This document shows, one piece after another, positions 1-64,000 of a stretch of 64,000 nt of DNA. A program made the translations under genes and the position numbers. Source of the stretch: Fimbriimonadaceae bacterium (GTDB lineage Bacteria; Armatimonadota; Fimbriimonadia; Fimbriimonadales; Fimbriimonadaceae); contig CP075366.1 of NCBI GenBank assembly GCA_019454145.1, positions 62,001 to 126,000 of the forward strand, written 5' to 3'. Below the pieces are notes generated by a model. That model ran no database searches, was not told the origin of the DNA, and worked only from the letters and a program-made list of their open reading frames with translations. Every line of letters starts with the position of its first letter. The stretch's first letter is position 1.

Positions 1-165
1 CGAACCCTTTTTGTACGACTTGATCGCATCGCCTTGCATCCACTTGGAAACTTTAATTTCAGGAGCTTTATCGCCAGGGAGGAGCACTTTTTCGTCGGCC
101 CGTGCAACCGGAGCCAAAATCAGAGCCGCAGCGATTGCCAGTGCGGGGGAAATGGAGAGTTTCAT
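1..165 (-). CDS. Secreted thioredoxin-fold (redoxin/TlpA-like) protein, N-terminal part only
   Basis: The gene runs off the left edge of the window; 55 codons are visible from an ATG at 165. The product starts MKLSISPALAIAAALILAPV followed by ARA-D, a Sec signal peptide with a likely cut after residue 23. The next part, LLPGDKAPEIKVSKWMQG, is the usual opening of AhpC/TSA-redoxin domains in secreted proteins, in which a CxxC motif follows about 20 residues later; that part is outside the window. The family reduces disulfides or peroxides outside the cytoplasm. Family assignment rests only on the N-terminus. It is divergent from the gene at 209. Confidence 0.75.
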   Translation of the reverse strand, partial: MKLSISPALAIAAALILAPVARADEKVLLPGDKAPEIKVSKWMQGDAIKSYKKGS

Positions 166-208
166 AAGAAGACTTCTTGCTGTTAGTTTAACGCCTACAA
201 ACCTCGAA

Positions 209-982
209 ATGACTCACAATAAATCTATGCTGGCGGGGATTTTGGTAATTTTGGCGACAATGCTTGAGGAGTTGCCAACTCCAATCGTGAACGGACATTC
301 GCATAACGACTATCTCCAAGCCCGCCCATTGTTAGAAGCACTTGCAGCCGGAATGTGCAGCATTGAAGCCGATATTTTTCTAATTGACGGCGTGTTGCGA
401 GTCGGTCACGACCGGGCTTCGGCCGAAAAAGGGGGAAGTCTGCAAGCCATGTACCTTGATCCGCTTGTTCGCTTGCCCAAGGTGGCGAATCGCCTCGGCA
501 AAGGCTGGCCCGAAATCCAGTTGCTGGTGGATATCAAGGCGGATGGAGAAAAAGTGTTTCCGATTCTGCAAAGCCTAATCGCCGCCCGTGCGAGCACCTT
601 TTCGACGGATAAAGAAATTCGCGCTGTGCGGGTGGTAGTGAGTGGAGACCGCCCGATTGATTTGATTCTGGCGAGCAAAACCGGTTGGCTCGCGCTGGAT
701 GGTCGCCCAGGAGATGTGGGGAAGGCAATCCCGGTTCGGCGGATGCCACTGATTAGTGAAAGTTGGACGGCGGTGGGCTGGAATAAAAACGTCGAGCTTT
801 CGGCGGAGAATCAGAAGTTATTGAACGATTTTGTTGGCGCGGCTCATCGGGAAGGCCGCAAATTCCGGTTCTGGGGAGTGCCCGATCGGGTTGATTTCTG
901 GCGGCTGATGGTTGATACGCAGGTGGATTGGGTGAACACAGATCAACCTAGTCGTTTGCGGGAGTGGATGGAAAACAATTAA
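209..982 (+). CDS. GDPD-like (PLC/AIM6-type) phosphodiesterase, secreted or membrane-anchored
   Basis: About 257 residues. A hydrophobic segment (residues 7-19) precedes GHSHNDY (29-35), then SIEADIF, VGHD and DIKAD. These are the metal-binding and general-acid motifs of the glycerophosphodiester phosphodiesterase/PI-PLC-like fold, in the variant with HSHNDY that is often annotated as AIM6-like or PI-PLC domain protein. The frame stays open upstream to base 11, but that part lies over the divergent redoxin gene and reads as non-protein-like, so I take the ATG at 209; the ATG at 227 is an alternative. Substrate is unknown; a phosphodiester is inferred from the fold. Confidence 0.75.
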   Translation: MTHNKSMLAGILVILATMLEELPTPIVNGHSHNDYLQARPLLEALAAGMCSIEADIFLIDGVLRVGHDRASAEKGGSLQAMYLDPLVRLPKVANRLGKGWPEIQLLVDIKADGEKVFPILQSLIAARASTFSTDKEIRAVRVVVSGDRPIDLILASKTGWLALDGRPGDVGKAIPVRRMPLISESWTAVGWNKNVELSAENQKLLNDFVGAAHREGRKFRFWGVPDRVDFWRLMVDTQVDWVNTDQPSRLREWMENN

Positions 983-1114
983 ACTATGAAAGAGAAGGGT
1001 TTTGCATGAAGCAATAAAGCCTGTATTCGGGAAATAAAACTTTTTGCACACAGGGTTAAATTCAGTGCAACCGCAATAATGAGATAACGTAATTTGCTAG
1101 GAAGACGAAATCTA

Positions 1115-3484
1115 ATGGTTCCTGATAATAAAGGTGAGATACAACTTGTCCAAGCGGTCAATAATGGAGAAGAGGCCGATATTTCTAATCTGGCAAAGGC
1201 CGACCGTACCATCCGCCCCGAATTCCTCAGGGCACTTATGCAGGATCGAGTCGTTGGGGCAACAATAGAGGCCGCGGGTATCCGCCTGAAAGGAGCCAGA
1301 TTCAACGTCGAACTTGATCTTAGCAATATTGATACGAATTTTCCTCTGAGTCTCACTCATTGTACGTTTGTGGGAACCGTAAATCTGCTGGAAACTGGTT
1401 TCCGCACACTGACCTTGGATGATTCAATTTTTGAAGAATGGGTGGACGCTGGTCACATGGAGCTTCGCGGCGATTTCTCCGCCAAACGAGCCGAGTTTAA
1501 GGATTGGCTATGTCTACATAGTGCAGAGATCCGAGGAGATTGCTGCTTATCGGGTGCATCGCTGACCTCAAAGACAGTATGTTACGGTCAAGCTGGCCTA
1601 GCGTTACGCGCCGCAAGGTGCGAGATTGATGGTGTTTTGTTTACAGATGTTCTGGGGCACAGCGATGGTGGTCAACGGTTCTCCGCCAGAGGCACCGTCA
1701 ATTTGATTGGGGCCAAAATAAGCGGCGGTTGGGTATGCAGTGGTGGTTCGTTTGAAGGCACTGAGTTCCAAAATGTGGGAAAGGTGGCAATAGCTTTCGA
1801 TTTTCTCGAGAGTGGTGGACCAATCCAGATGCGAGTATATGATGGTCACCGTTTCAGGGCAGAGGGCACCGTCCACTTACTAGGGGCGAAAATTGGCGGC
1901 GATTGGGATTGTACTGGCGGTTCGTTTGATGGCAACGGAGAGGCTGCTATTGTGGCTACAAACATTGATGTTAGGGGGGATGTCCTCATGCGGCAATACA
2001 ATGGTCCGCGGTTCAAGGCAGCGGGCACGGTCAACCTGATGAGTGCCAAGGTTGACTGTGGTTGGGATTGTACCGGCGGTTCGTTCGACGGCAACGGAGA
2101 GGCTGCTATTGTGGCTACAAACATTGATGTTAGGGGGGGTGTCTTCATGGGGGAATACGGGGGTTCCCAATTCGAGGCGGTTGGCACCGTCAACCTGATG
2201 AGTGCCAAGATTGGCGACGATTGGGATTGTACCGGCGGCTCGTTTGATGGCAAAGGAGAGGCTGCAATTATGGCCCCAGGTTTTGATATTGGAGGAAGTC
2301 TCCTCATGCGTGAAAATGAGAGTCCGCGGTTCGAGGCGGTTGGCACCGTAAACTTGATGGGTGCCAGAATTGGCGGTGATTGGGAATGTCAAGGTGCTCA
2401 ATTTTCAAACGCGTGGCGATCGATCATAGGTGATCGGCTAGTGGTAGCGGGCAAAACTTACTTAGGGGCCACATGGTCAACTACCTCTGTAAACGGAATG
2501 ATTTCTTTTGAAAGATCTCATTTTAAAGGGAATTGGGATTGCCATTTAACAAGCAATACTGAATATGGGTTTCCAAATATTTTCGCACCTGGCCTTAAAG
2601 TCGACGGGGATGCCACTTTGGTTGTTAATCATAAAAATGCTCCAAACACAATGCCTAGTGCGAGGGTGTGGGATTTCCAAGGTATTGCTGTCGTCGGAGT
2701 TTTTAAAACTGAAATTATTGAGCAAGTCGCTCTTGATTTGACTGGGGCCTCGGTTGGCACTCTGAATTTAACGCCCCCGACAACAGCTGAGATGGCAGCG
2801 CGATGGAAGATAAACGGACTGCGTTACCAAGCGGTGTTTGAACCGGACAAAGCAGATGAACTTCCGATGCTTACATTATTGGAAAATTCTGATGAGGGTC
2901 GTTACCTACCTCAACCATACCGTCAGCTGTTCCGCGTGCTTAAAGATGGCGGCCATTCAGAACAGGCTACGGAAGTGGTCATTCGCATGCACGAGCATCG
3001 CCATATCCAAAAAATAAACAATTCACCCAAATTCCTTTTGCGACTTTTCTATGAGATTTGCTATTCTCTGTCACGGTGGGCCGGGCACGGATATAAGCCG
3101 AGGAAACTATTTGTTTGGTCCGTAATGATTTGGATTCTTGGATCAATTATTTTTTCATGGGTGGCTATCGCTCATCCAATAATGATCGTGCCTACTCTTG
3201 ATGCGACTTTTAATCAACAGGGAGTCAAACCCGGGCAGTTACCGCTGGGCTATCCTGGTTTTTCTGGTCCGATGTACGCGCTTGATCAATTCCTGCCTAT
3301 TATCAACTTTGGTCAAGTCGATATGTTTCACTTTCGCGTCGACGCACCTCCGGGTCAATTCAATTGGTTTGGATGGGGTCTGACTGCCTTAAACTGGTTC
3401 TTAACAGCCGCAGGCTGGATTCTTACAACTCTATTCGCAGGATCAGTTAGCGGATTAATGCGGCGAGTTGACGCAGATCAATGA
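1115..3484 (+). CDS. Large membrane-anchored protein with tandem 53-residue repeats
   Basis: About 789 residues. AGGAAG at 1099-1104 supports the ATG at 1115 over a TTG at 1094. Residues from about 188 to 430 form tandem units with the core GTVNLMSAKIGGDWDCTGGS, close in style to pentapeptide-like right-handed beta helices. A second mixed region follows, then two hydrophobic segments near the C-terminus (LFVWSVMIWILGSIIFSWVA and LTALNWFLTAAGWILTTLFA), placing the repeat domain on one side of the membrane. Proteins of this build are sometimes labelled 'membrane-associated oxidoreductase' in databases; no redox motif is visible here. Function unknown. Confidence 0.85.
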   Translation: MVPDNKGEIQLVQAVNNGEEADISNLAKADRTIRPEFLRALMQDRVVGATIEAAGIRLKGARFNVELDLSNIDTNFPLSLTHCTFVGTVNLLETGFRTLTLDDSIFEEWVDAGHMELRGDFSAKRAEFKDWLCLHSAEIRGDCCLSGASLTSKTVCYGQAGLALRAARCEIDGVLFTDVLGHSDGGQRFSARGTVNLIGAKISGGWVCSGGSFEGTEFQNVGKVAIAFDFLESGGPIQMRVYDGHRFRAEGTVHLLGAKIGGDWDCTGGSFDGNGEAAIVATNIDVRGDVLMRQYNGPRFKAAGTVNLMSAKVDCGWDCTGGSFDGNGEAAIVATNIDVRGGVFMGEYGGSQFEAVGTVNLMSAKIGDDWDCTGGSFDGKGEAAIMAPGFDIGGSLLMRENESPRFEAVGTVNLMGARIGGDWECQGAQFSNAWRSIIGDRLVVAGKTYLGATWSTTSVNGMISFERSHFKGNWDCHLTSNTEYGFPNIFAPGLKVDGDATLVVNHKNAPNTMPSARVWDFQGIAVVGVFKTEIIEQVALDLTGASVGTLNLTPPTTAEMAARWKINGLRYQAVFEPDKADELPMLTLLENSDEGRYLPQPYRQLFRVLKDGGHSEQATEVVIRMHEHRHIQKINNSPKFLLRLFYEICYSLSRWAGHGYKPRKLFVWSVMIWILGSIIFSWVAIAHPIMIVPTLDATFNQQGVKPGQLPLGYPGFSGPMYALDQFLPIINFGQVDMFHFRVDAPPGQFNWFGWGLTALNWFLTAAGWILTTLFAGSVSGLMRRVDADQ
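1676..2400 (+). repeat. In-gene tandem repeat, 159-bp period
   Basis: Repeat units begin at 1676, 1850, 2009, 2168 and 2327 (last partial). The last three intervals and the 1850-2009 interval are exactly 159 bases (53 codons); the first is 174 because of five extra codons. Units starting at 1850 and 2009 share a long nearly identical DNA stretch, including AACGGAGAGGCTGCTATTGT, so at least one duplication is recent. Confidence 0.9.
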
Positions 3485-3518
3485 TAGTTAAAGGTTAAGG
3501 ATAAGCAACAACAAAAAT

Positions 3519-3594
3519 TGGCCCGGCTGGAGGGATTCGAACCCCCGACACCTGGTTCCGAAGACCAGTGCTCTATCCACTGAGCTACAGCCGG
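3519..3594 (-). tRNA. tRNA-Arg (anticodon TCG)
   Basis: Read on the minus strand, the acceptor arms CCGGCTG and CAGCCGG pair perfectly. The D arm contains AGCTCAGTGGATAGAGC, the anticodon stem CTGGT/ACCAG closes the loop CTTCGGA with anticodon TCG (bases 3559-3561), and the T arm has GGTTCGAATCC. The CCA end is encoded (3519-3521). It follows the APH-fold gene on the same strand. Confidence 0.97.
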
Positions 3595-3622
3595 ATTTGG
3601 AACATGGATAATACCGCTCGCG

Positions 3623-4489
3623 CTATAAATTGATTGGGGCCTGGGCTAGAGTTTCCAGCGTTTTTCGGCCAATTTCCCCGTGGCGCGGTTGCCCGGCCGA
3701 ACCATGAAGCAGATGCGTGACGCCAAAATGGATCGCCCAGCCTTGCGCTCGCCGGATGGTGTCGGCATCAGAAGTCGCCGCGAGAATCGCCATCGGATCG
3801 GAAAACAGCATATAAAAGCGGGCGTAGTCGCTCGCCGGGTCGCCAGAAGTCAAATCGCCCCAATCCAGCACTGCCGAAAACTTCCCATCCTGGGTGAGAA
3901 CGTTCAGCGGGTGCAAATCTCCGTGAATCCAAACGTTTTCTTGGCTTGGCGGAGTTTCTAATGCCACTTGCCACATCTTTTGCAGATGCGGCGTGAGGTG
4001 CGGCTCGATTGGGTTATTAGAAAGATGCCGCCTTACTTGCATATTCACGAGCGGCACGCCCCGATATTCGTTGATCGGCGCGTTGGTTGGCGCTGGTTGA
4101 TGAAGAGTTTGCAGAAAAGTAGCGAGGGTCGCGGCTTCGGATGGATGCGGAGGGTGAAGATCAGCCGGCTCGCCGGGTAGCCAAGGCACAATCGTCCACG
4201 GAGCCGGGAATTCGGCGTTTGCTTCGCCGACATAGATCGGTATCGGAGCCGGAAGCGTGAGGGAGAGTTGAGGAAGGAAAGTAATTTCGTTCCGAAGCAG
4301 TTCGATCCCCGATTTGTGGCGCGGAAGCCGCGCCGCAAGGTCTTTGCCGAGCCGAAACATGGCATTATCCCAGCCTGAATCTGCTTCTGCAACTGGGAGG
4401 TCAGCGAGTTCCGGAAACTGGCTTTGGATTAACCTGCTTACAAGGTCAACTGTGATCTCGAAATCAGCCGGAGGTTGACCGTAAGCCAC
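3623..4489 (-). CDS. APH-fold small-molecule kinase (aminoglycoside phosphotransferase family)
   Basis: 288 residues, GTG start. The catalytic loop is HGDLHPLN (189-196) and the metal-binding motif is DWGD (209-212), the two hallmarks of the APH/choline-kinase superfamily. PWTIVPWLPG (97-106) fits the hinge region after the N-lobe. The family phosphorylates hydroxyls of antibiotics, amino alcohols or sugars; the substrate cannot be told from sequence, and a resistance role should not be assumed. The start lies 7 bases after the stop of the MotE-like gene with no clear ribosome site of its own, so it may be the last gene of the flagellar transcript. Confidence 0.88.
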   Translation of the reverse strand: MAYGQPPADFEITVDLVSRLIQSQFPELADLPVAEADSGWDNAMFRLGKDLAARLPRHKSGIELLRNEITFLPQLSLTLPAPIPIYVGEANAEFPAPWTIVPWLPGEPADLHPPHPSEAATLATFLQTLHQPAPTNAPINEYRGVPLVNMQVRRHLSNNPIEPHLTPHLQKMWQVALETPPSQENVWIHGDLHPLNVLTQDGKFSAVLDWGDLTSGDPASDYARFYMLFSDPMAILAATSDADTIRRAQGWAIHFGVTHLLHGSAGQPRHGEIGRKTLETLAQAPINL

Positions 4490-4496
4490 ACGCCTA

Positions 4497-5045
4497 TTAT
4501 GTCTGAGGTTCTGGGATGACGCTGGCGATGTTTTGAATTTGCTGGCTCAGTTTTGCCGCCCGTTTGGGGTCGGGCATAGCCGCCAGCACTTCAGCGACGA
4601 TTTCTGGCTCCATTTTGCTGAGGACAAAGGCGAATTCTTCATCTTTGTAAGTTGCCGCTATGGTGACAATTTGGGCAGGCTCCATGTTGTTCCAGATTCC
4701 CGCGAGTTTTTTCGCTCCGATTTCTGGGTCGGTTTTTGGCTCAGGCGGCTTGACCGCTTCCAATTTTTTTGGCGGTTCTTCTTCCGTGACCTCTTCTTCG
4801 GTCGGCGTTTGAACCTCTAAATCAATTTTAGAATCCTTGTCACCGTACGCATCTGCCGCTTTAGCGACTGCCTTTGCCGGAGTCAATCCAGGAATCTTGA
4901 TCACGCCCATCTTCGCCGCCGCGAGGGCACCGCCTCCAATGAGAATCGGCAAAATCAGCACCAAAGCGATGACTAATCCTTTGCCTTTTTTCTTGCCCTT
5001 TTTAGGAGCGGATTCTTCGACTACTTCATTTGTCTCATCTGCCAT
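4497..5045 (-). CDS. MotE/YlxF-like flagellar membrane protein
   Basis: 182 residues: a short lysine-rich cytoplasmic start, one membrane helix (about 24-46), an acidic Pro/Glu linker, then a C-terminal helical domain (GIWNNMEPAQIVTIAATYKD, VLSKMEPEIVAEVLAAM) that resembles the MgtE-N/FliG-like domain of MotE and Bacillus YlxF. In other bacteria a gene of this type also sits after fliJ, and MotE acts as a periplasmic chaperone of motor parts. The role here is inferred from that position. AACGGAGG precedes the ATG. It is 3 bases from the lytic transglycosylase gene. Confidence 0.75.
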   Translation of the reverse strand: MADETNEVVEESAPKKGKKKGKGLVIALVLILPILIGGGALAAAKMGVIKIPGLTPAKAVAKAADAYGDKDSKIDLEVQTPTEEEVTEEEPPKKLEAVKPPEPKTDPEIGAKKLAGIWNNMEPAQIVTIAATYKDEEFAFVLSKMEPEIVAEVLAAMPDPKRAAKLSQQIQNIASVIPEPQT

Positions 5046-5048
5046 GGT

Positions 5049-5675
5049 TTATCCTCCGTTTAAGTTTCCGAGTATTTTCTTGACGTAATCCTGCGTTTCT
5101 TGGAATGGTGGAATCCCACCTGCCCGACGTACCGCGCCCGGCCCTGCGTTGTAGGCGGCAAGCGCAAGTTTTGTATCTCCGTTGAATTCCTTCATCATTT
5201 GGGCAAGGTATTTGGCTCCGCCCTCTAGGTTTTGAGTTGCGTTGAATGGGTCAGTCACGCCAAGCGATTTTGCGGTTTTAGGCATGAGTTGGCTCAATCC
5301 AAGGGCGCCGGCTGGACTCACGGCTTTGGGGTTGAAACCGCTCTCTTGGGTGATCAGTGCCTGGAACAGCTTTGGATCAACTCCATGCTTTTCGGCGATG
5401 GTTGTGGCAAGAGTTCGCAAATCGCTCATTTCTGGGTCACCGCCCAGATTGATTAATCCAGATGCGACTGGATCAAACGGCGCGCTGGGGAGTTGGTTAC
5501 CCAAACTCGCGGGAGCTTTGGAAGCTGACCCTTTCATCGCTCCTTGCAGAGAAGCGGCGAACTGGTTTTCCAAAGAACTCATGCTCCGCTTGTTAGGGTT
5601 GAGTTGTTCTAGCTTCGCCTGAATCTCTTGTATTCGGCGTTGAGTGCCTTCAAATCCTCTTAGTTCAAAACTCAT
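5049..5675 (-). CDS. Lytic transglycosylase (SLT domain) in the flagellar operon
   Basis: 208 residues from the ATG at 5675, which overlaps the fliJ stop (ATGA) and has AGGAG a few bases before it. The N-terminal third is a helical, low-complexity part without a signal peptide; the C-terminal half is an SLT domain with the catalytic glutamate in ITQESGFNP (Glu111), followed by AGALGLSQLMP and LAAYNAGPGAV. It cleaves peptidoglycan glycan strands with anhydro-MurNAc formation. Its place among basal-body genes suggests that it opens the wall for the rod, the job of FlgJ in proteobacteria. Export without a signal peptide could go through the flagellar export gate (inference). Confidence 0.88.
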   Translation of the reverse strand: MSFELRGFEGTQRRIQEIQAKLEQLNPNKRSMSSLENQFAASLQGAMKGSASKAPASLGNQLPSAPFDPVASGLINLGGDPEMSDLRTLATTIAEKHGVDPKLFQALITQESGFNPKAVSPAGALGLSQLMPKTAKSLGVTDPFNATQNLEGGAKYLAQMMKEFNGDTKLALAAYNAGPGAVRRAGGIPPFQETQDYVKKILGNLNGG

Positions 5676-6085
5676 GCGGTTCTCCTCATGGTTGCCCACT
5701 CGTCAAGTGCAAGTTGTTCTAATCGTTCTTGCTCTTTTTGGTAGGCGGCTAATGCGTTTTCGCGCAGTTTTTCTACTGCTTTCACTTCTTTTCGGGCTTC
5801 TATCCAAGCCTCCATTAATTTGGATTCTTCATCTTGAAGCACAGCAATCGCCGATTGCATGGCACGGAATTCATCTTCTAACCGAGCTTGGTACGCCTGC
5901 GAGCTGAGCCGCGACTGGATATCGCCGACTGGCTTTTTGATTTGATCGCTTCGAAGCTGTTGTATTGCTAGAAGATCGGCCTCGGCACTTTCTCGTTTAG
6001 ACTTAGCGAGCAGATATGCTTTTTCTGCTTCGTCAAGCGCTTCTAATCGAAGTTCTAGTACAGTTTGCAATCGGAACTTAAACAT
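5672..6085 (-). CDS. fliJ: Flagellar export chaperone FliJ
   Basis: 137 residues, nearly all predicted coiled coil, opening with MFKFRLQTVLELRLEALDEA, which is typical of FliJ. FliJ is the stalk-like subunit that links the FliI ATPase ring to the export gate. The ATG lies inside the last codons of fliI (8-base overlap) and the TGA overlaps the next gene's ATG, so translation is probably coupled on both sides. The sequence is weakly conserved in this family, so position carries part of the call. Confidence 0.88.
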   Translation of the reverse strand: MFKFRLQTVLELRLEALDEAEKAYLLAKSKRESAEADLLAIQQLRSDQIKKPVGDIQSRLSSQAYQARLEDEFRAMQSAIAVLQDEESKLMEAWIEARKEVKAVEKLRENALAAYQKEQERLEQLALDEWATMRRTA

Positions 6086-7400
6086 TGTTGTTCACCACAT
6101 ATCCCAGCGCATCAATCGTATCTTGAATGCTGGTTTTCTCAGATTTGTTTTGCCGGAGCATGGCGTTGATGCGATCCCATTTATCAATCGCTTCATCGGC
6201 GATGGGTTTCGTCCCCGGTTTGTAAGCTCCTACCGAAACAAGGTCTTCCACGTCGTAGTAAGCCGCCATGAGTTCACGAAGGGCATTCGCCTGTTTCACA
6301 TGGTCGTCGGTCGTGACCATCGGCATCACCCGGCTGAGGCTTTGCATAATTGAAATCGGCGGGTAGTGCCCCTTTGTTGTGAGCTTTCGGTCGAGTACGA
6401 CGTGGCCATCTAAAATCGAGCGAGCCGCATCGGCAATCGGCTCATTTGTATCATCACCATCAACCAAAACTGTATAAATCGCGGTGATCGCTCCCTTCGG
6501 ACCGCAACCAGCGCGTTCCATGAGCTTAGGCAAAAGAGCAAAAACCGACGGCGTATAGCCCTTTGTGCTTGGGGGTTCGCCGATAGCGAGCCCGATCTCA
6601 CGCTGAGCCATCGCGAAGCGGGTTACGGAATCCATCATCAGCATTACGTTTTTGCCTTGGTCGCGGAAGTACTCGGCAACTGCGGTCGCGCTCAGGGCCG
6701 CTTTGATACGAAGCAGAGCTGGTTCATCCGAAGTCGCGCAGATGATCACACTTCGTGCTAAACCTTCTGGCCCAAGATCGTTTTCAATAAATTCCTTGAC
6801 TTCACGGCCTCGTTCACCGACCAGCGCAATCACGTTTACATCGGCTTGTGCGTTTCGGGCGAGCATTCCCAGCAGGGTGGATTTTCCTACGCCAGAGCCA
6901 GCGAAGATGCCGACTCGCTGTCCAACTCCCATGGTGAGAACAGAATCAATGGCACGCACCCCGGTCTCGAACGGATGCTGAATCATTTGTCGTTCCATTG
7001 CATTCGGCGGAGCGGCTAGGGAAGGATAGAATTCGTGTATGTCTAGTGAACCAAGGTTATCCATTGGTCGCCCTAAAGCATCCAGAGTGCGGCCGAGGAG
7101 TTGATCACCAACGGGGATTCGCAGGCAGTGATTGGTGCCCTTGACGAGGCTCCCGGATTTCACTCCCGCCAGTTCGCCAAGAGGCATCATTAAAACTTTG
7201 TCGCCTCGGAAGCCAACGACCTCACATCTGAGATCAGGTTCACCCGGCTCGGTTTCGACGATGCACATATCGCCAATGCGAGCGGATGGCCCAGCGGATT
7301 CAATGACCAAGCCGACGACCTGCGTCACGCGCCCCATTACTTCAAATCGTTGAACAGTTTCCGTTGCGCGGAAGGCATTTTTGAACTCAGGAAGAATCAT
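6078..7400 (-). CDS. fliI: Flagellum-specific ATPase FliI
   Basis: 440 residues, the normal length. Walker A is AGSGVGKST (167-175). VGERGREV and the Walker B-like MLMMDSVTRFAMAQREIGLA follow, with the FliI/YscN signature PPSTKGYTPSVF. It hydrolyses ATP as a hexamer at the cytoplasmic base of the flagellar type III export machine. The ATG overlaps the fliH stop by four bases. Confidence 0.97.
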   Translation of the reverse strand: MILPEFKNAFRATETVQRFEVMGRVTQVVGLVIESAGPSARIGDMCIVETEPGEPDLRCEVVGFRGDKVLMMPLGELAGVKSGSLVKGTNHCLRIPVGDQLLGRTLDALGRPMDNLGSLDIHEFYPSLAAPPNAMERQMIQHPFETGVRAIDSVLTMGVGQRVGIFAGSGVGKSTLLGMLARNAQADVNVIALVGERGREVKEFIENDLGPEGLARSVIICATSDEPALLRIKAALSATAVAEYFRDQGKNVMLMMDSVTRFAMAQREIGLAIGEPPSTKGYTPSVFALLPKLMERAGCGPKGAITAIYTVLVDGDDTNEPIADAARSILDGHVVLDRKLTTKGHYPPISIMQSLSRVMPMVTTDDHVKQANALRELMAAYYDVEDLVSVGAYKPGTKPIADEAIDKWDRINAMLRQNKSEKTSIQDTIDALGYVVNNNV

Positions 7401-8086
7401 GCTGCCTCCCCATCAATTGTTTCGGCGAGTCGCCCGAAATAGGTTTCAATCCGTCCATCAACGACCCCCGATTCACCTTCGGCAACGCATCCATTATGAA
7501 TACTCGGATCGCCGACAATTTCGAGGTCGCGAATATGGGAAATCGCGGCAATGATGTCGTCTTTTCGCGAATCAAGCACGGCGGTTTGAACTGGGTTGAC
7601 TCGCAAGCGGACGCTGGTGCCGTTGGTAACTTCACGCAGAACATCTTTCGCAATTTCAACTACCGCTTCTGGGTGGATCAACAGTTCGTGTGAAATTGCG
7701 CGCTGGGCGATCTCGATTCCTAACTTTGCAAGCCTTGCTTCGGCTTGAACATACCAAGCTGCGATATCAGCCTGGGTTTTGGTGACCAAAGCTTGCATAT
7801 CTTGAGCGAATGCCGCAATCATTTCTGCGTGAGCCGCATCCAATTCGGCATGAGCCTGGGCGACGCCAACCGCATACCCAGCCTCCATCCCCTTTGCTTC
7901 GCCCTGGGTGTGTCCATCAGCATAGCCAGCAAGGTGACCATCTTCATACGCTTTATGGAATTTCTGCTTGAGTTCACTCCGAGTCACCTGCGCGGCCGGA
8001 GAAGATTCGGCAACTGCTCGGGTTGTCTGTAGCTGATCCAGAAAACTGCCAGAAGTCTGAAGATCGCGAACAATGTTCTTAGACAT
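7397..8086 (-). CDS. fliH: Flagellar assembly protein FliH
   Basis: 229 residues. The middle has the glycine-rich repeat pattern expected for FliH (AYEDGHLAGYADGHTQGEAK, GxxxG spacing), followed by a helical part and a C-terminal domain like ATP-synthase subunit delta (LRVNPVQTAVLDSRKDDI). FliH forms a dimer that binds FliI and regulates it. It starts 6 bases after the fliG stop and ends inside the fliI start. Confidence 0.93.
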   Translation of the reverse strand: MSKNIVRDLQTSGSFLDQLQTTRAVAESSPAAQVTRSELKQKFHKAYEDGHLAGYADGHTQGEAKGMEAGYAVGVAQAHAELDAAHAEMIAAFAQDMQALVTKTQADIAAWYVQAEARLAKLGIEIAQRAISHELLIHPEAVVEIAKDVLREVTNGTSVRLRVNPVQTAVLDSRKDDIIAAISHIRDLEIVGDPSIHNGCVAEGESGVVDGRIETYFGRLAETIDGEAA

Positions 8087-8092
8087 AAGCGG

Positions 8093-9103
8093 TTAAACGA
8101 GAATGTCCTCTTCGTCGCGACTAATTTCAATTTCGCCGGATTCTTCGAGCCGTCGGATAGCGGCAACAATCTTTTGTTGACCTTCTTCTACGGTTCGCAT
8201 CTTCACCGGACCCATGAATTCCATGTCTTCTTTGAGCATGTTTACGGCCCGTTCCGACATATTTCGGTAAATCTTTTCCTGAACTTCCATCTTCACGCCC
8301 TTAAGCGCAGTGGCAAGATCCTTGGTATCGATTTCCTTGAGAATAGATTGAACCGCTCGGTCATCGAGCTGAACGATGTCTTCGAACACGAACATCATGT
8401 TCTTCACTTCATCGGCGAGTTCTGGATTGTTTTCGGTTAGAGAATCCAAAATCAAGCGTTCGGTCTGGCGGTCAACTCGCCCGAGCAAATCAACCAAAGC
8501 CTTTGGCCCGCCGGCTTTGCTCATTTCGGTGTTGATGACGTTAGAAACTTTCTTTTCTAGAACCCTTTCAACATTGCGGATAACTTCTGGCGGGGTTTGA
8601 TCCATTGCCGCGATTCGTTCTGCAACTTCACCTCGGAGATCGGGCGGGAGTTTGCTGATGATCGTTGCCGCTTGAGTGGTGGACATATAAGCCAAGATCA
8701 CGGCAATCGTTTGTGGGTGCTCATCTTGAATAAAGCTGAACAACTGCTGTGGGTCAGCGCGTTTGAGGAATTCAAACGGCACAACCTGCATGGCGTTCAC
8801 GATTCGGCCAGTGAGTTCGTTTGCTCTTTCTTCACCGAATGCGGCGATCAGCGTGCGCCGTGCGTTATCAACGCCACCTTCTGCGATAAAATCTTGCGCC
8901 TGCGCCATTTCGTGGAATTCATCCACGATCTTAGCCTTGAGTTCAGGTGAAACCTTTTCTAGCCGAGCGATCTCTAGCGAAATCGCTTCGATCTGCTCGT
9001 CGGTGAAATTTTTCATAATTTCTCCGGCGTATTCAGCTCCGAGTACGGCGAGGATGATTGCCGCTTTGCGACGAGGAGTGAGTTCGATAGCCTTCTTTCG
9101 CAT
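8093..9103 (-). CDS. fliG: Flagellar motor switch protein FliG
   Basis: 336 residues, the usual size. N-terminal domain: LTPRRKAAIILAVLGAEYAG. The middle domain contains EHPQTIAVILAYM, and the C-terminal torque-generating domain includes LVDLLGRVDRQTERLILDSL and MFVFEDIVQLDDRAVQSIL with its charged residues. FliG sits on the MS-ring face and meets the stator. Its start shares one base with the fliF stop (TAATG). Confidence 0.97.
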   Translation of the reverse strand: MRKKAIELTPRRKAAIILAVLGAEYAGEIMKNFTDEQIEAISLEIARLEKVSPELKAKIVDEFHEMAQAQDFIAEGGVDNARRTLIAAFGEERANELTGRIVNAMQVVPFEFLKRADPQQLFSFIQDEHPQTIAVILAYMSTTQAATIISKLPPDLRGEVAERIAAMDQTPPEVIRNVERVLEKKVSNVINTEMSKAGGPKALVDLLGRVDRQTERLILDSLTENNPELADEVKNMMFVFEDIVQLDDRAVQSILKEIDTKDLATALKGVKMEVQEKIYRNMSERAVNMLKEDMEFMGPVKMRTVEEGQQKIVAAIRRLEESGEIEISRDEEDILV

Positions 9104-10827
9104 TATCGTGCTTCCTCCATCATCCAGCTCTTGAGGAGCATGGCAACCGCTTCAGGATTTCGCCGGCTCATCTTGCGGATTTGTTCCAGAGGAACGTCAA
9201 CTCGCTTCTTGATCGATTCGACATCCAGGTCGTCCTCTTCCTCTTCTTCAAATTTCTTTTTCTTCGGCTTTTGTCGAGTCACCATAACTGTTTCGCCAGT
9301 TTCAGGATCAATTTCTTCGATTTCCTCATTTTCGTATTCAGGTTCGATATTGCCGGGAAGCGACATGGTGATTGGGCGGCTTGCTTCTTCAATCAGAGCC
9401 AGCAGCTTAGGATCGGAGTTTGCCGGAACGGTCAGTCGTTCGCCGTTAGAAAGAACAAGCGTTTGGTGCTGAGACTTTTTGATCGTAGATGACAGAGATT
9501 TCATCAAGAAAACGGCAACTAAAATCAGAGCCGCAACTGGGAGCAGGGAAATGATCTGCTGCATTTGTGCTGCACTCGCGGCTGATGCCGCTGCTTTTGC
9601 CTGAGCATCTTTCGCCGACGTATTGAATTCAACACCGGTAACCTTTTGTGTAAATTTTGGGTCGCCTTGCCAAGGAGCAACGTAGCTGGCAACTCGTTCT
9701 TCCAGCGGCTTGAGAGTATCGATCACGGACTTATTTGCCATGACGGTCACGTTCATTGCAACAATTTCGCCAGCGGCTTTTTCAATATTTGTGAGGGTCG
9801 TGCTAGTTGGATACTGCTTGCTTTTTGAAGTTGATTCGTATCCGTTTGAACCAGCAGGCTGATTTGGTTCAGTGGTCGCAGGTTGGCCAGGCATGTTGGA
9901 GATTGATCCAGAACCAGGAGTGGCAATCGTGCCGGTACCTTTCATTTTTTCTTCAGCGGTTTCTTCAGAAATGGCTTCGCCGGTTCGCAAGGTTTCGTTC
10001 TTGTTGATTTTAGTGGCGTCCATGTTCAGCTGAACATCAATCTGGACAATCGTATTGCCCTTACCAAAAACCATATCAAGCTCGCGTTGCAGTTCGGTGG
10101 TGCGGCGCTTGCTTTCCGCTGCTTCCGCCTCCATTTTGCGATTCGCCATTGTCGTAGTGGAGTTCTGTTCTTCACCATCAAAAATCATTCGACCGGAGTT
10201 GGAGACAACGGTAACGCCTTTCGCGGTCATTCCAGTGGTGGAGTTTTGGACTAATCGGGCGATGGCTTTACCCGCTTCCATAGTGACGCCGCCTTCGTTT
10301 GATTCGGTGATACGGATCGCCGCAGTAGGAGGAGTGGTTTGATCGCCGAATGGGGAATCTTTACCGAGAGTTAAGTGGACTTGAGCCGATTCAACCCCAG
10401 TCATGGTGTTAATGGAATCAGCAAGTTCTCGTTCTTTTGCGGCAATGATCTTTTCGTTCTCTTTGCGTTGGCTATCGCCAATGCCGATGGAATCGATGAG
10501 TGCCAAGCCGCCGCCACCGGATTTCGGCATCTTGTTTTTGGTTGCCAGGTACATCTTGGCCCGAGCAACGTCGCCGCTTGGAACAACGACCTCAGATTGC
10601 GGAGTGATTTCTACTGAAAATCCGCCTTTGGTCAATTCTTCGTAAACAGCTGCGCTATCTTGGCTGTTCATGCCCGGGATAACGGGTTGCATTTTTGGCC
10701 GGCTGGCAAAGAACACTGTTCCTCCCAGCATCAGCACCAAAAAGGCAGCCCCGAAAACGGTCACCAACTTTTGCGTGCGGTCGGACGTATCCCACCACTG
10801 TCTTAAACGATCTATGATCGCACCCAT
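9103..10827 (-). CDS. fliF: Flagellar MS-ring protein FliF
   Basis: 574 residues. First membrane helix at about 20-42 (LVTVFGAAFLVLMLGGTVFF), then the YscJ-like ring-building motif region (VYEELTKGGFSVEI), the collar domain, a Gly/Pro/Asn-rich loop, and the second membrane helix near 420 (IISLLPVAALILVAVFLM). The C-terminus has an acidic, lysine-rich stretch followed by the FliG-binding segment (EQIRKMSRRNPEAVAMLLKS). It forms the membrane ring on which the flagellum is built. Confidence 0.97.
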   Translation of the reverse strand: MGAIIDRLRQWWDTSDRTQKLVTVFGAAFLVLMLGGTVFFASRPKMQPVIPGMNSQDSAAVYEELTKGGFSVEITPQSEVVVPSGDVARAKMYLATKNKMPKSGGGGLALIDSIGIGDSQRKENEKIIAAKERELADSINTMTGVESAQVHLTLGKDSPFGDQTTPPTAAIRITESNEGGVTMEAGKAIARLVQNSTTGMTAKGVTVVSNSGRMIFDGEEQNSTTTMANRKMEAEAAESKRRTTELQRELDMVFGKGNTIVQIDVQLNMDATKINKNETLRTGEAISEETAEEKMKGTGTIATPGSGSISNMPGQPATTEPNQPAGSNGYESTSKSKQYPTSTTLTNIEKAAGEIVAMNVTVMANKSVIDTLKPLEERVASYVAPWQGDPKFTQKVTGVEFNTSAKDAQAKAAASAASAAQMQQIISLLPVAALILVAVFLMKSLSSTIKKSQHQTLVLSNGERLTVPANSDPKLLALIEEASRPITMSLPGNIEPEYENEEIEEIDPETGETVMVTRQKPKKKKFEEEEEDDLDVESIKKRVDVPLEQIRKMSRRNPEAVAMLLKSWMMEEAR

Positions 10828-10886
10828 CTTTGTTTAGTCCAATGACGGGTGGGTTTTTCACTACCCAAAGCAGAGATTAGCGGATG

Positions 10887-11183
10887 CTAAACCTGCATTC
10901 GGGCAACTTCTTGATATGCTTCGAGCACTTTGTTTCGCACTTGCATTGTGAGTTGCATTGCGGTACTTGCACGTTCCATAGCTATCATGAGGTCGTGATA
11001 TTCCACCGGTCGATTCGTCATCAAGTCGTTTTGTAAGTTCTTGGCATCAGCCTGAGTTCCGTTGACTTCCTTGATGACGTCCATCAGCATCTGACCAAAA
11101 TCCTCACCCTGCCCGTTGGCAGGTTTGGTCAGCGGTGGTTGTGCGAGTTGATTAAGTGGGTTAGGGTTGCCGTTAATTCTCAT
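10887..11183 (-). CDS. fliE: Flagellar hook-basal body protein FliE
   Basis: 98 residues, as expected. The conserved C-terminal half is clear: VEYHDLMIAMERASTAMQLT followed by QVRNKVLEAYQEV. FliE joins the MS ring to the rod and is the first protein exported. It lies between flgC and fliF, as in many bacteria. Confidence 0.95.
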   Translation of the reverse strand: MRINGNPNPLNQLAQPPLTKPANGQGEDFGQMLMDVIKEVNGTQADAKNLQNDLMTNRPVEYHDLMIAMERASTAMQLTMQVRNKVLEAYQEVARMQV

Positions 11184-11216
11184 CGTGGTTTGTGCCTCTT
11201 AGTGATTTAGCGGTGG

Positions 11217-11606
11217 TTAAACCCTTCCGATAGAAAGAGCTGCTTGCAGCATGCCCTTGGAAGAATTGAATGCCGCAACGTTGGCTTCATAAGCTCTGGT
11301 TGCCGACATCATGTCGATCATTTCGTAAATTGGGTTAACGTTGGAATAGTAAACGTTGCCGCGCTCGTCCGCCATTGGGTTATCTGGCTCGGGCACTTCA
11401 CGCAAATCGGATTGGTCATCCATGATCTTGCTGATCTTGACCCCATCGTCAGTTGCTTCCAGAACGATGATTTTTCGTCGGTAAGCTTCTTGGCTTGGAG
11501 TGGAGATACTGTTTGCGTTTGCGATGTTTGAAGAAATCGTGTCGAGGCGCATACGTTCGGCATGAAGGCCAGATGCGCTTGCTCGGAGGGCGGAGTTAAT
11601 TGTCAT
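11217..11606 (-). CDS. flgC: Flagellar basal-body rod protein FlgC
   Basis: 129 residues. The rod signature ASGLHAERMRLDTISSNIAN is near the N-terminus, with MADERGNVYYSNVNP in the middle and MIDMMSATRAYEANVAAFN near the end, matching FlgC. It forms part of the proximal rod. The ATG shares one base with the flgB stop. Confidence 0.96.
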   Translation of the reverse strand: MTINSALRASASGLHAERMRLDTISSNIANANSISTPSQEAYRRKIIVLEATDDGVKISKIMDDQSDLREVPEPDNPMADERGNVYYSNVNPIYEMIDMMSATRAYEANVAAFNSSKGMLQAALSIGRV

Positions 11607-11983
11607 TATCTACCTTCCCGGATTACGCTTTGCAATCCACTAAAATACCGACCAGTCACCTCAGCCATCATTTGGTAGCGCATTTCCATTTCGGCAATCG
11701 CCATAACTTCGGTTTCTAGGTCAACACTGTTGCCGTCATAACGGATAGAACTGCTTGAGCGAGTTGACGAGCCAAATTTGTTTTGCATAGCTCGCAGGCG
11801 GCTACCTGGTTCTTGAGTTTCACCTTCGATTTCAATTGCGAATTCTTGATCCTCGCGCTTGTAACCCGGAACGTTGACGTTCGCCAGGTTTTTCGTGAGG
11901 GTGCCCGCCCGTTGACTGGTGGCATCCATCGCACGTTCAAGATTCCTTGAGTGTGCGCCGAAGAGTTTGTTCAAGATTTGCAC
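11606..11983 (-). CDS. flgB: Flagellar basal-body rod protein FlgB
   Basis: 125 residues, GTG start preceded by GGAAAGGAAC. The rod motif AGTLTKNLANVNVPGYKRED and the C-terminal MEMRYQMMAEVTGRYFSGLQ identify FlgB, a proximal rod subunit. It is the first gene of the operon; a sigma-28-like promoter sits just upstream (12005-12031). Confidence 0.95.
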   Translation of the reverse strand: MQILNKLFGAHSRNLERAMDATSQRAGTLTKNLANVNVPGYKREDQEFAIEIEGETQEPGSRLRAMQNKFGSSTRSSSSIRYDGNSVDLETEVMAIAEMEMRYQMMAEVTGRYFSGLQSVIREGR

Positions 11984-12004
11984 GGTGTGTTCCTTTCCGT
12001 TGCC

Positions 12005-12031
12005 TTATCGCTTGGTTTGAACCTAGCTTTA
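12005..12031 (-). promoter_or_regulatory. Sigma-28 (FliA)-like promoter of the flgB operon
   Basis: On the minus strand: TAAAGCTA, an 11-base spacer, then AGCGATAA. The enterobacterial FliA consensus is TAAAGTTT-N11-GCCGATAA, so spacing is exact and most key positions match. The box ends about 20 bases before the flgB start codon. No fliA gene is in the window, so this is a match by eye only. Confidence 0.6.
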
Positions 12032-12120
12032 AAGGCGATTTGAGCGGCTTCTATTCCGGCTCATCATCATCTTCGGTAGATTTACTGGGGTGTTTAGGGT
12101 GAAATCTCGCGGAAAATAAA

Positions 12121-12150
12121 AAAATCCTGCTTGAGATCAAGCAGGATTTT
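12121..12150 (-). terminator. Bidirectional rho-independent terminator
   Basis: A perfect 14-bp stem (core ATCCTGCTTGA / TCAAGCAGGAT) with a 2-base loop. On the minus strand it is followed by TTTTTTTATTTT, ending the PEP-CTERM gene; on the plus strand by TTTTTTTTC. It separates that gene from the flgB promoter. Confidence 0.93.
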
Positions 12151-12168
12151 TTTTCTGAGCGGGGAAAG

Positions 12169-13041
12169 TTACTTGCGTTTTCGTCGCAATGCTAATCCAT
12201 AAGCAATCGCAAGCACCGTGAGCGTTGCTGGTTCTGGAACTGCTTGGAATCCAACATCGTACGCAAAGCCAAGGTCAAGGTCGCCGATATGCCAACGATT
12301 TTGGTAGTACGTGGCAACCCCATTCATCAGACTGAAGCCCACAAGTGACGAGCCTGGCCCAGGAGCAGTGTTACCGTAGTGCCCGTAATTGCCTAGAGTC
12401 AAAGGCACAGCCCCACCGTATGCGGCAGTTGCGTTAGCCCCGTTAAAGTAGAGGTATCCGCCACTCGAAGTCACATGCTGATCAAACGTTGACATGTAAT
12501 TACCGGGAAGGGAACCAGTTGTTCCGTTTCTCCACCCATTGAAGATGAATGCATGACCGAATTCGTGGAGGAAAATAGAATAAGCATCAATTTTCATTGA
12601 AGGAATCAGTGCGGTTCTGAGCGCATAGTTAGGATCGAACCAGAGTTCATTAGCTAAGTAGTTGGTGCCAACCGTAAAGTTGATATCCGCGTCGGCTCCG
12701 TTCATATCGATTCCAGTTTTCAGTTTGTGGGCCGCACCCTGGTCGAATATATTGAAGCCGCCGGACGACCCCACAAATGCTGTAGTTGCACTTGCACCAT
12801 TCGCGGTTGGAATGTTTGCGAAGCTGACCTTTACGGTGATGTTTGGATTTCCTGGGTCAGTTACGAATCTGCTAGCCCAATCTTGACCCGAAGCCTGAAT
12901 AACGCTAGTTAAGGCCGAATAATAAGCTGATTGGGTACTCCCAGGGTCATCGAACTGAACTGAAAATGTCGCGGCAAAGGCACCACCAGTTGCGAGCGTG
13001 GCACAAAAAAGAAAAGCAATTTTTTTCACCAATGTCTTCAA
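12169..13041 (-). CDS. PEP-CTERM-sorted zinc metalloprotease candidate
   Basis: 290 residues: a signal peptide (cut near AFA-A, residue 24), an extracellular domain with the zinc motif HEFGH (159-163), and a C-terminal PEP-CTERM signal (VPEP at 268-271, hydrophobic helix, then RRKRK). PEP-CTERM proteins are cut by exosortase and displayed at the surface or in the exopolysaccharide matrix. The HExxH supports protease activity, but no classical metzincin third ligand follows, so the fold is uncertain; the architecture resembles small PEP-CTERM proteases of the NF038122 type. No exosortase gene is in the window. Confidence 0.8.
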   Translation of the reverse strand: MKTLVKKIAFLFCATLATGGAFAATFSVQFDDPGSTQSAYYSALTSVIQASGQDWASRFVTDPGNPNITVKVSFANIPTANGASATTAFVGSSGGFNIFDQGAAHKLKTGIDMNGADADINFTVGTNYLANELWFDPNYALRTALIPSMKIDAYSIFLHEFGHAFIFNGWRNGTTGSLPGNYMSTFDQHVTSSGGYLYFNGANATAAYGGAVPLTLGNYGHYGNTAPGPGSSLVGFSLMNGVATYYQNRWHIGDLDLGFAYDVGFQAVPEPATLTVLAIAYGLALRRKRK

Positions 13042-13153
13042 CCCAAATTTAGGTTGTCTCCTCGCATATTTTACGGGAGGCTTTGCTTGCTATACAATTC
13101 AGTTTGCAGTTTATAGAACAAATGCGGTTTTAAACTGGTAATTAGACCAGGCC

Positions 13154-13897
13154 TCAGAATTTGAGTCCATAGCCAAATCCAACGATCACGTTGGATCGGT
13201 TGCTACTGCCTTCCAAGTGTTTCGAGTCGAAAAGACTGGTGAATCCAACGCTTGTCCAGAGAGTGCCGTTTTTGCCGAGCGGAGTTGATACCTTAGCTTC
13301 AAGTCCGTAATCCGCCAGACCTGCTCGAGCGTTGCCGTAGGTGAAGTCGTTATTTTTCTTGTCGCCGTAGCCAACCCAGAAGTTGAGTTCAACCGGTAAT
13401 TGACTTAATGGGCTCAAATTCGTTGATCCACCTAGCTTCAAATAAGTGCCTTTGGATTCATCTACATCAAAGTAACCCGCGATATAGGGGTTTAGTGGAT
13501 GGTTAAAACCAAATTGAGCGAAAACTTCGGTTGTGTTTGCAAGTCCAGTCGTCGGATAGGCGTACTGTACCGCTCCCACAGTCCATGAGCCAAGCGCAGA
13601 TTCGCCGCTGTAGCTGAGAGTTGTGTCCCACTCGGTGAAGCGGTTTTTCCCGTTAGATCCGCTTGGGTAGAGCACGTTGTTTGTAAACTCATAGCTTCCC
13701 CAAACGTTGAGTTCAAAGCCTTGCAATCCAACCGTCAAACTAGGCTGGAAAACCCCGCCGTTGGAAAGATTGACCCCACGCCAAACATATTTTGAGTAGA
13801 TCGCGCTGTCAAGCGAAACGTCAAACGGAAGTTCTGAAGCCGCGCTTGCAACAACTGGTACTGATAGAATCGCACCGGCAATAAGATTGAATTTCAT
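13154..13897 (-). CDS. Putative outer-membrane beta-barrel protein (TorF/Gcw_chp-like)
   Basis: 247 residues with a signal peptide (to about AASA, residue 20). The rest alternates short amphipathic strands (FELNVWGSYEFTN, SWTVGAVQYAYP, LPVELNFWVGYGDKKNN) and ends in GFGYGLKF, a C-terminal aromatic residue typical of barrels folded by BAM. The early motif SAIYSKYVWRGVNLS resembles the 'DYVFRG' start of TorF/Gcw_chp putative porins. Ligand unknown. Confidence 0.65.
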   Translation of the reverse strand: MKFNLIAGAILSVPVVASAASELPFDVSLDSAIYSKYVWRGVNLSNGGVFQPSLTVGLQGFELNVWGSYEFTNNVLYPSGSNGKNRFTEWDTTLSYSGESALGSWTVGAVQYAYPTTGLANTTEVFAQFGFNHPLNPYIAGYFDVDESKGTYLKLGGSTNLSPLSQLPVELNFWVGYGDKKNNDFTYGNARAGLADYGLEAKVSTPLGKNGTLWTSVGFTSLFDSKHLEGSSNRSNVIVGFGYGLKF

Positions 13898-14046
13898 GGA
13901 TGAGTCCTGAGCGTGGCTCTAGAAATATTTAGGTATCCCAGAGTCAAATCTCCAGTATTTTTTTGAAATCTTACACATTTGGATTTAAGGGTAGGTCTAC
14001 AAAAATAGGGGAACTATTTTCGCGTATTTGAATGTAAATGTTTATT

Positions 14047-14127
14047 GAACTCCAAGGGGAGTCGGGTGACCGAAAGGTCAAAAAAGGCTGTCTCCAACTA
14101 TCCTTAACCCGCCCTCCCTTGGAGCTT
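14047..14127. other. Compact nested inverted-repeat element (candidate structured RNA)
   Basis: Read on the plus strand: outer helix CTCCAAGGG (14050-14058) with CCCTTGGAG (14116-14124), a second helix CGGG/CCCG (14063-14066/14108-14111), and an inner hairpin TGACC-GAAA-GGTCA (14067-14080) with a GNRA loop. Between them AAGG and CCTT may also pair. It lies between two minus-strand genes. I do not recognise a named RNA family. The GAAA tetraloop favours the plus strand as the RNA strand, but no promoter is clear. Confidence 0.5.
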
Positions 14128-14152
14128 ACTTTTTAATATACAGATGAATTGC

Positions 14153-15997
14153 TTACTTTGGAAGTGGCAAGCCCATTGCTTCGAGCCATTCCCGCAGTTT
14201 TGCGATTCGAGTTGCTGAATCTTGCGGCAAGACAAGCGGACGGCCACGACCATCAATCACGATGCCAACCGTTCCACCTTCGAGTTTCGCCTGGATTTCC
14301 TTACCTTTTCCAGCACCGACATCGAATGTTTTGGCAGGAGTGATCGTGACGTTTTTATATTCGTGGCGACCAAGTGGAATGACCTTGATTTGACCAACCT
14401 TGATGCTTTCATTGATTCCGTCACCACTGATGGTGACCATCGGATCGCCTTCTTTGCCAGTTCCGATCGGGGAAACGCAGTGACCGCACTTGACAATGCA
14501 GTCGTAGTCAAATACTTGCTTAGCCGCTTCAAAGAAGTGCTCGCTGAGAACCCCGAGGTGAGGCATCATAAAGATACTGTCAACCGTGAGCATGGTCACA
14601 CCCTCGGGTTGGTAAGCATCCATCATCATTAGCGCAGATTGAGCCCGCAATGGAGCGTGGGAGAGAACCCCACCCGAACCGATGATCATATCGAGCTTGA
14701 GCATCTTGATGAGCGTTGAGCCAGATTCAGCTTGGTCAAAGATTTGTCCAACGTCGCGTTGTTGCTGAACACCCTTGAGGTTCCGAGCCAACGACTTGTG
14801 ATGCAAGAAGGCAAGTCGTAGAGCTTCTCGCGAGACTGCTTGCTCAATCAGCAGGTCTTCATAAGCTTGCGGAATCGTCGTCGGACGAATCATCTTGTTG
14901 CGCAAACGGTTGCGGACTTCAAACGGATCAATTTCAAACGGCAACCAGCGGGCGATATTTTCGGTTCCGGCTTCCTTGAGTACGTTGCAGATGCTGTAGC
15001 TCATGCCGAGGTTAGCCGATACGGTTCGGTTGTAAACCCCGTCAAAAACGGAAAACACGTCGGTGGTGGCTCCGCCGATGTCAACGCCAAGGATATTGAT
15101 TCCTTCTTGGTCAGCGTAGGCTTTCAGGAGCTTTCCAACCGCGTTTGGAGTTGCCATGACCTCATAGCTCGCCCACTCTAGCAGCTTGTTATAGCCAGGA
15201 GCCTGTTGCATAACGTGCTCAAGGAACAGCTCGTGGATTTCTTCGCGAGCAGGATCAAGGTTTTCGCTATCAAGAGTCGGGCGAAGGTTATCAACCACGT
15301 TTAGTTCAATCGAATCGCCTAGAACTTCCTTGACTTCGTCACGTACTTCTTTGTTTCCGGCAAAGATAACCGGAAGCTTCATATCGCCAAATCGAGGTTT
15401 TGGGTCGGCTCGAAGGATAACTTCCGCCATGTCTACAAGGTGAGTTTTGGTTCCACCGTCGGTGCCGCCAGACATGAGAATGATGTCGGGGCGGAGTTTG
15501 CGAAGTCGTTCAACTTTTTGGAAGTCTTTTCTGCCGTCGTCAACTGCGAGGGTATCCATAAGGATTGCCCCTGCACCTAATGCGGCGCGTTCTGCTGATT
15601 CAGCAGACATGGATTTGACAACGCCTGCGACCATCATTTGAAGTCCACCACCAGCTGAAGAAGTAGAGACGTACATATCTGCGCCATCAAATTCGCCATT
15701 GCGCTCTTCGGTGCGGTTGCCTTCTTTAATCATTCGCCAGACTTGGCCATCGCGAATTAGTTTTCGTTTTGCTGCCGTGTAGCCTTCGGGAACCTTGCCT
15801 TCGCTTACTTCTTCGAGCTCGTTCATGGCGTTGGTGACACCAATAGTGACGTCTTCAAACGGCTTTTCAACGGTAGTCGGCGCTTCACCACGGGCGACCA
15901 ATCGGTACTGGCCCTCGGCGTTCCGCTCGATCATGATGGCCTTGGTTGTAGTTGAGCCGCAGTCAGTGGCAACGATTCGCAAGATGTCTTTGGACAT
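14153..15997 (-). CDS. glmL: GlmL/MutL-type ATPase (glutamate mutase accessory family)
   Basis: 614 residues. The N-terminal phosphate motif ATDCGSTTTKAIMIE and the later LGVDIGGATTDVFSVFDGVY are ASKHA-fold ATPase signatures, matching the GlmL/MutL family encoded with coenzyme-B12 glutamate mutase in clostridia. LMSGGTDGG, FAGNKEV and a C-terminal LAPL-like part fit the full-length family. Family members are thought to reactivate or assemble B12 mutases. No mutase subunit gene lies nearby, so the partner is unknown and the symbol describes the family only. Confidence 0.82.
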   Translation of the reverse strand: MSKDILRIVATDCGSTTTKAIMIERNAEGQYRLVARGEAPTTVEKPFEDVTIGVTNAMNELEEVSEGKVPEGYTAAKRKLIRDGQVWRMIKEGNRTEERNGEFDGADMYVSTSSAGGGLQMMVAGVVKSMSAESAERAALGAGAILMDTLAVDDGRKDFQKVERLRKLRPDIILMSGGTDGGTKTHLVDMAEVILRADPKPRFGDMKLPVIFAGNKEVRDEVKEVLGDSIELNVVDNLRPTLDSENLDPAREEIHELFLEHVMQQAPGYNKLLEWASYEVMATPNAVGKLLKAYADQEGINILGVDIGGATTDVFSVFDGVYNRTVSANLGMSYSICNVLKEAGTENIARWLPFEIDPFEVRNRLRNKMIRPTTIPQAYEDLLIEQAVSREALRLAFLHHKSLARNLKGVQQQRDVGQIFDQAESGSTLIKMLKLDMIIGSGGVLSHAPLRAQSALMMMDAYQPEGVTMLTVDSIFMMPHLGVLSEHFFEAAKQVFDYDCIVKCGHCVSPIGTGKEGDPMVTISGDGINESIKVGQIKVIPLGRHEYKNVTITPAKTFDVGAGKGKEIQAKLEGGTVGIVIDGRGRPLVLPQDSATRIAKLREWLEAMGLPLPK

Positions 15998-16086
15998 TAC
16001 GGTTTATTATGCTTAAAAGCTGGTTCGGAGTGCCACAAAAAACGTAGGATAGGCATATCTCATTGAGGGAATATGGGAGAGCCAAA

Positions 16087-16135
16087 ATCAGGCACCCCGT
16101 TTACACCATAAATTGGTGTAAACGGGGTGCCTGAT
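16087..16135. repeat. Perfect 22-bp inverted repeat (hairpin)
   Basis: Arms of 22 bases (16087-16108 and 16114-16135; core CACCCCGTTTACACC / GGTGTAAACGGGGTG) around a 5-base loop. There is no T-tract on either strand, so it is not a standard terminator. It starts 3 bases after the stop of the small lipoprotein gene. It could still stabilise or end that mRNA, or be a REP-like element. Confidence 0.8.
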
Positions 16136-16138
16136 CAA

Positions 16139-16306
16139 TTATCTTTGAATGGCTTCGTTTTCAGCTATCTCTGCTGGCTGAGATTGCGTTTGTATCTCGG
16201 CCTTCACGTCCGCATTAACCTGCTCTTGGCTTGCCGGCGCTTGTGAGCAACCAACGATCACCATGCTCAGCAATGCTGAAGCCAATGCGGTCAAACGAAC
16301 GCTCAT
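16139..16306 (-). CDS. Small lipoprotein coupled to the upstream prepilin-like gene
   Basis: 55 residues from the ATG at 16306, which shares a base with the stop of the prepilin gene (TAATG). A short signal sequence ends in the lipobox VIVGC; the mature part is a small Gln/Glu/Ala-rich tail without recognisable domain. The overlap suggests translational coupling. Function unknown; compare the similar pair at 17382-18571. Confidence 0.75.
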   Translation of the reverse strand: MSVRLTALASALLSMVIVGCSQAPASQEQVNADVKAEIQTQSQPAEIAENEAIQR

Positions 16307-17205
16307 TAATTGCCCCAGTCCCGGCTCCATCCCTTATTGGTTGTCGCAGCCCCTTTCCATTTGTCCGCTTTATACAGAACGTGATAGAGGGTTCCGGTAG
16401 GAACATGCTTTGCGTGTCCATCGGCGTAGGAAGCTGTTGTTCCATTGCCGGAGATAAGGTTTTTTCGCCATCCGAGCGGTTCAATTGTCAATGATCCGTT
16501 TACGTTATAGGCTTGACCGTTTCCTGGATCAGAAGGTCCCCAGACTGCAATATCACGCACGTCACCCGTAGGGGAAGCGATTGCATATTGAGGAGGGCGG
16601 CTTAACTGAGATCCGTCGGTGAACGAAAGGGTTTCGGCTGGTGATGCCAGGATTGTTGACGAAGCGGGGTAGTTATACGAAAGATCGGCATATTCGCCAT
16701 ATGCTGCGGTTGTTCTCGTAACACAAACCCCAGTTGTGAGCAGGTTAATGGTTCTCGCACATGTAGAAAATCCGCCGAGTGTCCAGTGGTTATATGCAAA
16801 TGTGTTATAGATTTTGCTCGGTCGAATACCATCAGAAAGGGGATTAACCCAAATGTCTTTCAGTTCGCCGTTCTTAGAGTTGACGCCATTCTTGATGTAC
16901 GGATCAATGAGGGTAGGAAACATATATCGAAGGTCAAACACGCTTCCTGTGTCGGATGTGCCGGCACGGGGAGGACAGTCTGCTACAGTGCATCCCATAC
17001 CTGCAGACCACAATGGCCATACATCATCGTAGTCCGCGAGATAAATTTGTGCGGCTGTGTTGATGTTTTTGACGTTGCTGAGAGCTTGAGTTTTCTTTGC
17101 AGCAACCTTTGCTTGCGCGAAAACTGGGAACAAAATTGCTGCAAGGATCGCGATGATCGCGATGACGACGAGCAGTTCGATCAGGGTAAATGCACTCTTT
17201 TTCAT
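16306..17205 (-). CDS. Prepilin-like protein (type IV pilin/pseudopilin N-terminus)
   Basis: About 299 residues from the ATG at 17205, which has GGGAGA upstream; an in-frame ATG at 17229 has no good ribosome site. MKKSAFTLIELLVV is a class III signal cut by prepilin peptidase before Phe6, with Glu5 of the mature chain present. The soluble part carries paired cysteines (GCTVADCPP, CARTINLLTTGVC) and ends with a 'TASYADGHAKHVPTG' segment found in DUF1559-like secreted pilins (H-x-G/DGH type). It is likely a minor pilin or a pseudopilin-anchored surface protein. Confidence 0.88.
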   Translation of the reverse strand: MKKSAFTLIELLVVIAIIAILAAILFPVFAQAKVAAKKTQALSNVKNINTAAQIYLADYDDVWPLWSAGMGCTVADCPPRAGTSDTGSVFDLRYMFPTLIDPYIKNGVNSKNGELKDIWVNPLSDGIRPSKIYNTFAYNHWTLGGFSTCARTINLLTTGVCVTRTTAAYGEYADLSYNYPASSTILASPAETLSFTDGSQLSRPPQYAIASPTGDVRDIAVWGPSDPGNGQAYNVNGSLTIEPLGWRKNLISGNGTTASYADGHAKHVPTGTLYHVLYKADKWKGAATTNKGWSRDWGN

Positions 17206-17253
17206 CAGGTTCAATCTCCCTTGTTTCATAAATGACTCAAGGTAACCAAATTT

Positions 17254-17259
17254 ATTATA
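17254..17259 (-). promoter_or_regulatory. Consensus -10 box upstream of prepilin gene
   Basis: TATAAT on the minus strand, about 50 bases before the start at 17205, in an AT-rich stretch. No convincing -35 hexamer at the usual spacing. Confidence 0.45.
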
Positions 17260-17337
17260 GTGAAAATTTGGAGAATTAAATTAATAAAGAGCAAACATAT
17301 TTTTTCAATTATTTTTACAATTGATACAACGAGTAAT

Positions 17338-17374
17338 GACCGTGCTCTGCCTTACATTAAGGCAGAGCACGGTC
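17338..17374 (-). terminator. Hairpin after small lipoprotein gene
   Basis: A perfect 17-bp stem (core GTGCTCTGCCTTA / TAAGGCAGAGCAC) with loop CAT, starting 8 bases after the lipoprotein stop. The minus strand continues ATTACTCG rather than a T-run, so ending of transcription is likely but not canonical. Confidence 0.65.
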
Positions 17375-17381
17375 TGTTGGT

Positions 17382-17582
17382 CTAGCCGCCGTCGGTTTGT
17401 TGACCGTTGCCGCCACCCCGTTGTTCGGGAGGGACGGTTCCTGCGGGTGGTTCTACGGTTTCTACCTTTCCTTGTCGGGTAGGAACACCTTCATTCGGAT
17501 CAGATGATGAACATCCGCTCAGAAGTGTGGCAATCCCAGACAAGGCAATGCATCCAAGTAAAAGAAACCTTATATTTTTCAT
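17382..17582 (-). CDS. Small lipoprotein, second prepilin-coupled copy
   Basis: 66 residues. The signal peptide ends in the lipobox LLSGC (Cys24); the mature part is short, Pro/Gly/Gln-rich and probably disordered. The ATG overlaps the prepilin stop by four bases (ATGA). It shares no clear sequence identity with the lipoprotein at 16139, only size, lipobox and position. Confidence 0.78.
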   Translation of the reverse strand: MKNIRFLLLGCIALSGIATLLSGCSSSDPNEGVPTRQGKVETVEPPAGTVPPEQRGGGNGQQTDGG

Positions 17583-18571
17583 GGAGCATCCACTGAGTCA
17601 GGTTGGCTTGCTACCGCTGGCTGAGCACTAAAGTCATAATCCGGGCGGAACATGTAGACGTGGCAGAAGTTTTGGTCATACCAACGACCATAAGCTCTGG
17701 TGTCAACGTAGCTCGTAAATGGATCGTTTCTTGGATCCGTCATCGGTCCAGTCGGAACAGTGCTATTGTTGCTCAAACTCAGTCGTCGGAACTTAGCATG
17801 GCTGTCAGCGAAGGTCATAACGATTCCTCGGCTGTAGACATCCCAACCAGATCGGTTTGTGTTCGTGCTTACAAATGAAGTTTCGCCGTTTGTTCGTGCC
17901 AAGCCATTACATCCTGCGGAGCCAGGAACGTAACGACAATCGGATGCAGCAATTCCGCACAAAAGGTTAGGACTTGCATACATGTGACCGTATATTGAAC
18001 GGCGGCCCATACCATCCCAGAAGATTGGTAGTTCAGCAACGCTCGCAATTGCGGTGGAAGAGTAGCCCGTGAGCAAACCGTTATAGGTATAGCTGAAGTA
18101 ACCGGTACCTGAAGTTGGAAGGTTAACACCGCCTGCCCCTTTATTAGCATCTGGAGTCATTGAGAAGGCCAGCTTCGCACGTTCAAAAGTTGCACCAGGA
18201 GAACGATAAAGCTGAAGATTCTTCATGTACGGTTGCATTGCGTTAAATACAAATGCCGAGTTTGCTCCTAATCGATCAATATCGTTTGCAGAAGTTCCGT
18301 ACGTGTAAGCTTTGATCGGAACTGGCACAAAACTGTCCCAAGTCCAGCCGCCGTATGCGGTTGAGCGAACAATTCCAAGTGGGTGAAGATCGTCGTAATC
18401 TGCAAGATAGATTTGAGCCGACGTTCCCAACTGCTTAACGTTGCTAATCGACTGAGTTTTCTTCGCTGCGACTTTCGCCTGCGCGAAAACAGGGAACAGA
18501 ATTGCGGCGAGAATTGCGATTATCGCAATGACCACCAGCAGTTCGATTAATGTAAATGCACTCTTTTTCAT
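17579..18571 (-). CDS. Prepilin-like protein (DUF1559-like)
   Basis: 330 residues. MKKSAFTLIELLVVIAI and the following FPVFAQAKVAAKKTQSISN are nearly identical to the neighbour at 16306-17205, so the two are paralogues in tandem. The C-terminal part contains RGIVMTFADSHAKFRRL, the counterpart of the DGH segment, and a C-terminal Cys region. Expected to be cut by prepilin peptidase and assembled or anchored through the N-terminal helix. A TATAAT box at 18616-18621 (minus) lies 45 bases upstream and GTCAAGGAA precedes the start. Confidence 0.88.
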   Translation of the reverse strand: MKKSAFTLIELLVVIAIIAILAAILFPVFAQAKVAAKKTQSISNVKQLGTSAQIYLADYDDLHPLGIVRSTAYGGWTWDSFVPVPIKAYTYGTSANDIDRLGANSAFVFNAMQPYMKNLQLYRSPGATFERAKLAFSMTPDANKGAGGVNLPTSGTGYFSYTYNGLLTGYSSTAIASVAELPIFWDGMGRRSIYGHMYASPNLLCGIAASDCRYVPGSAGCNGLARTNGETSFVSTNTNRSGWDVYSRGIVMTFADSHAKFRRLSLSNNSTVPTGPMTDPRNDPFTSYVDTRAYGRWYDQNFCHVYMFRPDYDFSAQPAVASQPDSVDAP

Positions 18572-18615
18572 AAGGCAAAAATTCCTTGACTCTAAGTCGG
18601 AGGAAATCCACAGAC

Positions 18616-18621
18616 ATTATA
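18616..18621 (-). promoter_or_regulatory. Consensus -10 box upstream of second prepilin gene
   Basis: TATAAT on the minus strand in the divergent region between the prepilin gene and the ABC ATPase gene. A matching -35 is not evident. Confidence 0.45.
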
Positions 18622-18773
18622 CGGGGATTTATGCCAAGTTCCCAAAAATATTGCAACTTTGATTTTACGGTTGCAAAGGAAATGAAATGTAGGAAAATAC
18701 GATCAACGCAGGCCAATTGGCTATACTAACTCAGCGCAGGGCAGCGTGGCCCATCAGCAACGGAGAAACCTCA

Positions 18774-19907
18774 TTGGCAGGAGTCAGTTTTAAGGGCATT
18801 ACAAAGATTTTCGGCAAAGACGTCAAGGCCGTTAACAATCTCAACCTCGAAATTCAAGACAAGGAATTCATGGTCTTGGTCGGCCCGTCTGGGTGCGGAA
18901 AAACGACCGCTTTACGGATGATTGCCGGGCTGGAAGAAGCAACCGCTGGTGATTTGTACATAGGCGATAAACGGGTCAATGATGTGCCACCCAAAGACCG
19001 CGACATTGCCATGGTCTTCCAAAACTACGCGCTCTACCCTCACATGTCGGTTTACGACAACATCGCATTTGGACTGAGGCTCCGCGAATTAAAAGGATTC
19101 TTCTGGCAACTGGCAAATGCTGGCGAAGCGAAGCGAATTAAGGCCGATATTGATAACCGCGTGAAAGAAGCAGCGAAGATGCTGGACATTGACCACTTGC
19201 TTCACCGCAAGCCGAAAGAACTCTCCGGTGGTCAACGGCAACGGGTTGCTCTTGGACGTGCGATTGTCCGCAAACCAAAAGTCTTTTTGATGGACGAACC
19301 TCTTTCCAATCTGGACGCGAAATTACGTATTCAAACCCGGGCCGAGCTTATTCGTCTGCACCGCGACTTGGGAATCACAACGATTTACGTCACCCACGAC
19401 CAAGTGGAAGCAATGACCATGGGCCAGCGGATAGCGGTCATGTCCGATGGAATTCTCCAGCAATGCGACGAACCAGAAACGGTTTATAACCAGCCAGCCA
19501 ACAAATTCGTCGCTGGATTCGTTGGAGCACCTCCAATGAACTTCGTCGAAGGCTCAATCAGCGGGGGAGCATTTGTTTCTGAAGGCGTGAACTTCGGATT
19601 GCCATCCAATCACCCAGCGGCGGGAATGGAAGGCAAAAAGGTCACTTTTGGAATCCGACCGGAAGATATTTACGATTGCAATACGAGCACTGTGAAAAGC
19701 AACGATAGCAATACATTTGAAGCCACCGTAGACGTCTTGGAAAAACTCGGTGCGGAAGATACCGCCTACCTGAAAATGGGCGATCTTTCCATGACAGCCA
19801 CGCTTGACCCCGCCAACCGTTTAGAAATGGGAAGCAGCGCCAAATTTGTGATGGATTTGAATAAAGTACACATTTTTGACGGAGATTCTGGGGACGCAAT
19901 CAGATAG
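18774..19907 (+). CDS. ugpC: ABC transporter ATPase, UgpC/MsmK (carbohydrate import) type
   Basis: About 377 residues. I choose the TTG at 18774 because GGAGAA lies 6 bases before it and the product then begins MAGVSFKGITKIFG as in the family; an upstream TTG at 18717 adds 19 unlike residues. Walker A GPSGCGKTT, Q-loop FQNYALYPHM, signature LSGGQRQRVALGRA, Walker B VFLMDEPLSNLDA and H-loop VTHDQ are all present, followed by the C-terminal TOBE/MalK-type domain (FGIRPEDIYD). It powers sugar or glycerol-phosphate importers. No permease or binding protein is adjacent, so it may serve several systems. Confidence 0.93.
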   Translation: MAGVSFKGITKIFGKDVKAVNNLNLEIQDKEFMVLVGPSGCGKTTALRMIAGLEEATAGDLYIGDKRVNDVPPKDRDIAMVFQNYALYPHMSVYDNIAFGLRLRELKGFFWQLANAGEAKRIKADIDNRVKEAAKMLDIDHLLHRKPKELSGGQRQRVALGRAIVRKPKVFLMDEPLSNLDAKLRIQTRAELIRLHRDLGITTIYVTHDQVEAMTMGQRIAVMSDGILQQCDEPETVYNQPANKFVAGFVGAPPMNFVEGSISGGAFVSEGVNFGLPSNHPAAGMEGKKVTFGIRPEDIYDCNTSTVKSNDSNTFEATVDVLEKLGAEDTAYLKMGDLSMTATLDPANRLEMGSSAKFVMDLNKVHIFDGDSGDAIR

Positions 19908-19944
19908 ATTGATATTTCCGGGTAAGTCGCGCTATTCTGCGTGA

Positions 19945-20538
19945 ATGGCGCGACTTTCTTATTTGCTATTGCTATCAGTTTTGATAAGCGGATGCACGAA
20001 TAACCCGATTGCAACCGCAATTCCCGCCCCCGATGTACCGGAACTTCACTCGGTTCAAAAGGTGCCGGGAACCGAAATGTCTTTTGTTCTGCCGGATTAT
20101 TTGAAGCAGGAAATGGGTGGGTCGAATAACTTTATGGGTCAGCTTTATTCCCAACTAATGGCTAATGAATCTGGATCGTTATTCCGGTTTTACGAAGGGC
20201 CAGATGTAAACGGCAAAGATTGCATGATTATGATGTCCGCGTTTACGGTTCGCGGCTCTGGCAACAATCCAGAAGGTTCTGTGAACGAAATGGTTGACAT
20301 GATGAGCGGATTCGGCATGACGGGCGGGGAAGTGAGCAAGAGCCAAGTCGAACTCCCGATCGGAAAAGCGTTTCGTGGGGTTATTGCCGGAAGCGAAGGT
20401 GGCCAGTCGGTTGCAACAATTATTTACGCAGGCGAACATGCTGGGCATTACTATCAAGTCATGTTCTTCGAGGTTGGCTCGGGGGACGTTCAACTCACCC
20501 CCGATGAGCAGATCATGGAATCTCTGCGGTTTGAATGA
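19945..20538 (+). CDS. Lipoprotein of unknown function
   Basis: 197 residues. Signal sequence with lipobox LISGC (Cys17). The mature domain looks globular (GTEMSFVLPDYLKQEMGG, DVNGKDCMIMMSAFTVRG, HYYQVMFFEV) and ends LTPDEQIMESLRFE, a layout common in small secreted alpha/beta domains that end with an 'I..SLR' helix. Same strand and close to the ABC ATPase and the next lipoprotein. Confidence 0.75.
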   Translation: MARLSYLLLLSVLISGCTNNPIATAIPAPDVPELHSVQKVPGTEMSFVLPDYLKQEMGGSNNFMGQLYSQLMANESGSLFRFYEGPDVNGKDCMIMMSAFTVRGSGNNPEGSVNEMVDMMSGFGMTGGEVSKSQVELPIGKAFRGVIAGSEGGQSVATIIYAGEHAGHYYQVMFFEVGSGDVQLTPDEQIMESLRFE

Positions 20539-20571
20539 AACCCGTTCTGGGCTTCTGCAATACTATATAGT

Positions 20572-21255
20572 ATGCAAATTGTGAGACTAACGATGCTTGC
20601 GTTATTGCTTGCCGTAGTTGCAGGTTGCATCAATACTGGCGGTCAGACACCAGCCACGGTGTCGGAAAATACCAAACCGATTCCCAAGCGAGAATTGCCG
20701 GAGGATCTGATTGAAGCAGAGCCGGTGAGCGGCATTAATATACCGATGCCAGCCGAGAAATACGAATCGAAAGGTGTCGGTGATGAACTTGAAAAGCTAA
20801 TTCTCACGGATTTTAAAAAAGACTTCACACTTTACAAGATTTACGAATTCCCGACCGAATCAACCAAACCCGAGGTTTTGTACGTATTTACGCGAAAGGA
20901 CAATGGCGGTTCGATCAGCGATCCGAGTAGCGGGGTAACGATAACAAAGAGTCCAATGATTTATTCGTACAAAGGGTTAGCCGATAAGATGTCAGGCGGA
21001 AGGAAGGCTGTCGAGGATACACATTTCATTGGGAAAATAACGATTCCAAACCAAGAAGTTTATGGTTATGTCGGCGCCATCTCTGCCGACTACACTCTCA
21101 AATGGATCTGGTATGTGGTTCAAAAAAAGGATAGGAATTCAGAAATAATGTTTCTTCTACGTTCAAAGGGGCCATTCAAAAACGAACTTCTATCCCAGGC
21201 GATTGAAAGGTGGTGGACTGACTCAGTTTTAGCTAAGAACAACAGTAGTGACTGA
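20572..21255 (+). CDS. Lipoprotein of unknown function
   Basis: 227 residues. Lipobox VVAGC (Cys19), a Pro/Lys linker, then a globular part with no motif I recognise (DFKKDFTLYKIYEFPTESTK, MIYSYKGLADKMSGG). It follows the lipoprotein at 19945 by 33 bases and may be cotranscribed. No sign of a frameshift. Confidence 0.7.
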   Translation: MQIVRLTMLALLLAVVAGCINTGGQTPATVSENTKPIPKRELPEDLIEAEPVSGINIPMPAEKYESKGVGDELEKLILTDFKKDFTLYKIYEFPTESTKPEVLYVFTRKDNGGSISDPSSGVTITKSPMIYSYKGLADKMSGGRKAVEDTHFIGKITIPNQEVYGYVGAISADYTLKWIWYVVQKKDRNSEIMFLLRSKGPFKNELLSQAIERWWTDSVLAKNNSSD

Positions 21256-21326
21256 ATAAAAGCAGCCCAAGTCTAAAATTAGTCCTCAGTGAACTCCATT
21301 GGAAGCTTCGCGTCTCTCCTGCCAAG

Positions 21327-22298
21327 ATGCTAAGTTCTCTGATCGCCGCAACGTTACTTGGCCAGCCGAAGACGTTTTCTAAAACCGTGGCATACCACGA
21401 GAAAATGGAAGGCAACTCCTTGCTGATCATGCAAAACGGCAAGATTATTTTTGAGAAATACGCTGAATCAAGAGGCAGTCAACGCGCAAGCGAATTAGCG
21501 AGCGGAACCAAAAGCTTTGCCGGAGTCGTGGCGATTGCCGCCGAAGAAGATGGTCTCCTCAAACTTACCGATAAAGTCAGCGATACGATTACTGAATGGA
21601 AATCGGATAAGCGCAAGTCTCAGATCACGATTTGGCAACTACTTCATCTTGTCAGCGGTCTTAAGGGTGGCCCAAACCTTCAGCCTCCGGCTTATGCCGA
21701 TGCCATCAAAGAAGAAACTTTCGCTGATCCCAACACAAGGTTTCAATACGGGCCTTCGCCTTTCCAGGTGTTCGGCGAACTCATGAAGCGCAAGCTCAAA
21801 CCGAAAGGCGAAGATTACATCGGCTACTTAGAGCGCCGAGTTCTCAATCCGATTGGATGCAAAATCGGTTTTTGGCGCAAGAAAGCGGGCGATCCCACAA
21901 TCCCTAGCGGTTGCTATATGAACGCAAGGGAATGGGCTAAGTTTGGCGAGTTCGTTCGCAAATATGGCAAATGGGAAGGCAAGCAGCTCATCGCAAAATC
22001 GCAGGTGATGAAGCTGTCGGAATCTAGTGTCCCAAACAAAGAGTACGGGCTAACGTTTTGGACAAGCGGCGATCTTGCTACTGATCCGATTTACAGCAAA
22101 GAGCCAACCATGTTCATGGCTGCGGGAATGGGCAATCAGCGATGTTATATTATTCGGAGTGCGAACCTAGTAGTTGTTCGCCAGGCTCCCGTAATGAGTA
22201 CTCGGCAGTACGACGATGCTGAATTTCTGCAGGCCGTAGCGGCTGATTTGGGACTGCAGATCAAAGTAAACAGTCCAAAGGGACCTGGCGGTGGTTAA
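21327..22298 (+). CDS. Serine beta-lactamase-like hydrolase (class C/esterase family)
   Basis: 323 residues. The nucleophile motif SGTK (Ser59-Lys62) matches SxxK of penicillin-binding-protein-fold hydrolases; WQLLHLVSGL is the typical helix after it, and RFQYGPSPFQVFGELM fits the YxN/Y-x-S region. C-terminal QRCYIIRSANLVVVRQ is the last strand. The start is a weak hydrophobic segment rather than a clear signal peptide. Such proteins act as esterases, amidases or peptidases; beta-lactam resistance should not be assumed. Confidence 0.82.
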   Translation: MLSSLIAATLLGQPKTFSKTVAYHEKMEGNSLLIMQNGKIIFEKYAESRGSQRASELASGTKSFAGVVAIAAEEDGLLKLTDKVSDTITEWKSDKRKSQITIWQLLHLVSGLKGGPNLQPPAYADAIKEETFADPNTRFQYGPSPFQVFGELMKRKLKPKGEDYIGYLERRVLNPIGCKIGFWRKKAGDPTIPSGCYMNAREWAKFGEFVRKYGKWEGKQLIAKSQVMKLSESSVPNKEYGLTFWTSGDLATDPIYSKEPTMFMAAGMGNQRCYIIRSANLVVVRQAPVMSTRQYDDAEFLQAVAADLGLQIKVNSPKGPGGG

Positions 22299-23050
22299 CG
22301 CTTACACTCAATCGTCACTGTGACAGGTTGCTCACCCACACGACCAGTTGCGACTAACGCAGAGCCGTTGAAATCGCCGCAATAAGCCGTTAAGAAACTG
22401 TTTTTATCCCGCGTTGTGAGCGGAGCATCAACACTCGCCGAACCTGCATAGTACATCACATCGTTGATATTGTCGCTATGACCTTGTAGGAACAGAGCGT
22501 GGCCCATCTCGTGAGTAAATGTGTGTTTTAATCCGTCTACAAACTGGGCTTGGGTCATGCCCGGCCAGGTGTTCATCACAATAGAAGCCGATATGATCTG
22601 CCCTGTGCTCGGGTAATAGCTGATCGTTGTGAACGCGAGAGTTCCGCCTGCTCCAGGTTGCGCGGAAATCCGGTTTGTGTTGACTTTGATCTTCGCCGCG
22701 CCCGGGTTGGTTGTTTGAGTGAGTTGAGCGTCACCGCTGCTTGCCGTGACCCATCGCTGAGCTCCTTCCCAGAAAATGTCGTTTGTATCGTAATCAACCG
22801 AACTGTATGTCGCAGTTTCGTTTGATTCAAACATGACGGCAAGAGGGAATGAAGGCCAGACAAGGATAACGTTTTGCTCGTTGTCGCCGGGATCGGTTGC
22901 CAACACATAGTTGGGAGTCAAGTAGCTCGGCCCGCAAACAAGCGGAGTACTGCCCGAACCGCCACTTGATGAACCACCTCCGCCACAGCCCAGAATGCCA
23001 ATGGAGATTGCACAAGTTGCCGCGAGCAAAGTAGGTCGGTTCGTCTTCAT
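22295..23050 (-). CDS. Matrixin-like (metzincin) lipoprotein metalloprotease
   Basis: 251 residues from the ATG at 23050; upstream in-frame codons run over the next gene and look non-coding. Lipobox ILGC (Cys22) followed by a Gly/Ser-rich linker. The zinc site HEMGHALFLQGHS (180-192) is the HExxHxxGxxGH variant of matrixin-like proteases with Phe replacing the usual Gly, and DVMYYAG provides the Met-turn. Predicted to cleave proteins at the cell surface. Its stop overlaps the convergent serine hydrolase by four bases. Confidence 0.85.
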   Translation of the reverse strand: MKTNRPTLLAATCAISIGILGCGGGGSSSGGSGSTPLVCGPSYLTPNYVLATDPGDNEQNVILVWPSFPLAVMFESNETATYSSVDYDTNDIFWEGAQRWVTASSGDAQLTQTTNPGAAKIKVNTNRISAQPGAGGTLAFTTISYYPSTGQIISASIVMNTWPGMTQAQFVDGLKHTFTHEMGHALFLQGHSDNINDVMYYAGSASVDAPLTTRDKNSFLTAYCGDFNGSALVATGRVGEQPVTVTIECKR

Positions 23051-23111
23051 ACCAATTCTATAATTGGTTGACGTATTTGCAAAGCCCAGTGTTATTACTG
23101 TGAAAAGTTTT

Positions 23112-23873
23112 TTATTGGCTGACTGATGCCTCTGCCTTGCCTTTGTGAACGGAAATCTGGGTGGTGAGCAGAGTCGCTTTCTTTTTTGGAATACCTGTGA
23201 GCAAAGTCTGAGGCAGATCTTCAAGCAAATCTTTCACTTGGTTTCGGTTGAGCGCCAGCATCTGTTGGAGACAGGCAATCATTTCTTCCGACTTTGGGGC
23301 ACTGACCAGAACAAGGTCGTATGGCTGATCGTCATCGTGAATCGTGAAGTTTTCAAATACTTTCTTAGCGTGGGTGCCTTCATCGGATGCGATTGGAATG
23401 GCTCGGTCGCACTCTTCACAAATCAGGCCAGTTGATTTGTCGCTGTAGTAGTTAAGAGCGTTGCAGAAACCGCAACGCACTTGGTATACGGCGAGAACCT
23501 CGCCATCTACTACCGGAACTTCTCGGTTACAGTGCACACAGCGGAAGTCATCCATTGGCTTAGCTGTCAAAACATTTTTTGTTTGGCAGAAAGGACACTC
23601 AAAATTGAATTCCTTGACCTTGGTGATCCGGGTCATCCGGTACGCGCCATAACCCCCTAATGCTAAGGCAATCACTATCAAAACATAAGCAACGGGGATA
23701 ACACTGCCGTTTTGCAGGTTGGTGTAGTAGGCCATGATGCCAGCGACTATAAGAATAAGAACTGAGCCAACAATGTAAGGAATCCCCTCACTGGCTATCG
23801 CTTCTTTAGCGTATTCCGCCTGAGTAACAGTCGGTTCTTCCGGAGTCTGCAGTTCTTGATCTTGGTCACTCAT
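23112..23873 (-). CDS. Membrane zinc-ribbon protein with ribosomal L7/L12-like C-terminal domain
   Basis: 253 residues in four parts: a polar N-terminus; two membrane helices (about 31-50 and 58-78); two zinc ribbons with CPFC/CVHC (93-115) and CGFC/CEEC (134-155); and residues 184-253 that align by eye to the L7/L12 C-terminal domain (YDLVLVSAPKSEEMIACLQQ, NQVKDLLEDLPQTL, then a last helix and strand). L7/L12 CTDs recruit translation factors on the ribosome; here the domain would sit on the cytoplasmic side of the membrane. The role is unknown. Confidence 0.7.
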   Translation of the reverse strand: MSDQDQELQTPEEPTVTQAEYAKEAIASEGIPYIVGSVLILIVAGIMAYYTNLQNGSVIPVAYVLIVIALALGGYGAYRMTRITKVKEFNFECPFCQTKNVLTAKPMDDFRCVHCNREVPVVDGEVLAVYQVRCGFCNALNYYSDKSTGLICEECDRAIPIASDEGTHAKKVFENFTIHDDDQPYDLVLVSAPKSEEMIACLQQMLALNRNQVKDLLEDLPQTLLTGIPKKKATLLTTQISVHKGKAEASVSQ

Positions 23874-23965
23874 GCTGTTATCTCTTTGCGATTAGTTTAG
23901 ATTAGTATTGTGACGCAAAGGAAGCTTTAACAGATTCAGAAAGAGATTTGTCCAAATAAAAGAGA

Positions 23966-23992
23966 GCCCCTTCCGCAGTGTGCAGAAGGGGC
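23966..23992 (-). terminator. Terminator of third prepilin gene
   Basis: GCCCCTTC and GAAGGGGC arms with an inner GCA/TGC extension; the minus strand continues TCTCTTTTATTT. It follows the gene ending at 24008. Confidence 0.75.
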
Positions 23993-24007
23993 AAGTGATT
24001 ATTCTGT

Positions 24008-24814
24008 TTATCGGAAGCGCCAGATTACAGTTCCAAAGCCGTTGAGAGCTTTAGCGGTGTAAACCTTAGCGTGACCATCAGCAAAAACGATTGGCGTACG
24101 ACCACCGTTCTTTTTATCCGATCCAATCCGTGCGTAGATTGGCTTGAGCGCGCCAGCAGAAAGGCTGGGCGAAGTGGGATAGTTTGCATCACCAGTTTCG
24201 ACAACAAGGTCACGATCTGAGATCAGTGGAAGACCCTTGTAGTAGTCACCATCTGGGGAATTCAAGCCATTGTAAGGATTGAACACATAACCTCGGTGTT
24301 TGGTTGTTGTCACGTCTTTTGGTGCGTTAGCAGTGAGAGCAAACAGTCCAGTTTGAGAAACAAACTCGGCCTGACTAAAGTTGGCTGAACCTGTGAACCC
24401 TTCTGTTCCTGCAGGAGCATTTCCAACAACCGCAGTGCTCGCTGGATCAACGCCAGTTGCGTCGCTGTATCCAACAGATTGATGGCGACGGCTCGCCCAG
24501 TTTTCTGCGTAGCCACCATTTGAATCGGGTGCGCTGAAAATCTGCTTGTTCTTGACGTATGGCTGAAGACCCTGCGTCCAGATGATCGGATCAATAGATG
24601 GATCGGTGCTTCTAGCACTTGCGGGAACGAAGTTATCGTCGTAATCGCCAGCGTAGATCATTACGGAGAGGGAGAGCTCACGCATGTGCGTCAAACTCTG
24701 AGCTTGCTTCGCGGCAGTTTTTGCTTGCGCAAACACAGGGAAGAGTATGGCTGCGAGTATTGCGATGATCGCAATCACAACCAATAGTTCAATCAGTGTG
24801 AATCCTTTTTTCAT
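24008..24814 (-). CDS. Prepilin-like protein, third copy
   Basis: About 268 residues from the ATG at 24814 (22 upstream in-frame codons are unlike the family). MKKGFTLIELLVVIAI is a class III prepilin signal followed by FPVFAQAKTAAKQAQS. The globular part ends with TPIVFADGHAKVYTAK. Unlike the two copies at 16-18.6 kb it is not followed by a lipoprotein but by a terminator. A TATAAT box is at 24840-24845 (minus). It is downstream of the sigma/anti-sigma pair on the same strand and may or may not be in its regulon. Confidence 0.87.
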   Translation of the reverse strand: MKKGFTLIELLVVIAIIAILAAILFPVFAQAKTAAKQAQSLTHMRELSLSVMIYAGDYDDNFVPASARSTDPSIDPIIWTQGLQPYVKNKQIFSAPDSNGGYAENWASRRHQSVGYSDATGVDPASTAVVGNAPAGTEGFTGSANFSQAEFVSQTGLFALTANAPKDVTTTKHRGYVFNPYNGLNSPDGDYYKGLPLISDRDLVVETGDANYPTSPSLSAGALKPIYARIGSDKKNGGRTPIVFADGHAKVYTAKALNGFGTVIWRFR

Positions 24815-24907
24815 GATTTTGTGAATACCTGAGGGCTTGATTATAGAATTATCGACAGAGTGAAAGCTTAGAAAATTCAATCTGAGCTATGTTAGCCCGT
24901 ACTAATA

Positions 24908-25771
24908 CTAGCCTTCGTTACTTAGGGTTCCATTGGTTTCGCGACCAATGCGAGAGTTCTCATTATTATCAGTCCCTCCCGGAACGGGTAGCAATCCGGT
25001 TCCAGCATGTTCGTTGCCTGGTGATTCACCAGCTGAACCGGGCAATTGACCACCGCTTGCGGAATTTGGATCTCGGGCTGGGATAAGAAGAGCCGAATTT
25101 GGCGTCTGAATCATCGGCGTAAACCCGAAAGATCTTCCTAAGGCTTGCAAAACTTCAAAAGCGGGAATATCTCGAAAATCTAGCTGGATAATAATGTCGG
25201 GCATTCCCGGTGCCGATTCAAGCCTGATGCCCGCCTGAACAGCAATATCATTAAGGGCACTGTCAAGTGAGATGTTTTTCGCGACGATTGTCACTCGTTT
25301 TTCCATCGCTGTAATTGGTTTGACCGGGGCCTCTTCACCTATATCCGGTTTGGTTTCATCAGGAGAGATGCTTTGATTTTGTTGACTACCCGTTGAACCT
25401 GAAGTCTGGCTTTGAGCCGACATATTTTTGAGCCCGCCCTCAACAACTGGTGGTGGGGAATTTTTTGATTCGACAAACTTCAATGTGCCTAGCGTTGCAA
25501 AAACGCCGGCTGCTAAAAGAAATGTTGCCGCTGCAAATGCCACCCATCGAGGTGGTTCGGAGTTCAGTCGCTGGGGAGTGGGTAAGAAGCGTGATTTCGA
25601 TTTGATTTCAACTGGCCGAGAGCCTTTGATTCCGCGAACCATAGTCATCCTAGACATCAACTCAGCGCGGTACGCCGGATATCGCTCGTGAAACTGCTCG
25701 ATGGCCTTGTCATCCTGACTCTCAGCGATTTGCCACATCAGGTCATTGATTTCGGGAGGGATGTGGCTCAC
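24908..25771 (-). CDS. Anti-sigma-like membrane protein with periplasmic STN (secretin/TonB N-terminal) domain
   Basis: 287 residues. N-terminal helical cytoplasmic region (1-50), Pro/Lys linker, one membrane helix (about 77-97), a Ser/Gln-rich linker, then residues 158-231 with the STN pattern (VTIVAKNISLDSALNDIAVQ, FRDIPAFEVLQALGRSFGF). The tail is low complexity (Gly/Asn/Ser). Its ATG overlaps the sigma gene stop by four bases, the standard arrangement for a sigma factor and its anti-sigma. The N-terminus lacks the HxxxCxxC zinc motif. STN domains elsewhere bind signals or partners in FecA-type receptors and secretins. Confidence 0.7.
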   Translation of the reverse strand: MSHIPPEINDLMWQIAESQDDKAIEQFHERYPAYRAELMSRMTMVRGIKGSRPVEIKSKSRFLPTPQRLNSEPPRWVAFAAATFLLAAGVFATLGTLKFVESKNSPPPVVEGGLKNMSAQSQTSGSTGSQQNQSISPDETKPDIGEEAPVKPITAMEKRVTIVAKNISLDSALNDIAVQAGIRLESAPGMPDIIIQLDFRDIPAFEVLQALGRSFGFTPMIQTPNSALLIPARDPNSASGGQLPGSAGESPGNEHAGTGLLPVPGGTDNNENSRIGRETNGTLSNEG

Positions 25772-26346
25772 GATTCAACCTCCGGCAAGGATTCATAAAT
25801 CTGCTTGAACCGCTCTCTCGCTCGGAAAAGCCGAGTTTTTGCCGCGTTAGCGGAGCATTCTAAACTGTCGGCGATCTCTTGTAAGGTCAGTTCATCCCAA
25901 TAGAATAAAGTCAAAATTGCCCGGTCGTTGGGGTGAAGGCGCGACATTCCTTCTGCCACTCGTGGGTCAGCATCTTCGGGCGGTCGCTCATGATCGGGAA
26001 TTGACTCAACGGCTTCGGAATACGGCGTTTGATGCTTTTTGTATTTCAGCCGCCGAGCAGATTGAATAGAGCGGTTGACAGAAATGCGGAATAGCCAAGT
26101 GCTGAACTTGCTCCGACGGTCAAATCTCGGTAGGTTTTTATAGACTAAAGTAAATATTTCCTGTACGGCGTCAGAAGCTTCATCGGCCTCTAAAAGAATC
26201 CCTTTAGCAATCGCATAGACCCGGTCGTAATACTTTTCGTAGAGCGATTGGAAGGCGTGATGGTCAGACGACAGCACTCGGTCAACGAGGACTAGATCCT
26301 CGTCGAATTGTTCCGATTTAGCATGTTCGTACGTTGAACTCAACAC
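25768..26346 (-). CDS. ECF-type RNA polymerase sigma factor
   Basis: 192 residues. Region 2: FQSLYEKYYDRVYAIAKGIL, DEASDAVQEIFTLVYKNLPR and STWLFRISVNRSIQSARR; region 4: LHPNDRAILTLFYWDELTLQ, EIADSLECSANAAKTRLFRA. No other domains. It probably directs transcription of a small regulon including its own operon and is held by the membrane protein encoded next. Starts 43 bases from the glycosyltransferase gene end on the same strand. Confidence 0.94.
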   Translation of the reverse strand: MLSSTYEHAKSEQFDEDLVLVDRVLSSDHHAFQSLYEKYYDRVYAIAKGILLEADEASDAVQEIFTLVYKNLPRFDRRSKFSTWLFRISVNRSIQSARRLKYKKHQTPYSEAVESIPDHERPPEDADPRVAEGMSRLHPNDRAILTLFYWDELTLQEIADSLECSANAAKTRLFRARERFKQIYESLPEVES

Positions 26347-26389
26347 TCACCCATAAGACGAAATCCGTTCAAACCAAGTTACCTGAGCA

Positions 26390-27757
26390 CTAGGGTTGAC
26401 GCATTTCAAAGCCGTTTGTGATCGCCGAATAGCTTGCGAAATCAAGTAACAGCATAAATATTCCTACGCCAATCCACGCATATTTGCTGGAATTCCCGAA
26501 AAGTCGAACGGTACCCATACCGATCAGGAATGCAAATGACGCAAGTGCTGGGAACAAGTATCGTGCCTGACCTTGGAAATATTGCATGTTGAATCGGATA
26601 AACAAGAGGATGGTGAATACGAGCAATACAAGCGAAACTATCTGAAATCCGCCTGGCTGGGGAAGTGACTGATCCTCTGCCTCGTCTTTGAATTTCTTGA
26701 ATCCCAGTTGTCCGAACAGGCCAACCGCACCGAGTAGAAAGAGAATTGCGATATAAAGCGTCCCTGATTTTTCGTTGCCCATAGTTTCAAATAAAAAGAT
26801 ATCCATGTAGCCGAAAACTCCCACAAGGCTCCTGGCTGTCCACCAAAGCACCATGCCCATCCAATAGCCAGAGCTACCAAATAGTTCTATAAACGAACTC
26901 GCTTGAGGTGAACCAGGGAAGGCATCTTTAAACACCGACATTGCAAGTGGATCGCCGTATAAGTTCATGTTTCGAATCAGCCAAGGTGCGGCAACAATCA
27001 AAGGCAAAACGAGGCATGCCGCCCACACTATCGCGTTAGGTTTTGCGGGGGCTTGATGCTTTTTGTGCGACAAGAACAGTGCAGTAATAACAGTAGGGAA
27101 TAAGACTAAAGCTGTTGTTTTCGTGAGCATTCCTAAGCCGATAAGAACTCCAATTCCAATGGCCATTTTGAAGTGCCAGCCTTGCTGCAAACCTTTAATC
27201 GCTAATGCCAAAACCCATGTGCAGATGCAGTAAAGAAGAGGGTCGTTGGAAATAGCACTGTGAAGCGCGATGTTCATAGGCAGCAACGCTGCAAAAGCAC
27301 TTGCCGCAAGGGCGACATCTTGGCGACCAAGACCCCAAAGTGCCGCAAAGTAGATTCCTAGAATTGTTCCGATTCCGATGAGGGAGTTTAGAAACCTGAG
27401 CCGAAAGCCAGCCTCGCTATCTTCTGGGTCGGCACCAGTTATCGCACTCCAACCAGTAGCGAGAATATAGTAAAGCGGCGGCTGATGCGCTTGGTAAGTT
27501 TCAAATAAATCGGGCGAACCAGGAATTAAAACCGGAAAACCTTTGCCGCTTTTCAAATAAGAAATATAGTTTGCATGCTGGCGTTCATCGGGTGCCCCGA
27601 TATCGGGAATAACATTTGGCACGCGTTGCCCATTTTCGTCGAATTTGCTTTGAAATATCAATAATCCCGGTTCGCGATAAGGGGTGCTTTTGTTAAATAA
27701 ACCGCAGAGGGTCACAAAAACCAGAAGCAAAACCACTAACGGAATCGGCAATCTCAT
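26390..27757 (-). CDS. Polytopic membrane glycosyltransferase (GT-C fold, GT39/DUF2142-like)
   Basis: 455 residues with about ten hydrophobic segments. The first large loop after helix 1 has IGAPDERQHANYISYL, an acidic motif where GT-C enzymes (PMT/ArnT, DUF2142) place their catalytic Asp/Glu, then QAHQPPLYYILATGWSAI. These enzymes move a sugar from a lipid carrier to a protein or lipid outside the cytoplasm. Donor and acceptor are unknown. Confidence 0.72.
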   Translation of the reverse strand: MRLPIPLVVLLLVFVTLCGLFNKSTPYREPGLLIFQSKFDENGQRVPNVIPDIGAPDERQHANYISYLKSGKGFPVLIPGSPDLFETYQAHQPPLYYILATGWSAITGADPEDSEAGFRLRFLNSLIGIGTILGIYFAALWGLGRQDVALAASAFAALLPMNIALHSAISNDPLLYCICTWVLALAIKGLQQGWHFKMAIGIGVLIGLGMLTKTTALVLFPTVITALFLSHKKHQAPAKPNAIVWAACLVLPLIVAAPWLIRNMNLYGDPLAMSVFKDAFPGSPQASSFIELFGSSGYWMGMVLWWTARSLVGVFGYMDIFLFETMGNEKSGTLYIAILFLLGAVGLFGQLGFKKFKDEAEDQSLPQPGGFQIVSLVLLVFTILLFIRFNMQYFQGQARYLFPALASFAFLIGMGTVRLFGNSSKYAWIGVGIFMLLLDFASYSAITNGFEMRQP

Positions 27758-27901
27758 CGCGCATTATTTTAGCGGTAATTCATGTTTATGAACTGGACAT
27801 GTTAAAGAAATATTTTGTATTTGCAACATCCAGAGCCGATAGTTGGTAAAATTATATTGCAGGAAAATCCATTTACCTGGCAGTGAGGCAATCTAAAAAC
27901 C

Positions 27902-28894
27902 ATGAAATCAACTCGATTATTGCTCGCCGTGCCGGTCTTAGCCGTGGCGATGACAGCCACCGCTTTGATGAGTGCACCCGCCTTTGATAACTTCAAGTCC
28001 ACCTTGGGCAAGGCTGAAGGCGTAAAGGCAGAGGTATCCATCAACGATGCCGCAGGCACGCACAAGTACACAATCACCTTGGCGAAGCCAAACAAGGCTC
28101 GCATCGATACCGCATCTCAATTGATCGTAGCCGATGGTAATGAAATCACCACCTACGTCAAAGATAAGAATTACTACTACACCACCCCGCAAACTCCTCA
28201 ATCTCTTGCAGAAGCAATGAGTGGTATTGAATACCAAATGTGGGCTCCGTTCTTCAACGAAAAAGCATTTGCTTCAATGACTTCAAAGAAAACCGGCGAT
28301 CGAAAGATCAAAGGCGAAGCTCACTCAATCGTAACCGTTGCTGACCAAAAAGGCGACACCACGATGGAGTTCTATTTGAGCGACGAAAGCAAAATGCCAA
28401 ATCGCCTTGCTATCACCAGCAAGACTTTGACTGGCGAAGAAAAAATGATTCTTGCTTCCGACTCCATTGAATTGGCAGCTCAAACGGCAGATGCGTTTGC
28501 TTTCTCAGCACCAGCAAATTCAAAGAAAGTTGATATGTCGGTAATGGGTCTCGGAAAGTGGCTCCACAATTTTGATGAAGCTCTGACCTTGGCTAAGTCA
28601 AGCAACAAGTTGGTCATGATTGACTTCATGGCTTCTTGGTGCGGCCCTTGCAAAATGATGGAAGCTCAAGTTTTCAATACCGACGAATTCAAGAAAGCTA
28701 CTGGCAACATGGTTCTCGTAAAAGTTGATGTTGATGAGCAAACCGCTATCGCTCAACGATATGGAATTGAAGCAATGCCAACCGTTAAGTTTGTTAACGG
28801 TGCCGGTGAAGTGGTTCATGAATTCGTTGGTTACGGCGGATTCGATCAAGTTATGGGCGAAGTCAGAACCGCTCAAAGCAAGTTCGGCAAATAA
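27902..28894 (+). CDS. LolA-like domain fused to a thioredoxin domain, secreted
   Basis: 330 residues. Signal peptide to about residue 22. Residues 25-205 look like a LolA/LolB or DUF2092 half-barrel (TLAKPNKARIDTASQLIVAD, MEFYLSDESKMPNRLAITSK). Residues 215-330 are a complete thioredoxin domain with active site WCGPC (246-250) in VMIDFMASWCGPCKMM and the cis-Pro loop IEAMPTVKF. The first half usually carries lipids or lipoproteins; the second reduces or forms disulfides. The open frame is continuous across the join. GAGGCAATC precedes the ATG and a terminator follows. Confidence 0.85.
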   Translation: MKSTRLLLAVPVLAVAMTATALMSAPAFDNFKSTLGKAEGVKAEVSINDAAGTHKYTITLAKPNKARIDTASQLIVADGNEITTYVKDKNYYYTTPQTPQSLAEAMSGIEYQMWAPFFNEKAFASMTSKKTGDRKIKGEAHSIVTVADQKGDTTMEFYLSDESKMPNRLAITSKTLTGEEKMILASDSIELAAQTADAFAFSAPANSKKVDMSVMGLGKWLHNFDEALTLAKSSNKLVMIDFMASWCGPCKMMEAQVFNTDEFKKATGNMVLVKVDVDEQTAIAQRYGIEAMPTVKFVNGAGEVVHEFVGYGGFDQVMGEVRTAQSKFGK

Positions 28895-28930
28895 GTTAAA
28901 AGCGGCCTATCCGCAAAAATAACAGAAAAA

Positions 28931-28963
28931 GCCCTGGGTTGAAGTCTCTTCCCAGGGTTTTTT
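28931..28963 (+). terminator. Rho-independent terminator
   Basis: CCCTGGG and CCCAGGG arms with a 12-base loop followed by TTTTTTC, 37 bases after the LolA-thioredoxin gene. Confidence 0.9.
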
Positions 28964-29091
28964 CGTCCGACAAAGAGGTTAGGCCCTTGGATGGTTTTGT
29001 ACTAGGTCGGGGCACCTTGCACGGTACACTACGCGAACTTTTCCACAGGGATTTGAGCGAAGAATCCGATGTGTGAAGGAGATATTTGCGA

Positions 29092-30222
29092 GTGGCAACA
29101 ACTACGACGGACACGGCCCAAACTTCCCCCGATGGCCAGAGCAGTCCGGGAAACCGACCAAGTGATCGGCTGACCCATGATGATTACCGCGAACTACTGA
29201 AGCAACTCTATCTTGCTCGGTACTTTGATGTGCGGCTAATCAAGGAGAAAAAACGTGGTCGCCTGCGCGGAACGCTTTATTCTTCTCATAACCAAGAAGC
29301 TATTCTCGTTGGCTCACTGTACGGCCTAGAGCCGATGGATTGGATATCGCCAATTCACCGCGATATGCCTGCATTTTTCTTAAAGGATTTCCGCTCTGGC
29401 TGGGACAACCCAGACCGCATGGGCATGACCATCGAAGAGGTCTGCTCCCAGGTTTGGGGCAAGGCAACTTCTCCTGGTCGCGCCCGCGATAACTGGAGCC
29501 ACATCGGTAGCAAAAGCAAGCGAATTATCCACTCGACTTCCATGCTTGCCGGAACGATCCCGGCCGCCGCTGGAGTCGTGCTTGCCGACCGATTAAACGG
29601 ATTAAATACCGTTGCTGTCACTTACAACGGTGAAGGTTCAACCGCGCAGGGTGTTTTCCATGAAGCGATCAATTTCGCGGCCGTCGAAAAGCTCCCGGTA
29701 GTTACGATTATTGAAAACAACCAGTGGGCGTACGGAACCCCCACTCACTACGAATATCCCCTAGAAGATTTCGCCCGCCGTGCCGACGGCTACGGCATCC
29801 CCGGTTTGGTTGCTGACGGTCAAGACGTGATTGACGTTTACAACAAAGTCATGCAGGCGGTCGAACACGCTCGCAGTGGCAACGGCCCGAGCATCGTAGA
29901 ATGCAAAACCTTCCGAGCCTATGGTCACGGCGACCACGACGATGACCGCGCAGAAAAATATCGGCCAGCCGAGGAAGTCGAAAAAGGCCGTAAGCGCGAT
30001 CCCCTTCATGTCATGAAAACCCGCATGATCGAAATGGGAATTCTCACCCAAGAAGAAGCCGATAAGCACCCAGCCGAAGGCAAAGGGGCTAGCGAAGTCA
30101 CTGATGCTGACTTCCCAGCCGAAGTTTCTGAATATCTCAGCCGAGGCGTGAACTTTGCAGTCAAGGCTCCATTACCAGATGAAACCGAAGGCGCGATGTG
30201 GGTCTTCAAGGAGGGTGAATAA
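29092..30222 (+). CDS. 2-Oxoacid dehydrogenase E1 component, alpha subunit
   Basis: About 376 residues. GTG at 29092 is 10 bases after AAGGAG; a TTG at 29086 is only 4 bases from it. The thiamine-diphosphate motif is present as NGEGSTAQGVFHEAINFAAV...ENNQWAYGT, with HIGSKSKRIIHSTSMLAGTI before it and YGHGDHDDD in the phosphorylation-loop region. With the beta subunit it decarboxylates pyruvate or a branched-chain 2-oxoacid and passes the acyl group to E2. E2 and E3 genes are not adjacent. Pyruvate versus branched-chain substrate cannot be decided here. Confidence 0.92.
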   Translation: MATTTTDTAQTSPDGQSSPGNRPSDRLTHDDYRELLKQLYLARYFDVRLIKEKKRGRLRGTLYSSHNQEAILVGSLYGLEPMDWISPIHRDMPAFFLKDFRSGWDNPDRMGMTIEEVCSQVWGKATSPGRARDNWSHIGSKSKRIIHSTSMLAGTIPAAAGVVLADRLNGLNTVAVTYNGEGSTAQGVFHEAINFAAVEKLPVVTIIENNQWAYGTPTHYEYPLEDFARRADGYGIPGLVADGQDVIDVYNKVMQAVEHARSGNGPSIVECKTFRAYGHGDHDDDRAEKYRPAEEVEKGRKRDPLHVMKTRMIEMGILTQEEADKHPAEGKGASEVTDADFPAEVSEYLSRGVNFAVKAPLPDETEGAMWVFKEGE

Positions 30223-31229
30223 TGGCTATTGCAGTTACCCCCGATACGAAAAAGAATTATTTAACCGCACTTAAAGAAGCCATCGCCGAAGAAATGGCTC
30301 GCAACCCAGACATGATTTGTATGGGTGAAGATATCGGTGCTCTCGGTGGAGCGTTCGGCGTTACCGATGGCCTAATCGCCCAATACGGTCGCGAGCGGGT
30401 TTACGATATGCCGATTTCGGAAGCGGCAATTGTTGGTACGGCTTGCGGACTTTGTCTGAACGGCAAAACCGTTATGGTGGAAATGCAGTTTATTGACTTC
30501 ATTTCATGCGGATTTGACCAGATCGTCAATATGACGGCAACCTACCACTACCGAACGGCGGGCGAAGTCAACATCCCAATGGTGATCCGCGGCCCGGCTG
30601 GTGCATACGGCGGCGGTGCTTTGTATCACAGCCAAATGAACGAAGCTTGGTTTGCAAACTCTCCTGGCCTTAAAATCATCTGCCCGAGCACTCCTTACGA
30701 TGCGAAGGGACTGATGAAAGCGGCCCTCCGCGACCCGAATCCGGTCATTGTTTACGAAATCAAAGACCTTTACCGAAAGCGTGAAATCGAAGAAGTTTTG
30801 CCCGAAGAAGATTACGTTGTGCCGCTTGGCAAAGCAAAAGTTGTCCAAGAAGGCGATGACGTAACCATTGTCACTTACGGACAAAACGTTTACCACGCCC
30901 TTGGTGCAGCGGAAAAGTTGAAAGAAGAAGGTTTCAGCGCAGAAGTAATTGATATCCGCACAATTGTTCCTCTCGATGAGGACACGATTGTGGAATCGCT
31001 CAAGAAAACAAACCGACTTGTAGTGGTCAACGAAGCTCCTCGAACTTGCGGATTCGCGGGTGAATTGCTGAGCCGTATGACCGAACGAGCGTTTGAATAT
31101 CTTGATGCTCCTCCGGTGCGGATCACGCGAATGGATACCCCCGTGCCCTGGGTTAAGCCGCTTGAACTTTATGTTCTGCCAAGCGTGGCGAAAATCACCG
31201 AAGCAGCTCTCAAAGTCTGCCGGTACTAG
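30222..31229 (+). CDS. 2-Oxoacid dehydrogenase E1 component, beta subunit
   Basis: 335 residues. Typical parts: EEMARNPDMICMGEDIGALG, RVYDMPISEAAIVGTACGLC, MVEMQFIDFISCGFDQIVN and MVIRGPAGAYGGGALYHSQM, then the C-terminal transketolase domain with PVPWVKPLELYVLPS. The ATG shares one base with the alpha stop (TAATG), so both subunits are made in balance. Confidence 0.95.
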   Translation: MAIAVTPDTKKNYLTALKEAIAEEMARNPDMICMGEDIGALGGAFGVTDGLIAQYGRERVYDMPISEAAIVGTACGLCLNGKTVMVEMQFIDFISCGFDQIVNMTATYHYRTAGEVNIPMVIRGPAGAYGGGALYHSQMNEAWFANSPGLKIICPSTPYDAKGLMKAALRDPNPVIVYEIKDLYRKREIEEVLPEEDYVVPLGKAKVVQEGDDVTIVTYGQNVYHALGAAEKLKEEGFSAEVIDIRTIVPLDEDTIVESLKKTNRLVVVNEAPRTCGFAGELLSRMTERAFEYLDAPPVRITRMDTPVPWVKPLELYVLPSVAKITEAALKVCRY

Positions 31230-31242
31230 GGCATTGATAAGC

Positions 31243-31286
31243 GATAGTGGTTTGATCTGTATAAGATCAAACCACTATCTTTGTTT
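31243..31286. terminator. Bidirectional terminator between convergent genes
   Basis: A perfect 16-bp stem (core GATAGTGGTTTGATCT) with a 5-base loop, then TTTGTTTATT on the plus strand. It ends the E1 beta transcript and overlaps the stop of the convergent lipoprotein gene. Confidence 0.88.
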
Positions 31287-32321
31287 ATTGGGAGCGATTT
31301 TTCCGATGATGATGGGCAGGTCACTACCTTTCATATAAATCGCATATCCTAATGGCTTTTCTCCAGTGGAAAGGGTGTTCTGGAGTTTGATTTTTGTATA
31401 AGTAAATTGTCTTAGAACCGGGATGCTCGCTTCATCTATCAGTTCGATTGAAAGGTGCCGAAAATCGTTCTTACCGCTCAAAAGCCTTTCTGATTGACTT
31501 GCTCTTATCAGAGGAGCTAAATCTAGCTCTGATGCGACGACAAAAACTGATGGGTTAGAGGTCGCAGCACTGTCAACTCCCTTCGAGCTTCTCAGCGAAC
31601 TCAAATCTGGCATGAATCTATCTTTAGTTGGCTCCCAAAAATAAATTTCAAAGCTATCGCTAACTGCTGAATAGCCGCTATCGCCCTTCACTAATTTACG
31701 ACTGGAGCCAGTCGGTTCAAAAACCGTCCCCCCAAGCCCAATCATTTGATTCGCTTTGGTGAGTTCAACATTCTTTTCGGCAATCTCGGGCGGAAAACGA
31801 TCCATCCACCGCTTTACGGCTTTTTGGGCGGTAATTCCGATGCTCCCGAGCCTAATCGTGTCAATTTGGAATCGCCCTGCCATTTCTTTTTGGAATGAAA
31901 CGTCCACTTGAATCGGCCAGATCATCCACAAAGAAGACCGCACATCAACCGAGTGACGAGTCGCTTTCAGGAATTCCCCAAAACCCTGGTTGAGCGAAAA
32001 CTCATCAGGCTGATCCGTCCGCAAAAACCGAGCCGCTGCAGTGTACGATTCACCTTCTGTTGCGTTGAGTAATGCTAGTCCAGTTTGGTAAGAGCTTGCG
32101 ACAGGAAAGTCGAACGAGTCGTTCGATTTCGCCAAGATTTCGGCGTTTTCGTTAGCGAATCGTATATAAGAATCGTTAAAAATCTGGATATCATCATGGG
32201 CGGCTTCGCGCGACCAAAACTCATTTTCATCGGTGGGGAATTTATAAATAGGCTTAGACCGGCACGCACCAAGTGTGCAAAGCGAGAGAAGGATAGCGCA
32301 GTTGAACCCGGTTCGGCGCAT
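31275..32321 (-). CDS. Lipoprotein of unknown function
   Basis: 348 residues. Signal peptide with lipobox LGAC (Cys20). No domain recognised; the mature chain is of mixed composition (RFQIDTIRLGSIGITAQKAV, SDSFEIYFWEPTKDRFMP, FTYTKIKLQNTLSTGEKPLG) and looks globular over its full length. It is divergent from the livK-like gene. Confidence 0.7.
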   Translation of the reverse strand: MRRTGFNCAILLSLCTLGACRSKPIYKFPTDENEFWSREAAHDDIQIFNDSYIRFANENAEILAKSNDSFDFPVASSYQTGLALLNATEGESYTAAARFLRTDQPDEFSLNQGFGEFLKATRHSVDVRSSLWMIWPIQVDVSFQKEMAGRFQIDTIRLGSIGITAQKAVKRWMDRFPPEIAEKNVELTKANQMIGLGGTVFEPTGSSRKLVKGDSGYSAVSDSFEIYFWEPTKDRFMPDLSSLRSSKGVDSAATSNPSVFVVASELDLAPLIRASQSERLLSGKNDFRHLSIELIDEASIPVLRQFTYTKIKLQNTLSTGEKPLGYAIYMKGSDLPIIIGKIAPNKQR

Positions 32322-32478
32322 ATTCTAAGAGTGTATTCGAGTGTAGGGAACTTGCTTGGGCCGCGTTACTGTTTGAACTTTTGAGGCAACCTGGCGCAAA
32401 TTTTCCTGTATACTCGCCCTGACTGAGGCAACCGGTTAGCTCGGGTTTTGGGGCTCGCGGCGGTTGTTAGAATTGATT

Positions 32479-33720
32479 ATGAAAAACGGATTGCTCCAAC
32501 TAGCGGCTTGTGCATTAGCCGTTGCATCAATGAGTATGTTCGCTGGCTGCAAAGATGACGCAGCTGGTGGGAACACGACCGGAACTTCTACTGGAACTGC
32601 CGGAAGCGGCTCAGAACAATCAGGCGACACCATCAAGATTGGCCTCGTTGTCAGCCAAAACGGTGAATTACGACCATGGGGTGTTGATTGCGAAGCTGGC
32701 GCGAAGTTAGCGGAAAAGCAAATTAACGATGCTGGCGGAATCGGCGGTAAGAAAGTCGAATTGCTTATCGGCGACAGTAACTCCAAGCCAGAAGAAGGCA
32801 AGTCAGCGGCGGCTAAGCTGGCTAGCGAAAATGTCATCGGCATGATTGGCGAAGTATCCAGCGGTATTACAAAGCAAATCAAAACCGTGGCTCTTGAAAA
32901 AGGAATTCCTCTCGTTGCGGTCGGTGCAACCAACCCAGAAATCACTCAAGAAGGCCAAGGTTTGATCTCACGTGTGTGCTACACCGACGATCTTCAAGGC
33001 CCCGTTATGGCGGTTTTTGCTTACGATAAAGGCCTTCGCAAGGTCGCAATCATGACCGACCAAAAGCAGCCTTATTCAACTGGTTTGAGTAAGACATTTG
33101 CTGAAAAATTCAAGGCACTCGGTGGTCAAATCGTTGCTGAAGAATTCTATCAAAGCGGTGAAAACCAGTTCAGTGGTCAGCTCACTCGCGTGAAGTCAAA
33201 GAACCCAGACGGAATCTTCATGTCTGGTTACTTCACAGAAGTTGGCCCAATGGCTCGCCAAATCCGACAACTTGGAATGGATAAAGCGGTTCTCATGGGT
33301 GGCGATGGTTGGGATAGTTCTGACCTCGTTTCTTCCGGTGGCGACGCTATCGTAGGCGGATACTTCTGCAACCACTACAATGATGCGGAAGATCGAAAAG
33401 AAGTCAAAGACTTCCTCGAAGCATTCAAGGCAAACAACAATGGCAACCTGCCTGGAACTACCATGGGTGCACTTGGTTACGATGCTGCGATGGTTGTATT
33501 CGATTCGCTCAAGAGACTTGCCGCTGCTAGCAAGGAAATCAATTCCAAAAACTTGGCCGAAGAAATCATGGCGACCGAAAACTACCCTGGCGTTTCAGGT
33601 TCGATCACTCTGAAAGGCACACACGGCGATCCAGCCAAACGAGCCTTGGTTGTTGAAGTCCAAAAGACTGCTTTTGTGTTCAATAAAGCATACGAAGCAT
33701 CAGAAGTTATGGCGCGATAA
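32479..33720 (+). CDS. livK: Branched-chain amino-acid ABC transporter, substrate-binding lipoprotein
   Basis: About 413 residues. I take the ATG at 32479 (product MKNGLLQLAACALAVA) over a TTG at 32464. Lipobox MFAGC, Gly/Thr/Ser linker, then a type I periplasmic-binding fold with KIGLVVSQNGELRPWGVDCE, the G-A/S-K-A motif ELLIGDSNSKPEEGKSAAAK and GVSGSITLKGTHGDPAKRAL near the end. It delivers amino acids, amides or urea to the permeases that follow. A TATACT box lies at 32409-32414. Confidence 0.92.
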   Translation: MKNGLLQLAACALAVASMSMFAGCKDDAAGGNTTGTSTGTAGSGSEQSGDTIKIGLVVSQNGELRPWGVDCEAGAKLAEKQINDAGGIGGKKVELLIGDSNSKPEEGKSAAAKLASENVIGMIGEVSSGITKQIKTVALEKGIPLVAVGATNPEITQEGQGLISRVCYTDDLQGPVMAVFAYDKGLRKVAIMTDQKQPYSTGLSKTFAEKFKALGGQIVAEEFYQSGENQFSGQLTRVKSKNPDGIFMSGYFTEVGPMARQIRQLGMDKAVLMGGDGWDSSDLVSSGGDAIVGGYFCNHYNDAEDRKEVKDFLEAFKANNNGNLPGTTMGALGYDAAMVVFDSLKRLAAASKEINSKNLAEEIMATENYPGVSGSITLKGTHGDPAKRALVVEVQKTAFVFNKAYEASEVMAR

Positions 33721-33743
33721 GTTAGAATCATTCAGCACACAGC

Positions 33744-34787
33744 ATGGATTTGGTTCTTCATTCGGTGGGTGGGTTAAGCCTGGATTTTTCCACCCTTCCC
33801 CAACAACTTGTCAACGGCCTGGTGGTGGGGGCGATTTACGCCCTCATCGCTTTGGGCTATACGATGGTTTATGGGGTTCTCAGGCTCATTAACTTTGCCC
33901 ACGGTGAAGTTTTCATGCTGGGTGCTTACACCGCCCTTCTTAGCTCTTGGGTGATGGGTTTTACACCCGACGCGATTAGCAAAGCGTTCAAGGCAGATCA
34001 CCCCCTTACGAGTAGCCCTCTGAACCTCGTTATTATGTTATTAGTCGCTATGGCGGTCTGCGCAATCATCGGCGCGATCATCGAATTTTTTGCCTACCGT
34101 CCTATGCGTAACCAAAGCCGAATTGCCGCTTTGATTACCGCAATTGGTGTTTCACTTTTTCTGCAATACGCAGGTCAACTTTTTCTCCCGGCGAACCCTC
34201 CACCAAGCATTTCACAAGAAGTTAACCCTTACCAAAAGGTTGTTTCTTTTGTGCTTTCACCTGCTCAGATGAACGCAGCGGGCGATGTGATCAAGCCGCA
34301 GATGGATATCACGGTAACCGTTGGAAAAATCGTCATGCTTGTGACAGTTGTTATCTTGATGCTCGCCCTAACCTACTTGGTGCGCTACACCAAGGCTGGT
34401 CGCGCGATGCGGGCCGCGAGCCACGATTTTGATTCCGCTAGCCTAATGGGCATCAACGTTAACCGCGTCGTTACCTTTACGTTCATGCTCGGCTCGGCTC
34501 TCGCGGGAGCCGGTGCAATGATGCTGGCAACCTTTGAAGGCACTGCGATGCACCCCTTCTTTGGCCTTCAGCCGGGTGTTAAAGCATTTGTCGCCGCGGT
34601 TTTGGGAGGAATCGGAAACATCCCCGGCGCGGTGTTGGGCGGCCTCCTCATGGGCTTAGCAGAAACGCTAGTGACCTGGATCGGTTTCAGCCAATACAAA
34701 GATGCAGTTGCGTTTGTAATCTTGATTCTGATCTTGCTCGTTCGGCCCGGCGGCTTGCTTGGTTCTAACAAGGTGGAGAAGGTATGA
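33744..34787 (+). CDS. livH: Branched-chain amino-acid ABC transporter permease LivH
   Basis: 347 residues with eight or so membrane helices. LVNGLVVGAIYALIALGYTM, RLINFAHGEVFMLGAY and GAGAMMLATFEGTAMHPFFG, then AVLGGIGNIPGAVLGGLLMG are LivH hallmarks. It pairs with LivM to form the transmembrane channel. The TGA overlaps the livM ATG. Confidence 0.95.
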   Translation: MDLVLHSVGGLSLDFSTLPQQLVNGLVVGAIYALIALGYTMVYGVLRLINFAHGEVFMLGAYTALLSSWVMGFTPDAISKAFKADHPLTSSPLNLVIMLLVAMAVCAIIGAIIEFFAYRPMRNQSRIAALITAIGVSLFLQYAGQLFLPANPPPSISQEVNPYQKVVSFVLSPAQMNAAGDVIKPQMDITVTVGKIVMLVTVVILMLALTYLVRYTKAGRAMRAASHDFDSASLMGINVNRVVTFTFMLGSALAGAGAMMLATFEGTAMHPFFGLQPGVKAFVAAVLGGIGNIPGAVLGGLLMGLAETLVTWIGFSQYKDAVAFVILILILLVRPGGLLGSNKVEKV

Positions 34788-35989
34788 GCCTTAGCAAGAT
34801 TTTGGGAACGAGAGTGCTTTCCGTTGTCTTGGCGATCGCATTTTGCTTTGGGCTTGATGCTTTTGTGACTGGCCAACTCAACGAATACGTTGTTCGCCTG
34901 GTTATGCTCGCCGGACTTTACGTGACGCTTTCGGTGAGCCTCAACTTGATCAACGGGATCACTGGTCAGTTTTCGATTGGGCACGCCGCCTTCTATATGG
35001 TGGGGGCTTATTCCGCCGGAATTGTTTCCAACGCGATCTACAAAACCCAGCCTCTAGCCGCTCCCGCTTACATGATCATTTCTATGCTGATCGGGGCAGT
35101 GTTTGCCGCGATTGCGGGGCTGATCGTAGGTATGCCGAGTTTGCGATTAAAAGGTGACTACCTAGCGATTGTCACCCTTGGGTTTGGCGAGATCATCCGG
35201 ATTATCGTGCTGAACCAAAATCAGTGGGGAGGGAGTTACGGCTATGCTATCGCACCCAAATACCAAGCGGGATGGCTAATTTGGCTTTTGGCGATCATCT
35301 GCATTGCAACCTGCCGCAACCTGCTCAAATCGGCTCACGGGTTAGCCTTCCTCGCGGTTCGCGAAGATGAAATCGCGGCTCAGGCGATGGGGGTCAACGT
35401 CACCAAAACCAAGGTTGTTGCTTTTATTGTTGGAGCTGCGTTTGCCGGAGCCGCCGGAGCATTGTTCGGTCACATGGAATCGTTTATCAATCCAGACCTT
35501 TTCAAAATGGAGGTTTCGTTCCTCGTCTTGACAATGGTTGTTCTTGGTGGATCGGGTTCTATTACAGGCTCCGTGCTTGCTGGTGCAACCTTGTTTATTC
35601 TTCCAGAACTTCCACGGATTGTTTCGTTCAAGATGAGCCTTGGGTTACTGCTTTCCGTGCTGGTAGGGATCGGCGTCTTGGTCTGGATGAACCGCAAGTT
35701 CATGGAGAAGTACCACGAGCCAGACAAACTGAAGCGAACGCTTGTTGTTGCTGGAGCGAACATCGGTTTGGCTGTACTTGCAGTTGTGGTCGGGAAGTTG
35801 CTCAACAACATTCCTCAATTCGGAACAACAACATACGACGCGAACAAAATCCGCTACATGATTCTGGCAGTCGTCTTGCTCGTCATCATGTTGCTCAAAC
35901 CCACCGGATTGCTCGGGCACCACGAATTTAGTTGGGATTGGGTAAAACGGGTGCTAAATCGCAACAAAGCTGGGGAGGCATCAGCGTAA
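34784..35989 (+). CDS. livM: Branched-chain amino-acid ABC transporter permease LivM
   Basis: 401 residues. SLNLINGITGQFSIGHAAFY, LRLKGDYLAIVTLGFGEIIR and FLAVREDEIAAQAMGVNVTK are family signatures. It is somewhat longer than the core family because of an extra C-terminal helix pair (residues about 310-390). Start overlaps livH; its TAA shares a base with the livG ATG. Confidence 0.95.
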   Translation: MSLSKILGTRVLSVVLAIAFCFGLDAFVTGQLNEYVVRLVMLAGLYVTLSVSLNLINGITGQFSIGHAAFYMVGAYSAGIVSNAIYKTQPLAAPAYMIISMLIGAVFAAIAGLIVGMPSLRLKGDYLAIVTLGFGEIIRIIVLNQNQWGGSYGYAIAPKYQAGWLIWLLAIICIATCRNLLKSAHGLAFLAVREDEIAAQAMGVNVTKTKVVAFIVGAAFAGAAGALFGHMESFINPDLFKMEVSFLVLTMVVLGGSGSITGSVLAGATLFILPELPRIVSFKMSLGLLLSVLVGIGVLVWMNRKFMEKYHEPDKLKRTLVVAGANIGLAVLAVVVGKLLNNIPQFGTTTYDANKIRYMILAVVLLVIMLLKPTGLLGHHEFSWDWVKRVLNRNKAGEASA

Positions 35990-36753
35990 TGGCTTTGCTC
36001 ACTCTTAAAGATGCGACCATTAAGTTTGGTGGATTAACTGCGGTCAATAAGGTCAGCTTTGATATCGAAAAGGGCGACTTGTTTGGTCTGATTGGTCCAA
36101 ACGGGGCTGGAAAGACAACCTGCTTCAACCTGATTACTGGCGTCTACGAGCCAACGAGCGGAGATATTGATTTCCTGGGCACTCGCATCTGCGGAATGGC
36201 TCCGAATAAAATCGCGGAGATCGGCATCTGCCGTACGTTCCAAAATATCCGGTTGTTTGGCACGTTGAGCGCGCTCGAAAACGTCATGGTCGGCGCGTAC
36301 CTGCGCCATAAAACGAGCTTGCTCGGCGGGTTTATGCTGACTCCGGCGGTGATTAAAGAAACTGCTGAACTTCGCAAAAAAGCGATGGAGTTGTTGAGTG
36401 TTGTGAACCTCACCGACATAGCCCACAGCCGGGCTTGCGACCTGAGTTACGGAAAACAGCGACGGCTAGAGATCGCTCGGGCGATGGCTACCGACCCCAA
36501 GTTGATCTTGCTCGACGAGCCAGCAGCCGGAATGAACCCGCAGGAAAAAGATGAACTTCGCGATGTTGTTTTCAAAATCCGCGACGATTACGAAAAAACA
36601 GTTCTGCTTATTGAGCACGACATGAAGTTCGTAATGGGCTTGTGCGAAAAAATCGTGGTTCTCGACCACGGCGAAGAAATCGCCTATGGCGACCCATCGG
36701 AAATCCGAAACAACCCCAAGGTTATCGAAGCGTATCTCGGCGAGCCAGTCTAA
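35989..36753 (+). CDS. livG: Branched-chain amino-acid ABC transporter ATPase LivG
   Basis: 254 residues from the ATG at 35989, with GGGGAGG about 10 bases upstream; longer in-frame starts lie inside livM. Walker A GPNGAGKTT, FQNIRLFGTLSALENVMVGA, signature LSYGKQRRLEIARA, Walker B LILLDEPAAGMNPQE and LIEHDMKFVM define LivG. Normally it works as a heterodimer with LivF, but no livF follows; the next gene is convergent and overlaps by four bases. Confidence 0.95.
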   Translation: MALLTLKDATIKFGGLTAVNKVSFDIEKGDLFGLIGPNGAGKTTCFNLITGVYEPTSGDIDFLGTRICGMAPNKIAEIGICRTFQNIRLFGTLSALENVMVGAYLRHKTSLLGGFMLTPAVIKETAELRKKAMELLSVVNLTDIAHSRACDLSYGKQRRLEIARAMATDPKLILLDEPAAGMNPQEKDELRDVVFKIRDDYEKTVLLIEHDMKFVMGLCEKIVVLDHGEEIAYGDPSEIRNNPKVIEAYLGEPV

Positions 36754-37151
36754 CTTTGGCTCACTGCACTGTCCATTAGTAGTGCTTGCATTAAATCAAC
36801 CCGCAACGTGATGCCAATTAGCCGGTCTTCTTCAACGATAGGAAGAATCGTGATCCCACGATCAAGCATTGTGTGCAAAGCATCGCTAATCTCAGTATCG
36901 GGAGGCAGAGTGATAGGATCTTTGCTGGCACAGAAGCTCGCCTTTTCACTTCCCAAAGCAACCAGTTTGCCTCGCAGAATTGTCGCACGTGCGATGTCGC
37001 CTTCGGTAATAACGTGGGTCGGCTTTTGATCCTGATCAACAATTACAAGCGCGGGGAACTGATATATGTCCATCTTGTCCACCGCATCACGAATCGTGCT
37101 TTCGTGAGTGAGGGTAGGGATGTGGGCATGGAGCACCTCGCGCAAGGTCAT
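36750..37151 (-). CDS. CBS-pair domain protein
   Basis: 133 residues made of two CBS motifs: HIPTLTHESTIRDAVDKMDI...DQDQKPTHVITEGDIAR and ITLPPDTEISDALHTMLDRG...VEEDRLIGITLRVDLMQAL. CBS pairs bind adenine nucleotides or S-adenosylmethionine and gate other proteins. No fused effector domain. Convergent with livG; a link to the transporter is not supported by direction. Confidence 0.9.
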   Translation of the reverse strand: MTLREVLHAHIPTLTHESTIRDAVDKMDIYQFPALVIVDQDQKPTHVITEGDIARATILRGKLVALGSEKASFCASKDPITLPPDTEISDALHTMLDRGITILPIVEEDRLIGITLRVDLMQALLMDSAVSQS

Positions 37152-37169
37152 GCCGAATAGTTTAGCTTG

Positions 37170-37634
37170 TTACCAGTAGGGTGGGAACGTGACTCCGTCT
37201 TTGTTCCGCTTAAAGCTATCAATGAACTCGAATTCCTTTGCTTTCCAGCCCTTTTTGGCATCGTAAACCAAAGTAGCGTCAATCACGCAGCTTTCGTTGT
37301 CGTTGAGGGTGGTTTTTTCTTTGGCAACAATAATCACGCGAGCGGTTTTGCCGTCGCATTTCATTACGCGATAGTATTGAATCTTGCCATCTACCTTTCC
37401 GGACTTGATGACAGATTCAACGCCTTTCTGCATGCCTTCGCCATCCATCTTGGTTTTCACTTCGCCGTAAACGTAGGGAGCGACTGCGGCAATGATGCTG
37501 AAGGCAATCGCATAACGCCACGAACGGAAGTTATCGTGCTCTTTGATGCTCCGGAAAATAGAAAGTAATAGAGTCATCACAGCGCCAACAATTACGGCAC
37601 CAATCATATATGCGATCATTCCGAGTGCGCTCAT
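37170..37634 (-). CDS. Small membrane protein of unknown function
   Basis: 154 residues: two N-terminal membrane helices (AYMIGAVIVGAVMTLLLSIF and YAIAFSIIAAVAPYVYG) and a soluble C-terminal domain (KTARVIIVAKEKTTLNDNES, CVIDATLVYDAKKGWKAKEF). No family recognised. Confidence 0.7.
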   Translation of the reverse strand: MSALGMIAYMIGAVIVGAVMTLLLSIFRSIKEHDNFRSWRYAIAFSIIAAVAPYVYGEVKTKMDGEGMQKGVESVIKSGKVDGKIQYYRVMKCDGKTARVIIVAKEKTTLNDNESCVIDATLVYDAKKGWKAKEFEFIDSFKRNKDGVTFPPYW

Positions 37635-37793
37635 AGTCTTTTACCTAATCCACATTGTCGGCGGAAGTATTTGATGTAACTAGGTTTTGCCATAGAAATA
37701 GCCCTTTTTTGATCTGAATAAAAGGTCAAAAAAATTCATACAGTATTTATGCTGAAGAAATGGAAACAGGAGTCCAACTATTCAGAGGTACTC

Positions 37794-38114
37794 ATGCCGC
37801 AGACACACTCAGTTCAAACAACATTGCGACATCTCAAGAATTGGCCAGTAGAAGGACAACTCAAAGTCTGCCCTTTGTGCAGCACGCTTAATGTAAACGA
37901 CAATGAAGAGTGTTTTGCCTGCCGCTGGCACGGCTGCTTTGAAAATAATCAGACGATGGTTCGTATGCGGTTGGCTGAGCTGGCTACCCAGTGCCCCGAA
38001 ATCGTAGCTCTCTGGGATGAACCAAAGCCTCTCACCCGGTGGCAATGGCTTCAAAATGTGGCGAAATCTTATTGGATGCGCCTCACTCGGCGACACATCA
38101 ATATCCGCGCATAA
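37794..38114 (+). CDS. Small zinc-ribbon protein
   Basis: 106 residues from the ATG at 37794, which has GAGG 5 bases upstream; an ATG at 37749 lacks a ribosome site. A single zinc ribbon CPLC...CFAC is in the first half, followed by a helical Trp/Arg-rich tail (RWQWLQNVAKSYWMRLTRRH). Function unknown. Confidence 0.7.
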   Translation: MPQTHSVQTTLRHLKNWPVEGQLKVCPLCSTLNVNDNEECFACRWHGCFENNQTMVRMRLAELATQCPEIVALWDEPKPLTRWQWLQNVAKSYWMRLTRRHINIRA

Positions 38115-38136
38115 GTCTATTGTCCAAAGCTCGGAT

Positions 38137-38155
38137 CGGGCTGGCTCCCAGCCCG
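38137..38155. repeat. Short hairpin between genes
   Basis: CGGGCTGG-CTC-CCAGCCCG, 8-bp stem with a 3-base loop, 22 bases after the zinc-ribbon gene. No T-tract, so only a possible terminator. Confidence 0.5.
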
Positions 38156-38166
38156 TCTAACCCAGT

Positions 38167-39222
38167 ATGCTTTCAGCTATGAAATGGGGAAAATTTTCCT
38201 TTGCATTTGCGGCAGTTGCCGTTGCCTCGCTTGCCTTGGCGCAGACGCCAGTTCCAAACAAGCCTTCCGACCACACGCGCTTAATGACCTATAACATCCA
38301 GTGGTTTCATAAAGGAGCTTCTGAGGGGCGGATCAACAACCTCAAGTCAGTTTTAAAAAACGTCAATCCCGATATCGTTGGGGTGGAAGAAGTCGAAGGG
38401 CGAGCCGCCCTCAAGCGGGTTTTCGATAACGACTGGCAAATTGGCATCGCCGATCTTCCCGATGAATTCCAAGAAGTTGGGATTGCGGTCAAGCGGCCTT
38501 ATCAATTGGTTAGCTATGAACTGGTTTTCACTGGCAAACCGTTAGATTACGCCTTTCCCGGGCACCGCGATGTTTTGCGAGCGGTGATTAAAATGCCCAG
38601 CGAAAAGGAACTCATCGTTTATGTTCACCATATGAAAAGTCGGAGCGGCGGTCGGATGCAGACTGATCCTCAACGGCAAATGGCTGCCGGAATGCTCGCC
38701 AGCTACATCAAGTGGCGCGGTGATCAAAATGTGATTGTTATGGGCGACATGAACGATGCTCCCAACGACCGCACCGCGAACATTCTTGAATCAGGCGATG
38801 TGAACGCGAAGGCTGGAGATGAAAAGGATTTCCGACTTCTCGCCAACATCACGCAAGAATTAGCTGAAAAAGATTACATTACGTTTGACCTGCACAGCTT
38901 GTACTTTGGCGAACCAGGCGTGAAGGCAATTGTCGCGGGAGCCAAGGCAGATAACGACCGACTTCGTGACCGCGATTACCGTTTCCCACAAGATGTAAAG
39001 GTGCCGCAGGCATTCTTCGATCAAATTTTCTGTTCGCCGAACATTTACGCTCGTGGCGCAAATGCGTTTGTATATGATGGTGAAGATGCTCTGCGAGGTT
39101 TAGGCGGTCGAGTCAAAGTCAGCGAAGATCCCAATACTGGCGCGAGAACAGTCGAGTACTTAGAAGAAGGCACTCGGGCGAGTGACCACCTTCCGGTTTA
39201 CGCAGATATCTGGCTGAAATAA
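38167..39222 (+). CDS. Secreted endonuclease/exonuclease/phosphatase family protein
   Basis: 351 residues (347 if ATG at 38179 is used; neither has a clear ribosome site). Signal peptide ends near SLALA-Q. EEP-fold motifs: MTYNIQWFH, IVGVEEVEG, VYVHHMKSR, VIVMGDMNDAPND and the C-terminal ASDHLPVYADI with catalytic His. The superfamily cleaves phosphodiesters in DNA, RNA or lipids; a secreted nuclease is the simplest reading. Confidence 0.88.
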   Translation: MLSAMKWGKFSFAFAAVAVASLALAQTPVPNKPSDHTRLMTYNIQWFHKGASEGRINNLKSVLKNVNPDIVGVEEVEGRAALKRVFDNDWQIGIADLPDEFQEVGIAVKRPYQLVSYELVFTGKPLDYAFPGHRDVLRAVIKMPSEKELIVYVHHMKSRSGGRMQTDPQRQMAAGMLASYIKWRGDQNVIVMGDMNDAPNDRTANILESGDVNAKAGDEKDFRLLANITQELAEKDYITFDLHSLYFGEPGVKAIVAGAKADNDRLRDRDYRFPQDVKVPQAFFDQIFCSPNIYARGANAFVYDGEDALRGLGGRVKVSEDPNTGARTVEYLEEGTRASDHLPVYADIWLK

Positions 39223-39242
39223 AAGAGAACGAGAGACCTCGT

Positions 39243-40058
39243 TTACTGCGAGGTCTCTTTTAAACTTTCTAATACTGAGCGAACGTTCCAATCGTGCTTT
39301 TCAAGCAGGAACCGAGCTTCTTCTTGGGTGATTGGAGAAAGTTCGCAAACGATGCGGGCGCACCTATCTTTGAGCTTGGAGTTGTTGGCTTTGACGTCCA
39401 CCATCAAGTTCTCGATAACCTTTCCACTCAGTACCATCGCTCCCGTTGAAATGCGGTTAAGTACAAGTTTTTGAGCGGTACCCGCCTTTAGGCGGGTCGA
39501 GCCAGTCAGAACTTCTGGTCCTGTTTCGATCAAGATTGAGAGGTCAACTTGATCAAACAACGGTGCTTTTGGGTTGTTGGCAATACCGCAAGTCCAGATG
39601 CCTTTTTGCCGGGCGTGGCGGCAAGCCGCAACAACAAACGGAGTGCCACCACTCGCGGCAAGGCCGATTACTATGTCGTTGACGGAAAGGTTCAGTTCAT
39701 TCAGCCTCTGAATCGCCGCATGTTCTTCGTCTTCTGCGTCCTCAATGGCTTTGCTACCTGCTTCGTTGCCACCTGCGACGATTGCGATAAATCTCTCAGA
39801 ATCAATACCAAATGTAGGAGGCATTTCTGCCGCGTCCATTGTGGCGATCCGTCCGCTTGTGCCTGCGCCCACGTAAATAATGCGACCATCAGACTGAAAA
39901 GCTTGTGCGGCTCTTTCTATTGCCACCGCGATTTCTGGTTCAGCATTTTTCAGGGCGCGCATCACCGATTGTTCCTCTTCGTTCATGAGTCGAACAATTT
40001 CGCTGGCCGACATCTTGTCGAGGCCAATTGATCGTGGGTTACGGGCTTCAGTCTTCAT
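39243..40058 (-). CDS. murQ: N-acetylmuramic acid 6-phosphate etherase
   Basis: 271 residues, slightly shorter than the usual 300. SIS-domain motif IIYVGAGTSGRIATMDAAEM plus PPTFG, then IGLAASGGTPFVVAACRHAR, ILIETGPEVLTGSTRLKAGT and KANNSKLKDRCARIV are the MurQ signature. It splits MurNAc-6-phosphate into GlcNAc-6-phosphate and lactate during wall recycling. The C-terminal UBA-like helical part is shortened. Its ATG overlaps the kinase stop by four bases. Confidence 0.95.
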   Translation of the reverse strand: MKTEARNPRSIGLDKMSASEIVRLMNEEEQSVMRALKNAEPEIAVAIERAAQAFQSDGRIIYVGAGTSGRIATMDAAEMPPTFGIDSERFIAIVAGGNEAGSKAIEDAEDEEHAAIQRLNELNLSVNDIVIGLAASGGTPFVVAACRHARQKGIWTCGIANNPKAPLFDQVDLSILIETGPEVLTGSTRLKAGTAQKLVLNRISTGAMVLSGKVIENLMVDVKANNSKLKDRCARIVCELSPITQEEARFLLEKHDWNVRSVLESLKETSQ

Positions 40059-40975
40059 TTTGGTCGAGATTCTGCAAGTTCTTTTGCAAGGTGCACTGCA
40101 CCGATTACAGGTTCAGTTTTGAGAAGTTCTATATTAAAGACGCACGTAGAGCTTTCGGATTGTAGCCGGAGCATCCGTTCTCTAAACATATGACTCAGCA
40201 TTTCATCAATATCCCAAAGTCCGCCAGCGAGTCGGATGTTGAGTTCTTCTGCCGTACGACAGTGAGCCGCGATATGCGCCGTTGTATTTTCGGCAAGGCT
40301 ATCTAAGGCACTGTCTACACTTTGCTTTGCGTATTCCAATCCTCGCAATGCATCAAAAACCACAACGGGGGCCAGTTTCGCCACCCGCGCGGCTGGGGAG
40401 ACGGAACGGTACACACTAGCGAGAACTTGATTGGGCTCGCGGGTGCCAAACAGTTCAACCACTGATTCCCAGAACATCGGGCTTGCTTCAGATGGCTTGG
40501 GAGCAAGAACGGTTGCTCCCAAGGCTTTCCGACCGACATCGAAGGCCGAACCAAAATCTCCTAGGAGAGGGCCACCACCCGCAGATTTTGTGACACGGTT
40601 CTGATCGTCGCGGCTGGCAATGAGTGCACCGGTGCCCGCGATCACAATCACGTCGGTTGCCTCGTCTGCCGCCAAGCTCGCATGATAATCCGGGTAGGCA
40701 GTAACCGTGCAGTTATCGCCTAAAAACGACTCAAGCAGATTTAGTGCTCGGTATCGGTCTGCGTCGGTAAGTAAGCCAGCAAAACATCCTGCCGCGTACG
40801 TTGCGGAAGGGCATTCAGCAAGCGCCTCACGAATGTGCCGCTCAATTTCTAATTGAGGCGTGGATGCTAGGTTAGCGGGGCCACTTTGTCCCCGGTGGAG
40901 AACGGCTCCATCGGAATCTATAAGGCAAGTTCTCGTTGAAGAACCGCCGCAATCTATCCCAAGAAAAGTGGGCAT
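40055..40975 (-). CDS. BadF/BcrA-family ATPase, probable amino-sugar kinase
   Basis: 306 residues from the ATG at 40975; upstream in-frame codons lie in the divergent region. Phosphate-1 motif FLGIDCGGSSTRTCLIDSDG, VIVIAGTGALIASRDDQ and AGGGPLLGDFGSAFDVGRKA match the N-acetylglucosamine/MurNAc kinase branch of the family. Overlap with murQ suggests a MurNAc or GlcNAc kinase feeding the etherase (inference). Confidence 0.85.
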   Translation of the reverse strand: MPTFLGIDCGGSSTRTCLIDSDGAVLHRGQSGPANLASTPQLEIERHIREALAECPSATYAAGCFAGLLTDADRYRALNLLESFLGDNCTVTAYPDYHASLAADEATDVIVIAGTGALIASRDDQNRVTKSAGGGPLLGDFGSAFDVGRKALGATVLAPKPSEASPMFWESVVELFGTREPNQVLASVYRSVSPAARVAKLAPVVVFDALRGLEYAKQSVDSALDSLAENTTAHIAAHCRTAEELNIRLAGGLWDIDEMLSHMFRERMLRLQSESSTCVFNIELLKTEPVIGAVHLAKELAESRPK

Positions 40976-41030
40976 TAGGCGCGGGAAAGTTACCACAGGA
41001 AAGGGGTTATTTTGGGCTAGACTGGGGCTG

Positions 41031-42056
41031 ATGCACCGATACTCCAGCGGACGCCTTGGTTCTAGTTCCCGCATAGCCCTGATCGCCAATGATGCGCTGG
41101 GCAATTTTGCGATTTCTAGCCCCATCGCGCAGATTCTGCGGGAGATGCATCGTCCCGCTCGGCTGGATGGTTTTACTGGTAGCCGAGTCATGGAAATTGC
41201 CGAAGAATGTCCGTGGTTTGATGAAGTGATTGCTGTCTATGGCGATTCACCGAGAGCCGTTTCTCGCAAACTCCTTGATCGCCCAGAATACGACCTTGTC
41301 ATCAATGTCGAGAACGCGGCTTGGGCGAAGAGCTTGACTTCGATTCTTGCCGGAGAAAATGGAATGGTCATCGGCCCTTGCGCTAACTCCGATGGACGCG
41401 GTGATTTTCCATTCGAGAATAATCCAGAAGGCCGTTTGTGGGCCGATCCAAAGTGGACAAGGGAAGATTTGCGGATTGATTATCCATTCTTATCAACCGG
41501 ACACATTGCGGAAATTGTTGCCCGTTGTTGTTATTGGGATGGCCCGATTCCTGCTTACCACCTGCCCAAACACGACCCTAACCGAGATATTCCAGATGTG
41601 CTCATGGCGACCACCGCGAGTTTGCCAGAAAAACTTTGGCCGATTGAAAACTGGCTAGAACTCGCGCATCTCATCGCCGATTCTGGAAGAACTATGGGAT
41701 TGCTTGGCGCAAAGCCGAAAGATCAAGGCAAGTTTTGGAAGGGAGCCGATGATGAAACCAGATTGGTTCAAGAAGCTCCCGTGGATGATCTCCGTGGCGA
41801 ACTCACGCTTCCTCAGGTAGTAGGCGCGCTCGACCGCGCCAGTTTGGTTGTTACGCTTGACAACGGAATCCTGCACTTCGCTTGTTCCACCCAGACTCCA
41901 GTAGTCGGACTGTTTAGAAACGGCATCCACCGCCTGTGGGCGCCCCCCGTTCCGAACCTCAAAGTCATTGAGCCGGGTGTCGGTGGAATTGTTGCCGATC
42001 TGCCCGTGCAAAGGGTCTGGTCTGCAATTAATAATTTTCAGATACAATTGGCCTAA
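41031..42056 (+). CDS. Glycosyltransferase family 9 (heptosyltransferase-like)
   Basis: 341 residues from the ATG at 41031; the frame is open further upstream but that part covers the divergent kinase gene. Rossmann start SSRIALIANDALGNFAISSP, a C-terminal nucleotide-sugar domain with LPEKLWPIENWLELAHLIAD and the acceptor/donor motif LVVTLDNGILHFACSTQTPV. GT9 enzymes add heptose or similar sugars to lipopolysaccharide core. The acceptor here is unknown. Confidence 0.85.
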   Translation: MHRYSSGRLGSSSRIALIANDALGNFAISSPIAQILREMHRPARLDGFTGSRVMEIAEECPWFDEVIAVYGDSPRAVSRKLLDRPEYDLVINVENAAWAKSLTSILAGENGMVIGPCANSDGRGDFPFENNPEGRLWADPKWTREDLRIDYPFLSTGHIAEIVARCCYWDGPIPAYHLPKHDPNRDIPDVLMATTASLPEKLWPIENWLELAHLIADSGRTMGLLGAKPKDQGKFWKGADDETRLVQEAPVDDLRGELTLPQVVGALDRASLVVTLDNGILHFACSTQTPVVGLFRNGIHRLWAPPVPNLKVIEPGVGGIVADLPVQRVWSAINNFQIQLA

Positions 42057-42131
42057 TTCTCAAAAATCTTAAAGATGGCATGCATCGTGGTGCAAGAATT
42101 TTGAGTAGAAGCATGCAAGGTGAGAACATTT

Positions 42132-42536
42132 ATGGCTAAAGATCAGTTCCACGATATTCCCAAGGAGTGCCCCATCACCGGGGAGCCACTTTACGTAAGT
42201 GAGCTGACTTCTTTGAAAAGTGGCGTGGTGATCCGCGGCAAGTTTGCCCTTCCGCATACTGCTGAATTAGAATCGGATCAAAAGGAATTTTTGGAAGTAT
42301 TTCTCCGTGCGCGGGGCGTGATCAGCACGATGGAAAAGGAACTGGGAATCAGTTACCCAACCGTTAAGGCCAGGGTTGATTCTCTGCTGGAAGCGATGGA
42401 TTTGGAACCATTCAAACTTGACCGCAAAGCCGAGGTTCGGGCCGAAGAGCGAGCGAAAATTTTGAAAATGTTAGAAGAGGGAGAGATTTCGGCAAGCGAT
42501 GCCAAAGAACAACTCAAAAAGGTAGGGGCGAAATGA
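42132..42536 (+). CDS. DUF2089-family protein with helix-turn-helix
   Basis: 134 residues. AAGGTG lies 9 bases before the ATG at 42132; a GTG at 42120 is less likely. N-terminal ECPITGEPLYVSELTSLKSG holds one cysteine where DUF2089 members often have a zinc pair, then a helix-turn-helix (RARGVISTMEKELGISYPTV). The C-terminal ILKMLEEGEISASDAKEQLK is a SHOCT-like helix pair that recurs in the next protein. Likely a regulator of the next gene, whose ATG overlaps its TGA. Confidence 0.85.
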   Translation: MAKDQFHDIPKECPITGEPLYVSELTSLKSGVVIRGKFALPHTAELESDQKEFLEVFLRARGVISTMEKELGISYPTVKARVDSLLEAMDLEPFKLDRKAEVRAEERAKILKMLEEGEISASDAKEQLKKVGAK

Positions 42537-43780
42537 AAGACGAAGTACGAAGGATTATGCAGTTGGTGAAGGACGGCAAATTGTCGCCCGATGATGCCGC
42601 CGAACTAATTGAGGCGTTTCAGGATGCTCCCGACGAGCCAAAGGAAACTCCCCCACAAGAAGAGCTTCGGGCTGAATCGGTTTCAGGCGAAGTGCAGGAT
42701 CCGCCGCCAGGTTCAAAAGCGCGAAACGATGATCCTTTTGCTCGGTTGATTGGTTCAATCGAAAAAGCGACCAAAGATGTAGCCCATAACATTGATTGGA
42801 AGGATATTTCAAATCAAGTCAGGCTGGGAGTTGGCAAAGGAGTTGATGCGATCAAGGAAGCGGCCAAGGAAGCTAAGGTTGGCAAAGGGCCGTTCGGGAA
42901 TATGTTCTCCGCGCAGGTCACTCGCACGGTAGACCTTCCTCTGCAAGTTCCAGAAGGCAAGATTTTCGTTGTTGAATCCAGTTCCGGCGATGTGAGAATT
43001 GAAGGCGGACATGATCTTGGTTCGGTCAATATCGAAGCCGGATTCCGAAGCTATAACAACGAAGAAGCCGAAGCATTAGCCGATCGTTTCACACCAGCCT
43101 TAGAGGAGAGCGAAGACTCAGTCACACTCAAGCAACTAGAACCGAACGGAGTCACCGCAGATATCACCGTGAAACTTGCTAAAGGCACGCAAGTCGTTGT
43201 TCGGTTAGCCAGTGGCGACGTTAGCGTGAGCGATACGTTCGCTGGAGTTACGGTGAAATCAAGCAGTGGCGATATCCGAGTCTCAGCTGCATCCGGTGTT
43301 GCCGAACTCTCGACTTCAAGCGGTGATGTACGAGTCAGCCACAGTGATTTACGGTCAATCTCTGTCGAAACTAAAAGTGGAGATGTGATTTTGGATCACG
43401 CAAAAGGCGCGGCGAATATCCGCACGTCCAGTGGCGATGTCACTCTGTACAACTATGCTGGTCGAACCCTGGCGATTGAAGCAGCAAGCGGAAATATCGT
43501 TGCCGACTTAATCGAACCAGTCACCGGAACCGCAAATATCCGAACGGTGAGTGGTGACATCACTATGCATATGCCAGATGGCTCTGATGCTCGGGTTAGC
43601 CTCAGCACTTTGCGGGGTGAAGTCACCTGCAAACTCCCGCTGACGGACGAAAACAAAGAGTCCATGAAGGTCACCGGAACCTTGGGTGGCGGCGGCGGAT
43701 TGATCGACGTCAGCGCGGTGAACGGTGACCTGTTCGTTGCTCTTGCTGGCGCAGAACTCAAAGAAGAACCAGCCGAATAA
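42533..43780 (+). CDS. DUF4097 beta-helix protein with SHOCT-like N-terminus
   Basis: 415 residues. N-terminal IMQLVKDGKLSPDDAAELIE is SHOCT/YvlB-N-like. From about 140 the chain is a repeated beta motif, SSSGDVRIEGG, SSSGDIRVSAASG, STSSGDVRVSHS, KSGDVILDHAKG, the DUF4097 'adhesin-like' solenoid. No signal peptide or membrane helix is visible, so it appears cytoplasmic. Function unknown; such proteins accompany envelope-stress operons in firmicutes. Confidence 0.87.
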   Translation: MKDEVRRIMQLVKDGKLSPDDAAELIEAFQDAPDEPKETPPQEELRAESVSGEVQDPPPGSKARNDDPFARLIGSIEKATKDVAHNIDWKDISNQVRLGVGKGVDAIKEAAKEAKVGKGPFGNMFSAQVTRTVDLPLQVPEGKIFVVESSSGDVRIEGGHDLGSVNIEAGFRSYNNEEAEALADRFTPALEESEDSVTLKQLEPNGVTADITVKLAKGTQVVVRLASGDVSVSDTFAGVTVKSSSGDIRVSAASGVAELSTSSGDVRVSHSDLRSISVETKSGDVILDHAKGAANIRTSSGDVTLYNYAGRTLAIEAASGNIVADLIEPVTGTANIRTVSGDITMHMPDGSDARVSLSTLRGEVTCKLPLTDENKESMKVTGTLGGGGGLIDVSAVNGDLFVALAGAELKEEPAE

Positions 43781-43791
43781 GAGTTTTGGAA

Positions 43792-43818
43792 CCCCTACCT
43801 TGTTAAGCAAGGTAGGGG
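43792..43818. repeat. CCCCTACCTT hairpin, copy 1
   Basis: CCCCTACCTTG-TTAAG-CAAGGTAGGGG, 11-bp stem, 12 bases after the DUF4097 stop. The opposite strand reads GTGCCCCTACCTTG, so this copy is inverted relative to the copies at 43899 and 57839. No T-tract on the plus strand. Confidence 0.85.
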
Positions 43819-43858
43819 CACATTATCAAAAAAACTCCAACCCCAAAGATCTGGGAGT

Positions 43859-43925
43859 GCGGAACTCAAAAAAGAACCAACCGGTAGAATTTACGTGCCC
43901 CTACCTTAGCAAAGCTAAGGTAGGG
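43859..43925 (+). repeat. Decayed duplicate of the DUF4097 gene end, with CCCCTACCTT hairpin copy 2
   Basis: GCGGAACTCAAAAAAGAACC at 43859 copies the gene's own last codons (GCAGAACTCAAAGAAGAACC at 43751) 108 bases downstream; 22 of the first 25 bases agree. The copy is followed by a second hairpin, CCCTACCTTAGC-AAA-GCTAAGGTAGGG (43899-43925). So gene end plus hairpin were duplicated together and drifted. Confidence 0.8.
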
Positions 43926-43951
43926 AACTTACAGATTTAAGCTTAGGAAAT

Positions 43952-43976
43952 TCCCTCCCCGAAGATCGGGGAGGGA
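43952..43976. terminator. Hairpin in convergent intergenic region
   Basis: TCCCTCCCCGA-AGA-TCGGGGAGGGA, 11-bp stem, 33 bases beyond the stop of the convergent DUF4349 gene. No T-tract; possible terminator for either direction. Confidence 0.5.
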
Positions 43977-44009
43977 TGAAGGGAGGGGTTGACTATCAAC
44001 GATGAACGA

Positions 44010-45224
44010 TTACTTCTTCATTGCTCGTCTGCGCCATATCCACAGGGCGATTACGACTGGCAACCAGAACGGAGCCAGGATCACGATATTCAGGGCAAAC
44101 GAAACCAAGCTTCGGGTGATACCAGTGAACCGGTTGATTGCTCGAATCCAGGAGTTCGATAGCCAGTCGCGGCGAGGGGCCGAAGTGATTTGCAGCCTTT
44201 CTTCCAAGCCCACGTAGATCGTGGAAAGAGTTGCCATGCCGCGCATCGCGTTGATCTGGGCTTCGGTGCCTTCGATCTGCTGGCGAATTTCGCTGATATA
44301 CCGCTTGACCTCAAGGATGTCCGAAACCTTTTTCGCTTGCTTGAGCACTTCTTGGTACTGCTTTTCTTCCAACCGCATCTGCTTGAGGCGGGCTTCGGCG
44401 TCGGCAACTACTGCTGTCACATCTTCCCCAGAATTGCTTTCCGACTGCACATCACCAAGTAATCGTAGAGACTGCATGGTTTGGTCGAACTTCTTACTGT
44501 CAACACGAATACTGAGCGAACCGTACTTAGACTGAGTGGTTTTAGAACGATCGCCCGATTCCACGAATCCGCCGTTTGCTTTGGCAAGGTCTTCAACAGA
44601 TTTGTACGTGGATTCCAGGTTCTTAACGAGGAGTTGAATGTTCCCGTTTTTTATGATGAGGCGGGGATTTCCTTGTGCAACGGATGTTGAGCCGCCTGAG
44701 GGCTTCGTACTATAAGCTTCTTCTTGACCAAACTGCGCCTTATGCTTAGATTCACTTCGTAAATCTGCACCATCACTGATTTGCGGTCTTTCCGCTTCTT
44801 GCTTCACTCGGCTGTTCGCTTGTGCATCTGCCGCTGATTCGCTTGGAGCGTAATCCATTTTCCGGCTTTCCGCAACACTCGCGGTATTTGCCATGTCCGC
44901 CATTTCATTTTTTGCCGTAACCCCAGCGGTCATAAAAGCAGGAGATGTCATCACAAGCGCGACCACACAAGTCATCGCTGCGACCAACGCATAAGGCGAC
45001 CTGACCCAAGCGAAGCGGTTGCGCTTTTTGCCCAATGCGCTCAAAGTAGCTTCTAGCCCTTTAATCTGGATTTGCGTCGCCCCTTTTTCAATCGCCTCAG
45101 ATAACGACTGCAGTTCGTCAAGTTCGGCTTGAAGCTCGGGATTTTCCGCCAGAGCTTTTTCCACTGCCGCTCGATCTTCTGCGTTCAGTTCGTTATCTAA
45201 ATATGCTTTCAGCATTTCGTTCAT
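44010..45224 (-). CDS. Anti-sigma-factor-like membrane protein with DUF4349 domain
   Basis: 404 residues. N-terminal helices (MNEMLKAYLDNELNAEDRAA, ELQAELDELQSLSEAIEKG) resemble an anti-sigma domain but lack zinc-binding Cys/His. One membrane helix at about 80-98, then a disordered linker. Residues 190-340 form DUF4349 (RLIIKNGNIQLLVKNLESTY, GGFVESGDRSKTTQSKYGSL) with a long coiled coil (ARLKQMRLEEKQYQEVLKQA), and a C-terminal membrane helix followed by RRRAMKK. The ATG overlaps the sigma gene stop. It probably holds the sigma factor and senses an envelope signal. Confidence 0.82.
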   Translation of the reverse strand: MNEMLKAYLDNELNAEDRAAVEKALAENPELQAELDELQSLSEAIEKGATQIQIKGLEATLSALGKKRNRFAWVRSPYALVAAMTCVVALVMTSPAFMTAGVTAKNEMADMANTASVAESRKMDYAPSESAADAQANSRVKQEAERPQISDGADLRSESKHKAQFGQEEAYSTKPSGGSTSVAQGNPRLIIKNGNIQLLVKNLESTYKSVEDLAKANGGFVESGDRSKTTQSKYGSLSIRVDSKKFDQTMQSLRLLGDVQSESNSGEDVTAVVADAEARLKQMRLEEKQYQEVLKQAKKVSDILEVKRYISEIRQQIEGTEAQINAMRGMATLSTIYVGLEERLQITSAPRRDWLSNSWIRAINRFTGITRSLVSFALNIVILAPFWLPVVIALWIWRRRAMKK

Positions 45225-45730
45225 GCGGTACCTCCATTCACGTGAGTGCGGAGCGATTGGAAAGCGTGGTGGAGCCGCGATTTCACTGTGCCTTCGGGGA
45301 TACCGAGCAGGTTGGCGATTTCGGTGTAAGTCATTCCATCAAGCTCGTGGAGAACCACGACTTCGCGGTGATCGTCGCTCAGTTTGCCCAGTGCTTCGGT
45401 TAGCACCACTGAAGCGATCGCTTTGTGTTCAAATGGCTGGGTTGGAGCAAACCAGTTTTGCAATTGGAGCCAAGAATTTTTTTGTTTACGACTGTGATTT
45501 CGGCAGTGGTTTTGAGCAATGCCGAGCAGCCAAGTTGAAAATGACGAGCGGTTCTCGTATCGTTTAATTGATTGCTGCATAGTGAGGAACACCTCTTGGG
45601 TGACGTCGGCAGCGGCTTGGGAGCCAACCCGGCGGGCACAGAACTTGAACACCTGACTGTAATGTTCACAGACAAGTTTTCTTAAAGCTTCTGGGTCGCC
45701 GGATTGCGCTTTATCCGTTAATGAATTCAT
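45221..45730 (-). CDS. ECF-type RNA polymerase sigma factor
   Basis: 169 residues. Region 2: LVCEHYSQVFKFCARRVGSQ, AAADVTQEVFLTMQQSIKRY and SSFSTWLLGIAQNHCRNHSR; region 4: LSDDHREVVVLHELDGMTYT, EIANLLGIPEGTVKSRLHHA. Coupled by a four-base overlap to the DUF4349 anti-sigma-like gene. Confidence 0.94.
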   Translation of the reverse strand: MNSLTDKAQSGDPEALRKLVCEHYSQVFKFCARRVGSQAAADVTQEVFLTMQQSIKRYENRSSFSTWLLGIAQNHCRNHSRKQKNSWLQLQNWFAPTQPFEHKAIASVVLTEALGKLSDDHREVVVLHELDGMTYTEIANLLGIPEGTVKSRLHHAFQSLRTHVNGGTA

Positions 45731-45773
45731 TTGGCCGATCCATGAGTTAAGTGTAAGGAACGACCAAAACCGT

Positions 45774-46751
45774 TCAAAGTCCTAACAAAGAATTCTGAAA
45801 TCTAGAACGAACTTTACTTGCATTGAAGCAGTGTAGGAACAATCGGAGAGAAATAACGAACAAAACACTGAGCAAGGCAGTAGCCATAGTGGCGAACCCA
45901 ACCGCCGAACCACGGAAGCTCACACCGAAGTTCATGCTTAGTAATAGCATTAGGTCGAGCCCGGCTAGGATACCGGTTGCATAGACTGGCTCAAGTTTGG
46001 CTCGGCCCTCCATACAGAAACCCGGATGGATTTCGGTCGGAGGTAGCAAAGTTTCAAGCGAACTATTCGGTCGCTCCCGAAGCCAATCAAGAAGTGAATT
46101 GTAAAACATAGCGGCTCGTTTGCGAGTACCGAAATCTTCGTGGGAATCAATAATTTCGTACTTGATTTTTAAGTTGCGGTTATCAAAGGGAATGGGCAAG
46201 GTGGTCGGCATTCGGTTAGCCGCGATGTTTGGGCGATCCTTGCGATCCCACAAGCTCATCGGCGGGATATCTTCCCAGTTCAGCCGGAAGGCAGTCTGAA
46301 TTCCTTTGTAGAAAATCGTTCCGTTTTCAATCCATAGGTAACCCTCGTCAACCCCAGTGATCGCGTTGTGTTGGAGGATATGCAACCTTACGGGAACAGC
46401 ATCCTCATTCGGGATTTTGGTTCTGAGCTTTTTGAGCCCCGGCCCGATGTGAAGGTGGTCGTTTAGTCGGCGATAGATGTAGTACAGACCCGCGTGCATC
46501 AAGGTGATAAGAACATAACCCTTGAGGTGCAGAATCCACACAACATCATCGGTGAGGTCAGAACGCCGCAAAAACAAAATAACGTAGCTGGCACTGATGC
46601 CGAGAATGGCCCAAAAAACAATACGAACCCAGGCGGTTTCTTGGCGATTTGAAAGGAGGTGTTCTTCAACCCGAGAACTCAACCGCCAGTAGCTTGTCGG
46701 CTTGAGTGCATTTTCGTCGGATGATAAACCTAATCCTTCGGTGAGCCTCAC
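45774..46751 (-). CDS. Membrane protein of unknown function
   Basis: 325 residues with membrane helices at about 41-60 and 71-92 and two near the C-terminus (LEPVYATGILAGLDLMLLLS, FATMATALLSVLFVISLRLF). Between them lies a soluble part of about 150 residues (GYLWIENGTIFYKGIQTAFR, LKIKYEIIDSHEDFGTRKRA), which might be a PH-like sheet domain, but I cannot confirm it. Confidence 0.68.
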   Translation of the reverse strand: MRLTEGLGLSSDENALKPTSYWRLSSRVEEHLLSNRQETAWVRIVFWAILGISASYVILFLRRSDLTDDVVWILHLKGYVLITLMHAGLYYIYRRLNDHLHIGPGLKKLRTKIPNEDAVPVRLHILQHNAITGVDEGYLWIENGTIFYKGIQTAFRLNWEDIPPMSLWDRKDRPNIAANRMPTTLPIPFDNRNLKIKYEIIDSHEDFGTRKRAAMFYNSLLDWLRERPNSSLETLLPPTEIHPGFCMEGRAKLEPVYATGILAGLDLMLLLSMNFGVSFRGSAVGFATMATALLSVLFVISLRLFLHCFNASKVRSRFQNSLLGL

Positions 46752-46772
46752 AAGATGAGTGTATCAGAACAG

Positions 46773-47096
46773 CTACCGGAGCATGTGACCTAATCTGAGC
46801 ACTTGCAGTCCCCAAAGGAACGCATAGAATCCGAAAGCAATCCAGGTTCCGGCTTCCGCGCTATGAGGGGCTTTGCGGCGGGCGAATTCCAAAATAGCGA
46901 TCGGGCCAGCTAAAAACGCAAGTTTTCCGAGTGCGAACGCGGGAACCCCGTGATTCAGCAAGTTACGGAAGATTGGGTTGCCTTCGTGCCCGCCTAACCC
47001 GAGCCATGCGATTGTGCTGACCAAATCAATTAACCCAATCGTGATCAAAAGTACCGTGCTCAGATGAACTCTTCGCCCTCTTGGAACCGCTTCCAT
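46773..47096 (-). CDS. Small membrane protein, DUF5658-like
   Basis: 107 residues with three hydrophobic helices. LIDLVSTIAWLGLGGHEGNP and LGKLAFLAGPIAILEFARRK match the D-x-x-x-T...E-x-NP...K pattern of DUF5658 proteins. Function unknown. It is divergent from the aldo/keto reductase gene. Confidence 0.7.
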   Translation of the reverse strand: MEAVPRGRRVHLSTVLLITIGLIDLVSTIAWLGLGGHEGNPIFRNLLNHGVPAFALGKLAFLAGPIAILEFARRKAPHSAEAGTWIAFGFYAFLWGLQVLRLGHMLR

Positions 47097-47179
47097 ATCA
47101 GCATCAAAGCAAAATATTTTCGATAAGTTCCTGCTGGCGGGACTCGGTAAGCCAGATGGTTCTCGGGTAAACCGTCCTT

Positions 47180-48190
47180 ATGGAATTTCGCAGTCTCGGT
47201 CGCACTGGTGTGCAGGTCAGCAATCCTTGCCTTGGAACAATGACATTCGGCTGGAATCCGGACGACTGGGGCTCGACAGAAAAGGAATCTTTCGCGGTTG
47301 CCGATGCCGCCCAAGAGCTTGGAATTAACTTTTTTGACACCGCTGACGTTTATGCCCGCGGTCTGAGCGAAGAAATCCTCGGCAAGTGGATGAAAAGCAA
47401 AAAGAACCGCGGCGAACTCGTGATCGCCACTAAATGCCATGGCAAGATGAGTGACACAGATCCAAACGCTTGGGGGAACACGCGAAAGCATATTGTCGAA
47501 GCGTGCGATGCCAGCCTGAAGCGTTTAGGCACCGATTGGATTGACCTCTATCAAATCCACCGCCCACAACCCGCTGTACCGATTGATGAAACTTTGCGAG
47601 GGCTGGAAGATTTAATGAGAGCGGGGAAGATTCGGTACGCCGGTTGCTCCACGTTCGCGGCCTGGCAGGTGACAGAAGCTCACTACGTTGCTAAGGCTTT
47701 GGGAACAGCGGGTTTTGTGAGCGAACAACCCCCTTACAATTTGCTAGACCGACGGATCGAGCGCGAATTACTTCCGTTCTGCCGAACGTACGATTACGCG
47801 GTGTTGCCTTGGTCGCCACTTGCGGGAGGGCAACTCAGCGGCAAGTATTTGAAAAAAGGCACCAAGGGAGCGCGCTATTCAAGCTCCGATCCAATGAACC
47901 GAGTTAGCGCGTACAGTACTAAGAAGGTCGGGCAACTCAACCGAGTTTCTGAACGGTTTGGGCTGACTCTGACACAACTCAGCCTGGCATGGGTTGCCAA
48001 TCAGCCGGGGGTTACGGTTCCGATCATTGGCGCAAAGAATCCTGAACAACTCAAGCAAAGTGTTGAGGCTTGCCAAATTAAGCTTAGCGAGAAGTGCTTG
48101 GCGGCGGTAGATCGGATTATCGAACCAGGTTCAAACATCTCAAACTACTACAATGCCAACTTTGGGCCAAACGCGAGACCCAATGCCTGA
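47180..48190 (+). CDS. Aldo/keto reductase
   Basis: 336 residues. MEFRSLGRTGVQVSNPCLGT opens the TIM barrel. Catalytic tetrad positions are visible: Asp in FFDTAD, Tyr in DVYARG, Lys in VIATKCHGKM and His in LYQIHRPQP. The NADPH-binding end is VPIIGAKNPEQLKQSVEA. Substrate unknown; it belongs to the YajO/Tas-type general AKR group. Confidence 0.93.
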   Translation: MEFRSLGRTGVQVSNPCLGTMTFGWNPDDWGSTEKESFAVADAAQELGINFFDTADVYARGLSEEILGKWMKSKKNRGELVIATKCHGKMSDTDPNAWGNTRKHIVEACDASLKRLGTDWIDLYQIHRPQPAVPIDETLRGLEDLMRAGKIRYAGCSTFAAWQVTEAHYVAKALGTAGFVSEQPPYNLLDRRIERELLPFCRTYDYAVLPWSPLAGGQLSGKYLKKGTKGARYSSSDPMNRVSAYSTKKVGQLNRVSERFGLTLTQLSLAWVANQPGVTVPIIGAKNPEQLKQSVEACQIKLSEKCLAAVDRIIEPGSNISNYYNANFGPNARPNA

Positions 48191-48773
48191 ATTCAAGAAG
48201 TTGCAAAGGGCGTTGGTTTACACCGTCACTCAGCACGCTGGCACTTATCGGGATGGGGAAGCGGCGGTTCCTTACGCTTGCCATCCCGTGGAAGTGATGC
48301 TGACCCTTCGGTTTGAAGCGGGGGTCACAGACGAAAACACACTGGCGGCTGCATTGTTACACGATACGGTTGAAGGCACACCTTCGACTATCGAAGAAAT
48401 TAGTAATATTTTTGGAGCCGAAGTTGCAGAAATTGTTGCTAATGTCACCCGAGTTGAACCAGAGGATTCGGAAATCAAAGGCTTGAACAAAGATGAAGTC
48501 TGGATGCTCCGCACAAAAATGCTTCTGGACGAAATCGCTGAAATGCCAAAAGAAGCACTCCTTATTAAACTCAGCGACCGTCTGAGCAACATCAAGGAAT
48601 CGGAAAAAACGCGATCCGGCTACAAACTAGAGCGGTATCGTCGTCAAACCGTTTGGATTTTGCAAGCTATCCCGCGTGAAACTCAGCCAAAGCTCTGGAA
48701 TGCAATCGCGGCGGTTATTGGAATGACCGAGGAAGAAGTTCAGGCCGCGGAAAGATTCAAATTTGAGGCATAA
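48183..48773 (+). CDS. HD-domain protein, small alarmone hydrolase-like
   Basis: 196 residues from the ATG at 48183, which overlaps the end of the reductase gene. The chain matches the HD part of SpoT/RelA: HPVEVML supplies the first His, ALLHDTVEGTPSTIEEI the HD pair, and LLIKLSDRLSNIKESEKTRS the last Asp. The usual HDxxED reads HDTVEG and DRLHNM reads DRLSNI, so two conserved positions differ. It may hydrolyse ppGpp or another nucleotide. No synthetase domain is attached. Confidence 0.8.
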   Translation: MPEFKKLQRALVYTVTQHAGTYRDGEAAVPYACHPVEVMLTLRFEAGVTDENTLAAALLHDTVEGTPSTIEEISNIFGAEVAEIVANVTRVEPEDSEIKGLNKDEVWMLRTKMLLDEIAEMPKEALLIKLSDRLSNIKESEKTRSGYKLERYRRQTVWILQAIPRETQPKLWNAIAAVIGMTEEEVQAAERFKFEA

Positions 48774-48812
48774 AAAATGCCGACCATCCGGAGAGTGCGG
48801 TTAGTGGCCGGC
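48772..48812 (-). terminator. Rho-independent terminator, minus strand
   Basis: On the minus strand GCCGGCCA (48812-48805) pairs with TGGTCGGC (48786-48779), including one G-U pair, and is followed by ATTTTTT. On the plus strand the same position would be a C-A mismatch and no T-run follows, so the element works on the minus strand. No protein gene ends here on that strand. Confidence 0.8.
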
Positions 48813-48926
48813 AACTTAGCTCTTTCCTTATCTAGTTCCAGCCTCTTTCGGTCAATAACATTCACTCTTGAAGGCCAGAGTACTACCTCATCGGGTAGCT
48901 CATGTTCCAGGCCAAACCTTGCGATA
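48772..48926 (-). ncRNA. Candidate small RNA of about 155 nt
   Basis: Bounded by a promoter (48932-48961) and a terminator (48772-48812) on the minus strand, downstream of rpsT's own terminator. Within it are a hairpin CTACC-CGATGA-GGTAG near the 5' end and a long imperfect stem that starts with AGAGTG pairing to CACTCT. No protein frame of worth. I do not recognise the family; 6S-like roles are possible but unproven. Confidence 0.6.
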
Positions 48927-48931
48927 GATGC

Positions 48932-48961
48932 ATCATACAGTCAAGATAGTGTGAGTAGCAA
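48932..48961 (-). promoter_or_regulatory. Sigma-70-type promoter of the candidate small RNA
   Basis: TTGCTA, an 18-base spacer and TATGAT on the minus strand; 4/6 and 5/6 matches to the consensus. Start of transcription is expected near 48925. Confidence 0.6.
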
Positions 48962-48974
48962 CTAAATAAATAAA

Positions 48975-49008
48975 AAATCTGGATTGAACAATTTTTCAAT
49001 CCAGATTT
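48975..49008 (-). terminator. Terminator of rpsT
   Basis: A perfect 14-bp stem (AAATCTGGATTGAA and its complement) with a 6-base loop; the minus strand continues TTTATTTATTT. It begins 21 bases after the rpsT stop. Confidence 0.92.
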
Positions 49009-49028
49009 ACAACCGAGCTGTGATTGAT

Positions 49029-49295
49029 TTACTTACCGACTGAGTTGGCTAACTTAGCGGCTCGGCTCTTTCGTCGAGCTGCTTGGTTCTTGTGGATAAT
49101 GCCGCGTTGAGCAGCTTTGTCAATGTTTTTGACTGCCTGCTTCAAGTTCGCTTGAACTTGATCTTTGTCGCCCGCTTCAACTGCGACGCGAACCTTCTTT
49201 ACATAGGTTTTCAAGGAAGTGCGAACACCCTTATTGACTTCAGTCTTCTTGGATGATCGTCGGATATCTTTTTTGGATGATTTTAAGTTAGCCAT
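49029..49295 (-). CDS. rpsT: 30S ribosomal protein S20
   Basis: 88 residues from the ATG at 49295; upstream in-frame codons are unlike S20. MANLKSSKKDIRRSSKKTEV, a basic helical chain and IHKNQAARRKSRAAKLANSV are typical of S20, which binds 16S rRNA in the small subunit. Monocistronic, with its own terminator. Confidence 0.97.
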   Translation of the reverse strand: MANLKSSKKDIRRSSKKTEVNKGVRTSLKTYVKKVRVAVEAGDKDQVQANLKQAVKNIDKAAQRGIIHKNQAARRKSRAAKLANSVGK

Positions 49296-49387
49296 GTTTG
49301 TTTGCTCGGTTGGCCTAGAGATGATGGCAGAGGGTTGGCAAAATAGCAACCCTCTTGGGCCATCTGAACCAGGTTATTGTCGGTTGA

Positions 49388-51304
49388 TTAGTCCTTCTTG
49401 ATGAACTTCTTCTTGCTCTTGTCGAATCCTTGTTCCACTTTCTTGTGGTCGTAGTGCCATACAGGTGAACCGGATCGTTGGTAAAAGCAGACGTAGCTAC
49501 TGAGGATAGAAGCGAGCATTCGTCGGCTTGTACGGCGAACAACGTTCAGTTCCCAGAGAACGGTGAGGAAGTCAGCACCCTTAGGCCAGTGCGCCATCAC
49601 TTCGCAAAGAAGCTCGAATGTGGACTTGCCTTCGGATGCACTCGCGATTTCTCGCAATTCTTCGATTCGTTGGTTGCTAATGTAAACAACTGGGTCAGAT
49701 TGTTCAAGCCATTGGAATTCCAATACGTTTGGCTTGCTGGTCTTTGTCAGTTGGAAGACTGAACCGGATTCAACTGGCTGGTCGAGCCACCAATCGAATA
49801 AGTTGAAGATCAGCCGTGCTTCGTGGTTGACCCAAACTTGCAGTTCCTTACCATCAGCATCTTGCAAGATAACTTCTTGCAGAGCTGGTTCTGGATCAAA
49901 CCAACCAGTGGGGAACTGACTGAGTGGGAACGTACCAAGTTCGCGGTGGATTGGTTTGAGAACCAATCGCAGTGATTCCGGCATTGTTTTTGGTGCCGGA
50001 GCAATTTCTTCGTCGAGAACGTCGGTCGCTAGCGGGTGAGCGATAAGCTTTCGGAGTGAACTGCTCAAGCCTTCATCGGTGAGTTCAGCATCCACTGGTT
50101 CGCCATCTTCCTGCTTGTGCGGGGTTTGCTCGAACTGGAACGGAAGCGGAACTTCCTTCGCGATTTCAGGAGCCGAATCTGGCTTCATGAATCGGTCGCC
50201 ACCAACCCATTCAACGCGCTTGTCTTCCTTGAGCGCATTCATCATGTTCGTCAAGTCGTCAGGATATGTCTTGACGTTTGGCGTGACTTCAAACTTGTTT
50301 TCCAGAAGCCAAGTTGCGGTGATCGCCTCATCCGACTTGAGGATGAGCTTGACGCATTCTTCGATATCGTCCTTCTTGAGTTCGAGAGGCGTTGCATCCT
50401 CGATTTCAATGACTGCATCCAGCTTGTCGGCGATCTTGCCAGCAGTCGTGATCCAACTCTTGGTTTCTGATTCTGGATAAAGGTTGCCGTCAACCGAAGG
50501 AATGAAGCCAGGGATGCTGAGCAATTCTGCGTTGAACTTCTTCCAATCGTAAAGGTGATGTGATGTTGGAACTTGCGGGTTAAGCGCAAGCCATGCGGCT
50601 GCACCCAGTGCTTTGATGTTTACCGGAGCCGCTTTTTCAACTGCCTTAACGATTGCATCTTCTTGTCGCCAATCGAAATCTCCAAGTGCCTTTTGGACTT
50701 CTGCGACGGCTTCTTCGTCTACATTGTTGATCAAGTAAGCGCGCTCAATGGATTCATCGCTACCAGTGAAAACTGAATCAGCCGCAACAATGTGGTCATC
50801 TAGGGTGAGGATCAAGCGAGGATCGCTCTGCGCGTGGGATCGAACTGTGTATTCAGCAACTTCTTCGTCAAGGTCGGTTGTACGAGAAAGTTCGATAGAA
50901 ACTAGCGTAACAGGAATAGGTGCGCCAAACCGGTAAGCCATGCTGTAAACCAGTTCAGCGACTGGGCGACCTTCGGATGCAATTCGAGCCGCAGGAACCC
51001 ATCGGCGTTCGCTGTAAGCAAATCGTTCGGGGTTAGAAGCAAGGAGGGCGCGGATGACGCCGAGACTTAACCCATGGGAAGTGAGTTGCTCAGCAATTTC
51101 GCTGGGCTTGACGACTTCGTAAAGCTCGGTAAGTTTTTGCAGAACCAGTCGGTCTGCGTAATCGCGGGCAACAGTTTCAATAGCGTTCGTCTTCTTGGCC
51201 AAAATACGGACTCCACCGCATGGAAGTACATTTGCGGCAAAGTATTTTGGCACGGTTGAACCATCGTGATTTGGGTCTGAATAGTGATTCAAGACGAATG
51301 GCAT
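49388..51304 (-). CDS. Large protein of unknown function with winged-helix-like regions
   Basis: About 638 residues from the ATG at 51304. No signal peptide, membrane helix or catalytic motif. Three parts look like winged helices: LVLQKLTELYEVVKPSEIAE to FAYSERRWVPA, DIEECVKLILKSDEAITATW to RVEWVGGDRFM, and the C-terminal FELLCEVMAHWPKGADFLTV; the first resembles HARE-HTH/RpoE-delta domains. Ends in a Lys-rich tail (KSKKKFIKKD). The chosen ATG directly follows a terminator-like hairpin (51305-51338). A TTG at 51202 with GGTGGAG 8 bases upstream is a serious alternative start. Confidence 0.72.
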   Translation of the reverse strand: MPFVLNHYSDPNHDGSTVPKYFAANVLPCGGVRILAKKTNAIETVARDYADRLVLQKLTELYEVVKPSEIAEQLTSHGLSLGVIRALLASNPERFAYSERRWVPAARIASEGRPVAELVYSMAYRFGAPIPVTLVSIELSRTTDLDEEVAEYTVRSHAQSDPRLILTLDDHIVAADSVFTGSDESIERAYLINNVDEEAVAEVQKALGDFDWRQEDAIVKAVEKAAPVNIKALGAAAWLALNPQVPTSHHLYDWKKFNAELLSIPGFIPSVDGNLYPESETKSWITTAGKIADKLDAVIEIEDATPLELKKDDIEECVKLILKSDEAITATWLLENKFEVTPNVKTYPDDLTNMMNALKEDKRVEWVGGDRFMKPDSAPEIAKEVPLPFQFEQTPHKQEDGEPVDAELTDEGLSSSLRKLIAHPLATDVLDEEIAPAPKTMPESLRLVLKPIHRELGTFPLSQFPTGWFDPEPALQEVILQDADGKELQVWVNHEARLIFNLFDWWLDQPVESGSVFQLTKTSKPNVLEFQWLEQSDPVVYISNQRIEELREIASASEGKSTFELLCEVMAHWPKGADFLTVLWELNVVRRTSRRMLASILSSYVCFYQRSGSPVWHYDHKKVEQGFDKSKKKFIKKD

Positions 51305-51338
51305 AAAAAGGGCCCCCTCCACTTCGTGGAAAGAGCCC
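51305..51338 (-). terminator. Terminator-like hairpin abutting the next start codon
   Basis: Minus strand: GGGCTCTTTCCAC-GAA-GTGGAGGGGGCCC followed by TTTTT and then the ATG at 51304. The 13-bp stem is continuous only on the minus strand (three G-U pairs; C-A mismatches on the plus strand). It starts 28 bases after the GNAT stop, so it fits as that gene's terminator; it also buries a GGAGG. Confidence 0.78.
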
Positions 51339-51366
51339 AATCGCTTTTACCCTGGAAATAAATTGC

Positions 51367-51930
51367 TTACGTTTTTTGACCTTCGGCCTGGATATCAGGA
51401 ATGACTTTTACTTTCTTCGCCTTTAGGTCAACTTGAGGGCGAGGGCCGGGCGATTTGAACTCAAAAACGTGGTCGTGGTCGCCGTGCCAAGAGATCTTTC
51501 GAAAATCGTCGGCGGTATAGCGGTAGAGAACCGTGGCCCAGAACTTTTGCGCTTGAGAATTTTCTGGGTCGACCTGGATCTGCCAAAGCCCGTGGTTTTC
51601 GTCAAAAATCATGCGGGCAATTTCTTCACCGATTCCAAATCCTCGATACCCTTCAATAATAAAAAGCTCGGAGAGGCTCCGAGCGACAATGCGGTCATTT
51701 TGGAAGTGTGGCTGAATAATCGCGAATCCGGCGAGTTTGCCCTTTACTTTGATGAGTGAAGCTTGAACCGTTCCGGAAGCAACTCCTTCTGTCCAAAGGG
51801 TGGTGTCATAGCGACCATCGTCCAAAATGGTTCTGGGAGTGTAGCGGGATGTTTCATGCAAGAAAAACTGGAGCAAGTTGCTGAGAGTTGCAACTTCCTC
51901 TTGTTTAACGGCATGTAATGAGAGCGGCAT
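51367..51930 (-). CDS. GNAT-family N-acetyltransferase
   Basis: 187 residues from the ATG at 51930; a longer frame to 52026 exists and neither start has a good ribosome site. The acetyl-CoA motif is ELFIIEGYRGFGIGEEIARM (R-x-x-G-x-G), followed by LWQIQVDPENSQAQKFWATV, the usual N-Q-A-FW motif. Last 25 residues are a Lys/Pro-rich extension. Substrate unknown. Confidence 0.85.
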   Translation of the reverse strand: MPLSLHAVKQEEVATLSNLLQFFLHETSRYTPRTILDDGRYDTTLWTEGVASGTVQASLIKVKGKLAGFAIIQPHFQNDRIVARSLSELFIIEGYRGFGIGEEIARMIFDENHGLWQIQVDPENSQAQKFWATVLYRYTADDFRKISWHGDHDHVFEFKSPGPRPQVDLKAKKVKVIPDIQAEGQKT

Positions 51931-52064
51931 GATCTTGTAATTTTTGTCCCGCGTTAAAGTGGGACTCTCGGATGACTGAGCATGTTCCCAGCCAATCCAA
52001 AGAATTTGAGAAAATTCCTTGTTCATTTGGGACGTAATAAACCGCCCTGAGATTCGGATTTTGT

Positions 52065-53357
52065 TTACTTCGCCGCGGCAAGCGCACTTTCGAGGTCACG
52101 AAGGATGTCACGCACGTCTTCAATTCCAAGTGAAAGGCGGATTCCGCCGGGTGAAATTCCTGCCTTGAGTTGATCCTCTGGGGGCACTACGGAGTGAGTC
52201 ATGGATGCTGGGTGCTCAACCAAAGTGCGAATCTGACCGAGCGAAACAGCGAGAGTGATACTAAGTGAATTCTGCGCCAGATGATTGATCATCTGAACCG
52301 CCCGGTCATAAGATTGTTGGGGGTTTCCCTTCATCTCAAAGTAGATCATTGCTCCCGGCGCGAAATCGCCATCTATGTCGCGCATTTGCTTACGAGCGAG
52401 TTCCTTTTGCGGGAACGAATCAAGGCCAGGATATGCAACGCGAGACACCTTGTTATGCAAGTCGAGAAATTCCGCAACCCGCTGGGCAGATTTTTCTTGC
52501 GACTCCATCCGAACCGCGAGAGTTGGAACCCCATAGGTGAGAATGTGCCATGCCGCATCGGGAGAAAGCGAGCCGCCGAAATCTTTGCGGTAGAGAAGCA
52601 GGCTGGTTTCCGAACTGCTTGGCCCTATAACCACCCCACCCATCGTTGCCCCGAACCCGCCAATGTGTTTGGTTAAGCTGTGGACGACAAAATCCACTCC
52701 CATTTCAATCGGGCGTTGGGCGTAGGGCGAAGCAAAAGTATTGTCAATCACCGTGACAATCTTCCGATCCTCTTTGCGGTCTTGATTCAGCCGTTTGACG
52801 AGAGAGGTAACCGCCTCGATGTCTACCAACTCCATTGTGGGGTTAGAAGGAGTTTCAAAATACAGAACTCTCGTTGAGGGAGTAATAATCTTTTCTAAGC
52901 CCTCAATATCGTTGAAGTTAATTGATTCGTGAGTGATTCCGTAACGGCTCAGCCAGTTGGTGATGTGCCCGTGAGTGCATCCGTAAATCGCAGGATGGTA
53001 AATGATTTGGTCGCCTTGCTGAACATGGATTCCGATTGCCGCCGCGATCGCCGCCATTCCAGTTGCAAAGGAAACCGCGCATTCACCTTTTTCACTGAAT
53101 GCGAGAGTCTCTTCAAGCAAGCCCTGGCACGGTTCGTCCAGACGGTCATAAATGTAGATTGGAGTTGCTGTAGAACGGTCAATATCAGGATTCGCAAATT
53201 GCTGGAATCCCTCAGCCCCGCGCTCAGCCGAGCGAAGTCGGAATGTCACTGCGGTTGTGATCGGCGGAATGATGTGATCTTGGAAATCCCATTTTTCCGA
53301 GCGGAATTTCCCGTGGATCAATACGGAACGATCTCGATACGAATCTTCGCGTGACAT
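52065..53357 (-). CDS. Cys/Met-metabolism PLP-dependent enzyme (cystathionine gamma-synthase/lyase or O-acetylhomoserine sulfhydrylase family)
   Basis: 430 residues. ECAVSFATGMAAIAAAIGIH, RVLYFETPSNPTMELVDIEA, TVIDNTFASPYAQRPIEMGV, and the PLP lysine in FVVHSLTKHIGGFGATMGG mark the family; SLGQIRTLVEHPASMTHSVV is the C-terminal substrate end. Some members are lyases (methionine gamma-lyase), others synthases; the sequence alone does not settle it. No SAM or other riboswitch is visible in the 120-180 bases upstream. Confidence 0.92.
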   Translation of the reverse strand: MSREDSYRDRSVLIHGKFRSEKWDFQDHIIPPITTAVTFRLRSAERGAEGFQQFANPDIDRSTATPIYIYDRLDEPCQGLLEETLAFSEKGECAVSFATGMAAIAAAIGIHVQQGDQIIYHPAIYGCTHGHITNWLSRYGITHESINFNDIEGLEKIITPSTRVLYFETPSNPTMELVDIEAVTSLVKRLNQDRKEDRKIVTVIDNTFASPYAQRPIEMGVDFVVHSLTKHIGGFGATMGGVVIGPSSSETSLLLYRKDFGGSLSPDAAWHILTYGVPTLAVRMESQEKSAQRVAEFLDLHNKVSRVAYPGLDSFPQKELARKQMRDIDGDFAPGAMIYFEMKGNPQQSYDRAVQMINHLAQNSLSITLAVSLGQIRTLVEHPASMTHSVVPPEDQLKAGISPGGIRLSLGIEDVRDILRDLESALAAAK

Positions 53358-53476
53358 ATTCTATTCTTGACCGATTTCTGTTCGGATTGCAATCTAAGTT
53401 AACTTATTTAATGTTGACTTGCTGGTTGAAGAACTAATAATTAGAAAATAAATGTAGCGCGAAGAGAAATAATAAG

Positions 53477-53507
53477 AAAAGTCGTCCCGAATATCGGGAC
53501 GACTTTT
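53477..53507. terminator. Terminator after rpmE2
   Basis: A 14-bp stem including GTCGTCCCGA-ATA-TCGGGACGAC with flanking AAAA/TTTT; minus strand continues CTTATTATTT. Ends the L31 gene at 53536. Confidence 0.85.
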
Positions 53508-53535
53508 GAAATGACTGGCAGTAATTGAGTTTTTC

Positions 53536-53781
53536 TTACTTTTTGCCTTGATTGCCGTAGCGTCGCATAAACTTCTCAACGCGACCAGCGGTATCAACAA
53601 TTCGCTTTTGTCCAGTGTAGAACGGGTGGGTGAATGCGCTGATTTCGACTTTTACAACGTAGTGGTCAATGCCATCAATGGATCGGACTTCGTTGCTCGT
53701 CATTGTGGAAATCCCAGTCCACTCATGATCACCGTCTACGAACAGAACGGGGTGGTTTACGGGATGAGTTTCGGTTTTCAT
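53536..53781 (-). CDS. rpmE2: 50S ribosomal protein L31, type B
   Basis: 81 residues. VNHPVLFVDGDHEWTGISTM, VEISAFTHPFYTGQKRIVDT and GRVEKFMRRYGNQ match L31; the zinc-binding cysteines of the C+ form are absent, so this is the zinc-independent type B. In many bacteria that form is used under zinc shortage. Confidence 0.96.
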   Translation of the reverse strand: MKTETHPVNHPVLFVDGDHEWTGISTMTSNEVRSIDGIDHYVVKVEISAFTHPFYTGQKRIVDTAGRVEKFMRRYGNQGKK

Positions 53782-53954
53782 AGTTCAAATCACTCCTGAA
53801 TTGCCAGTCAAGGCCATACATTATGGCGCGAATCATCGGGTTCATTCAACGCCACTCGGGACCTGCGAAGAAGATATCCGCAATCTGGACTATTTTGAAC
53901 TAAGCAATCAGACAGCGCAAGCCAACAATGAAATTCGGAAGAGCCGCTACTAAA

Positions 53955-54998
53955 ATGCACAGAAGTCGAATTGTTATTGTTGATGACTCTTCCGTTGGGT
54001 TTTCTGAGGTCGAACAGCATTTTGCCGCTGATGATACAGTTTTCATTCGCGAAAACGATCCTCAAAAAGCAGTCGAGGTCGTTAAGACGACGAGACCCGA
54101 TCTGCTCATCATAGATGTTTCTTATGCCGGGCTTGAAGGTTGGGACATTCTCTACGATATCCGCAACACAAAAGGCTTTGCAGACCTGCCGATCGTTATG
54201 GTCACTGGTTTTGCCGACGTTGATTTGAGAATCCGTTCGTTTGAATTAGGTGCAGACGCAGTTGTTCAAAAACCGTACAACCGCATTGAAATGTCGGCAA
54301 TGATCCGAAACGTGATGCGGCTCAACCGTTTCCGAAAACTTGCCGAACAGCGCGCAGAAATTCATGAAGCTCTCGTGTTAACTCAGCAAGCCTATGACAA
54401 AACGATTCAAGGATGGGTGAAGGCACTCGACCTGCGAGATCAAGAAACAGAAGGTCACTCAGTGCGGGTCGCACAAATGACGGTGCATCTGGCAAAAGCA
54501 TTTGAACTTCCGGAAAAAGAACTGCCACATATCTGGCGCGGTGCCCTTTTGCACGATATTGGCAAATTGGCAGTTTCCGATACGATCCTAAAAAAAGCCG
54601 GGCCGCTCACAGTGAAAGAGCGGAAGATTATGGAAATGCACCCGGTTCACGCAAAAGAAATGCTTGAGCCGATCGAATATCTATTGCCTGCATTGCCTAT
54701 TCCGGAATATCACCATGAAAAATTCGATGGAACGGGCTATCCATACGGTTTGAAGGGAGAAGAAATCCCATTTGTGGCTCGCTTATTCGCGGTGGTTGAC
54801 GTGTGGGATGCTCTCAGTTTTGATCGCCCTTATCGAAAGGGTCTGCCTCAGAACGTGGTACGCGAACATTTGCAGGCAGAGCGGGGAACTCACTTTGATC
54901 CGCAAGTGGTGGATATGTTTATTCAGCTTCTTCAATACTTCGACGAGCGGGTTCCATCGGTTTCGTCGATCTGGAATTCCACCAAAGAAGCCGCTTAA
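53955..54998 (+). CDS. Response regulator with HD-GYP domain
   Basis: 347 residues from the ATG at 53955 (ATG at 53928 also possible). N-terminal REC domain: RIVIVDDSS, phosphoacceptor Asp in LLIIDVSYAGLEG, Thr/Lys region VMVTGFAD and VVQKPYN. C-terminal HD-GYP: HSVRVAQMTVHLAK, LLHDIGKLAVSD, and HHEKFDGTGYPYGLKGEEIP with VARLFAVVDVWDAL. It should hydrolyse c-di-GMP when phosphorylated. No kinase gene is adjacent. Confidence 0.95.
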   Translation: MHRSRIVIVDDSSVGFSEVEQHFAADDTVFIRENDPQKAVEVVKTTRPDLLIIDVSYAGLEGWDILYDIRNTKGFADLPIVMVTGFADVDLRIRSFELGADAVVQKPYNRIEMSAMIRNVMRLNRFRKLAEQRAEIHEALVLTQQAYDKTIQGWVKALDLRDQETEGHSVRVAQMTVHLAKAFELPEKELPHIWRGALLHDIGKLAVSDTILKKAGPLTVKERKIMEMHPVHAKEMLEPIEYLLPALPIPEYHHEKFDGTGYPYGLKGEEIPFVARLFAVVDVWDALSFDRPYRKGLPQNVVREHLQAERGTHFDPQVVDMFIQLLQYFDERVPSVSSIWNSTKEAA

Positions 54999-55124
54999 TT
55001 TGCGGCTGATAACGGCCCGGTAAGCCAGCAAAAGAGACGGATATACTGACGTACGCGATCCCACCGTGTTTGTCAATGGTGCCAGAAGCGGATGGGGGAT
55101 TCTGAGCTATTTCAGGAACGACCC

Positions 55125-57818
55125 ATGAGCCAAAAACGAGTTTATCTCTTCCGCGAGGGCAACGCCACCATGCGCGATCTCCTCGGTGGCAAAGGTGCAA
55201 ACCTTGCCGAAATGTCCAACATCGGACTCCCGGTTCCTCCGGGATTCACTATCACCACTGACGTCTGTACCGAGTATTACGCGAACGGCAAAAAGCTCCC
55301 CGAAGCTTTGAAAGCTGAACTTGAAGCGGCAATTGCAGACGTTGAAAAATCCATGGGCCGCACATTTGGCGGTTCCGAAAAGCCCCTTCTTGTATCCGTG
55401 CGATCAGGTTCCAAGTTCTCCATGCCGGGGATGATGGATACCGTTCTCAACCTTGGTTTGAACGAAACCACGGTTGCGGCATTGATCAAAGAAACCGGCA
55501 ACGCACGATTTGTTTACGATAGCTATCGCCGCCTCATCATGATGCTCAGCGATGTTGCCTTTGGTATCAGCAAGCACCACTTTGATAACGAAATCTTTAA
55601 GGCATATAAAGAAAAGGTTGGCGCGAAAAACGACCTTGACCTCACCGCTGAAAACCTGCGTGCAGTTTGCGATGAGTTCCTTGCTTATGTGAAGCAAGAA
55701 GCCGGAAGAGAATTCCCAAGCGATCCTTGGGAGCAACTGATGCTCTCGACCGAGGCTGTTTTCCGAAGCTGGAACAACGACCGGGCGATTGTTTACCGCC
55801 GAACCGAAAAGATTCCAGATGAAATCGGCACTGCGGTCAATATTCAATCCATGGTTTACGGAAACGCGGGTGATGATTGCGGAACCGGCGTTGCCTTCAC
55901 TCGCGATCCAAGCACTGGCGAAAAACTGCTGTTCGGCGAATATTTGATGAACGCCCAAGGCGAGGACGTTGTTGCTGGCGTGCGAACTCCTGTCCCAATT
56001 TCGGAACTCGAAAAGCAAAACCCCGAGGTCTACGCGAAGTTTATTGAAACCTGCGATATTTTGGAAAGCCACTATAAGGATATGCAGGATCTGGAGTTCA
56101 CTATTGAACACGGAAAGCTGTTCATGCTCCAATGCCGAAGCGGAAAACGCACTGGCCCCGCGGCAGTTCGGCTTGCGGTTGAAATGGTGAAAGAAGGCTT
56201 GATTTCCCGAGAGGAGGCCATTCAGCGAGTGACCGGATCACACCTAGACCAACTTCTCCACCCACGAATTGATCCAGATGCATTGGAAGGCGCAACCGTT
56301 CTAGCGGTCGGTTTGCCAGCCTCACCAGGGGCAGCGGTTGGGAAAGCTGTCTTCACAGCGGATGTCGCTGCTGATCGAGGTGGACATGGTGGTGCGGGTG
56401 AAAAAGTCATCTTGGTTCGGGAAGAAACTAACCCAGATGACGTTCACGGAATGTTGGCCGCTCAAGGCGTTCTGACTGCCCGTGGCGGGAAGACTTCTCA
56501 CGCGGCGGTTGTTGCCCGCGGATTTGGAATTCCTTGCGTTGCCGGTGCCGAAAGCGTTGACGTTGATGTGAAGTCTCACTGCTTCAAAGCAAACGGTCAT
56601 ACAGTTAAAGAAGGCGATGTAATCACTATGGACGGTTCCACCGGAACCGTTTACTTGGGTGAGCTTAAATTGATTGCCCCTGAAGTCAGCGGTTCGCTGG
56701 GTGAACTGATGAGCTGGGCTGATGAATTCCGGCGACTCAAGGTTCGCACCAACGCCGACAATCCACGCGATGCAAGGCAAGCCATTGAATTCGGTGCCGA
56801 AGGAATTGGTCTCTGCCGCACCGAACATATGTTCTTCGAGCCAGACCGACTTCCACTCGTTCAAGAATTGATCCTTACAAAGGATGAAGCAGTTCGACAA
56901 GACATGCTCAATAAGCTTCAAGTTGTCCAGCAAGGCGATTTTGAAGGCATTTTTGAAGCGATGGAAGGTCTGCCAGTCACGATTCGGTTGATTGATCCGC
57001 CTCTCCACGAGTTCTTGCCCAGCCACGACGAGCTTGTTCGTGAAGTCGCCGAACTCACGTTCCGAGCCGGGGCAAATCCTGATCTCAAACCACGATTGGA
57101 GGATAAATCCAAGCTTCTTCATGAAGTCGAAACCATGAAGGAAGCCAACCCGATGATGGGCTTACGTGGTGTACGCCTCTCGATCATCCTTCCCGGGCTG
57201 GTTGTGATGCAAACGCGCGCGATTCTGCAAGCGGCGGCAAAACTCATCAAAGCTGGAAAGCGGGTTTATCCAGAAATCATGATCCCGCTGGTCAGCACGG
57301 TCAACGAACTCAAGGTCGTTCAAGGTCAGCTTGAACGAGAAGCCAAAGCGATCATCGCCGAGCAAGGCGTCGAAATTCCTTACCAATTTGGAACGATGAT
57401 CGAAATTCCACGCGCGGCGCTCACGAGCGGAGAGATTGCAGAATACGCTCAGTTCTTCAGCTTCGGCACCAACGATCTCACGCAGATGACGTTCGGATTT
57501 AGCCGAGACGATGCAGAGGGCAAGTTCCTTCAGCGCTACGTTGAGCAGAAGATTCTGCCAACCAACCCATTTGAATCCATTGATCAAACCGGGGTTGGCC
57601 GCTTGATGAAACTTTCGGTTTCCGAAGGAAAAGCGGTTCGCAATGACCTCAAATGCGGCATTTGCGGAGAACACGGCGGTGATCCAGAATCAGTCCACTT
57701 CTGCCACGAAATCGGCTTGGATTATGTGAGTTGTTCACCATTCCGAGTGCCGATTGCTCGCCTCGCTGCCGCTCAAGCGGCGGTAAAAGAGCGATCAAAG
57801 GTTGCTCTCGATAAGTAA
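55125..57818 (+). CDS. ppdK: Pyruvate phosphate dikinase
   Basis: 897 residues from the ATG at 55125, preceded by AGGAA at 6 bases. N-terminal ATP-grasp part: LLGGKGANLAEMSNIGLPVP and VSVRSGSKFSMPGMMDTVLN. The phosphohistidine is His459 in GGKTSHAAVVARGFGIPCVA. C-terminal TIM barrel: GLCRTEHMFFEPDR, EIMIPLVSTVNELKVV, FSFGTNDLTQMTFGFSRDDA and KCGICGEHGGDPESV. It interconverts pyruvate, ATP and phosphate with PEP, AMP and pyrophosphate. Full length, single gene, ended by a hairpin at 57839. Confidence 0.97.
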   Translation: MSQKRVYLFREGNATMRDLLGGKGANLAEMSNIGLPVPPGFTITTDVCTEYYANGKKLPEALKAELEAAIADVEKSMGRTFGGSEKPLLVSVRSGSKFSMPGMMDTVLNLGLNETTVAALIKETGNARFVYDSYRRLIMMLSDVAFGISKHHFDNEIFKAYKEKVGAKNDLDLTAENLRAVCDEFLAYVKQEAGREFPSDPWEQLMLSTEAVFRSWNNDRAIVYRRTEKIPDEIGTAVNIQSMVYGNAGDDCGTGVAFTRDPSTGEKLLFGEYLMNAQGEDVVAGVRTPVPISELEKQNPEVYAKFIETCDILESHYKDMQDLEFTIEHGKLFMLQCRSGKRTGPAAVRLAVEMVKEGLISREEAIQRVTGSHLDQLLHPRIDPDALEGATVLAVGLPASPGAAVGKAVFTADVAADRGGHGGAGEKVILVREETNPDDVHGMLAAQGVLTARGGKTSHAAVVARGFGIPCVAGAESVDVDVKSHCFKANGHTVKEGDVITMDGSTGTVYLGELKLIAPEVSGSLGELMSWADEFRRLKVRTNADNPRDARQAIEFGAEGIGLCRTEHMFFEPDRLPLVQELILTKDEAVRQDMLNKLQVVQQGDFEGIFEAMEGLPVTIRLIDPPLHEFLPSHDELVREVAELTFRAGANPDLKPRLEDKSKLLHEVETMKEANPMMGLRGVRLSIILPGLVVMQTRAILQAAAKLIKAGKRVYPEIMIPLVSTVNELKVVQGQLEREAKAIIAEQGVEIPYQFGTMIEIPRAALTSGEIAEYAQFFSFGTNDLTQMTFGFSRDDAEGKFLQRYVEQKILPTNPFESIDQTGVGRLMKLSVSEGKAVRNDLKCGICGEHGGDPESVHFCHEIGLDYVSCSPFRVPIARLAAAQAAVKERSKVALDK

Positions 57819-57838
57819 GGCTTAATCGGACATTCGTG

Positions 57839-57870
57839 CCCCTACCTTTGATATCAAAGGTAGGGGTTTT
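57839..57870 (+). terminator. Terminator of ppdK and CCCCTACCTT hairpin copy 3
   Basis: CCCCTACCTTTGAT and ATCAAAGGTAGGGG, a perfect 14-base inverted repeat without spacer, then TTTTATAA. The flank CGTGCCCCTACCTT is identical to that of the copy at 43899. Confidence 0.85.
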
Positions 57871-57974
57871 ATAACCTGTCCTCCTATTAGATGGAGAAAA
57901 ATCTCCACACCTTCTTTATTCGATCCAATGGTTCGTTCATTTAAAGTTTTCCTATTCTCGCGTAAATTATATTT

Positions 57975-58496
57975 ATGGCGCACCAACTGGGAAACGATTC
58001 GCAATTGCGGACTTCATTCGCAAACCGAAGCAAATGGGATGTTCTTGCTGTAGGATTAGGATTGCTCGCCGTTTCAGGAATTGGCGGATGGATAACGGCG
58101 CAGTCCATCCAAACAGGATGGTACGCCGAACTTCAAAAATCAACATTGAATCCCCCCAATTCTATTTTTGGGCCAGTCTGGACGACGTTGTATGTGCTGA
58201 TGTTTGTAGCCTATCTTTTGGTAAAGAAACAAAGTCAGCCAGGCCAAGAAGATTACAAAGCAATCATGGGAGTGAACTTGCTAGTGAACCTTGCTTGGAC
58301 GCTTGTGTTCTTTGGTTCGCAGAGCATTGTGGGCGGACTTGCGGTAATCGTGGCCTACTTCTTCGTGTGTATTTTCACCGCCGCGAACTTTGCGAAGTAC
58401 TCAAACAAAGCCGCATGGATGATCGCTCCTTTAATTGCGTGGGTTGGATTTGCATCGTATTTGAACTTCGCAATTTGGCGTTTGAACGGCGGATAG
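57975..58496 (+). CDS. tspO: TspO/MBR-family membrane protein
   Basis: 173 residues, five membrane helices. LQKSTLNPPNSIFGPVWTTL, LYVLMFVAYLLVKK, LLVNLAWTLVFFGSQSIVGG and the C-terminal WVGFASYLNFAIWRLN are TspO hallmarks. TspO proteins bind porphyrins and other ligands and act in stress and light-dependent regulation. The N-terminal 20 residues are an extra polar stretch. No gene partner is evident. Confidence 0.92.
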   Translation: MAHQLGNDSQLRTSFANRSKWDVLAVGLGLLAVSGIGGWITAQSIQTGWYAELQKSTLNPPNSIFGPVWTTLYVLMFVAYLLVKKQSQPGQEDYKAIMGVNLLVNLAWTLVFFGSQSIVGGLAVIVAYFFVCIFTAANFAKYSNKAAWMIAPLIAWVGFASYLNFAIWRLNGG

Positions 58497-58522
58497 TCCT
58501 TCGGCTGTTCGTATAATCAAAT

Positions 58523-58798
58523 ATGCGACTGAGCGAGGATATTTCTGATCGCCGTTTGATTTTGCTCAAAGGATTTTTATTCCTAATCCTCTGCCTCATG
58601 GCGGGCGGAGCATTGCTCCATTTGCACCCGGATTGGCTGACCTTTGGGTTACTCGCGTTAGCAGTTTGGGCGGGGAGTCGCTGGTACTACTTTATGTTCT
58701 ACGTGATCGAGCATTACGTAGATAGCGAATACAAGTTCGCCGGATTGACGTCTTTTATCCGCTACCTAAAAAACCCGAGGCCAGATGAACCCAACTAG
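58523..58798 (+). CDS. Small membrane protein of unknown function
   Basis: 91 residues with two membrane helices (LLKGFLFLILCLMAGGALLH and WLTFGLLALAVWAGSRWYYF). The polar tail reads HYVDSEYKFAGLTSFIRYLK. 26 bases after tspO on the same strand; its stop overlaps the convergent HNH gene by four bases. Confidence 0.7.
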   Translation: MRLSEDISDRRLILLKGFLFLILCLMAGGALLHLHPDWLTFGLLALAVWAGSRWYYFMFYVIEHYVDSEYKFAGLTSFIRYLKNPRPDEPN

Positions 58799-59331
58799 CT
58801 CACGGCTTTCTGTCCGAACTCTTTGAAGATCGGCAGATAGAACGCCCAGTCGTCGCGGTCAATCGCCGCCATATATTTCTGAAGCGAAAGATACGGCACG
58901 TAATGGGGTTGCCTAGGTTGCTTTTTGAGCTTCATGTTTGCTTGCTGAGGGGTTTTGTCGGCCTTTTTCAGATTGCATTTGCGGCAACAAGTCACTAAGT
59001 TTTCCCAAGTATGAGGACCGCCCACCCAGCGAGGGATAACGTGATCCAAAGTCAAATCTCGACCAGAGCCGCAGTATTGGCAAGTATAGTTATCCCGCGC
59101 AAGAATTGAATGGCGCGAAAGGCGCAATCGCGGAATCGGTCGGCGAACTTGGTAAATCATCCGCACGATGGAGGGAGTCTGGAATTCACCACTCGGGGTT
59201 CGAAAATCAATGCCCGTATCCTGGATAACCTCCGCCTTTCCCAGCAACACTAATGTCACCGCTCGTCGGAGATTACAAACGTTCAACGGTTCGTAATTTG
59301 CATTCAGCAGAAGCACTTCATGTTTGGCCAT
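58795..59331 (-). CDS. HNH endonuclease
   Basis: 178 residues from the ATG at 59331 (GTG at 59340 is an alternative). N-terminal EVLLLNANYEPLNVCNLRRA and VTLVLLGKAEVI are found in a common bacterial HNH family. The nuclease motif is YTCQYCGSGRDLTLDHVIPR, then WENLVTCCRKCNLKKADKTP, with zinc cysteines in two CxxC pairs and the DH catalytic pair. Possibly a DNA-repair or defence nuclease; no such neighbours. A terminator-like hairpin lies in its leader. Confidence 0.9.
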   Translation of the reverse strand: MAKHEVLLLNANYEPLNVCNLRRAVTLVLLGKAEVIQDTGIDFRTPSGEFQTPSIVRMIYQVRRPIPRLRLSRHSILARDNYTCQYCGSGRDLTLDHVIPRWVGGPHTWENLVTCCRKCNLKKADKTPQQANMKLKKQPRQPHYVPYLSLQKYMAAIDRDDWAFYLPIFKEFGQKAVS

Positions 59332-59371
59332 GGGAATCACCGGAATAATTGCAGAGCCGTTCGAGCACTAA

Positions 59372-59406
59372 AAAACCCGCGAATCTTGTTCTGAGTCGCG
59401 GGTTTT
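59372..59406 (-). terminator. Orphan terminator in the leader of the HNH gene
   Basis: Minus strand: AAAACCCGCGA and TCGCGGGTTTT arms with a 13-base loop, followed by TTAG (six T in all). No protein gene ends here on the minus strand. It lies about 40 bases before the HNH start, as an attenuator would. Confidence 0.75.
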
Positions 59407-59530
59407 GCAGGCACCAGGGCACAACGGTGTATCAACGTGTCCATGAGTATGGATGGGCACGCGCTCCTTGTTGGCGGCAGATGCTTACCGTACGGCATTG
59501 TTGATATTAATATACGATTGAATGACCAAA
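59407..59530 (-). promoter_or_regulatory. Candidate structured leader or small RNA upstream of the HNH gene
   Basis: The gene-free stretch 59332-59701 (370 bases) holds this leader on the minus strand. A possible promoter is TTGGTC (59529-59524), 17 bases, TATCAA (59506-59501); an alternative -10 is TATATT. The transcript has a hairpin CGTG-C-CCAT / ATGG-A-CACG and a second CACC/GGTG pair before the terminator. On the plus strand, 59540-59701 holds only the murA upstream region with AAGGAAGGG before its start. Confidence 0.4.
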
Positions 59531-59701
59531 ATTGGCGCAAATTGATTTTCCGTTAACAATTCGCAGGCGGAAATACTTGCTCAATGGAATTGGTCGCAGA
59601 ATTTTTTCGCAACCGTTTATCTATCGGGTACGTCCGGTAGAATGCAGGTACAGGTTGATTAGTCGGCTCTGTGCAAAAACCCAAGGAAGGGACTTGTCGG
59701 A

Positions 59702-60997
59702 ATGAGCGTATTAAGAATTGTTGGGGGAACACCGCTACGCGGTGAAGTTTCAGTTGCTGGAAGCAAAAATGCTGCCTTGGCTATCCTTGCCTCGGTGCCA
59801 CTGATCAAGGGCCAGGTAACGCTTCACAACGTTCCCGATATCAGCGATATCCATATTAAAGTTGGTCTTCTAAGATTGTTCGGTATTGAAGCCGAGTATC
59901 GAGAAGGTTCTTTGTTTATGGATACCACCAACTTGCAGGTTGGCGAACTTCCAGAAGAGCAAGTCCGCAAAATCCGCACTGGATTTTATATGCTCGGGCC
60001 AGTATTGGCTCGGCTTGGCAAAGTCCAGCTCCCAATGCCCGGCGGATGCAAAATCGGCGCACGACCAGTTGATTTCCACCTCAAGGGCCTGCATGCCCTT
60101 GGTGCAGATATCCAAACCGTTTCGGGTCACTATGTCGCTACTGGTGAAAACCTTCGTGGCGCAGAGATTTATCTTGATTCACCCAGCGCGGGTGCAACCC
60201 AGCATCTTGTCGCGACCGCAACGCTTGTGCCTGGCTGCACGGTGATTCAAAACGCTTCCATTGAGCCAGAAGTCATCAGCTTGGTTGCGTTTCTCCACGC
60301 CGCCGGAGCAAGGATCGAAGGAGCGGGAACCAGCACGATCACCATTACCGGAGTTGATCAACTAGAAAGCTGTACTTTCTCGGTTCCGGCTGACCGAATT
60401 CAAGCTGGCACATATCTCTTGGCTGGCGCGATCACTGGTGGAGATGTAACCACTCGGGGAATTCTCCCCGAAGATCAAACCGCGCTTGTCAACAAGATTA
60501 AAGAAGCAGGTTTCCATTCCGAAGAAGGGCCAGATTGGGTTCGCGTTTGGTCAACTGGTCGTGGACGAGGCATTCGCATCAAAACAATGCCTTACCCTGG
60601 ATTCCCGACTGATATTCAGCAACCAACTGCGGCTTTGCTAGCTCTGGCGGATGGCCCAAGTTCAATCGAAGAAACGATCTACGAAAGCCGAATCGGTCAT
60701 ATCTCCGAACTCAATCGAATGGGCGCAAAGCTATCGGTGGAAGGCCGATCAACTCTGATTGAAGGCGTAGAACGACTCCAAGGCGCGGTTGTGGAAGCAA
60801 GTGATCTCCGAGCCGGAGCCGCCCTCTGCATTGCCGGATTTGCCGCTGAAGGCGAAACCATTGTTCGCAATGTGCACTTTATTGATCGGGGATACGAAAA
60901 CTTGGTCAAAACCTTTACCCAACTCGGCGGGAACATCGAACGTTTGAGCGAAGAGGAGTGGCTTGGGGTGAACGTTCCCGAGCAATCAAGTCATTGA
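59702..60997 (+). CDS. murA: UDP-N-acetylglucosamine 1-carboxyvinyltransferase
   Basis: 431 residues, normal length. GTPLRGEVSVAGSKNAALAI, LPMPGGCKIGARPVDFHLKG with the catalytic Cys116 (fosfomycin-sensitive form), DRIQAGTYLLAGAITGGDVT, and TMPYPGFPTDIQQPTAALLA match MurA. It moves enolpyruvate from PEP to UDP-GlcNAc in the first committed step of peptidoglycan synthesis. Good ribosome site AAGGAAGGG. Overlaps mreB. Confidence 0.97.
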   Translation: MSVLRIVGGTPLRGEVSVAGSKNAALAILASVPLIKGQVTLHNVPDISDIHIKVGLLRLFGIEAEYREGSLFMDTTNLQVGELPEEQVRKIRTGFYMLGPVLARLGKVQLPMPGGCKIGARPVDFHLKGLHALGADIQTVSGHYVATGENLRGAEIYLDSPSAGATQHLVATATLVPGCTVIQNASIEPEVISLVAFLHAAGARIEGAGTSTITITGVDQLESCTFSVPADRIQAGTYLLAGAITGGDVTTRGILPEDQTALVNKIKEAGFHSEEGPDWVRVWSTGRGRGIRIKTMPYPGFPTDIQQPTAALLALADGPSSIEETIYESRIGHISELNRMGAKLSVEGRSTLIEGVERLQGAVVEASDLRAGAALCIAGFAAEGETIVRNVHFIDRGYENLVKTFTQLGGNIERLSEEEWLGVNVPEQSSH

Positions 60998-62007
60998 GAT
61001 TTGTCCCTCAAATCGGTATTGATTTAGGCACCGCGAACATCATTGTGTTTCGTCGTGGCAAGGGCATTGTTCTCAACGAGCCAACCGTTGTAGCGATCAA
61101 TACCAAAAACAAGCGCGTGCTGGCGGTGGGAAATTCAGCCCGCGAAATGTTGGGCCGGACTCCTGGCAATATCACGGCAATCCGCCCGATGCGCGACGGA
61201 GTAATCGCGGAATATACGGTCACCGAAAAGATGCTTGAATACATCCGGAAGAAGGTCGTTCCGGGCGCCGGGATGATCAAACCGATCGTCCTCATCTGTG
61301 TACCGAGCGGGGTTACAAACGTTGAGCGCCGTGCGGTTATCAAAGCGGCGCACGCGGCGGGATTTCAGCGGGCAAGCACGATAGAAGAGCCGATGGCCGC
61401 AGCGATCGGAGCCGGATTACCAATTTCAGCACCGGGCGGGAATATGGTCGTTGATATCGGGGGCGGTACCACTGATATCGCTGTGATCAGCTTAGGGGGA
61501 ATCGTCAAGTCTGCCAGCCTCCGGGTCGGCGGCAACAAGATGGACGACGCAATTATCCGTCACATCAAAAACGTTTACAATCTGGGCATTGGCGAACCCA
61601 CTGCTGAAGAACTCAAGATTCGGATTGGTAGCGCATTTCCGCTTGATCCTGAACTCACGATGAACGTCCGTGGCCGTGATATGGTAGCCGGGCTTCCCAA
61701 AACGGTCGAGGTCAGCAGCATTGAAATCCGCGAGGCGTTGAGCGACCCAGTTCGCCAAATTGCGGAAAAACTTTGCCAGGTCTTAGAAGAAACTCCGCCC
61801 GAACTCAGCAGTGACGTGATTGAGCGAGGAATTGTCCTCACGGGTGGCGGTGCATTGCTCCGGGGGCTATCTACCTTGTTGGAAAACATCACGCAAATTC
61901 CAGTTCGTGTCGCCGATAATGCTCTTGATTGCGTTGCAATCGGCACTGGTCGCGCGTTAGAAGAAATGGACGCGATTGAAAAATCTGGGGCAGTGACAAG
62001 AATATGA
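60994..62007 (+). CDS. mreB: MreB/Mbl-family actin-like shape protein
   Basis: 337 residues with TTG at 60994 as start, sharing bases with the murA stop (TTGA). VPQIGIDLGTANIIVFRRGK opens the phosphate-1 motif; GNMVVDIGGGTTDIAVISLG is phosphate-2, GIVLTGGGALLRGLSTLLEN the adenosine motif, and STIEEPMAAAIGAGLPI is typical of MreB. It organises wall synthesis along the inner membrane. No mreC or mreD follows, so it could be an Mbl-type paralogue. Confidence 0.93.
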   Translation: MRFVPQIGIDLGTANIIVFRRGKGIVLNEPTVVAINTKNKRVLAVGNSAREMLGRTPGNITAIRPMRDGVIAEYTVTEKMLEYIRKKVVPGAGMIKPIVLICVPSGVTNVERRAVIKAAHAAGFQRASTIEEPMAAAIGAGLPISAPGGNMVVDIGGGTTDIAVISLGGIVKSASLRVGGNKMDDAIIRHIKNVYNLGIGEPTAEELKIRIGSAFPLDPELTMNVRGRDMVAGLPKTVEVSSIEIREALSDPVRQIAEKLCQVLEETPPELSSDVIERGIVLTGGGALLRGLSTLLENITQIPVRVADNALDCVAIGTGRALEEMDAIEKSGAVTRI

Positions 62008-62510
62008 AAAGAGCGATTTTGATCGGCGTGTTTGTAGCTCTCTGCTTTTCCGCATCGGGCACCACTATTGTCCCTTACGAGACGACAAAAAAAGCCGATT
62101 TTGAATCTGCAGTTGTTCAACTTGATGCGGCAATGAGCAAGCGTTTGAAGATCAAACCGATTGCAACTGTTAAACCCGCACAAGGCAATATCACTCGTAA
62201 GGAAGTTGCCGCTCGCTTAATCGCTTTGATGAAGCATTATCAATCCAGCTTCCGCGTGACCCCGCGACCGTTTGATGTTTATCCAGAAGTTATTGATAAA
62301 TACAACAAGGACGCGACTCTGCGAGCAGATTTGCTTACCCTTTCACGATGGGGATTGATCGGCCCGGTTGGTCCGCTTGTTTCGAATCCTAGTGAGAACA
62401 TCAGCGAGGAAGAAGTTGGCGACGCACTTGGTTACTTTTACACTCAAATCACTTATCTCAGCCATCAACCAGATCCTCGATGGACGCCCGCTCTCAGTGA
62501 CGGCGAATAA
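62004..62510 (+). CDS. Secreted protein of unknown function, SLH-like
   Basis: 168 residues. Signal peptide (cut near SASG-T). NITRKEVAARLIALMKHYQS, LLTLSRWGLIGPVGPLVSNP and ISEEEVGDALGYFYTQI resemble an S-layer-homology pair of helices, but only loosely. The ATG overlaps the mreB stop by four bases. Confidence 0.68.
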   Translation: MKRAILIGVFVALCFSASGTTIVPYETTKKADFESAVVQLDAAMSKRLKIKPIATVKPAQGNITRKEVAARLIALMKHYQSSFRVTPRPFDVYPEVIDKYNKDATLRADLLTLSRWGLIGPVGPLVSNPSENISEEEVGDALGYFYTQITYLSHQPDPRWTPALSDGE

Positions 62511-62542
62511 CCCTGAATTCAAGCTGACGATCTGCCGATAAT

Positions 62543-64000
62543 TTGAGAGAATTGGCGGCACAACCACGGTGGTCACAAGCTGACCTCTGGGATCTGTTTG
62601 ACCTGAGCCCGGTCTCAGATTCGGATATTGCTAAGTACTTGGACATCACTCTTGCCAAGTGCGTGAGTTGGTTTCGTGCGTCTGGCGGTTCAATTTTCCT
62701 CGCCGATGGCGGAGACCGTTTTGGATTGCAGGCCAAAGTGGGTGCCCAAAGCAAACTTCCCGAAGATGCGGCAGTGATTAGCGGAGTTGGCATTGCGGGA
62801 ATTGTTGCCGCAAGCGGAGTTGCCCGGCTGATTGACGATCCGACCTTTTATGCGGATATGTCGGAAATTGAAACCAAGCAATCCATTTCAAGTTCAATGG
62901 TCATCCCGCTGGTTGATGTTCGGCGTAGAGTGATCGGGGTTCTCAACATCAGCCGTAAAACTGGCGAACATCCGTTTGAAGAACGAGATTTAGATCAAGC
63001 AGTTGCACTCGCCGCTCATGTTACTTTGGCGGTGACAAACGCTCAAATGGTAACCCGGCTCAAATCAACCGTCAAAGAAACAAAACTTGCGAATGAAAAG
63101 CTAACGGCCGTACTTGATTCTGTTGGTGGCGCGGTGATCGTAGTAGATGGCGATGGCGAAATTGTAAACAAGAATTCCACAGCTGAGGAAGACATCCTTG
63201 CTCCCAGCGCGGGCCGATTAGGGGAATCCATTTCCCATGTGATTTGGGATACATTGACTCTTCACGAAACGGTCAAAAAGCCGTTCTACGATTCGGATTT
63301 TGATCGCACTTGGATGGTGGAAGCTCGACCTCTGAACTCTGGTGGAGCGGTTATCACGTGCCAGGAAATCACTGACCACGAACGTCAACAAAGAGAACTG
63401 GGCAGAGTTCGGCGGTTAGCCGAAATTGGTCAGATGACCGCCGCAATCGCCCATGAAATCCGCAACCCCCTGACCGGGATTCGGAGTGCGGCGCAGATGA
63501 TTTCCCAGCATCCCGAAACCATGCCGGACTTCATTGGTGCCATTGAGGAAGAAGCATTGAAACTCAACGACCTCTGCGACGAGTTTTTAGAGTTCGCAAG
63601 GCCGATGCAACTGAACCTCCAGCCAGTGGTTCTCAGCGACGTCATCGGCGACGTACTCAAAGTTCTCAAACCACTTGCGGAAGAAAAGGGAATCGAAATC
63701 AAATTCGAATTTTCGCCAGGTGGAGAGCAAGTACAGCTTGATATTCGTCGGGTTGGGCAGATTGTTCATAACCTCGTTCGGAACGCATTCGACGCAAGTC
63801 AACCGGGCCAGTCCATCACGGTTTCTGCCGAAGGTGGAACATTCAGGGTAACGGATCAAGGAATCGGCATGAGTGAAGAGCAAGTCGCCAAGTTGTTCTC
63901 TGCATTCTTCACCACGAAGTCGGCCGGAACTGGGCTCGGATTGAGCGTTTGCCGCAAGATTGTAGATGCCCACGGAGGCGAGATTCGTGTGCAGTCGGAA
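62543..64000 (+). CDS. Sensor histidine kinase (GAF-PAS-HisKA-HATPase), cut by window end
   Basis: 486 codons visible; the gene continues beyond the window. TTG at 62543 is the first in-frame start after a stop; the true start is uncertain as no ribosome site is seen. Parts in order: a GAF-like domain (IFLADGGDRFGL to VGVLNISRKTGEHPFEERDL), a PAS-like domain (AVLDSVGGAVIVVDGDGEIV), HisKA with the phospho-His in AEIGQMTAAIAHEIRNPLTG, and HATPase with IVHNLVRNAFDAS and FFTTKSAGTGLGLSVCRKIV. No membrane helix, so it is cytoplasmic and NtrB-like. Partner regulator is not in view. Confidence 0.9.
   Translation, partial: MRELAAQPRWSQADLWDLFDLSPVSDSDIAKYLDITLAKCVSWFRASGGSIFLADGGDRFGLQAKVGAQSKLPEDAAVISGVGIAGIVAASGVARLIDDPTFYADMSEIETKQSISSSMVIPLVDVRRRVIGVLNISRKTGEHPFEERDLDQAVALAAHVTLAVTNAQMVTRLKSTVKETKLANEKLTAVLDSVGGAVIVVDGDGEIVNKNSTAEEDILAPSAGRLGESISHVIWDTLTLHETVKKPFYDSDFDRTWMVEARPLNSGGAVITCQEITDHERQQRELGRVRRLAEIGQMTAAIAHEIRNPLTGIRSAAQMISQHPETMPDFIGAIEEEALKLNDLCDEFLEFARPMQLNLQPVVLSDVIGDVLKVLKPLAEEKGIEIKFEFSPGGEQVQLDIRRVGQIVHNLVRNAFDASQPGQSITVSAEGGTFRVTDQGIGMSEEQVAKLFSAFFTTKSAGTGLGLSVCRKIVDAHGGEIRVQSE

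Follow-up and report, generated by a model that had tools for sequence, protein, structure and literature searches.

What is the compact, strongly folding sequence that occupies a gap between two genes of a Fimbriimonadaceae bacterium, a member of the little-studied bacterial phylum Armatimonadota? A first-pass annotation of a 64,000-nucleotide stretch of its genome (the window, by whose numbering positions are given unless a genome is named) had marked here an element of about 80 bases with three nested helices and a GAAA tetraloop, and had read it as a structured RNA or a mobile palindromic element, not as a plain terminator. We analyzed the fold of this element, its homologues and its genomic surroundings, and weighed the kinds of element that might account for them. 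Published work on structured or small RNAs of Fimbriimonas or Armatimonadetes did not turn up in a literature search, whose two returns apparently concern RNA extraction from biofilms and enzymes of insect symbionts.

Fold and covariation of the element

The gap is bounded by a MutL/GlmL-like gene (PF13941; 14153-15997, minus strand) and a putative porin gene (13154-13897, minus strand), and it holds no gene, as the annotation had stated. The porin scores above the cut-off for Gcw_chp (PF09694) and below it for TorF (TIGR02001), and its start codon lies 152 nt from the element. Further along the window, flagellar-type genes were named from a reading of their translations. Several prepilin-like genes (16306-17229, 17579-18571 and 24008-24880) have near-identical N-termini (AFTLIELLVVIAIIAILAAILFPVFAQAK), with an N_methyl domain in the one scanned, and tandem similar hairpins, CCCCTACCTT...AAGGTAGGGG and CCCTACCTTAGC...GCTAAGGTAGGG, lie at 43788-43960 between the genes at 42533-43780 (plus strand) and 44010-45224 (minus strand).

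The element of about 80 bases, with its core at 14050-14124 (G000:C1:76050-76124), is present once per carrier genome. Read on the plus strand, the core opens with the outer part of stem P1, in which CTCCAAGGG (14050-14058) pairs with CCCTTGGAG (14116-14124) over 9 bp, followed by the inner part, CGGGT (14063-14067) with ACCCG (14107-14111), over 5 bp, and by the 4-bp P3 hairpin GACC-GAAA-GGTC (14068-14079). All helices of the annotation are thus present in the sequence. A fourth helix, AAGG (14084-14087) with CCTT (14102-14105), was absent from it; this helix closes the P2 hairpin (14084-14105) and makes the element a three-way junction. The GAAA tetraloop, given as a feature of the fold, proved not to be conserved: it occurs in 2/7 homologues, the remaining five having a 10-base loop. 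Within the P2 arm, 13 bases, GGCTGTCTCCAAC on the plus strand (14086-14098) and GTTGGAGACAGCC on the minus strand, are identical in all seven homologues, and the loop and junction lengths around them differ.

Folding is stronger than expected from composition on either strand. The plus strand gave -33.1 kcal/mol (z -4.26) and the minus strand with flanks -40.3 kcal/mol (z -3.74), values equaled by none of 200 dinucleotide shuffles in each case. Over 14041-14133 the fold is stronger on the minus strand (z -4.60) than on the plus strand (z -3.01), and the bare cores of the seven homologues fold similarly on both.

Covariation was assessed in a seven-row alignment (A4) that includes two near-identical pairs and so represents about five independent lineages. 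In this alignment, 94.8% of 154 cells are paired, 14 of 22 pairs are changed on both sides (6.7 +/- 1.5 in shuffles, 0/500 reaching 14), and covariation scores 0.519, compared with 0.177 when shuffled (0/500 reach it) and at most 0.107 when slid, all values being inflated by the hand fitting of the rows to the structure. The reverse-complement alignment behaves alike (96.1% paired, 14 pairs changed on both sides, score 0.550, slid at most 0.150). A count of further pair types is a weaker measure, reached by 40 and 25 of 500 shuffles in the two alignment orientations.

The covariation support stems from outer P1 (7/9 pairs changed on both sides), inner P1 (4/5) and P3 (3/4). The P2 pairing is untouched by covariation because the hairpin hardly varies (3/4 pairs constant), and it is plausible. 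Independently of the fine alignment, 8 or 9 of the 9 outer-stem positions pair in all seven homologues, whose sequences differ there. Comparison of close relatives revealed fewer changes in the element than in the spacer toward the porin, with 1/75 against 14/152 between G000 and G081 (Fisher p 0.024) and 2/80 against 8/146 between G078 and G079.

Judged by these compensating changes, which occur in homologues from seven of the eight genus genomes, the fold is real. No Rfam family reaches its gathering threshold at the element (the best, mir-305, at 25.2 bits against 66, was taken as chance), and the only match above threshold in the window is a tRNA elsewhere. A terminator scan of 13850-14250 returned no intrinsic terminator; the simple terminator is a GC-rich hairpin with a U-run, and the element is branched and lacks a U-run in 3/7 homologues on the plus strand and in 7/7 on the minus strand. 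A conserved, covarying fold with no Rfam match and no second copy is therefore not a chance structure, a repeat or a plain terminator, which bears out the annotation on the last of these.

Distribution and ancestry within the genus

BLASTN of the element against 85 family genomes returned a single near-identical copy, in G081 (98%), besides partial matches within the genus; in the genome of the window, where the annotation had suggested looking for more copies, the only strong match was the element itself. The mutL-like gene occurs in 77 of the 85 genomes, and a reading of its 3' flank at 30 loci revealed the G082 homologue by eye.

A covariance model built from the seven sequences gave eight matches at E <= 1 among the family genomes. 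Seven of the eight genus members matched at E <= 5.1e-10, with one copy each, so that the homologues with compensating changes on which the annotation had made its proposal depend do exist. A match in G060, outside the genus (21.9 bits, E 0.16), was taken as chance, and none of the 77 family genomes outside the genus gave a convincing score. The same seven carriers emerged from 113 genomes of the order. Whenever a model search covered more than 40 genomes, Infernal ran with stricter filters and no more than 55 candidates (85-genome search) or 41 (113-genome search) were scored in each genome, which leaves room for diverged copies in other genera to have escaped.

Broader scans agree in their outcome. 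The exact core pattern is found in 7/291 phylum genomes, all from the genus, and at 12 loci in GTDB, of which four genus loci score 63-77 bits and the rest at most 28 bits. A Sphingobacterium locus at 28 bits, preselected by the core pattern and with a poor outer stem, was taken as chance, as were three viral loci with the core pattern and partial matches of 15-22 bits. At 15 porin-homologue loci (14 outside the genus, plus G083), a model search with filters off found nothing above 17.6 bits, the two best being 23-base hairpins.

In G083, the remaining member of the genus, the two genes are likewise neighbors, and the gap between them shows no trace of the element; a terminator-like hairpin was seen there. 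In the mutL tree the seven carriers group together (clade support 99/97) and G083 is sister to them, a pattern explained by one gain after the split or by one loss. The element thus represents a new family, confined to the genus, among the bacterial structured or small RNAs.

Strand, upstream motif and competing explanations

We searched the spacers between element and porin in five lineages for motifs, position not being used. A GTTCCTCAAT-like block was recovered in every lineage, matched by 0/40 shuffles at widths 10 and 16 and by 1/40 at width 12; at width 8 another motif came out on top and was not significant (7/40 shuffles). The distance from block to element is 29-32 nt, or 40 nt in G082, and the block goes with the element, since the extra spacer length of G082 falls between block and porin.

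On the plus strand the conserved sequence reads GGAACTW-N16/17-GTAAWK and ends 8-10 nt before P1 (18 in G082). A two-block search, whose block widths and gap range were picked after the first block had been seen, scored 87.7 against 74.6 +/- 2.1, with 0/60 shuffles reaching it. In the window, a -35-like box, GGAACTA (14010-14016; GGAAC in 5/7 homologues, GGAAT in 2/7), is followed after 17 nt by a -10-like box, GTAAAT (14034-14039; GTAA in 5/7, GTAT in 2/7), 10 nt before P1. The sigmaE boxes are given as GGAACTTTT and GTCAAA (PMC1804206), and GGAACTT as the -35 element of RpoE (PMC8103513) and likewise of sigmaE (PMC1804206). The two-block motif thus resembles a sigmaE/ECF-type promoter and is a candidate for one on sequence likeness.

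Genes for ECF-type sigma factors lie within the window (25768-26346 and 45221-45730), which makes the proposed promoter type at least possible. Across eight genomes, GGAACTT-N15/17-GTAA occurs at 30 places against 39 for the reversed control; this lack of enrichment gives no support for a regulon.

The best explanation, to which we assign a probability of roughly 0.42, is that the element is a small noncoding RNA gene on the plus strand, divergent from the TorF-like porin gene. This reading draws on the conserved three-way junction, the invariant 13-mer and the conserved two-block motif upstream on the same strand. The plus strand is also weakly favored by two G.U pairs in 154 cells (A.C on the minus strand, which itself has no G.U pair) and by the T-run that follows P1 in 4/7 homologues, at the place of the T-rich tail CTTACTTTTT (14125-14134) of the window. 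Against it stand the better minus-strand fold over 14041-14133, the T-run missing in 3/7 homologues, and an opposing sigma70-like site in G082, where the best -10/-35 pair near the element faces the other way (TTGAGG-17-TATGAT, p 0.006 uncorrected for 14 tests). A further difficulty is that the element keeps an almost constant distance from the porin start in 6/7 carriers, as would be expected of a leader.

The main rival, unlikely in our estimate yet deserving of serious weight, is that the element belongs instead to the minus strand, as a cis-regulatory 5' leader in the porin mRNA (riboswitch-like, protein-binding or mRNA-stabilizing, with some 150 nt between it and the start codon). The same two genes flank the element in all seven carriers, and the porin gene follows at 146-152 nt in six of them (241 nt in G082), whereas the distance to the mutL stop ranges from 8 to 276 nt. 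Terminator-like hairpins, identified by eye, separate mutL from the element in G082 and G084; the sigma70-like site of G082 would precede the element in this direction, and with no T-run behind the element on the minus strand in any homologue, a minus-strand transcript would run on.

Several observations weigh against a leader. An alternative helix joining the P2 arm to the spacer downstream had looked persuasive by eye in several genomes, but its duplex energies proved no better than those of dinucleotide shuffles (p 0.06-0.77), and it was rejected. The two-block motif is directed away from the porin, the minus strand has no A.C-free advantage, and in G083 the porin gene is present and the element absent. 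Moreover, the porin may have its own promoter downstream of the element, in a CCTAA-N17/18-CCGATAAAT-like block seen by eye about 35 nt before its start (13897-13960) in G078, G079, G084 and G082 and degenerate in the others. Elsewhere in the window, TAA-N15/21-CCGATA occurs at three places, in or near coding sequence.

Two further explanations appear improbable to a similar degree. One would place the structure in the 3' UTR of the mutL-like mRNA, for end protection or processing. The close spacing in G000, G081, G078 and G079 would suit it: there the element begins 8-28 nt past the mutL stop with no other hairpin between. In G080, G084 and G082, however, 130-276 nt intervene, in the last two with the terminator-like hairpins noted above, and the mutL-like gene is far more widespread in the family than the seven genomes with the element. 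The other is a role as DNA, whether as a protein-binding inverted repeat or as an extrudable hairpin. The near-absence of G.U pairs on both strands and the ability of both to fold are consistent with this, but a DNA-binding site would not usually branch, vary in loop length and contain an invariant stretch off its axis.

The mobile half of the original proposal, a REP- or MITE-like palindrome, has an outer inverted repeat and compact size to recommend it and is nevertheless hardly credible, being contradicted by the single copy at one locus in each carrier and by the low scores of all core-pattern loci beyond the four from the genus; the structured-RNA half is the one upheld by the compensating changes.

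A small RNA and its known counterparts

Under the small-RNA reading, an RNA of about 80-90 nt would be transcribed from the plus strand, starting at the base of P1 and ending at or near the T-rich tail, with the two-block motif as its putative extracytoplasmic-function (ECF), sigmaE-like promoter. The P2 hairpin would present UCUCC, within the invariant stretch, for pairing in trans with the ribosome-binding sites of target mRNAs, thereby blocking their translation. That the RNA acts in envelope stress is a guess, prompted by the type of promoter and by the neighboring gene.

Searches for targets bear on this mechanism. Pairing between the loop and the start region of the neighboring porin was at chance level in the seven genomes (p 0.30-0.99), and the porin was dropped as a direct target. 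The 11-mer GTTGGAGACAG occurs at 23 places in eight genomes, seven of which are the element itself; no conserved trans target was found among the 20 loci read. At one locus (L119, G080:C4:330236-330246) a prepilin-like gene has, at its ribosome-binding site, an exact 13-nt complement of the invariant stretch, probably by chance, since the other 13 prepilin-like starts lack it.

Two other roles for the conserved sequence were considered and rejected. CsrA-binding RNAs carry several conserved GGA sites in loops; here a single GGA stays constant on the minus strand, the second (AAGGA on that strand) being AAGGT in G082, and csrA is present in 8/8 genus genomes, including the element-free G083. 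A short minus-strand ORF over the invariant stretch (TTG/ATG, then TTG GAG ACA GCC) was noticed by eye. It shows no synonymous change in the seven homologues and differs in length and start, which indicates nucleotide rather than codon constraint.

The more specific combination, a genus-level, ECF-driven small RNA divergent from the TorF-like porin, whose three-way-junction scaffold presents an invariant anti-RBS hairpin as the noncoding arm of an envelope-stress response, is a long shot as a whole, albeit one worth stating. A covariation-backed RNA with a promoter-like motif offers a concrete candidate, of which the ends, strand, regulator and seed are all testable.

Three groups of known RNAs invite comparison. 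Three-way-junction riboswitches and structured leaders lie upstream of a gene and combine a closing stem with two hairpins, a stretch of hairpin sequence being conserved. The element shares this layout and position, but it lies below every Rfam threshold, and no alternative pairing of the P2 arm with the spacer was found beyond chance.

MicA (about 70 nt) and RybB (about 80 nt) are sigmaE-dependent small RNAs of Enterobacteria (PMC1804206). As described there, they resemble the element in size, in being intergenic and single-copy, and in a GGAACTT-like -35 box, and an envelope gene adjoins the element here. The -10 box of the element is GTAA-like, in contrast to the GTCAAA given in that paper, and the element differs further in being a three-way junction with no Rfam sequence match and no pairing found with the neighboring porin.

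Outside Proteobacteria, sigmaE-dependent small RNAs are represented by FoxI and FoxJ of Fusobacterium, the latter about 156 nt long and formerly taken for a 5' UTR (PMC11005410). The expression, regulator and targets of these RNAs are established in that account, whereas the element is known from its sequence. By description, they set a precedent in another phylum for an ECF response with a noncoding arm. Should the ECF reading prove right, the logic of envelope-stress small RNAs would extend to a further phylum, and Armatimonadota, like Proteobacteria and Fusobacteriota, would have an envelope-stress response with a noncoding arm.
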